A stretch of DNA of 32,312 nt, taken from contig JALHRB010000042.1 in assembly GCA_022841665.1 (NCBI GenBank), positions 1-32,312 on the forward strand, read 5' to 3'. Position numbers and translations under genes: made by a program. Each line of letters begins with the position of its first letter. Positions within the stretch are counted from its first letter, which is position 1. Below, one piece after another: positions 1 to 32,312 of this stretch. Source of the DNA: Pseudolabrys sp. GTDB lineage: Bacteria; Pseudomonadota; Alphaproteobacteria; Rhizobiales; Xanthobacteraceae. The notes under the pieces were generated by a model. That model saw only the letters and a list, made by a program, of their open reading frames with translations. It had not been told where the DNA came from and made no database searches.

Positions 1-32
1 AGCCGCTGCCGCCCGGAGGCGGCAAGCGATGA
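1..32 (+). CDS. C-terminal tail of an upstream gene (partial)
   Basis: The frame read from base 3 is open and ends in a TGA at 30-32, giving a tail ending PLPPGGGKR. This stop overlaps the ATG of the pyruvate kinase gene in an ATGA arrangement, which is typical of translationally coupled genes. Only about nine codons are inside the window, so the product cannot be named. In many alphaproteobacteria a DUF1036 protein lies directly before pyk and often has a Pro-rich end; that would fit but is a guess from context. Confidence 0.4.
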   Translation, partial: PLPPGGGKR

Positions 33-1462
33 GACGTCTTCGCCGCGCCAAGATCGTCGCCACCCTCGGCCCCGCCTCGTCCAGCCCGGACATGATCGCG
101 CGGCTGTTCGCCGCCGGCGCCGACGTGTTCCGCATCAATATGAGCCACACCAGCCACGATCGCATGCGCGAGCTGGTGACCATGATCCGCTCGGTCGAGC
201 AGGACACCGGGCGGCCGATCGGCATTCTGGTCGATCTGCAGGGGCCGAAGCTGCGGCTCGGCACCTTCACCGGCGGTTCGGCCCAGGTGAAGAACGGCGA
301 CACGTTCGTCCTCGACTCCGACAATGCGCCCGGCGACGCCGCGCGCGCTTTCCTGCCGCATCCGGAAATCTTCGCCGCGGTCGAGCCCGGCCACACGCTG
401 CTGATCGACGACGGCAAGGTGCGCCTTACCGTCACCGAAGCGCTGCCGAGCCGCATGACCACGCGCGTCGTGGTCGGCGGCAAGCTGTCCGACCGCAAGG
501 GCGTCAGCCTGCCCGACTCCACCATCCCCTTCTCCGCGCTGGCCGAAAAGGACCGCTCCGACCTCGAGGCCGCGCTCAACGCCGGCATCGACTGGGTGGC
601 GCTCTCCTTCATCCAGCGGCCGGAGGACATCGCCGAGGCCAAGAAGATCACGCGCGGCCGCGCTTCGGTGATGGCCAAGATCGAGAAGCCGCAGGCCGTG
701 AACCGGTTGCCCGAGATCATCGAGCTGGCCGACGCGCTCATGGTGGCGCGCGGCGACCTCGGCGTGGAGATGCCGCTGGAGAAAGTGCCCGGCGTGCAGA
801 AGCAGATGACGCGGCTCGGCCGCGCCACCGGCAAGCCGGTGGTGGTCGCCACGCAGATGCTGGAGTCGATGATCAATTCGCCGGTGCCGACGCGCGCGGA
901 AGTCTCCGACGTCGCCACCGCCATCTTCGAGGGCGCCGACGCGGTGATGCTGTCGGCGGAATCGGCGGCCGGGCAGTTTCCGGTCGAGGCGGTCACGACC
1001 ATGAACCGCATCGCCGAGGAGGTCGAGAACGACCCGATCTACCGCAACATCATCTCGGCGCAGCGCGCGCAGCCGGAGCCGACCGGCGCCGACGCCATCG
1101 CCGACGCCGCGCGCCACATCGCCGACACGCTCGACCTCGCCGCCGTGATCTGCTGGACCTCGTCCGGCTCGACCGGCCTGCGCATGGCGCGCGAGCGGCC
1201 GCGGCCGCCGATCGTCGCGCTGTCGCCAAACATGTCGACCGGCCGGCGGCTGGCCGTCGTGTGGGGCGTGCATTGCGTCGTCACCGAGGACGCGCACGAC
1301 CAGGACGACATGGTCGACCGCGCCTGCCGCATCGCCTTCAAGGAGGGCTTCGCCAAGCCCGGCCAGCGCGTGATCGTGGTCGCGGGCGTGCCCTTGGGGA
1401 CGCCGGGCGCGACCAACATGCTGCGGATCGCCTATGTCGGAGCCGAGGTGGCGGAGGAGTAA
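29..1462 (+). CDS. pyk: Pyruvate kinase
   Basis: A 477-residue cytoplasmic glycolytic enzyme that converts phosphoenolpyruvate and ADP to pyruvate and ATP, full length for the bacterial family. Visible landmarks are the N-terminal KIVATLGPASSS segment, FRINMSH with the substrate-binding Arg, DLQGPKLR, the B-domain (about residues 70-165), MAKIEKPQAV with the catalytic Lys, the signature around ALMVARGDLGVEMPLEKVP, and VATQMLESMI followed by PTRAEVSDVA and MLSAESAAG, which carry the metal and K+ site residues. The C-terminal allosteric-type domain (about 350-477) is complete. The ATG at 29 overlaps the stop of the preceding frame, suggesting an operon with the gene to the left. Downstream lies the unrelated metal-efflux operon. 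Nothing unusual was seen. Confidence 0.97.
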   Translation: MRRLRRAKIVATLGPASSSPDMIARLFAAGADVFRINMSHTSHDRMRELVTMIRSVEQDTGRPIGILVDLQGPKLRLGTFTGGSAQVKNGDTFVLDSDNAPGDAARAFLPHPEIFAAVEPGHTLLIDDGKVRLTVTEALPSRMTTRVVVGGKLSDRKGVSLPDSTIPFSALAEKDRSDLEAALNAGIDWVALSFIQRPEDIAEAKKITRGRASVMAKIEKPQAVNRLPEIIELADALMVARGDLGVEMPLEKVPGVQKQMTRLGRATGKPVVVATQMLESMINSPVPTRAEVSDVATAIFEGADAVMLSAESAAGQFPVEAVTTMNRIAEEVENDPIYRNIISAQRAQPEPTGADAIADAARHIADTLDLAAVICWTSSGSTGLRMARERPRPPIVALSPNMSTGRRLAVVWGVHCVVTEDAHDQDDMVDRACRIAFKEGFAKPGQRVIVVAGVPLGTPGATNMLRIAYVGAEVAEE

Positions 1463-1535
1463 CCGGTGCAGGCTTGGTTAATCTTACTGATAAATCGTCA
1501 TCATAATGGCCGATTCGCCGTGCTATAGACCCGCC

Positions 1536-1973
1536 ATGCTCATCGTGCCCCGCATGGCGCGCTCTCTGACTGCCGCAGCCGCACTGGCCCTTGCCGTGCT
1601 GGCGCCGTCGGTCGCCGCGGCCCATTCCGGACACGCACACGCGCCCCAGGTAACGGCGCCGCATGCGCCCCAGGTAACGGCGCCGCATGCGCCCGCCGCA
1701 GCGGCGCAGACCCGGAGCACCGTCGCAAAGCCCGCGATGCAGGAATTGACCGCCGCCCAGGCCACGCCAGCCGGCGCGCCGGATGCGCCGGCCTGCACCG
1801 ATCGCGGTTGCTGCACCCACAGCGCCTGCGGCACCGGCTTCAGCATCGTCGCGCCGGTCGTGGCGATGATTTTCCCAGCCTCGGCCGGTTCCCTGATTCA
1901 CGCGCGCGATGGGCCCGCACGGCCCGCCCTTGCGGCCGAGGGGCCGAAGCGGCCACCCAAGCTTTTCGCCTGA
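1536..1973 (+). CDS. Small exported His/Cys-containing protein of the metal-efflux operon
   Basis: A 145-residue protein of unknown function. The ATG at 1536 is preferred over the in-frame ATG at 1506 because it puts a signal peptide at the N terminus (MARSLTAAAALALAVLAPS, cleavage near AAA-HS). The mature protein begins with a His-rich HSGHAHAP segment and an exactly duplicated octapeptide (APQVTAPH), encoded by a 24-bp tandem repeat. The middle carries closely spaced cysteines (CTDRGCCTHSACG), followed by a short hydrophobic stretch and a Pro/Arg tail ending RPPKLFA. Similar small Cys-bearing exported proteins are common beside heavy-metal RND pumps in this order. A periplasmic metal-binding or sensing role is inferred from composition and position only. 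Confidence 0.72.
   Translation: MLIVPRMARSLTAAAALALAVLAPSVAAAHSGHAHAPQVTAPHAPQVTAPHAPAAAAQTRSTVAKPAMQELTAAQATPAGAPDAPACTDRGCCTHSACGTGFSIVAPVVAMIFPASAGSLIHARDGPARPALAAEGPKRPPKLFA
1641..1688 (+). repeat. 24-bp exact tandem duplication in a coding region
   Basis: Two perfect adjacent copies (1641-1664 and 1665-1688) that begin GCGCCCCAGG and end GCGCCGCAT, followed by the first six bases of a third copy. The unit is a multiple of three, so it duplicates APQVTAPH without changing frame. The identity at the DNA level suggests a recent slippage event. Confidence 0.95.
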
Positions 1974-2057
1974 ACATCCGTCAGCGTCCGCAACGCCGCC
2001 ATTAGTGGCCGGTTGCGCGGGCGCGATCCGTTCAATCGGCGAAGGGCTTGTCTTTCC

Positions 2058-3734
2058 ATGTTCTCTCATCTGGCTTCCGCGTTCGCGGCGGCGCTTATTG
2101 TCATCGCGGGCGCCGATGCGCTCCGCGCGCATGAAGGTCACGACCACGGCGCTCCCGCACCGTCCGCGCCGGTCAGCGCGCAGCCGCGCGGCGAGGCGAT
2201 TTCCGACGCCTTCGAGCTGGTCGCGATCGCCAACGGCGCGAAACTCGTCGTCTATCTGGACCGCTTCGCCAGCAACGAGCCGGTGGACGCTGCGACGGTC
2301 GAGATCGAAACGCCGAAGGGGCCCGCGACTGCGGCCCGCGAAGGCGACGGCATCTATCGCCTCGACGCGCCTTGGCTCGCCGACGGCGGCGCCTTTGAGC
2401 TGATCGCCACGGTCACGATGGGCGACGTCGTTGATATCCTGCCCTTCACCTTGCGCGTTCCCTCCGGCACGGCGGCGGCGGCGACGGGCGCGCCCGCCGG
2501 CGGCATCGCCTCGGTCGGCGCCTACGTCGCAAGGCTGATCGACTTCAAGACGCTTCTGGTTGCCGGAGCCGGCTTTGCGCTCGGCGTTGTTCTCATGGCG
2601 GTCGGACGCCGCAGGCGCTCCCGCGCCGCAGCCCTGCTGTTCGCCGCGGCTGCCGCCGTCGCCACGATGCAGACCCCGACGCCGGCCGTGGCGCACGAAG
2701 GCCACGATCACAACGCCTCCCCACCCGCCATTGCGGCGGGAGAGCGGGCGCAGCGTCAGCCGGACGGCGCGGTCTTCGTGCCCAAACCGATCCAGCGCAT
2801 CTTCGGCATCCGCACGCTTCAGGTGCAGTCCGCCACCATCGCCCGCGCGATCGAACTGCCGGGCCGCGTCATTCCCGATCCGAACGCCAGCGGATTCGTG
2901 CAGACCGCCACCAGCGGCCGGCTCAGCCCGCCACCCGGCGGCTTTCCCCGCCTCGGCACGTCGGTGAAGGAAGGGGACATCCTCGCCTTCGTCACGCCGC
3001 CGATGCAGGCGATCGACGTCTCCGACATGCGCCAGCGCCAGGGCGAGCTCGACCAGCAAATCACCATCGTCGAGCGGCGCCTGTCCCGCTACGAGACGCT
3101 GGCGCCGAGCGGCGCGGTGGCGCGCTCGGTGCTCGAGGAGACCAAGCTCGAACTCGACGGCCTGCGCGACCGCCGCGCCGCGCTCGACCGCGTGCGCAGC
3201 GAGCCGCTGCCGCTGATCGCGCCTGTTTCGGGCGTCGTCGCCGAGGGGACGCCGGTCGCCGGCCAGATCGCGCAGACGAACTCCGTCGTCTTCCACATCG
3301 TCGATCCGGCGCGGCTCTGGATCGAAGCCCTGAGCTTCGAGGCTGTCGCCGCCGGCGGCGCGTCGGCCAGGACCGGCAACGGCAAGACGCTGGCCCTCGC
3401 CTTCCGCGGCGCCGGCCTCGCCGACCGCAGCCAGTCGATCCCGGTGCACTTCGCCATCGAGGGCGAGATCGACGGCCTGCGCGCCGGCCAATTCGTCACC
3501 GTCTTCGCGCAGACCGGCGAGCGGCACGAAGGCCTCGCCGTTCCGCGCAGCGCGGTGGTGCGGACGACGAACGGCCAGGACTTCGTGTTCGAGCACGTCA
3601 CCGCCGAGCGCTTCGAGCCGCGCCCGGTGCGCGTCGAAACGCTGGACGCGGAGCGCGTGCTGATCTCGGCCGGGGTCGAGCCTGGCCGCCGCGTCGTGAT
3701 CCAGGGCGCCGAACTTCTCGACCACGTGCGCTGA
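2058..3734 (+). CDS. RND efflux periplasmic adaptor (CzcB/CusB-like) with an extra N-terminal module
   Basis: A 558-residue membrane fusion protein expected to link the inner-membrane pump encoded next to an outer-membrane channel. ATG 2058 is chosen over a TTG at 2013 because a signal peptide follows it directly. Residues 25-30 read HEGHDH, then comes a beta-rich domain (about 50-140) starting near FELVAIANGAKLVVYL. A membrane segment sits near 159-183, then a basic RRRRSR stretch, a second hydrophobic segment (about 190-208) and a second HEGHDH near 212. The remainder is a standard adaptor: lipoyl halves around LSPPPGGFPRLGTSVKEGD and PLIAPVSGVVAEGTPV, a helical hairpin between them, beta-barrel and membrane-proximal parts to the end. 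The gene ends 12 bp before the pump gene. Metal specificity is inferred from the His motifs and pump class. Confidence 0.88.
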   Translation: MFSHLASAFAAALIVIAGADALRAHEGHDHGAPAPSAPVSAQPRGEAISDAFELVAIANGAKLVVYLDRFASNEPVDAATVEIETPKGPATAAREGDGIYRLDAPWLADGGAFELIATVTMGDVVDILPFTLRVPSGTAAAATGAPAGGIASVGAYVARLIDFKTLLVAGAGFALGVVLMAVGRRRRSRAAALLFAAAAAVATMQTPTPAVAHEGHDHNASPPAIAAGERAQRQPDGAVFVPKPIQRIFGIRTLQVQSATIARAIELPGRVIPDPNASGFVQTATSGRLSPPPGGFPRLGTSVKEGDILAFVTPPMQAIDVSDMRQRQGELDQQITIVERRLSRYETLAPSGAVARSVLEETKLELDGLRDRRAALDRVRSEPLPLIAPVSGVVAEGTPVAGQIAQTNSVVFHIVDPARLWIEALSFEAVAAGGASARTGNGKTLALAFRGAGLADRSQSIPVHFAIEGEIDGLRAGQFVTVFAQTGERHEGLAVPRSAVVRTTNGQDFVFEHVTAERFEPRPVRVETLDAERVLISAGVEPGRRVVIQGAELLDHVR

Positions 3735-3746
3735 CGGGAGCCGCCG

Positions 3747-6700
3747 ATGTTCACATTCCTGGTTACCCGATCGCTGCGCAACCGCCTGCTGGTGCTGGCC
3801 TTGAGCCTCGTCCTGGTCGCGTTCGGCGCCTACAGCGCCGCCCGCCTGCCGGTCGACGTGCTTCCCGACCTCAACAAGCAGATCGTCACCATCATGACGG
3901 AGGCCGAAGGCCTCGCGCCGCCGGAAGTCGAATTGCTGGTGAGCTTCCCGATCGAGACGCAGATGAACGGCATTCCCGGCGTCACGCGCGTGCGCTCGGT
4001 CTCCGGCGTCGGCCTGTCGTTTGTCTATGTCGAGTTCGAGTGGGGCGGCGACGTTTTCCGCAACCGCCAGCTTGTCTCCGAGCGGCTGGGCCTGATCCGG
4101 GATCAGCTCCCTGCCAACACGACGCCGCAGATGGGCCCGATCAGTTCGCTGATGGGGCAGATCGTGATGGTCGCCGTCACAAGCGACCGCGCGACGCCGA
4201 TGGAGCTGCGCGACGCCGCCGACTTCACCATCCGCCCCCGCCTCATGAGCATTCCCGGCGTGGCGCAGGTAATCCCGATGGGCGGCGAAGTGCGCCAGTT
4301 CCGCGTGTCGCCGCAGCCGCCGGCGCTGCGCGCGCTCGGCGTCGGCTACGAGCAGGTGGAGAAGGCGCTGCAGCAGTTCGGCGCCAATGCCGGCGGCGGC
4401 TTCGCCGACCTGAACTCGCGCGAGTACCTGATCCGCAACATTGGGCGCACCACCAGCCTCGACGACCTGCGCAACGTCGTGGTGGCGACCGTCGACGGCA
4501 GGCCGGTATACCTGCGGCAGGTGGCGACGGTCGAGTTCGCCGCGCGCGTCGAGCGCGGCGACAGCGGCTTCATGGGCGATCCCGCGGTCGTGGTCGCGAT
4601 CGAGAAACAGCCGGGCGTCGATACCATCGCGCTGACGGGCAAAATCGAGGACGCGCTGCGCGACCTCAACGCCAGCCTGCCGCTCGGCATCAAGGCGACC
4701 AACATCTTCCGCCAGGCAAAGTTCATCGAGACCTCGATCCGCAACGTGCAGACGGTGCTGCTGGAGGCGGCGCTGGTGGTGGCGGTCGTGCTGTTCGCAT
4801 TCCTGCTCAATTGGCGGACCACGGCGATCTCGCTCACCGCCATTCCGGTGTCCATTCTCGCCACCGCGGCGGTGTTCTACCTCGCCGGCATTTCGCTCAA
4901 CACCATGACGCTCGGCGGCATCGCCATCGCCATCGGCGAGCTGGTGGACGACGCCGTGGTCGGCGTCGAGAACACGTTCCGGCGGCTGCGCGAGAACCGC
5001 GCGCTGCCGGACCCGAAGCCGGCCTTCGACGTGGTCGTCGCCGCCACGCAGGAGGTGCGCTCCGGCATCGTCTATGCGACCGCCATCATCGTGCTGGTGT
5101 TCGTGCCGTTGTTTGCGCTTACCGGCGTCGAGGGCAAGCTGTTCGCCCCGCTCGGTCAGGCCTACATCATCTCGATCCTGGCGAGCCTCGCGGTCTCCGT
5201 GACGCTCACGCCCGTGATGTCCTACTACATGCTGCCGCGGCTCAAGCGGCTCGACGAGCGCGAAAGCTGGCTGGTGCGCACGCTCAAGCGCGGCTACCGC
5301 ACGGCGCTCGAGCACGCTTATCGCCGCAGCCGCGCCATTCTGGCGGCAACCCTGGCGCTGGTCGCACTCGCGGGCGCCGCCGCCTTCATGCTGCCGCGCG
5401 CGTTCCTGCCGCCGTTCAACGAAGGCACCTTCACCATCCTGATGACCATGAACCCCGGCGTATCGCTCGCCGAATCCAACCGCGTCGGCGCCATCGCCGA
5501 GCGCCTGATCCTCGACACGCCGGAGGTGCTCACCGTCGGCCGCCGTACCGGGCGCGCCGAGCTCGACGAGCACGCCGAGGGCGTGCACGTCACCGAGATC
5601 GACGTCGACCTCAAGCCCTCGGGCCGGCCCAAGACCGACGTCGTCGCCGACATCCGTTCCCGCCTGTCGGTGCTGCCGCTGTCGACCAATGTCGGGCAGC
5701 CGATCTCGCACCGGCTCGACCACATGCTCTCGGGCATCCGCTCCGAGATCGCGCTCAAGATCTTCGGCGAGGACCTCGACGCGATGCGCGCGACGGCGGA
5801 GGAATTCCGCGCGAAGCTCGCGAAGATACCCGGCCTCACCGACGTGCAGGTCGAGAAGCAGGTCCGCGTTCCGCAGCTGGAGATCCGCGTCGACTACGGC
5901 CGCGCCGCGCTTTACGGCGTGCAGCCCGCCGCGGTCGTCGACCAGCTCGGCCGGCTGTCCAACGGCCGCGTGGTGTCGCGCATCGCCGACGGCATCCGCC
6001 GCTTCGACGTGGTCATGCGCCTGCCCGAAAGCCTGCGTACCACCGAAGGCCTCGGCGGACTGCTCATCGAGACGCCGACCGGCTGGATTCCGGCGCGGCA
6101 GATCGCCGAGATCAAGGAGACCGACGGGCCCAACCAGATCCTGCGCGAGAACGGCCGCCGCCGTATCGTCGTGCTCGCCAACAGCGACGGCCGCGCCGAC
6201 GTCGCCGCGCTCGTCGAGCGCATCCGCGGTGAGCTGCGCCAGGCCAAACTGCCGGAAGGCATGTTCACCAGCCTCGAAGGCACTTTCCAGGCGCAGGAGC
6301 AGGCCGCCCGCACCATCGGGCTCCTCTCGATGATCTCGCTCGCGCTGATCTTCGCCATCCTGTACAGCCGCTACCGCTCGGCCGCCTGCGCGCTCATCAT
6401 CATGGGCAGCGTGCCGCTCGCGCTGATCGGCTCGGTGGCGGCGCTGTGGATCGCCGGCCAGCCGCTCTCGGTCGCCAGCATGGTCGGCTTCATCACGCTG
6501 ACCGGCATCGCCGCGCGCAACGGCATTCTCAAGATCAGCCACATGATCAACCTGGCGCTGCACGAAGGCATGCCGTTCGGCCGCGAACTGGCGACGCGCG
6601 GCTGCCTGGAGCGGATGACGCCGGTGCTGATGACGGCGCTGGCGGCGGGCGTCGCGCTGATCCCGCTGATGATCGACGCGGCCAGCCCCGGCAAGGAGAT

Positions 6701-6881
6701 TCTGCACCCGGTCGCGCTGACCATTTTCGGCGGCCTCATCAGCGCGACGCTGCTCGACGCCTTCGTCACGCCGATCCTGTTCCTCGCCTTCGGGCGCAAA
6801 ACGATCGAGCGCCTGCGCGCGGGACCGGCCGGCGAACCGCAGGCCGGCGGCGCCGGCGCGCCCGCCATCACCCCCTACTGA
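3747..6881 (+). CDS. Heavy-metal efflux RND pump (CzcA/CusA family)
   Basis: A 1044-residue proton-driven inner-membrane pump, the usual length for the HME-RND class. It has an N-terminal membrane helix, a first periplasmic domain with the family sequence PIETQMNGIPGVTRVRS, a block of membrane segments near 335-530, a second periplasmic domain, and a last membrane block near 860-1020. The helix carrying proton-relay acids reads AIGELVDDAVVGVENTFRRL. CzcA has a DFG-x3-DGAV pattern there, so this pump lacks the first Asp of CzcA and has Glu and a double Asp instead, which resembles the subgroup Nies called HME4. The metal is therefore not safely assigned; zinc/cobalt should not be assumed. It belongs to the operon with the adaptor upstream and a small exported protein downstream. 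No outer-membrane channel gene is present in the window. Confidence 0.92.
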   Translation: MFTFLVTRSLRNRLLVLALSLVLVAFGAYSAARLPVDVLPDLNKQIVTIMTEAEGLAPPEVELLVSFPIETQMNGIPGVTRVRSVSGVGLSFVYVEFEWGGDVFRNRQLVSERLGLIRDQLPANTTPQMGPISSLMGQIVMVAVTSDRATPMELRDAADFTIRPRLMSIPGVAQVIPMGGEVRQFRVSPQPPALRALGVGYEQVEKALQQFGANAGGGFADLNSREYLIRNIGRTTSLDDLRNVVVATVDGRPVYLRQVATVEFAARVERGDSGFMGDPAVVVAIEKQPGVDTIALTGKIEDALRDLNASLPLGIKATNIFRQAKFIETSIRNVQTVLLEAALVVAVVLFAFLLNWRTTAISLTAIPVSILATAAVFYLAGISLNTMTLGGIAIAIGELVDDAVVGVENTFRRLRENRALPDPKPAFDVVVAATQEVRSGIVYATAIIVLVFVPLFALTGVEGKLFAPLGQAYIISILASLAVSVTLTPVMSYYMLPRLKRLDERESWLVRTLKRGYRTALEHAYRRSRAILAATLALVALAGAAAFMLPRAFLPPFNEGTFTILMTMNPGVSLAESNRVGAIAERLILDTPEVLTVGRRTGRAELDEHAEGVHVTEIDVDLKPSGRPKTDVVADIRSRLSVLPLSTNVGQPISHRLDHMLSGIRSEIALKIFGEDLDAMRATAEEFRAKLAKIPGLTDVQVEKQVRVPQLEIRVDYGRAALYGVQPAAVVDQLGRLSNGRVVSRIADGIRRFDVVMRLPESLRTTEGLGGLLIETPTGWIPARQIAEIKETDGPNQILRENGRRRIVVLANSDGRADVAALVERIRGELRQAKLPEGMFTSLEGTFQAQEQAARTIGLLSMISLALIFAILYSRYRSAACALIIMGSVPLALIGSVAALWIAGQPLSVASMVGFITLTGIAARNGILKISHMINLALHEGMPFGRELATRGCLERMTPVLMTALAAGVALIPLMIDAASPGKEILHPVALTIFGGLISATLLDAFVTPILFLAFGRKTIERLRAGPAGEPQAGGAGAPAITPY

Positions 6882-6901
6882 TCCCCAAAAGGAGACCGAT
6901 C

Positions 6902-7264
6902 ATGAAGCTCCCCGTCCTGTACACGCTGGCGTCCCTGCTGATGGCCGCGCCCGCCGTCGCCCACGAGGTCGAGAACGGGCCGAACGGCGGCCGCGTCGTC
7001 GAAGCCGGCGATCACCACGTCGAGATGCTCGCGAAGAGCAGCACGATCGAGGTCTTCCTGACCGACAAGGACGGCAAGGCGCTGGCGCCCGCCGGCTACA
7101 AGGGCCTCGCGATCCTCTCCACAGGCGGCAAGAGCCAGCGCATCGAGTTGACGCCCGCGTCGGACCGTCTCTCGGGCGCCGCCCCGGGCGCGCTGCCGGC
7201 GCGGCCGCAGGGCGTCGTGCGCATCACCACGCCCGCCGGCAAGACGGTTCAGGGGAAGTTTTAG
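6902..7264 (+). CDS. Small periplasmic protein of the metal-efflux operon
   Basis: A 120-residue exported protein with signal peptide MKLPVLYTLASLLMAAPAVA and cleavage before HEVENGPNGG. The mature part has the pattern GPNGGRVVEAGDHHVEML, which resembles the short GG-x-x-x-x-x-G-x-x-H-x-E module found in and near heavy-metal RND adaptors. ATG 6902 has a good ribosome site (AGGAGA) ten bases upstream and lies 20 bp after the pump stop, so it is the last gene of the operon. A role as periplasmic metal-binding accessory protein is inferred; the precise function is unknown. Confidence 0.8.
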   Translation: MKLPVLYTLASLLMAAPAVAHEVENGPNGGRVVEAGDHHVEMLAKSSTIEVFLTDKDGKALAPAGYKGLAILSTGGKSQRIELTPASDRLSGAAPGALPARPQGVVRITTPAGKTVQGKF

Positions 7265-7332
7265 CGGGCGGCGGATACGCCTGTCGCAGCCCGCGCTTGC
7301 TGGCCCAAGCGCGCCGCCATAAACTTGCTGCC

Positions 7333-8169
7333 ATGATCGAACGCCATCGCCGCTTTGCGGCCGCCTGCGCCATGGTCATCGGCTTGCTCGGCTTCGCCGC
7401 GCCGGCACACGCGCAATCGGCCGATCTCGTGCTGTGCGACCGCATCGCCGCCGATCCCGCCGACCCGGACAAGCCGGCCGACGTCAAGGGCGTCGCCGCG
7501 ATCGCGCCGTCCGACGTCGCCACCGCCATCAAGTTCTGCAAGCTCGCCGCGGCCAAGTCCCGCCGCGCGCTCTATCAGCTCGGGCGCGCTTATGCGGCCA
7601 ACCGCCAATTGCCCGAAGCCATCGCCGCCTATCGCGGCGCCGCCGGCAAAGGCAACAGCTCGGCCATGGTCGAGCTCGGCGTGATGTACGGCACCGGCAA
7701 CGGCGTCGCGCAGGACATGGCCGAGGCGCGCCGCCTGTTCGAGCGCGCGGCCGAAGCAGGCAACCCGCGCGGAATCTCGAACCTTGCGGCGGTCACCGGC
7801 GGCGCGCCGGCCGATCCGGTCAAGGCGCGCGCCACGCTGGCGAAAGCGGCGGAGACGAACTCGTCCGAGGCGCAATACCAGCTCGGCGTCATGACCGCCG
7901 ATGGCGTCGGCGGCGCCAAGGACGACGCCGCGGCACGCGCGCTTTTCGCGAAAGCAGCGGCGCAGGATCATCCGGGCGCGCTGATGCGCATGGGCGAATT
8001 CACGCGCGACGGGCGCGGCGGCGCAAAAGACCTCACCGCCGCCAAGGCCTATTTCGAGAAGGCCGCCCTGCTCGGCAACGAGGACGCCAAGGCCGCGCTC
8101 AAGCGCGCGGAATGTCCTTACGTGATCAAGGACAAGAACGGAAAATTCGTCAGCAATCTTTGCTTCTAG
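7333..8169 (+). CDS. Exported Sel1-like repeat protein
   Basis: A 278-residue protein with signal peptide (hydrophobic CAMVIGLLGFAAPAHAQ, residues about 12-28). ATG 7333 is preferred to an in-frame TTG at 7297 because it places the signal correctly. From about residue 75 it contains four to five Sel1/TPR-like units of about 36 residues, each with the A-x-x-x-L-G-x-M-Y-x-x-G-x-G-V pattern (for example AMVELGVMYGTGNGVAQD and GALMRMGEFTRDGRGGAKD). It ends in a Cys-containing tail CPYVIKDKNGKFVSNLCF, which may form a disulphide with the first domain. Sel1 proteins are protein-interaction scaffolds; the partner is unknown. It follows the metal operon by 68 bp but no shared function is evident. Confidence 0.85.
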   Translation: MIERHRRFAAACAMVIGLLGFAAPAHAQSADLVLCDRIAADPADPDKPADVKGVAAIAPSDVATAIKFCKLAAAKSRRALYQLGRAYAANRQLPEAIAAYRGAAGKGNSSAMVELGVMYGTGNGVAQDMAEARRLFERAAEAGNPRGISNLAAVTGGAPADPVKARATLAKAAETNSSEAQYQLGVMTADGVGGAKDDAAARALFAKAAAQDHPGALMRMGEFTRDGRGGAKDLTAAKAYFEKAALLGNEDAKAALKRAECPYVIKDKNGKFVSNLCF

Positions 8170-8172
8170 CGC

Positions 8173-8199
8173 GCCCGCGTTTCGCCGGGACGCGAGGGC
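8173..8199. terminator. Hairpin between convergent genes, possible shared terminator
   Basis: GCCC-GCGT at 8173-8180 can pair with ACGC-(GA)-GGGC at 8190-8199, with a two-base bulge. It occupies the whole 30-bp gap between two convergent stops. No T-run follows on either strand, so efficiency is doubtful. Confidence 0.35.
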
Positions 8200-8811
8200 T
8201 CAGATATCCCGGCCCTCGACCTTCTCCTGCAACGTCTTCACCAAATCGGGGATGCGCTGGAGCTTCGGATAGACGGCGAGCGCGCGGCGGTACACCTCGA
8301 GCGCCTGCTTTTCGTCGCCGAGGTCTTGCAGGATCAGGCCCAGGCCCGAGAGCGCGCCGAAATGGCGCGGCTCGCGCTTGAGCACTTCGCGGATGTCGGC
8401 GACCGCGCGGCCGTAATCCTTCTTCATGTAGTAGATGGTGGCGCGCCGGTTCCAGCCCTCGACATAGTCGGGCTTCACCTTGACGACGCCGTCGAGCAGC
8501 TTGATGGCGAGGTCGACGTCCTTGGCCTCGAGCGCGGTCTTCACGCGCGTCATCAGCAGGTTGGTGGTGTCGCTCTTGGAGACCACCCAGAGCGCCCAGA
8601 TGCGCTCCTCGATCGCCTTGGCGGTGGTTTCGTCGGGCGCGGCCTTCAGCGCGCCGAACAGGAAGTCGAGATTGTGCAGGCGGTCGCCGCGCGGGACGCT
8701 CGGCAGCTTGGCGGGCGGGCCGACCACGTCGTCGGGGGCCGCGCTGGCAGGCGCGGCAAGGCCGGCGGCGAGCGCCGCGGCCAGAACCATTCCGATGAAT
8801 CGGGCGCCCAT
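8200..8811 (-). CDS. Exported tetratricopeptide-repeat protein
   Basis: A 203-residue protein with a clear signal peptide (MGARFIGMVLAAALAAGLAA, cleavage near ASA-AP). The rest is helical and has TPR-like units, for example DYVEGWNRRATIYYMKKDYG, RAVADIREVLKREPRHFGAL and KQALEVYRRALAVYPKLQRI, with alanines and aromatics at TPR consensus positions. The last residues (VKTLQEKVEGRDI) form a closing helix. It probably acts as a periplasmic protein-interaction module. It is convergent with the Sel1-repeat gene and transcribed in the same direction as rpmJ, 110 bp away. Members of this family are common and uncharacterised in Rhizobiales. Confidence 0.88.
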   Translation of the reverse strand: MGARFIGMVLAAALAAGLAAPASAAPDDVVGPPAKLPSVPRGDRLHNLDFLFGALKAAPDETTAKAIEERIWALWVVSKSDTTNLLMTRVKTALEAKDVDLAIKLLDGVVKVKPDYVEGWNRRATIYYMKKDYGRAVADIREVLKREPRHFGALSGLGLILQDLGDEKQALEVYRRALAVYPKLQRIPDLVKTLQEKVEGRDI

Positions 8812-8888
8812 GGCGGAAGGTTAGTCCCTTCGTCCGCTATGGCCAAGTATGGCGATCAAATTGCTCGGGAGCGGAGAACGCATGCCTC

Positions 8889-8907
8889 AGGGCCGAGCAA
8901 CGGCCCT
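8889..8907 (-). terminator. Stem-loop downstream of rpmJ
   Basis: AGGGCCG at 8889-8895 and CGGCCCT at 8901-8907 form a perfect 7-bp stem with a five-base loop, 15 bp past the rpmJ stop. There is no T-run on the minus strand, so it may stabilise the 3' end rather than end transcription on its own. Confidence 0.4.
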
Positions 8908-8921
8908 TCTACGAGCATGAA

Positions 8922-9047
8922 TCAGCCCTGACGGGCCTTGAACCGCCGGTTGGTCTTGTTGATCACATAGACCCGGCCCTTGCGCCGCACCAGGCGGTTG
9001 TTGCGGTGGCGACCGCGCAGGGATTTCAATGAGTTGCGGACTTTCAT
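8922..9047 (-). CDS. rpmJ: 50S ribosomal protein bL36 (zinc-independent form)
   Basis: A 41-residue protein starting [19 protein letters not shown] and ending [12 protein letters not shown], which matches the alphaproteobacterial bL36. It is strongly basic. The usual C-x2-C...C-x4-H zinc ribbon is absent: no cysteine is present, so this is the C-minus form that does not need zinc. The ATG at 9047 is chosen over an upstream in-frame start at 9140 because bL36 homologues begin with MK(V/I)(R/K)NSLK. It is a monocistronic gene, as in many alphaproteobacteria, with its own near-consensus promoter just upstream. Confidence 0.96.
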
Positions 9048-9075
9048 GACGCTCTCTGGAAGCTGTGTGGCGGGC

Positions 9076-9104
9076 GTTCTACGGCTCCCCCCGGCCCCTG
9101 TCAA
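9076..9104 (-). promoter_or_regulatory. Sigma-70-type promoter of rpmJ
   Basis: On the minus strand, TTGACA (9104-9099) is separated by exactly 17 bases from TAGAAC (9081-9076). Transcription should begin near 9069, giving a leader of about 22 nt before the rpmJ ATG. The -35 box is a perfect consensus match, consistent with strong expression of a ribosomal protein. Confidence 0.75.
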
Positions 9105-9174
9105 TGAAAACGGCCCACGGGTGGTTAGTGGGCACGCCATCGCCTAAAATCGGCGGCTAAGGGGAGGAAATTCA

Positions 9175-10320
9175 ATGCAAAAAAGCACCGACCGCTTCCT
9201 GACCACGCATACCGGCAGCCTGCCGCGCCCGGAAGACCTGATCCGCATCATGTACGCCAAGGAGGAAGGGGTGCCGGTGGAACCCCATGCTTTGGCCGAG
9301 CAGATCAAGGCGGCGGTGGCCGAGGTGGTGAGGAAGCAGGCGGCCGCCGGCGTCGACCTTATCAACGACGGCGAAATGTCGAAGCCCTCCTACGCCACCT
9401 ACATCAAGGACCGGCTCGACGGCTTCGGCGGCACCGGCAATACCTTCGTCTACCAGGACCTGGCCGATTTCCCCCGGCTGGAGAAACGCGTATTCGGCGA
9501 TCCCGGCCGCTCGCGCCGCAAGACGCCGGCCTGCAACGCGCCGATTGCGGTGCGCGACAAGGCCGCGCCGCAAACCGACGCCGACAATCTGAAATCCGCA
9601 TTGCTGGGCGTGAAGGCGGCGGGCGGCTTCATGAGCGCGGCCTCGCCCGGCGTGGTGTCGCTGTTCTTCCGCAACGACTACTACAAGGGCTTCGAGAGCT
9701 ACATCTACGCCATCGCCGACGCCATGCGGCACGAATACGAGACCGTGGCCAAGGCCGGCTTCGTGCTGCAGATCGACTGCCCCGACCTCGGCATGGGGCG
9801 GCATATCCAATATGCCGACCTCGACCTGCCAGCCTTCCGCAAGCGCATTCAGTTGCACATCGAGGCGCTCAATCACGCGGTGAAGAACATCCCGGCCGAA
9901 CAACTCAGGATGCACCTGTGCTGGGGCAACTACGAAGGCCCGCATCACCGCGACGTGCCGCTCGCCGATATCGTCGACATCGTGTTTTCGGCCAAGCCTT
10001 CCGCGATCTCGCTGGAGGCGGCCAACCCGCGCCACGCGCACGAATACACTTTGTTCGAGACGGTGAAGCTGCCGGACGGCAAGACGCTCATCCCGGGCGT
10101 GATCGAGTCGAAATCGAATTTCATCGAGCACCCCGAGTTGATCGCGCAGCGTATTGGGCGTTACGCCAAGCTGGTCGGGCGCGAGAACGTCATCGCCGGC
10201 TCGGACTGCGGCTACGGCACCTGGGTGGGCCAGGCGGCGGTCGATCCCGACGTGGTCTTCGCCAAGCTCGCCGCCATGGCGGAGGGCGCCCGCATCGCCA
10301 CCAAGCAGTTCTGGAAATAG
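9175..10320 (+). CDS. MetE-like cobalamin-independent methyltransferase
   Basis: A 381-residue protein of the MetE C-terminal-domain (COG0620) family, zinc enzymes that move a methyl group to a thiol. The N terminus has FLTTHTGSLPRPEDL, the typical start. Zinc ligands of MetE are all present: H247 and C249 (MHLCWGN), E281 (AISLE) and C345 (GSDCGYG). The protein has only one of the two MetE barrels, so it is not classical MetE; the methyl donor and thiol acceptor are unknown. Relatives include archaeal-type methionine synthase and epoxyalkane:CoM transferase. The ATG is preceded by GGGGAGGA at good spacing, and TAAAAT at 9145-9150 may be its -10 box. It is the first gene of a three-gene unit with a serine hydrolase and an EamA permease. 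Confidence 0.9.
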   Translation: MQKSTDRFLTTHTGSLPRPEDLIRIMYAKEEGVPVEPHALAEQIKAAVAEVVRKQAAAGVDLINDGEMSKPSYATYIKDRLDGFGGTGNTFVYQDLADFPRLEKRVFGDPGRSRRKTPACNAPIAVRDKAAPQTDADNLKSALLGVKAAGGFMSAASPGVVSLFFRNDYYKGFESYIYAIADAMRHEYETVAKAGFVLQIDCPDLGMGRHIQYADLDLPAFRKRIQLHIEALNHAVKNIPAEQLRMHLCWGNYEGPHHRDVPLADIVDIVFSAKPSAISLEAANPRHAHEYTLFETVKLPDGKTLIPGVIESKSNFIEHPELIAQRIGRYAKLVGRENVIAGSDCGYGTWVGQAAVDPDVVFAKLAAMAEGARIATKQFWK

Positions 10321-10328
10321 GCCGCGCC

Positions 10329-11561
10329 ATGACGGTGGAATTGCCGCACGACCGGCCGGAAGACGTCGGCCTGTCATCCGAACGCCTGGCACGCCTCATC
10401 GCCGCCCTGCAAGGCGACATCGACAAAGGCGCGGTGCCGGGCGCCGTGGTGCTGGTCGCGCGCAAGGGCAAGATCGCCTGCTGCGAAGCGCTGGGCTATC
10501 GCGACCGCGAGGCCAAGGCGCCGATGAGCCTCGGCACGCGCTTTCGCATCTACTCGATGACCAAGCCGATCACCTCGGTCTGCGCCATGATGCTGGCGGA
10601 GGAAGGCAAGCTCATGCTCGCCGATCCGGTAGCGAAGTATCTCCCCGAATTCGCCGAACTGAAGGCCGCCGTCGATTCCGACGACGCCGCGGCGAAGAAG
10701 CTGGCGACCGAAAAGGCGCGCGCCATGACGGTGCAGGATCTCTTGCGCCACACGTCCGGCCTCACGTATGCGCACCTCGCCGGCCCACTGCTCAAGCAGG
10801 CCTATGAAGACGGCAATATCGGCGACGACAAGCTCACCAGCGCCGAACTGGTGAGCGCGCTCGCCAAGGTGCCGCTCGCCTATCAACCCGGCACCACCTT
10901 CCAGTACGGCCTTTCCACCGACGTGCTCGGCCGCGTGGTCGAGGTCGCCGGCGGCATGCCGCTCGATCAATTCATCGACGCCCGCGTCTGCCGGCCGCTC
11001 GGCATGACCGACTCGAGCTTCGGTCCGGCCGACGCCGAACAGGTGGCTGAGCCGCAGATCGATGCCGCGACCGGCAAGCGGCCGCCCTTGCGCAACCCGA
11101 CGCGCAAGCCCGCCTTCCTCTCCGGCGGCAGCGGCATGCTGTCGACCGCGCGCGACTACGCGCGCTTCTGCCAGATGCTGCTGAACGGCGGCGCCTTGGG
11201 CGACACGCGGGTGTTGTCGCCCACCACCGTCGCGCTGATGACGTCCGACCATCTGCCGCCGGGCGTCAAATACGGCCCGCAGATGCGCGCGATGTTCGGC
11301 GCGCTGGCGCCGGTGCCCGAGCACGGCATCGGCTTCGGTCTCGGCTTTGCCGTGCGCAAGGAGGCCGGCCGCTGCGCTTTGCCCGGCTCGGTTGGCGACT
11401 ACTCCTGGAGCGGCGTCAGCGGCACCTATTTCTGGATCGACCCGCAGAGGGAATTGATCGCCATCCTCATGATGCAGGCGCCGGTGCAGCGCATGCATTA
11501 CCGCTACCTGATGCGGACGATGGTCTATCAGGCGATAACGGACAGCAGCGCGCCCGCATGA
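10329..11561 (+). CDS. Serine hydrolase of the beta-lactamase/class C-esterase family
   Basis: A 410-residue protein with the penicillin-binding fold. The nucleophile motif is S76-M-T-K79 (YSMTKPITS). The second motif is the Tyr in FQYGLSTDVLG, and the third region is near HGIGFGLGFAV with the characteristic end SWSGVSGTYFWIDPQ. These features match the EstB/LovD-like serine hydrolases (COG1680), which act on esters or amides, more closely than true resistance beta-lactamases. No signal peptide is visible, so it is probably cytoplasmic. It begins eight bases after the MetE-like gene and its stop overlaps the permease start by ATGA, so the three genes are almost certainly co-transcribed. The substrate is unknown. 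Confidence 0.9.
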   Translation: MTVELPHDRPEDVGLSSERLARLIAALQGDIDKGAVPGAVVLVARKGKIACCEALGYRDREAKAPMSLGTRFRIYSMTKPITSVCAMMLAEEGKLMLADPVAKYLPEFAELKAAVDSDDAAAKKLATEKARAMTVQDLLRHTSGLTYAHLAGPLLKQAYEDGNIGDDKLTSAELVSALAKVPLAYQPGTTFQYGLSTDVLGRVVEVAGGMPLDQFIDARVCRPLGMTDSSFGPADAEQVAEPQIDAATGKRPPLRNPTRKPAFLSGGSGMLSTARDYARFCQMLLNGGALGDTRVLSPTTVALMTSDHLPPGVKYGPQMRAMFGALAPVPEHGIGFGLGFAVRKEAGRCALPGSVGDYSWSGVSGTYFWIDPQRELIAILMMQAPVQRMHYRYLMRTMVYQAITDSSAPA

Positions 11562-12469
11562 ACGCGCGTGTCTTCGGCAATCCTTACCTGCTGGTGGCGT
11601 CGGCCTCGCTGTTCTGGTCCGGCAACCACATCATCGGCCGCGCTATCGGCGGCGAGGTGCCGCCGATAGGCATTTCGGTCGCGCGCTGGATGATTCCGGC
11701 GATCGTCCTCTATCCGCTCGTGCGCCCGCATCTCAAACGTGACTGGCCGCTGATACGCGCGCACTGGCGCGTCATGCTCTGGCTCGGTCTAACCGGCGGC
11801 GCGCTGTTCACGGTGCTGCAGTATGTCGGCCTCCAATACACCACCGCGCTTAATGTCTCGGTGCTCAACTCGCTGGTGCCGGTGCTGATCGTCGCCGCGG
11901 GGGCGCTTCTGTTCCGCGACCGCATCGGCGTGTCGCAGTTCGCCGGCATTCTTACGTCGTCGGTCGGCGTGCTGGCGATCATTGCGCGCGGCGAAATCGC
12001 CACGCTGCGCCACCTTGAATTCAACTGGGGCGACCTGATCATCCTGCTGAACATGGCGGTATTCTCGATCTATGCCGCCTGCCTGCGGCTGCGGCCGCAA
12101 ATCCACTGGCTGAGCTTCCTCTACGTGATCGCCGTGGTCTCGGCGGTGGCGCCGATGCCGTTCCTGGTCTGGGAAATGCTGTCGGGCGTCACCTTCAAGG
12201 CCACCTGGCTCACCGCCGGCGCCATCGTCTATGTCGCGATCTTCCCGAGCGTGCTCGCCTTCGCAGCGTGGAATCGCGGCGTCGAGCTAATCGGCGCCAA
12301 CCGCTCGGGGCCGTTCCTGCACCTGATCCCGGTCTACACCGCGATCTTGGGCAGCACGCTGCTCGGCGAGCACTTGGCCGCCTATCATGTCATCGGTTTC
12401 GTGCTGATCCTGTTCGGCGTATGGCTCGCCGCACGCGGCAGCCGCGCGCAGGCAGCTGCGCCGGAATAA
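11558..12469 (+). CDS. EamA-family (DMT superfamily) permease
   Basis: A 303-residue inner-membrane protein with about ten hydrophobic segments in two repeated EamA halves (about residues 8-140 and 155-295). Typical sequences are SLFWSGNHIIGRAIGGEVPP, QYVGLQYTTALNVSVLNSLV at the end of the first half, and the end of the second half around IPVYTAILGSTLLGEHLAAY. These permeases export or import amino acids, nucleotides or other metabolites. The ATG overlaps the stop of the preceding hydrolase gene by four bases, indicating translational coupling. A role in moving the substrate or product of the neighbouring enzymes is inferred. Confidence 0.92.
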   Translation: MNARVFGNPYLLVASASLFWSGNHIIGRAIGGEVPPIGISVARWMIPAIVLYPLVRPHLKRDWPLIRAHWRVMLWLGLTGGALFTVLQYVGLQYTTALNVSVLNSLVPVLIVAAGALLFRDRIGVSQFAGILTSSVGVLAIIARGEIATLRHLEFNWGDLIILLNMAVFSIYAACLRLRPQIHWLSFLYVIAVVSAVAPMPFLVWEMLSGVTFKATWLTAGAIVYVAIFPSVLAFAAWNRGVELIGANRSGPFLHLIPVYTAILGSTLLGEHLAAYHVIGFVLILFGVWLAARGSRAQAAAPE

Positions 12470-12519
12470 GGCCGAATGTCAGGGAGAGCGGACGGCTGCC
12501 ATCCGAAGCTTGCGAAGGA

Positions 12520-12594
12520 TGGTGGGCGCGACAGGGATCGAACCTGTGACCCCCTCCATGTCAAGGAGGTGCTCTTCCGCTGAGCTACGCGCCC
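12520..12594 (-). tRNA. tRNA-Val (anticodon GAC)
   Basis: Read on the minus strand, the acceptor stem GGGCGCG (from 12594) pairs with CGCGCCC, followed by an encoded ACCA end. The D arm is GCTC-loop-GAGC. The anticodon stem CCTCC/GGAGG encloses the loop TTGACAT, giving anticodon GAC for valine codon GUC. The T arm is ACAGG-TTCGATC-CCTGT. The total is 75 nt, including a genomically encoded CCA, and all four stems pair. Confidence 0.97.
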
Positions 12595-12604
12595 GTCCGG
12601 GTGG

Positions 12605-12632
12605 TCTTATCGGCTCCAAAGTGGCGAGGCAA
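12605..12632 (-). promoter_or_regulatory. Probable promoter of tRNA-Val
   Basis: On the minus strand TTGCCT (12632-12627), a 16-base gap, and ATAAGA (12610-12605) lie about 11 bases before the first tRNA base. The position and spacing suit a stable-RNA promoter. Confidence 0.5.
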
Positions 12633-12666
12633 GGCCGCCCCGGCAAGCCAGTAAAATGCCCCGGCC

Positions 12667-13029
12667 TCAGGCGGCCGCCAGCATTTTCTGCACTTCGGTC
12701 ACCAGTTCGCGCAGGTGGATCGGCTTCGACAGCACCTTGGCGTGCTTGGGCGCGGTCGAGTCGGCATTGAGCGCCACCGCGGCAAAGCCGGTGATGAACA
12801 TGATCTTGATGTCGGGGTCGAGTTCCGCCGCCCGGCGGGCGAGCTCGATGCCGTCCATTTCCGGCATCACAATATCGGTCAGCAGGAGCTCGAAGGGCTC
12901 CTCGCGTAAGCGCTGATAGGCCGAGAGCCCGTTGTCGTAGGAGGTCACGTCGAAGCCGGCGTTCTGGAGCGCCTTGACCAAAAAGCGCCGCATATCGGTG
13001 TCGTCTTCGGCCAGCAGGATTTTCGACAT
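12667..13029 (-). CDS. cpdR: CpdR-like single-domain response regulator
   Basis: A 120-residue stand-alone receiver domain with no output domain. It starts MSKILLAEDDTDMRRFL with the acidic pocket, has the phospho-acceptor D52 in LLLTDIVMPEMDG, Thr in FITGFAA and the conserved Lys in VLSKPIHLREL. In Caulobacter, CpdR in its unphosphorylated state brings the ClpXP protease to the cell pole to degrade CtrA and other cell-cycle proteins, and is phosphorylated through CckA-ChpT. The protein ends in three alanines, which fits reports that CpdR is itself a ClpXP substrate through its C-terminal alanines. ATG 13029 is used; an in-frame start five codons upstream would add MGSLV and lacks family support. 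It lies between tRNA-Val and a divergent amidohydrolase. Confidence 0.92.
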   Translation of the reverse strand: MSKILLAEDDTDMRRFLVKALQNAGFDVTSYDNGLSAYQRLREEPFELLLTDIVMPEMDGIELARRAAELDPDIKIMFITGFAAVALNADSTAPKHAKVLSKPIHLRELVTEVQKMLAAA

Positions 13030-13089
13030 TACCAATGACCCCAAAACCGGCCGCCTTCAGGCCGGCCCCACCCGGCCCATAAGACTTGT

Positions 13090-13107
13090 ACCCGGTAAAT
13101 AACGGGT
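13090..13107. promoter_or_regulatory. Imperfect palindrome in the cpdR divergent promoter region
   Basis: ACCCG at 13090-13094 and CGGGT at 13103-13107 frame TA..TA, giving the symmetric pattern ACCCG-n-TA-nn-TA-n-CGGGT (14 of 18 positions symmetric). It lies 61 bp before the cpdR start and 116 bp before the amidohydrolase start. It could be an operator; no regulator is recognised. Confidence 0.3.
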
Positions 13108-13222
13108 GAACCCCCGCCGGCGCTTGGCATTATCCCCCGGCGAATGGACAATAGAAGGTATAAGAGACGTTCGCCGCCCCAACTGCAATAATATCCTACC
13201 CTGGAAATGGCCATCGTCTTCC

Positions 13223-14110
13223 ATGAGTGAACCCCGCGACGAATTCGATCCGCCCTTCGAAATCATCGAGCCGGCGGAGCCCTGCGGGCCGGTCCTGTTC
13301 AACTCGCCGCACAGCGGCTCGACCTATCCGCGCGAATTCCTCGCCGCCTCGCGCCTCGACATCGCCACCTTGCGCCGCTCGGAGGACAGCTTCGTCGACG
13401 AGCTCATTGCCGGCGTGGTGGCGCGCGGCTATCCGCTGATGCGCGCGCACTTCCCGCGCTGCTTCGTGGACGTCAACCGCGAGCCCTACGAGCTCGACCC
13501 GCGCATGTTCGAGGGGCGCGTGCCGGCCTTCGCCAATACCCGCTCGATGCGGGTGGCGGGCGGCCTCGGCACCGTGGCCCGCGTGGTCGGCGACGCGCAG
13601 GAAATCTACGACCAGCGCATCCCGGTGAACGACGCGCTGCGGCGGATCGAGACCCTGTACAAGCCCTATCACCGCGCCCTGCGGCAACTTTTCACCCGCC
13701 TGCACCGCGACTTCGGCACCGCCATATTGGTCGATTGCCATTCGATGCCCTCGAGCGGAGGCACCAGGGACGAGCGGCCGCGGCCGGAATTCGTGCTCGG
13801 CGACCGCTACGGCACGAGCTGCATCGGCGTCGTCGGCGAGACCGTCGAGATGACCCTGCGCGGCATGGGCTACACGGTCAGCCGCAACAAGCCTTATGCC
13901 GGCGGCTTCATCACCGAGCATTACGGCAACCCGGCCGCCGGCCTGCATGCCATCCAGCTTGAGATCAACCGCGCGCTCTACATGGACGAGCGGCGCTACG
14001 AGCGCACGCCGTCCTTTGCGCGCCTGGCCGGGGACATGGAGACGCTGGCGATGCGTCTCGGCGAAATCCCTCTGGAAGAACTGCGGCCCTACCGCGCCGC
14101 CGCCGAATAA
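13223..14110 (+). CDS. N-formylglutamate amidohydrolase family protein
   Basis: A 295-residue protein of the N-formylglutamate amidohydrolase (FGase) family, zinc-dependent enzymes that split N-formyl-L-glutamate or related N-acyl amino acids. Family landmarks are VLFNSPHSGSTYP near the N terminus, the ED pair in RRSEDSFVDEL, FVDVNREPYELDP, the second His in LVDCHSMPSSG, and GGFITEHYG with ALQ/AIQLEINR near the end. ATG 13223 is taken because an upstream in-frame GTG (13106) would add 39 residues with no family similarity. It is divergent from cpdR. It carries no histidine-utilisation neighbours, so its physiological substrate is open. Confidence 0.92.
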   Translation: MSEPRDEFDPPFEIIEPAEPCGPVLFNSPHSGSTYPREFLAASRLDIATLRRSEDSFVDELIAGVVARGYPLMRAHFPRCFVDVNREPYELDPRMFEGRVPAFANTRSMRVAGGLGTVARVVGDAQEIYDQRIPVNDALRRIETLYKPYHRALRQLFTRLHRDFGTAILVDCHSMPSSGGTRDERPRPEFVLGDRYGTSCIGVVGETVEMTLRGMGYTVSRNKPYAGGFITEHYGNPAAGLHAIQLEINRALYMDERRYERTPSFARLAGDMETLAMRLGEIPLEELRPYRAAAE

Positions 14111-14122
14111 AGCTGCAGGCCC

Positions 14123-14201
14123 AAAAAAAGGGCCGCTCGTGAGAGCGGCCCAAGTCTAGGGAGGAAACGCCCAAGGAGGGCAGCGGTATCGCTACCGCAT
14201 T
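14123..14201 (-). ncRNA. Small RNA of the suhB-motif / alpha-r8 (MmgR) family
   Basis: On the minus strand a compact transcript of about 79 nt can be read. Hairpin 1 is GCGGTA-GCGA-TACCGC (14198-14183); hairpin 2 is GCCC-TCCTT-GGGC (14181-14169); then comes a single-stranded GTTTCCTCCCTAGACTTG; then a textbook terminator GGGCCGCTC-TCAC-GAGCGGCCC with seven T (stem 14151-14130, T-run to 14123). The TTTCCTCCCT core, the terminator and the position between an N-formylglutamate amidohydrolase and an inositol-monophosphatase-family gene match what I recall of the Rfam suhB family and MmgR of Sinorhizobium, a trans-acting, Hfq-bound RNA that limits polyhydroxybutyrate storage. The CU-rich core is expected to pair with Shine-Dalgarno sequences of targets. 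The 5' end is inferred from the promoter. Confidence 0.85.
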
Positions 14202-14206
14202 GCAAT

Positions 14207-14234
14207 AACCTACACCGCATCGCACAAAAATCAA
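14207..14234 (-). promoter_or_regulatory. Putative promoter of the small RNA
   Basis: On the minus strand TTGATT (14234-14229), a 16-base spacer and TAGGTT (14212-14207) would start transcription near 14201, just before the first hairpin. The boxes are moderate matches; the position is the main support. Confidence 0.45.
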
Positions 14235-14483
14235 GGGCAGCCAGCGAAAATCCCATGCAAATTACGCATAGCTGGAAACCAGCTTTCGACCAGAAATTCT
14301 GTATTTTCGGGACGAATGGTGGCGCAGAAGCCACAAACTATGGCATTCGACCAAAGATGTATGGGTTGAGCCCTGCGCCTTGCGCGCGTCCGACGGGTTC
14401 AGCCCTCGCCGCTCGGGCGTTGCCGCCTGCACCCGTCTCCGATACGCCCGATGAGGCCCGCTGCGGGGGCCGGGGGTGAGGCA
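14235..14483 (+). promoter_or_regulatory. Structured spacer before the phosphatase gene
   Basis: No gene is seen here. It holds a perfect small hairpin AGCTGG-AAA-CCAGCT (14270-14284) and a nested pair of inverted repeats: CGAATG (14313-14318) with CATTCG (14344-14349), enclosing GTGGC (14319-14323) and GCCAC (14330-14334). The promoter of the downstream phosphatase gene should lie in this stretch, but no clear -35/-10 pair stands out. The inverted repeats may be an operator or a leader structure. Confidence 0.3.
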
Positions 14484-15263
14484 ATGACGGCAATCGACTT
14501 TTCCAGCTTTGTCGACCGGCTCGCCCGCGCGTCCAGCGAAACCATCCTGCCCTTTTTCCGCACCAGCCTGGCGATCGAGAACAAGAAGGCGGGCGGCTTC
14601 GACCCCGTCACCGCCGCCGACCGCGCGGCGGAAGACGCCATGCGCGCGCTCATCCGCAAGAACTTCCCCGAGCACGGCATCCTCGGCGAGGAGTACGGCT
14701 CCGAGCACACCGACGCCGAATATGTCTGGGTGCTCGACCCCATCGACGGCACCAAATCCTTCATCTCCGGCATGGTGGCCTGGGGCACGCTCATCGGCCT
14801 GATGCGCTTCGGCGAGCCGGTGTTCGGCATGATGCACCAGCCGTTCACGCGCGAGAGCTTCACCGGCGACGGCGGCGCGGCGCGCTACCGCGGGCCCGCC
14901 GGCGACCGCGATATGCGCGTGCGCGCCTGTGGCGCTTTGCGCGACGCGCTGATGTTCACCACCAGCCCGCTGCTGATGAACGAGGCCGACCGCGCCACCT
15001 TCCGCAAAGTCGAGGACGCGGTGAAGCTCTCGCGCTACGGCGGCGACTGCTACGCCTATTGCATGCTGGCGGCGGGCCATATCGACCTCATCATCGAGAC
15101 CGAGATCAAGCCGCACGACATCGTGCCGCTGATCCCGATCGTCGCCGGCGCCGGCGGCATCGTCACCACCTGGGAGAACGAACCGGCGCAAGGCGGCGGC
15201 CGCATCGTCGCCGCCGGCGACAAGCGCGTGCACGCGGCCGCGCTGGCGATGCTCAAGGCTTGA
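14484..15263 (+). CDS. Inositol monophosphatase-family phosphatase, HisN-like
   Basis: A 259-residue Mg2+-dependent phosphatase. Metal-binding motifs of the family are present: GEEYGSE (E69/E70), D85-P-I-D88-G-T, GGDCYAY with D188, and the last Asp in KPHDIVPLIPIVAGAGG (D212). The variant GGDCYAY and the HD-I-x-P-L-I-P-I-V-x-G-A-G-G segment resemble the HisN type, which removes phosphate from L-histidinol phosphate in histidine synthesis, more than classical SuhB. In related genomes the gene at this locus is often labelled suhB or histidinol-phosphatase. ATG 14484 (GTGAGG upstream) is preferred over an earlier in-frame start at 14451, which would add a Gly/Ala-rich tail. It is followed after 75 bp by an amidohydrolase gene. 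Confidence 0.88.
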   Translation: MTAIDFSSFVDRLARASSETILPFFRTSLAIENKKAGGFDPVTAADRAAEDAMRALIRKNFPEHGILGEEYGSEHTDAEYVWVLDPIDGTKSFISGMVAWGTLIGLMRFGEPVFGMMHQPFTRESFTGDGGAARYRGPAGDRDMRVRACGALRDALMFTTSPLLMNEADRATFRKVEDAVKLSRYGGDCYAYCMLAAGHIDLIIETEIKPHDIVPLIPIVAGAGGIVTTWENEPAQGGGRIVAAGDKRVHAAALAMLKA

Positions 15264-15338
15264 GGCTTCGCGTCCTGGGCGGTGTCCGATGCAAGCCGCG
15301 CCGGGCTACAATCAAGAAAATTTCAAGGGAGCGCGCGC

Positions 15339-16703
15339 ATGAGCCGCACGATCATCAAGGGCGGGTCGATCGTTTCGATGGACCCGAAGATCAAGGACCT
15401 CGCGAAAGGCGACGTGCTGGTCGAGAACGGCGCCATCGCCGCGGTCGCGCCGTCGCTGGCCGCCGACGGCGCCGAGACAATCGACGCCACCGGCATGATC
15501 GTGCTGCCCGGCCTGGTCAACGCGCACGTCCACACCTGGCAGAGCGCGCTGCGCGGCGTCGCCGGCGACTGGACGGTGCCGAAATACATGCAGTCGATGC
15601 ACCGCGGGCTCGCCGGCCACTACCGGCCCGAGGATCTCTACATCGCCAATTTGATGGGTGCCCTCAACCAGCTCAATTCCGGCAGCACCACGCTGGTCGA
15701 CTGGTGCCACAGCAACAAGACGCCCGAGCACACCGACGCCGCCATCCAGGGCCTCACCGAGTCCGGCGCGCGCGCGCTATTTCTGCACGGCTCGCCCAAG
15801 CCCGACCCTAAGCCCGGCCAGAAGCATTTCAGCGAAGTGCCGATGCCGCGCGCCGAGGTGGAGCGGCTGCGCAAGGGCCGCTTCGCCGGTGGCGACGGGC
15901 TGGTCACGCTCGGCCTTGCCATTCTCGGGCCCTATTACTCGACGCGCGCGGTGACGCAGGCCGACTTTCTGCTGGCGCGCGAGTTCGATCTCATCGCCAG
16001 CATGCATGTGGGCGGCGGCACCGGCATGCAGGCGGACGGGTTCGAGCGCCTGCTCGACGAGGACCTGATCGACGCCAGGACCAATATCGTGCACGGCAAC
16101 GACATGAAGCCCGAGGTGATCCGCGCCGTCGCCGGCAAGGGCGCGCAGTTCACCGTCACCGCCGAGGTCGAATTGCAGATGGGCTACGGCGACCCGCTCA
16201 CCGGCATTCTGAACGCCTGCGGCTCGCCGGTGTCGATCGGCTCCGACGTCGAGCCGGCGGCGCGCGGCGACATGTTCAGCGCGATGCGCATCACCTTGCA
16301 GCACGAGCGCAACCGCCGCACGCTCGAAATTCTCGCCGAAACCGGCAACCGGCCGATGGAGATGCCGCTCACCTGCCGCCAGGCGCTCGAATGGGCCACC
16401 ATCAACGGCGCCAAAATGGCGGGCCTCGAAAGCCGCATCGGCTCGCTCACGCCGGGCAAGCAGGCCGACATCCTCATGGTGCGCGCCGACGACCTCAACA
16501 TGTTCCCGGTGACCGATCCGGTCGCGTCGCTCGTGATGCAGGCCGGCGTCGCCAACGTGGATACCGTGCTGGTCGCCGGCCGCGTGGTGAAGCGCAACGG
16601 CAAGCTGCTCTACGCGCAGCTGGCCGAGAAGAAGGCGGCGCTGCAGAAATCGGGCGAGCGCATTCTCACCGATTTCGGCCTGCTGCCGAAGCGCGCGGCA
16701 TAG
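15339..16703 (+). CDS. Metal-dependent amidohydrolase (ATZ/TRZ/SAH-deaminase-like)
   Basis: A 454-residue cytoplasmic hydrolase of the amidohydrolase superfamily, with the small N-terminal beta domain, the TIM barrel and the C-terminal return to the beta domain (IGSLTPGKQADILMV). Metal and catalytic residues are visible: H63 and H65 (NAHVHTW), H223 (SMHVGGG), H252 (VHGND) and D303 (GSDVEP). This set fits the cytosine-deaminase-like/ATZ-TRZ branch, which deaminates or dechlorinates nitrogen heterocycles and includes 5'-methylthioadenosine/S-adenosylhomocysteine deaminase. The precise substrate is not determinable. ATG 15339 has AAGGGA upstream; an in-frame GTG at 15282 lacks support. It is the last high-G+C gene before the accessory block. 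Confidence 0.9.
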   Translation: MSRTIIKGGSIVSMDPKIKDLAKGDVLVENGAIAAVAPSLAADGAETIDATGMIVLPGLVNAHVHTWQSALRGVAGDWTVPKYMQSMHRGLAGHYRPEDLYIANLMGALNQLNSGSTTLVDWCHSNKTPEHTDAAIQGLTESGARALFLHGSPKPDPKPGQKHFSEVPMPRAEVERLRKGRFAGGDGLVTLGLAILGPYYSTRAVTQADFLLAREFDLIASMHVGGGTGMQADGFERLLDEDLIDARTNIVHGNDMKPEVIRAVAGKGAQFTVTAEVELQMGYGDPLTGILNACGSPVSIGSDVEPAARGDMFSAMRITLQHERNRRTLEILAETGNRPMEMPLTCRQALEWATINGAKMAGLESRIGSLTPGKQADILMVRADDLNMFPVTDPVASLVMQAGVANVDTVLVAGRVVKRNGKLLYAQLAEKKAALQKSGERILTDFGLLPKRAA

Positions 16704-16729
16704 TCGCCGTTTGCAGTCCACGCCACCCA

Positions 16730-16757
16730 TTGCCGCCGATGCGATGGAGTGTAGACT
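16730..16757 (+). promoter_or_regulatory. Putative promoter of the DUF4041-nuclease gene
   Basis: TTGCCG (16730-16735), a 16-base spacer and TAGACT (16752-16757) lie about 40 bp before the ATG at 16798. The boxes are partial matches to the sigma-70 consensus. It suggests the gene carries its own promoter and does not rely on the amidohydrolase upstream. Confidence 0.4.
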
Positions 16758-16797
16758 TAACCGTTTGCACTCATTGATTGCCAGCGGAGTCAATGTC

Positions 16798-18135
16798 ATG
16801 GCAGTACCAAACGAACAAAAAGTCTACGCGCCATCAACTATTCCGTGGTTCGGCGCGCGTAGTATGGCGCGCAAGCTCGCGGCCGAAGTCGAGCAACTGC
16901 GTGCCCAGCGCGATGCCGCGCGAAATCACCTCGAAAGGCTTGGCGCGTTGCCTATTCTCCAGCTTGAGGCTCGGCGACTCGAGCTTGAGAACGAGGTCAA
17001 AGAGCAAACGACGCGAATCGCCCGGGGGTGGGCCGAAGGAGCCGCCGGGTTAACGGCTCTAAAAAAGCAAATTGAGGAAGCTCGCCGAGAACTAGTGACC
17101 ACGGAAGATTCAGCGCTTCTGCAGGAGGCCGGCGTTTACCGATATCGGCATCCTTTGACCGATGCTGTCGCCTATGAAAGCGCGTTGGCTAAGATTGAAG
17201 ATGCCATCAAGGGCATGAATCGAAAGGAGGGAGGTGCCGTTCTCGCAACTACGAATTGGACAGTGAACGGCTCAGCGGCAGAAGGTCGCGCGATGGTTCG
17301 CGATTTTTCAAAATTGATGCTCCGCGCATTCAACGCTGAAGCTGACAATCTCGTTCGTGCGTTAAAGCCCTATAAATTAGATGCCGCGACTGATCGCTTG
17401 GTGAAGGTTTCTGAAACCATCGCGAAATTAGGAAAAACGATGGATATTCGGATTTCCAGTTCATATCTTCTACTACGCATCCAAGAGCTTTCACTAACTG
17501 CTGATTTCTTACAAAAGAAAGAGGAAGAAAGGGAGGTTGAGCGACAAGAAAGAGAGCGCTTGCGCGAGGAACGTAAAGTACAACAGGAAATCGAGCGCGA
17601 GCGCGCGCGGCTAGAAAAGGAACGTCAACATCACGCGAACGCTCTTGACGCTCTGATAGCAAAAGGCGACTCGGAAGGCGCTGAGCGACTGCGTGCGCAG
17701 CTGGATGAAATTGATCGCAATATTCAAAGTGTTGATTACCGCGCGGCAAATGTTAGAGCAGGCTATGTCTACCTGATCTCCAACATTGGATCTTTTGGAG
17801 AAAAGATGGTCAAAGTGGGCATGACTCGCCGACTGGACCCAATGGATAGAATACGCGAACTGAGCGACGCGTCTGTACCGTTCAATTTTGATGTTCACGC
17901 GCTTTTTTTCTCAAAAGACGCTGTCGGTATTGAAGCGGCAATGCACGAGCGATTGGCAGGTGTTCGCGTAAATATTGTCAATCGCCGTCGAGAATTTTTC
18001 CGGGCGACTCCGGTTGAAGTGAAAAAACAGCTGAGCGAGCTTGCCGGCGAGCTTCTACAATTCCAGGAAGAGCCAGAGGCACTTGAGTATCGGCAGTGCC
18101 TTCGCGAGCAAGCACAGGGTCGGCTACAAAGCTAA
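16798..18135 (+). CDS. DUF4041 / GIY-YIG nuclease protein (SNIPE-like anti-phage candidate)
   Basis: A 445-residue protein in three parts. Residues about 20-105 are coiled coil (Glu/Arg/Leu-rich). Residues about 112-300 are the DUF4041 domain: GVYRYRHPLTDAVAYESAL, NWTVNGSAAEGRAM, KLMLRAFNAEADNL, then a long charged helix. Residues 320-405 are a GIY-YIG nuclease of the T5orf172/MUG113 type: GYVYLI (G322-I327), KVGMTRR (K339-R345), the HE pair in AAMHERL (H383, E384) and NRRREFF (N395, E399). The same domain pair occurs in SNIPE, a membrane-bound nuclease reported to cut phage DNA during injection. Here no transmembrane helix is visible at the N terminus, so recruitment to the entry site would need another route. 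ATG 16798 follows GGAG at suitable spacing. G+C is lower than neighbours (29 of 60 bases in 17341-17400). Defence is inferred. Confidence 0.88.
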   Translation: MAVPNEQKVYAPSTIPWFGARSMARKLAAEVEQLRAQRDAARNHLERLGALPILQLEARRLELENEVKEQTTRIARGWAEGAAGLTALKKQIEEARRELVTTEDSALLQEAGVYRYRHPLTDAVAYESALAKIEDAIKGMNRKEGGAVLATTNWTVNGSAAEGRAMVRDFSKLMLRAFNAEADNLVRALKPYKLDAATDRLVKVSETIAKLGKTMDIRISSSYLLLRIQELSLTADFLQKKEEEREVERQERERLREERKVQQEIERERARLEKERQHHANALDALIAKGDSEGAERLRAQLDEIDRNIQSVDYRAANVRAGYVYLISNIGSFGEKMVKVGMTRRLDPMDRIRELSDASVPFNFDVHALFFSKDAVGIEAAMHERLAGVRVNIVNRRREFFRATPVEVKKQLSELAGELLQFQEEPEALEYRQCLREQAQGRLQS

Positions 18136-19076
18136 TACCTTGGCGTGCCCGGCACGAAGGCGTCGAAGGCGGCCCAGAACTGATTGCGGTAGTGATCCTG
18201 CTCCTGCAGGATTTCATGCTTGGCGCCGGGCAGGATGAGATGGCGGCCGGCGAGCAGGTTCATGCCGAACTGCTCGATCGCCGGCGTCGACACGATCTCG
18301 TCGCGGCCGGCGGCCACCATCAGGATCGGCTGGCGGATTTGTCCGCCGTAGCCGGGATCCTCGAAGCGCTTCATCAGGCGCAGCGCCGCGTCCGCCCAGG
18401 CCACCGTCGGCGCGCCGAGACCGAGCGCGGGCTCTGCCTCCAGCACCGCGCAATTGCGCGCGAAGCGCACCGGGTCCGAGGTGAGCGGATTGCCGATGAA
18501 GTTCTCCTCGCCCTCCGGCTTTTTGTCGCCGCCGGGCACGTAGGCGGTGCCGCCTCCGAAAACGCGCAGCAGGCGCGCGAACGGGCCGGCGACGCGCAGG
18601 AAGCGGCTCGGCGGCAGCGCGATCATCGGCGCCGACAGCACGACGCGCTCGAACCAGCGGCTGCCGTCATGGCAGGCACGGATGGCGACGGCGCCGCCCA
18701 TGGAATGCGCCAGCGCGAAGATCGGCGGCGGGCAGTCCGGCAGCACCACCTGCTCCATCACGGCCTCGAGGTCGGTGCCGTATTCGGAGAAATTGCGCAC
18801 GTAGCCTTTGCGCGGGTCGGAAAGCTTGCGGTCCGACAGGCCCTGCCCGCGCCAGTCAAACGTCGCCACCGCGAAGCCGCGCGCGCGCAGGTCGCGCACC
18901 GTCTCGAAATATTTCTCGATGAATTCGGCGCGGCCCTGCATCACCACCACCGTGCCCTTGCGGCCCGGCGGCGGCGCCCAGCGCGCAAAACGCAGGTTCA
19001 CCCCGTCGAGGGTTTTGACGACGCCGGTGACGACATGGTCGGGCACCGGATTGGCGGGGATGGAGACGAGTTTCAT
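18132..19076 (-). CDS. Alpha/beta hydrolase (lysophospholipase-like)
   Basis: A 314-residue alpha/beta hydrolase of the serine aminopeptidase S33/monoglyceride-lipase type (PldB-like, COG2267). Nucleophile elbow AHSMGGA, an early GQGLSDR motif in FDWRGQGLSDRKL, the Asp in MVAAGRDEIVS and the His in PGAKHEILQE form the triad. No signal peptide is seen. ATG 19076 is used because it starts MKLVSIPANP; an upstream in-frame start at 19145 adds 23 residues of unlikely sequence. Composition is like the core genome, and it sits between two lower-G+C blocks. Its TAG (18132-18134) overlaps the TAA of the convergent nuclease gene (18133-18135) by three bases. Confidence 0.9.
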   Translation of the reverse strand: MKLVSIPANPVPDHVVTGVVKTLDGVNLRFARWAPPPGRKGTVVVMQGRAEFIEKYFETVRDLRARGFAVATFDWRGQGLSDRKLSDPRKGYVRNFSEYGTDLEAVMEQVVLPDCPPPIFALAHSMGGAVAIRACHDGSRWFERVVLSAPMIALPPSRFLRVAGPFARLLRVFGGGTAYVPGGDKKPEGEENFIGNPLTSDPVRFARNCAVLEAEPALGLGAPTVAWADAALRLMKRFEDPGYGGQIRQPILMVAAGRDEIVSTPAIEQFGMNLLAGRHLILPGAKHEILQEQDHYRNQFWAAFDAFVPGTPRY

Positions 19077-19407
19077 GACGCCGGTTGAAGCGCGAAGCGC
19101 GCAGGCTTGCCGCCTTATAGCAGGGTGGCGCGCGCGCTCAATCAAAGGCAGGCAATGCCGGCCCCCGATCTGCCGACTGACGATTAGTAATATTTTTCAA
19201 TATCTTAGAAGTTATTAACCACAATTAAGGCACTCTGCTGCGGTTGAGGGTTGTTCTGTTCGCTTTCTGTTCTATCCTTACACCGCGTACCGCCGACGCA
19301 TTCGTCTCGCGGTCCCCAGCGGGAAGGCGGCTATGATCACTTTGCCATTTCGGGGCAGGCCAAGACGTTGTCGGTCCATTTGAGCGACGGCATGAAGGAC
19401 GACTTTG
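19077..19407 (+). promoter_or_regulatory. AT-rich spacer with the probable promoter of the methyltransferase operon
   Basis: This gap has no gene that I can support. The stretch about 19185-19230 is clearly AT-rich (TAGTAATATTTTTCAATATC and on). A sigma-70-like pair lies at 19251-19256 (TTGTTC) and 19273-19278 (TATCCT) with a 16-base spacer; transcription would begin near 19285 and leave a leader of about 120 nt. The leader contains two tiny open frames of 16 and 7 codons, the second (ATG 19392) overlapping the methyltransferase start. Whether these matter for control is unknown. Confidence 0.4.
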
Positions 19408-22400
19408 GTGAGTGAGGTTGACCGCTGGATCGCTGGGCTCGGGTACAATGAGGTGCCCGGCGCTTTGTTGCTTAAGGATAAGCCGTTACCAGTTGATCAC
19501 CCTTTCGCTTCTGAAGTCGAAGCGATGTTCAACGTAGCTGGCGACGTCGGTGCCTCTGCTGTGTTGTGTATCGATCGGGTGCCGACAGTTTGTCTTGTCG
19601 ATGCTGCGCACCTTAGCGGGACCAAGCAAGCACAGATTAGCCAAGTCCGCCGATTCTGTGAGCGGCTTTGGAATCAGAACCTCGCTCGAATTGTCCTTGT
19701 TGCTCATGAGCAGAGTTTGGAAGCTTGGTCCGTCGATGATCCTGAGGCAGCCCGTGAAAGCATTTCATCAACGGCCACCGACGATCTTTCTGACTTTTCC
19801 TTTCAGGGGTTGCTGAGCGGTGAGGTCTTAAAGAATCGGTCGACCTGGTTCGATCCTCACAAACGGGTAGACAAAACACTGCTCGATAATGTCGGCGTGC
19901 TCGTTAAGAAACTCACGGGCCCCGTGCCAGCAAACATGGCACGGGAGATAACTGCCTCAGTAATTTTCGTTGCGTATCTGGAGGATCGAGGCATCGTCAC
20001 CGATGCATATCGAGAAAGCCGACGCGTGTCGGCTCTTATCGAGCTTTTGGAAAAAGCCGACACTGATGGCATTGAAAGATTGTTCGGTCAGCTACAAAAG
20101 GACTTTAATGGCGATTTTCTAGCGCCAGACGCACAAAAAGTTCGGATGTGGAAGGCCTTGCCGCCATCAGCGTTTGGCGACTTACATCAGTTCCTGCGGC
20201 GGACAGTACTTCGTTCCGGACAAACGGATTTTTGGCGGTACAACTTCGCGCAAATTCCTATTGAGTTGATCGCTGGCATTTATGAAACCTTTTTAGGTCA
20301 AAAGGCCGAGGCCGAAACAGTCGCCAACAGCAACGCAACAGGAAAGCGCAAACAGGGGGCCTACTACACACCGCGCTTGCTTTCCGACTGGGTTGTAGAA
20401 CAAGCGCTAGAGGGACTCGACCCACTCAAGCAGCGGATTTTTGATGGAGCCTGTGGTTCGGGAATGTTGCTGACGGCAGCATTCCGGCGGCTCATGCGCG
20501 CTCAACGCTCAACAACAAAGCCAATATCTGTCGGTGAGGAAATCACCGATTTTTCTCTCCGCTGCAACCTTCTTCTTGGACATATCTTCGGAAACGATAT
20601 TGACGATGATGCGCGCAGATTGACTGCGTTTAGTCTTTATCTCGCTTTGCTGTCTGATCTCGCGCCCCGAGATTTGGAATTGCTGCGGCAGGGCGGCCAC
20701 AAACTGCCCTCTCTTAAAAAAAACATACGCAGCAATGGCTACGGAAATTTCTTTAGCGACAAGAGCGAGGCGCTGAACAAGGGACAGTACACAGTATTTA
20801 TCTCGAATCCGCCGTGGCGAGAAATGCCCCCGGGTGATCCCGAAACGCTGGTGGTTGAAGCTTGGGCGAAGCGCCAGCCAACACCGGTCTATTGGCCGAA
20901 GAGTCAAATCGCTGCCGCATTTGCATTGGCCGCAGCCGATTCACTAACCAACACTGGCCGCGTTGCTATGGTGCTACCGATCAGCCTGTTTATTTCTACG
21001 GAGCCCAGCACGCGCCGCTTCCGCGCAAACCTGCTGTCGCGATACAAGATCGAACGCATTACTAATTTTGCCGATATGCGTCGCCTTATCTTCGTGGATG
21101 CGGACCATCCATTTGTAGTGATGCTTGCTACTCGTCGGGTGGGGTTGCCGGCGGAGCTTTCAGGAGAACAGTTTGAATACTGGACACCCAAGACGGACAT
21201 ATCGCTTTCTTTGGGGCGCCTTACTTTGCATGGGGCCGATCGCAACGTGTTGGCGGCTTCTGCCCTGATCGATGAAGCCCCACATCTCAGCCTGAGATAC
21301 TGGGGCACTCGTCAGGATTTGGCCCTCCTTGAGCGACTGTGGCAATACGGCACAGTTAGCGAACTACGCTCTGATCACGGCTGGGAAAAGGGCAAAGGAT
21401 TTCACCTGGTTGATAACGACAAGCGAGTGAAGTCGGAACTCCGATCCGTTAAGCCGTCGCGGTGGCTTCGCACGCACAAGTTCTTGCGCGCAATTCGTAT
21501 CCCAAGTGACCTACCGTTTGTCGATAAACTGTGTCTTGAGCGTTTTCCGTATGATGAAATTGCCCGTGAGGGCGATGAGCTTCGGCGCAACTTCAAGGGC
21601 CCTCGAGTCATTTGGCCGGATGGTACGCATCCAGAAAAAGGGGTGAAGGCCGCATTTGCGGATGGCGCGTTTAGTTTTCGACACTCCGTGGGTGTACTGT
21701 CTGCGCCCGATACCGAGCTTGGGCGCCTAGAGGCGCGTTTCCTGACGGCATACATGCGGTCGCCCTTGGGGACTTGGCTTTCCTTGCTGCTGAGTCCCTC
21801 CGTCGCTGCTGAACGTCCAAAGCTTCATGTCAAGGAATTGCTAAGCTGGCCATACTGGCCTGCCGCTAAACATCCTCAGCCTAAAAAAGCCCTCGCAATT
21901 TTGAAGAAGGTTGATCGCCTCTTCTCAGCGATCGAAAGAGCAGGATCTTTAAATCAGCGTCGAAAGTATGCTGATAGAAAATCCGAATTGGACGCATTGG
22001 TTTTCGAGTATTTCGAGGTGAGAACCGAAGAGCAGATCCTTGTAAATGAGTTGGCGACCTATGCGGGCCCATCGCTTCAACCTGGCAGCTTGAGCTATGA
22101 CATGCTCGTCAAGTCAATGCGAAAACCGCCATCGAGCAGCAATATTGATCGGTACTGCCGACGTCTGGTTTCCGTGCTCGTCGATTGGCGCGACGCCACG
22201 GGAGGGAAGGGTGAGCTTAATGCCGTTCCCTGGACCGCTCGAAGTGTCCCGATTGGCGGCGTGGTCATCACTCGTTCTCAGTCCAAGTCACGTCAGCCCT
22301 CTGCTGCGCGATTGAGAGACGACAGCGTTATTGGAGAACTACTAAACACAGTGACGAAAGCGGTTGACGGGAGTCCGGAACAGTTTTTGACCATTCCGGA

Positions 22401-22542
22401 TGTCATCGCCGTCGAGAGCAATCGCATCATTATCGTAAAGCCGCTTGTAACACGATTTTGGCTCGAACGTGCAGCCGTCGAGGATGCAAGTAAGTTGGTT
22501 GCCGAAATCACTGCCATTCGGCATGCGAAAGGCGTTGCATGA
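19408..22542 (+). CDS. Large N6-adenine-type DNA methyltransferase of a restriction-modification-like pair
   Basis: About 1044 residues. The first 310 form an N-terminal region; FCERLWNQNLARIVLVAHE (about 87-105) resembles the WNQ segment before the catalytic domain of large Eco57I/type IIG-like methylases. The methyltransferase core follows: GAYYTP near 318, SAM-binding FDGACGSGML near 346 (motif I), GNDIDDDARRLTAFSLYLAL near 396, and catalytic NPPW near 468 (motif IV), the signature of gamma-class N6-adenine enzymes. The remaining 550 residues should include target recognition (FKGPRVIWPDG, a typical TRD-region segment) and a helical end. GTG 19408 is chosen with AAGGA upstream; TTG 19405 is also possible. 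No intact PD-(D/E)XK motif was seen within it. The downstream nuclease gene overlaps it by ATGA. Lower G+C (28 of 60 in 20521-20580) suggests transfer. Confidence 0.88.
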   Translation: MSEVDRWIAGLGYNEVPGALLLKDKPLPVDHPFASEVEAMFNVAGDVGASAVLCIDRVPTVCLVDAAHLSGTKQAQISQVRRFCERLWNQNLARIVLVAHEQSLEAWSVDDPEAARESISSTATDDLSDFSFQGLLSGEVLKNRSTWFDPHKRVDKTLLDNVGVLVKKLTGPVPANMAREITASVIFVAYLEDRGIVTDAYRESRRVSALIELLEKADTDGIERLFGQLQKDFNGDFLAPDAQKVRMWKALPPSAFGDLHQFLRRTVLRSGQTDFWRYNFAQIPIELIAGIYETFLGQKAEAETVANSNATGKRKQGAYYTPRLLSDWVVEQALEGLDPLKQRIFDGACGSGMLLTAAFRRLMRAQRSTTKPISVGEEITDFSLRCNLLLGHIFGNDIDDDARRLTAFSLYLALLSDLAPRDLELLRQGGHKLPSLKKNIRSNGYGNFFSDKSEALNKGQYTVFISNPPWREMPPGDPETLVVEAWAKRQPTPVYWPKSQIAAAFALAAADSLTNTGRVAMVLPISLFISTEPSTRRFRANLLSRYKIERITNFADMRRLIFVDADHPFVVMLATRRVGLPAELSGEQFEYWTPKTDISLSLGRLTLHGADRNVLAASALIDEAPHLSLRYWGTRQDLALLERLWQYGTVSELRSDHGWEKGKGFHLVDNDKRVKSELRSVKPSRWLRTHKFLRAIRIPSDLPFVDKLCLERFPYDEIAREGDELRRNFKGPRVIWPDGTHPEKGVKAAFADGAFSFRHSVGVLSAPDTELGRLEARFLTAYMRSPLGTWLSLLLSPSVAAERPKLHVKELLSWPYWPAAKHPQPKKALAILKKVDRLFSAIERAGSLNQRRKYADRKSELDALVFEYFEVRTEEQILVNELATYAGPSLQPGSLSYDMLVKSMRKPPSSSNIDRYCRRLVSVLVDWRDATGGKGELNAVPWTARSVPIGGVVITRSQSKSRQPSAARLRDDSVIGELLNTVTKAVDGSPEQFLTIPDVIAVESNRIIIVKPLVTRFWLERAAVEDASKLVAEITAIRHAKGVA

Positions 22543-23198
22543 GCAACGTCAAAGGCCTAACCGCCAATAGCCCATTTATTGACTTGGTCGGCGAGCTCCC
22601 GATCGCAACGATGCTTAGCTATCTTCATGAATCATGGCTGGCATATGCAGATTGCGACAAAGAGTCAGAGCCGTCCTTCCAAAAGCGTAAGGAGCCGCAG
22701 CTTACGCAAGCACTGGCAGCCCATTTGCGTCAGCGACAGGATGCTGGGGAGCAGCCTTTTGTTGGGGATTTCTTCGGCGAGTTAGAGGATTACGTGCTCG
22801 ACAAAAATGGGCTGCCTAAATGCGTCGGGCGCACGGACATTGAGTGGCGTCTTCACGGCGTCCCGGCCTTTGTCGTGGAGTTCAAGGTACTGGATGGTAA
22901 GAAAACGCGGCGCGATCAATATCTGCACGATGGAGTTATGAGGTTTGTCATTGGGCGCTACGCCAGCAAGGCCATGGTCGGTGCCATGTTTGCGTTGCTG
23001 CGCAAGGCCGCAACAAAAGATCAGGGCCTGCTTCTCGCTGAATTTGAAACGAACGGCGCAAGTCTGCACTGCACTGGTATAAAAAAGAGTTCAGAACTTT
23101 TGCCGAGTATTGCAGCGTTTGACACTGCTCACCAACGAAACGCACCCCACGTAACGCCATTTTATCTCGCGCATTTGTTCGTTTCTCTGCCCTCTTAA
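22539..23198 (+). CDS. PD-(D/E)XK nuclease-like partner of the methyltransferase
   Basis: A 219-residue protein with no name that I recognise. It shows the core of a restriction-endonuclease-like fold: an N-terminal helix with Glu (KEPQLTQALAAHL, E52), then D100 in GRTDIEWRL, a strand with E114-F-K116 in AFVVEFKVL, and a following helix with Gln (RRDQYLHDGVMRF, Q127). The D...E-x-K order and the spacing of 14 residues between D100 and E114 are typical. The ATG overlaps the stop of the methyltransferase gene (ATGA at 22539-22542), so the two are co-translated and probably made in fixed ratio. It is most likely the DNA-cutting subunit of a modification-dependent or modification-blocked defence system. 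Function is inferred from motif and context. Confidence 0.8.
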   Translation: MSNVKGLTANSPFIDLVGELPIATMLSYLHESWLAYADCDKESEPSFQKRKEPQLTQALAAHLRQRQDAGEQPFVGDFFGELEDYVLDKNGLPKCVGRTDIEWRLHGVPAFVVEFKVLDGKKTRRDQYLHDGVMRFVIGRYASKAMVGAMFALLRKAATKDQGLLLAEFETNGASLHCTGIKKSSELLPSIAAFDTAHQRNAPHVTPFYLAHLFVSLPS

Positions 23199-23293
23199 AA
23201 ATCCAATGCCGCGTCGAGCCGCTCTAGCGAACGGCCGCGCCTAGCGACGTTAATTTGTTGTTTTTCAATGACTTATGGACAGAAAACGTAGCC

Positions 23294-23321
23294 CTTGCGC
23301 GGCCGAAAAGCGCCCCCATAT
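23294..23321 (+). promoter_or_regulatory. Heat-shock (RpoH, sigma-32) promoter of the hsp20 gene
   Basis: CTTGCG at 23294-23299 (inside CCCTTG), a 14-base spacer and CCCCATAT at 23314-23321 match the sigma-32 consensus CTTGAA-N13-15-CCCCATNT closely. Transcription would begin near 23328, leaving an untranslated leader of about 87 nt that contains the thermometer structure. Confidence 0.65.
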
Positions 23322-23353
23322 CAATTCCGCGCAGGCCAATGACGGCTGCGCAA

Positions 23354-23414
23354 CGGTCCGGTTCGGCCATCAGGCGGACCGGCCGCATGTCGCTCAACTC
23401 AAGGAGGATATGCC
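23354..23414 (+). promoter_or_regulatory. ROSE-type RNA thermometer in the hsp20 leader
   Basis: Two hairpins lie directly before the ATG. The first is CGGTCCG (23354-23360) with CGGACCG (23375-23381). The second pairs CATGTC-(G)-CTC (23386-23395) with GGAGGATATG (23404 to 23412 region), so the Shine-Dalgarno AAGGAGG (23401-23407) is held in the stem opposite TCGCT. The TYGCT sequence facing the Shine-Dalgarno with one extra G is the hallmark of ROSE elements, which melt on heating and release translation of small heat-shock genes in rhizobia and of ibpA in enterobacteria. Confidence 0.8.
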
Positions 23415-23870
23415 ATGCGAACTTTCGATCTTGCTCCCCTTTACCGCTCGACCGTCGGCTTCGACCGGCTGTTCTCGATGCTGGACGGCTTCGAGACCGC
23501 CCCGGGCTACCCGCCCTACAACATCGAACGCACCGGCGAGAACGACTACCGCATCACCATCGCGGTGGCCGGCTTCGGCGAGGAAGACCTGTCGATCGAA
23601 GCGAAGGAAAACACGCTGACGATCAAGGGCGCCAAGCAGACCAAGGAAGAGCAGAAGGGCGAGGTGCTCCATCAGGGCATCGCCGCGCGCGCCTTCGAGC
23701 GCGCCTTCCAGCTCGCCGACCATGTCGTGGTGAAGGCTGCGAACCTCGAGAATGGCTTGCTGCACGTCGAGCTCGTGCGCGAGATTCCCGAGGCCAAGAA
23801 GCCGCGCCAGATCCCGATCGGCAACGGCCAGTCCAAGCCGCAGGTGATCGACACCAAGGCCGCGGCCTAA
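23415..23870 (+). CDS. Small heat-shock protein, Hsp20 family (IbpA-like)
   Basis: A 151-residue ATP-independent chaperone that holds unfolding proteins in the cytoplasm. It begins MRTFDLAPLYRSTVGFDRLF, the usual IbpA-type N terminus. The alpha-crystallin domain spans about 35-130, with NIERTGENDYRITIAVAGF, the EEDLSIEAKENTLTIKG strand pair, and ARAFERAFQLADHVVVKAAN with the NGLLHVEL signature. The C-terminal extension includes RQIPI, the I-x-I type motif needed for oligomer formation. It is preceded by a RpoH-type promoter and a ROSE thermometer and is followed by a strong terminator, so it is a single-gene heat-induced unit. Composition is core-like, in contrast with the genes upstream. Confidence 0.95.
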   Translation: MRTFDLAPLYRSTVGFDRLFSMLDGFETAPGYPPYNIERTGENDYRITIAVAGFGEEDLSIEAKENTLTIKGAKQTKEEQKGEVLHQGIAARAFERAFQLADHVVVKAANLENGLLHVELVREIPEAKKPRQIPIGNGQSKPQVIDTKAAA

Positions 23871-23899
23871 CGCCCGCGCCTCTCTCGATCTCCAAACGA

Positions 23900-23930
23900 A
23901 GCGCCCCGGATGCCCCCGGGGCGCTTTTTT
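23900..23930 (+). terminator. Rho-independent terminator of the hsp20 gene
   Basis: GCGCCCCGG (23901-23909) pairs perfectly with CCGGGGCGC (23916-23924) around a six-base loop and is followed by six T. The T-run includes the stop codon of the convergent proline-rich gene (23929-23931). Confidence 0.9.
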
Positions 23931-24525
23931 ACTGGCTGGGCGGTTCGGCGAGGGTGTCCGGCGCTTGCGCCGGCTCGTTCGCGCCGTCGACGCTTTCCGG
24001 CTTCGGCACCGGATCGCTCTTCGGCGGCGGCAAAGCTGACGGCGGCCGGTAGCCCGGCGGCGGCGTGGTGGCGAACTTCTCGCCGCTTTCCGGCTTGGCG
24101 CCGAAGCGCGGCGTCGGGCGGATCGGCGTGAGGCTGTAGTCGGGCGCCGGCGGCGGCGCGCTCAGCACGGTGCGGCGCGGCTGCGGCGGCGGTGGCGAAG
24201 CATTGAACGGCTTGCGGCGCGGCTCGGCCGGCGGCGCATCGCTGCGCTTCTGCGGCTTGGGCGCGGCGCGGCGGCGCGGCTGTACGTAATCGTCCTGATC
24301 ATCGTCGGGGTAGGCGTCATCGTGATCGGGAGCGGTCGCACGCGCGCGGCGGTCGCCCGGCTGCGGCACGTGGATGATGCGCGGGCCGGCGCCGTATTGG
24401 GTAAGAACGACCGCGGATGCATCGGCCACCGCGAAGGGCTCGGCCCGCGGCGAGCGCGCGGCGACATACGTGAGCGTGGCGCCGAGCGCCACCGCCGCCA
24501 GACCGAATGTCAGCGCCTTGCGCAC
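23929..24525 (-). CDS. Proline-rich protein with an N-terminal membrane anchor, unknown function
   Basis: About 198 residues. The proposed GTG start at 24525 gives RKALTFGLAAVALGATLTYV, a hydrophobic segment that could be a signal anchor, then a soluble part. From about residue 65 it is low complexity: acidic DHDDAYPDDDQDDY, then Pro/Arg/Lys-rich stretches (RRRAAPKPQKR, SPPPPQPRRT, PPPGYRPPSALPPPKSDPVP). Earlier starts would overlap the DoxX gene heavily; this start lies eight bases beyond the DoxX stop. It is likely co-transcribed with DoxX and exposed to the periplasm. No family is recognised; the start is uncertain. Confidence 0.6.
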   Translation of the reverse strand: MRKALTFGLAAVALGATLTYVAARSPRAEPFAVADASAVVLTQYGAGPRIIHVPQPGDRRARATAPDHDDAYPDDDQDDYVQPRRRAAPKPQKRSDAPPAEPRRKPFNASPPPPQPRRTVLSAPPPAPDYSLTPIRPTPRFGAKPESGEKFATTPPPGYRPPSALPPPKSDPVPKPESVDGANEPAQAPDTLAEPPSQ

Positions 24526-24533
24526 GGCCTGGC

Positions 24534-25256
24534 TCAGCGCCGCGCGATAAAGCGGACGATCGCGTCGATCGAGATCTGCCCGGCGCCGAGCGAGACCAGC
24601 ACCAGCAGCATCGAGGCCCAGTAGATGTGCGCGGTCCACAGCGCGTCCGGCACGATATAGAGCCCGAACAGCGCGGTCAGTACGAGCAGGCCGAGCGCCG
24701 CAAAGCGCGTGGCAAAGCCCAGCACCAGCATGATCGGCAGCACGAACTCGGCGTAGCTCACGACATAAGCGGCCAGCGCCGGCGGCACCGGCAGCGGCGG
24801 GATATTGGTGATGAAGGCGGTGACGGTCTCGGCCTTCACCTGCATCGGCAGCACGGCCGAGAAATCGAAGTCCTGCACGGTGAGCGGCACGCGCGGGCCC
24901 TCGACCCGGGTCTGGCCGTCGAGGAAGAACAGGCGCGCCAGCGTCAGGCGCAGCGCCAGCGCGGCCAGCGCGTAAGGGATGAGCGAGCAGGCGCCGACGA
25001 AGCCGTCGACCAGGAGGCCGATCACCGAGCGCGAGCGGCGCGCCCGCTCGGCCGCGCGGGCGGAAATCTTGGCGCTGGTGCTCAGCGCGGCGGCAACGGC
25101 CGGCGACGGCCGCGGCATCGAGAGCGCCTGCACGTTGGTCAGTTCCAACGGCGCGGCGGGGGTCATGGCGGCGAGGCGATCGGCCAACCGCGCCATGGCC
25201 TGATCCCCGGCGATCTGGCTGGCCGTGCGGCCCCCCATTGCGATGCTGTCGGTCAT
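24534..25256 (-). CDS. DoxX-family membrane protein
   Basis: A 240-residue protein. The first 85 residues are soluble and basic at the end (ARAAERARRSRS); then come four hydrophobic segments: GACSLIPYALAALALRLTLA, LAAYVVSYAEFVLPIMLVLG, FAALGLLVLTALFGLYIV, and AHIYWASMLLVLVSLGAGQI. The pattern RLTLARLFFLDG, AEFVLPIMLVLGFATRFAAL and the final SIDAIVRF are typical of DoxX (COG2259), related to quinone-linked or redox membrane proteins. ATG 25256 has GGAG at good distance and is preferred to upstream starts. The long soluble N-terminal extension is not standard for DoxX and is unexplained. A proline-rich gene follows. Confidence 0.85.
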   Translation of the reverse strand: MTDSIAMGGRTASQIAGDQAMARLADRLAAMTPAAPLELTNVQALSMPRPSPAVAAALSTSAKISARAAERARRSRSVIGLLVDGFVGACSLIPYALAALALRLTLARLFFLDGQTRVEGPRVPLTVQDFDFSAVLPMQVKAETVTAFITNIPPLPVPPALAAYVVSYAEFVLPIMLVLGFATRFAALGLLVLTALFGLYIVPDALWTAHIYWASMLLVLVSLGAGQISIDAIVRFIARR

Positions 25257-25723
25257 TACGCGCACTCCATCCCTGTTTCGCGCGACCTTAGCGAAATGCA
25301 GCAACGGCGCGGCTTTTTCCCGTTTTGACGGTAAATCGGTTAATCGTGACGCGCTTTGCGCACGCCGCCGCCGCGCAATTGCGTTGCGCGCGGAGGCCCC
25401 CCGTGGTCCTGTTCTTGCTTGGTTGGGAAATACCGCCGCAACAAAAGGACAGGTTTTATCGATTCCAGCGTGGACCGGCCTTGTGTGGCGGGGCAAAATT
25501 TGGCATGGTCTATTAGGACAGTATTGCTGTCCTAATAGCGGCGCACGGGCGACGGCTCTCGGAGCGGGGGCAGACGCCTGGGTGTGCCCAACGGGAGCAG
25601 CCCGCGGCGGCGACAACCGCGCAAGGCTGCCCTTCATAAGACTGGTTGTGCATCGAACGCAGCGCCTCTTGGCGCGGCGAACGAGCCAGGTACGCCGGAG
25701 GACGTCCGGCGAGGCAGGAAGAC
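25257..25723. promoter_or_regulatory. Divergent intergenic region between doxX-like gene and gltB
   Basis: No gene is supported in these 467 bp. Both divergent promoters should lie here, but no pair of boxes is convincing. The most distinct element is the perfect inverted repeat at 25510-25538, listed separately. An open frame at 25325-25516 gives a sequence without any recognisable composition of a protein and is not called. Confidence 0.4.
25510..25538. promoter_or_regulatory. Perfect 12-bp inverted repeat upstream of gltB
   Basis: CTATTAGGACAG (25510-25521) and CTGTCCTAATAG (25527-25538) are exact reverse complements around the five-base centre TATTG. It is not followed by a T-run, so it is not a terminator. 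It lies about 186 bp before the gltB ATG. The form is that of a dimeric regulator operator; I do not recognise the regulator. Confidence 0.55.
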
Positions 25724-30448
<4,725 letters not shown>

Positions 30449-30449
30449 T

Positions 30450-31892
<1,443 letters not shown>

Positions 31893-31906
31893 AGCCGCAA
31901 ACTCAT

Positions 31907-31994
31907 CCGCTCGTCCCCGCGAAAGCGGGGACCCAGTGCGAAATCACAAATGCATTCAGTGGTCCTGGATTCCCGCTTGCGCGGGAATGAGCGG
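31907..31994. repeat. REP/BIME-like palindromic intergenic repeat
   Basis: Two hairpins in inverted order: GTCCCCGC-GAAA-GCGGGGAC (31913-31932) and ATTCCCGC-TTGC-GCGGGAAT (31969-31988). The outer ends CCGCTCGTCCCCGC (31907-31920) and GCGGGAATGAGCGG (31981-31994) are complementary at 12 of 14 positions, and CCCAG and CTGG inside also mirror each other. This resembles dispersed palindromic repeats often found after genes in proteobacterial genomes. It lies just past gltD and two bases before the stop of the convergent gene, where it may protect or end both transcripts. Confidence 0.75.
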
Positions 31995-31996
31995 CT

Positions 31997-32312
31997 CTAC
32001 CGTATCCACCCGAACGGACCGCCGGGGTCGAAGACGCCGGGCCGCTGCGGACGCGGCGCCTGCTGCTGCACCGGCGCGGGCGGACGCGGCCGGGTATCCT
32101 GCGCGGGCTTCGGTCTGGCGGCGGTCGTCTCGACCGGCTTCGCGCTCTGCGGCCCAGGCTTTTTCTCGGGCCGCGTTGCTTCCGGCTGCATGATCTGCGC
32201 TGGCGCTGGCGCAGCGGCAGCCGGCGGCACGGCGCTGACTTGCGGCGCGGCCGGCTTTGCCGCCGGCGGCGGCTGCACCGGCTGTTCGGCGCCAGGCCAG
32301 ACGAAATCGTCG
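31997..32312 (-). CDS. C-terminal part of a proline/alanine-rich protein (partial)
   Basis: The minus-strand frame is open from the window edge to a TAG at 31997-31999, giving at least 104 residues; the 5' part lies beyond the window. The visible part starts DDFVWPGAEQPVQPPPAA and continues with Pro/Ala/Gln-rich low-complexity sequence (QAPRPQRPGVFDPGGPFG) and ends in WIR. Such tails occur in periplasmic or cell-envelope proteins of this order. No domain is visible, and no function can be assigned. It is convergent with gltD. Confidence 0.6.
   Translation of the reverse strand, partial: DDFVWPGAEQPVQPPPAAKPAAPQVSAVPPAAAAPAPAQIMQPEATRPEKKPGPQSAKPVETTAARPKPAQDTRPRPPAPVQQQAPRPQRPGVFDPGGPFGWIR

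Follow-up and report, generated by a model that had tools for sequence, protein, structure and literature searches.

Split type IIG-like restriction-modification systems, AchA6III and OspHL35III, have been reported whose nuclease is either of the PLD kind, in fusion with a translocase, or of the GIY-YIG kind, accompanied by a separate translocase (Blow et al., 2016; PMC4752239). Many of the 76 systems in that work are called atypical, and it is only from the examples described there that the genes presented here are set apart. AhdI is assigned to type IIH; its specificity subunit is separate and its nuclease resembles those of type IIP (PMC4081073).

Here we describe a pair of genes from Pseudolabrys sp. 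(assembly GCA_022841665.1, contig JALHRB010000042.1, positions 1–32,312 of the forward strand; this whole stretch of 32,312 nucleotides is referred to as the window). From sequences and structural models, we lean towards reading the pair as a two-subunit type IIG-like restriction-modification system with a PD-(D/E)XK nuclease acting in trans. A search of titles and beginnings of abstracts, confined to open-licence PubMed Central text, revealed no description of the pair.

The large protein and its N-terminal domain

Both genes are located on the + strand, and the following features were distinguished in them:

19408–22542, + strand: large gene, 1044 aa from a GTG start; predicted adenine DNA methyltransferase, gamma class (NPPW), type IIG family (Pfam, PADLOC, AlphaFold2, PDB match)
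19462–19734, + strand: putative vestigial PD-(D/E)XK-like domain without catalytic triad, residues ~20–110 (profile alignment, lost catalytic positions, secondary structure of the model)
20440–20463, + strand: motif I, FDGACGSG (SAM binding), residues 346–353 in TTG numbering (sequence, alignment A6)
20806–20817, + strand: motif IV, NPPW (methyl transfer), residues 468–471 in TTG numbering (sequence, alignment A6)
21205–22014, + strand: region presumed to contain the target recognition domain, residues ~600–870, limits approximate (fold matches to BpuSI and others, usual IIG domain order)
22063–22539, + strand: C-terminal extension ending KPxxxRxW...DA, residues ~887–1045 (comparison of C-termini, strand and helix content of the model)
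22539–22542, + strand: ATGA overlap of the two genes (sequence)
22539–23198, + strand: small gene with an ATG start, 219 aa; predicted PD-(D/E)XK-like nuclease without a named family (AlphaFold2, Foldseek, conserved triad)

The positions of both ORFs and the ATGA overlap are as given in an earlier note on this DNA; judging by its sequence, the overlap likely couples translation of the two genes. That note also held that the pair has neither helicase nor ATPase, and in agreement with this no helicase or ATPase family of Pfam matched either protein. The large gene may alternatively start at a TTG at 19405, giving 1045 aa, and AAGGA is found at 19395–19399.

The large protein was matched by N6_Mtase (8e-14) and Eco57I (3e-12) in Pfam. 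The earlier note could name no system that the pair fits; this has to be revised, as the PADLOC type IIG model REase_MTase_IIG (PDLC03623) matches residues 6–1033 with 609 bits, and the examples reported in 2016 include IIG-like systems whose endonuclease is a chain of its own (PMC4752239). The closest PDB fold for the AlphaFold2 model (pLDDT 81.8, pTM 0.83) is that of type IIG BpuSI (3s1s, E 3.7e-16), and M.BseCI, CamA, BrxX, MmeI and DrdV are found among the other fold matches. Both methyltransferase motifs noticed earlier are present, with D347, C350, G351, S352 and G353 of motif I and N468 and P470 of motif IV each identical throughout the 17 rows of alignment A6. The protein thus has the features of an adenine methylase of the gamma class, its domains arranged as in IIG enzymes, and it is from the usual order of these domains that we presume target recognition to be placed at residues ~600–870.

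The match to BrxX/PglX structures would also suit a defence guided by methylation and lacking a defined cut site (BREX-like or abortive), where the large protein marks self and the sensing of unmarked DNA sets off the small nuclease, either without discrimination or against replication intermediates; BrxX/PglX systems restrict without observed cleavage, as far as described in PMC12707154. We regard this as improbable: no PglZ came up when 15 window ORFs were scanned against Pfam, none is named in the annotated flanks opened (locus L147 carries no annotation), and with the BREX and MADS models of NCBIfam the large protein scores no more than 29 bits, where the cut-offs are 400–900.

The N-terminal region of the paired clade aligned with the N-regions of eight single-chain IIG relatives with a profile alignment probability of 98.7% over 273 columns; a second group, of five single-chain IIG relatives, aligned with the clade in the helical region only and not in the nuclease domain. 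In the AlphaFold2 model the elements of this domain follow the order alpha-beta-beta-alpha-beta-beta. The active nuclease domain in the methylase chain that marks type IIG is not seen here, since the domain is recognisable and yet a full D...ExK triad in register occurs in none of the 31 paired members. At the E and K columns of the merged alignment most paired rows have gaps rather than substitutions. Some [ED]xK is present within the N-domain stretch in five of the 31, none of them forming a full in-register triad, and the nearest to one is locus L024, with a D plus an off-register EEK. The catalytic motif is present in the N-domain of 8/8 single-chain IIG relatives compared, which is a description and not a rate because these sequences were picked for showing it; by eye, it can be made out in 15 or 16 of a further 23 rows shown. 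Searching the N-region for D...[ED]xK as loose text separated the groups poorly (12/32 paired vs 23/32 other) because the matches fall in unrelated places, and the claim of a dead domain therefore rests on homologous positions. By its sequence, the N-terminal domain is a IIG nuclease domain that is still recognisable and has lost its catalytic triad.

A single-chain type IIG enzyme with unusual N-terminal catalytic residues, to which the small gene is an accessory, would agree with the PADLOC label of the large protein, with the D kept before the first strand of the domain in seven of 26 paired members of the merged alignment and with DxK on its second strand in two members. The contrast between 31 members without the whole triad in register and eight chosen single-chain relatives that have it makes this reading very improbable.

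The C-terminal extension was seen in the paired clade and has no counterpart in the 11 single-chain IIG relatives shown. Its KPxxxRxW pattern is not strictly followed by six of 26 paired-clade members. It may be regarded as a candidate docking site for the nuclease.

The small protein

The small protein had no match in Pfam, PADLOC or PHROGs and a single one in NCBIfam, far under its cut-off. Distant family members gave only sub-threshold Pfam matches, including PDDEXK_9 (E 0.11), DUF1803 (0.004) and TfoX_C (0.007), and the single PDB match of the family profile (E 1.3) was taken as chance. The AlphaFold2 model (pLDDT 84, pTM 0.81) found weak Foldseek matches, mostly PD-(D/E)XK proteins, with low TM-scores and none at E<=0.001. 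The predicted active site is composed of:

22836–22886, + strand: putative catalytic residues D100 (22836–22838), E114 (22878–22880) and K116 (22884–22886) (invariant; model)

In the model these residues sit on the neighbouring strands 93–104 and 111–118, which gives the core fold with D...(D/E)xK that characterizes the PD-(D/E)XK superfamily, and the small protein is accordingly modelled as PD-(D/E)XK-like. A PD-(D/E)XK protein of 219 residues has the size needed to read DNA on its own, and this counts against a two-subunit system.

Conservation was analyzed in a set of 31 family members, the window included. The set leaves out loci with broken or split large genes (L003, L004, L012, L014), L037 with the small gene cut by the contig end, the short-flank loci L029–L036, re-fetched copies and L166–L173; 20 of all left-out loci were checked separately. 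D100, E114 and K116, pointed out in the earlier note, are identical in 31/31 members, at a median pairwise identity of 20%, and in 20/20 further loci, and are therefore not a matter of chance. Homologues lacking these residues, which would have spoken against the nuclease proposal, were not found in either set. Q127, proposed there as another motif residue, is not a conserved column; the adjacent Y128 is (31/31). E52 and H212 are conserved as well. Among the 20 further loci, E52 and Y128 are present in all, and H212 in 19 (the exception is L037).

Pairing, distribution and genomic setting

A small gene was found in 7/7 genomes with the large gene (E<=1e-20) and a large gene in 9/9 genomes with the small one, our own genome being included in both counts. 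Plasmid records matching the large protein formed two overlapping lists of 70 and 28, and in all 24 records opened the pair was present, with the small gene confirmed by profile. In the viral collection, 12 of 15 family loci have the pair (L043 and L044 are probably the same contig twice). Only three family loci were seen without a small gene with full triad, L039, L046 and L051, which also argues against a single-chain enzyme with an accessory gene. In L039 the large ORF is shortened and no small gene is located in the 3954 bp behind it; in L051 the large ORF has its full length and none is located in the 591 bp before the contig stops. Thus the genes stay together in the neighbourhood survey that the earlier note had proposed, and large homologues, instead of occurring mostly alone, are nearly always paired. 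Behind lower-scoring, more distant methylases the small gene was found in 0/77 rows, of which 71 extend 700 bp or more past the ORF; the sharp score gap around the family is partly by construction, because the family profiles were built from paired members, except L051.

Divergence of the small protein runs parallel to that of the large one (r = 0.94, permutation maximum 0.25, 31 members). Both genes and the dead domain are under purifying selection, with dN/dS of about 0.13 for the small gene and 0.09 for the large gene and likewise for the dead domain, all estimated from one close pair (L009–L040) because dS is saturated between the window and L014.

These data bear on the possibility of an ordinary type II pair, in which the large protein is a methylase only and the small one an independent endonuclease reading the same site by itself, in the way of EcoRV-like enzymes. 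Adjoining methylase and nuclease genes, as found here, are the plain type II layout, and 219 aa is a usual size for independent type II nucleases. If specificity sits in the large subunit, the recognition region may change between close relatives whose nuclease stays alike; this was clearly seen in L047–L050, whereas most close pairs did not show it, and there was no clear recognition-domain swap in the closest pairs. In most close pairs the region is about as conserved as the rest, as would be the case with both proteins bound to a single common site. We nevertheless consider an ordinary type II pair rather unlikely. Related methylases often come with independent type II nucleases that share no kinship, whereas here a single nuclease family accompanies a single methylase family, with matching divergence, to a median identity of about 20%, and neither the dead nuclease domain kept under selection nor the clade-specific C-terminal extension would be explained.

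The pair is not abundant, occurring in about 2% of genomes drawn from the phylum and class. Copies are carried by mobile alphaproteobacterial plasmids: of 28 records, 14 were typed as conjugative and 10 as mobilizable. Scanning the contigs of 84,980 species revealed two relatives of the large protein and none of the small one, and scans of the viral collection with single proteins mostly returned the query itself.

The surroundings of the pair in the window include:

19146–23414, no strand: inserted segment carrying the pair (composition; same-genus empty sites)
16711–18135, + strand: defence gene of the PD-Lambda-1 kind with DUF4041 and T5orf172 (PADLOC E 1e-110; Pfam)

The GC content of the segment body is 0.52–0.55 per kb against mostly 0.64–0.72 outside. 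The pair is an insertion absent from all 11 same-genus sites studied, where the flanking genes are 121–335 bp apart (between match ends) and neither gene was matched. A single hydrolase gene parts it from the PD-Lambda-1 gene. Defence-like neighbours, AbiEii, a TIR protein and PDC-S06, were found in three relatives; six of nine neighbouring genes tested, all picked for their defence-like look, gave matches.

Proposed mode of action and comparison with known systems

We favour a two-subunit system because the large protein is IIG-like in profile and fold, its N-terminal triad is lost while that of the small protein is kept, the genes are paired and diverge together, and the insertion lies near a defence gene. 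The large subunit would combine the methylase with a target recognition domain, supply the specificity and methylate an adenine in host copies of its site, retaining the ancestral N-terminal nuclease domain as a catalytically dead scaffold. It would bind and recruit the small PD-(D/E)XK protein, encoded by the overlapping gene, possibly via the C-terminal extension or the vestigial domain; the small protein would then do the cutting in trans, in dependence on the large subunit, so that incoming unmethylated DNA is cut at the site recognised by the latter or close to it. Such a system may serve in defence against phages or plasmids. The central proposal of the earlier note, that a large methylase with its own target recognition and a small separate nuclease form a compact, restriction-modification-like defence, is well supported at the sequence level.

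It seems an evenly balanced question whether the pair represents an unnamed, recurrent restriction-modification subtype, in which an obligate, sequence-blind nuclease subunit, guided by the recognition domain of the methylase, has taken the place of the IIG nuclease and the dead domain serves as a docking or control surface, with two genes, no ATP motor and one shared specificity. Single-chain "type IIG" database calls in the clade would then be half systems. If the in-trans reading is true, a clade labelled by PADLOC as single-chain type IIG is a two-gene system, and a scan with this PADLOC model therefore sees only half of it and gives no means of telling complete copies from incomplete ones. 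With a dead nuclease domain and a nuclease in trans side by side, one could test in what way cutting and reading parts are swapped among restriction enzymes, the step that sets IIG apart from the designs of types I and III. None of Pfam, PADLOC and PHROGs has a name for the nuclease family, and on mobile alphaproteobacterial plasmids such a system would affect DNA exchange.

Among known systems, BREX (PglX/BrxX) and MADS (MAD2) share with the pair a large IIG-like methylase, and BrxX structures are among its fold matches. They comprise more genes, and their models match the large protein far below cut-off (27 bits for BREX-1 PglX, cut-off 500; 29 bits for MAD2, cut-off 720). The 15 window ORFs scanned with Pfam included no BREX or MADS partner genes and no type I HsdR with helicase motor or HsdS subunit. 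Type II systems with separate R and M genes, including AhdI as characterized in PMC4081073, resemble the pair in having a separate nuclease and a gamma-class methylase; unlike in AhdI, recognition should here sit in the methylase chain. With AchA6III and OspHL35III, as they are described in PMC4752239, the pair shares a methylase/recognition chain without PD-ExK motif and an endonuclease on another chain. It differs from these examples in having a PD-(D/E)XK-like nuclease in place of PLD, GIY-YIG or HNH, no translocase gene, and two genes only. The closest likeness in the large chain is to type IIG itself (BpuSI, MmeI, DrdV; PDLC03623, PDLC03603), with which it shares the gamma-class methylase, the fold, the domain order and an N-terminal domain homologous to the IIG nuclease; in the pair, however, the triad of this domain is lost, a C-terminal extension is added and the predicted nuclease is on a chain of its own.

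Genomic setting of the pair

The two genes overlap by ATGA in the window sequence, which bears out the two-gene arrangement claimed in an earlier note. The features of the locus are:
16711-18135: PD-Lambda-1 defence-kind gene (DUF4041 + T5orf172), on the other side of a hydrolase gene from the pair
19405/19408-22542, + strand: large gene (type IIG-like adenine methyltransferase, 1045/1044 aa)
22539-23198, + strand: small gene (PD-(D/E)XK-like nuclease, 219 aa)
from 23415: small-heat-shock-like gene (family named by eye)

The GC content is 0.52-0.55 around the pair versus mostly 0.64-0.72 across the rest of the window. In 11 of 11 same-genus genomes, located via the flanking hydrolase gene, 121-335 bp separate the match ends of the hydrolase and small-heat-shock-like genes, and neither gene of the pair has a match there; in the window this distance is 4.27 kb. 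Since the flanking genes adjoin in these genomes, the pair would, judging by sequence comparison, most simply be an insertion. The PD-Lambda-1-kind gene sits in a kilobase of GC 0.50. Because only the hydrolase gene, common to the same-genus genomes, lies between it and the pair, the hydrolase gene is flanked by two defence elements that were probably acquired.

Elsewhere in the window, at 25634-30463 and 1338-6881, very long open frames overlap on both strands (e.g., 1609 aa on the - strand and 1600 aa on the + strand). For the - strand frame at 25637-30463, Pfam gave no match at E<=0.001.

Structure of the two proteins

The large protein matches Pfam N6_Mtase and Eco57I, and no variation in motif I, or in the N and second P of NPPW, was seen across 17 of 17 aligned rows. 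The PADLOC type IIG model PDLC03623 covers its residues 6-1033 (609 bits). The closest PDB fold to its AlphaFold2 model (17-row alignment; pLDDT 81.8, pTM 0.83) is the type IIG enzyme BpuSI, with M.BseCI, CamA, BrxX, MmeI and DrdV as later matches within the first 50 PDB rows.

Over its first 110 residues the model shows the order alpha-beta-beta-alpha-beta-beta. A profile of the longer N-terminal regions of 26 family members aligned with those of eight single-chain IIG relatives (methylase and nuclease domain in one chain) over 273 columns at 98.7% probability; with a second group of five single-chain relatives the alignment was confined to the helical region. At the stretch matching the PD...ExK of IIG enzymes the window protein reads GASAVLCIDRVPTVCLVDAAH, and the IIG residues are not kept. 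None of 31 members has the triad in register, although 7 of 26 retain a D and the second strand carries DxK in two. Since this dead domain is under purifying selection (dN/dS about 0.09 for the pair L009-L040) despite the missing triad, it probably has some other use. One sub-branch (L011:4398-7649 and L045:772-3972) has large proteins whose N-terminal domain aligns only with difficulty to that of other clade members.

The 11 compared single-chain relatives stop shortly past a helix reading like Y-LYGLTE-E in most of them, and the paired clade, whose members nearly always have the small gene, extends roughly 150 residues further, to a KPxxxRxW...DAD tail. The strict pattern was found in 20/26 paired-clade versus 0/11 single-chain sequences.

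The small protein of the window has no family in Pfam, PADLOC or PHROG; its family gave sub-threshold Pfam matches only, and a search of PDB sequences returned nothing better than E 1. In its model (13 rows; pLDDT 84, pTM 0.81) the secondary-structure elements follow the PD-(D/E)XK order; strand 93-104 holds D100, and strand 111-118 holds E114 and K116. Foldseek matches were weak (best E 0.014 in PDB and 0.0035 in BFVD, with low TM-scores). Still, 18 of the top 20 PDB rows (SfsA, McrC, Cas4-like, Exo5, NucS and others) contain what we take to be a PD-(D/E)XK domain; BglII and the DrdV nuclease domain rank 31 and 32. E52, D100, E114, K116, Y128 and H212 are invariant in 31 aligned small proteins, and 20/20 further loci keep them, except for H212 in L037 alone, which is cut by a contig end.

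Thus the methyltransferase motifs read by the earlier note hold, as do D100, E114 and K116, with no homologue lacking them among these 31 and 20 loci, while its Q127 is not invariant. Its statement that the pair fits no system it could name needs amending: PADLOC's type IIG model matches the large protein, and split IIG-like systems are published, though the small protein has no named family.

Association of the two genes

The two genes nearly always stay together. A draw of 398 genomes from the phylum contained seven (the window's own genome among them) with the large protein at E<=1e-20, and in every one the small gene followed it. Of 385 genomes drawn from the class, nine (again counting the window's own) were positive for the small protein by profile, and in each the large gene preceded it (G016 is common to both draws). 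The small gene is present in 24/24 plasmid records examined, and 12 of 15 family loci from a viral collection have both genes. As for the other three, a contig end falls inside the large gene of L046; L051 has a full large ORF, its contig ending 591 bp later with a transposase-like (by eye) opposite-strand ORF; L039 has a shortened large ORF and no small gene behind. Large and small pairwise identities correlate over 31 loci (r = 0.94; permutation maximum 0.25).

The small gene was found behind none of 77 lower-scoring methylase rows (under 190 bits; 71 with at least 700 bp of sequence after the ORF). These rows are a mixed set: 40 have ORFs of at least 900 aa, and some are not single-chain IIG enzymes.

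The large gene is split or stop-bearing in plasmids L003, L004, L170 and L173 and in chromosomal L014; the stops of L170 (over the stretch matching L143) and of L173, a Rhizobium plasmid, are accompanied by open small genes. In L012 the small gene is kept and the large gene is reduced to its C-terminal half. This locus (L012:5875-8177) is on a Pseudosulfitobacter plasmid, one examined of twelve Pseudosulfitobacter records listed with this partial match. Agrobacterium Ti plasmids also carry the pair (L143 and L170; pTi_CFBP2407, pTiAg57).

Annotated ORFs of 61-70 residues precede the large gene in L143, L144, L146, L166-L168 and L170-L172, and the pair is preceded by XRE-family regulators in L142 and L145 and by MerR-family regulators in L002 and L007 (both annotated) and in L013 (by eye). 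Such small genes are perhaps controllers of the system.

Proposed mechanism and comparison with known systems

Most likely the pair works as a type IIG-like enzyme whose nuclease acts in trans. The large chain would provide methylase and recognition, and the small chain would cut DNA while complexed with it; its docking site on the large chain may be the dead domain or the C-terminal tail. In the comparison L047-L050 the presumed recognition region shows 26-33% identity versus 53% overall and 49% for the nuclease, which fits recognition changing while the nuclease stays. In most of the other close pairs this region does not stand out, so the small protein may instead be an independent type II nuclease.

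A nuclease in trans has precedents. Blow et al. 2016 (PMC4752239) describe IIG-like systems in which the endonuclease is a separate chain, either PLD/translocase or GIY-YIG with a translocase; a further system of theirs, not related to these, has HNH and two translocases. The pair resembles the split IIG-like systems described there in its separate endonuclease chain and differs from them in that its nuclease is PD-(D/E)XK-like and that it has no translocase. Searches of the open-licence literature gave no earlier description of the pair. PADLOC names the large gene type IIG, and none of its models matched the small one. On these grounds we take the pair for a variation on the known split-IIG idea, marked by a PD-(D/E)XK-like protein and the absence of a translocase.
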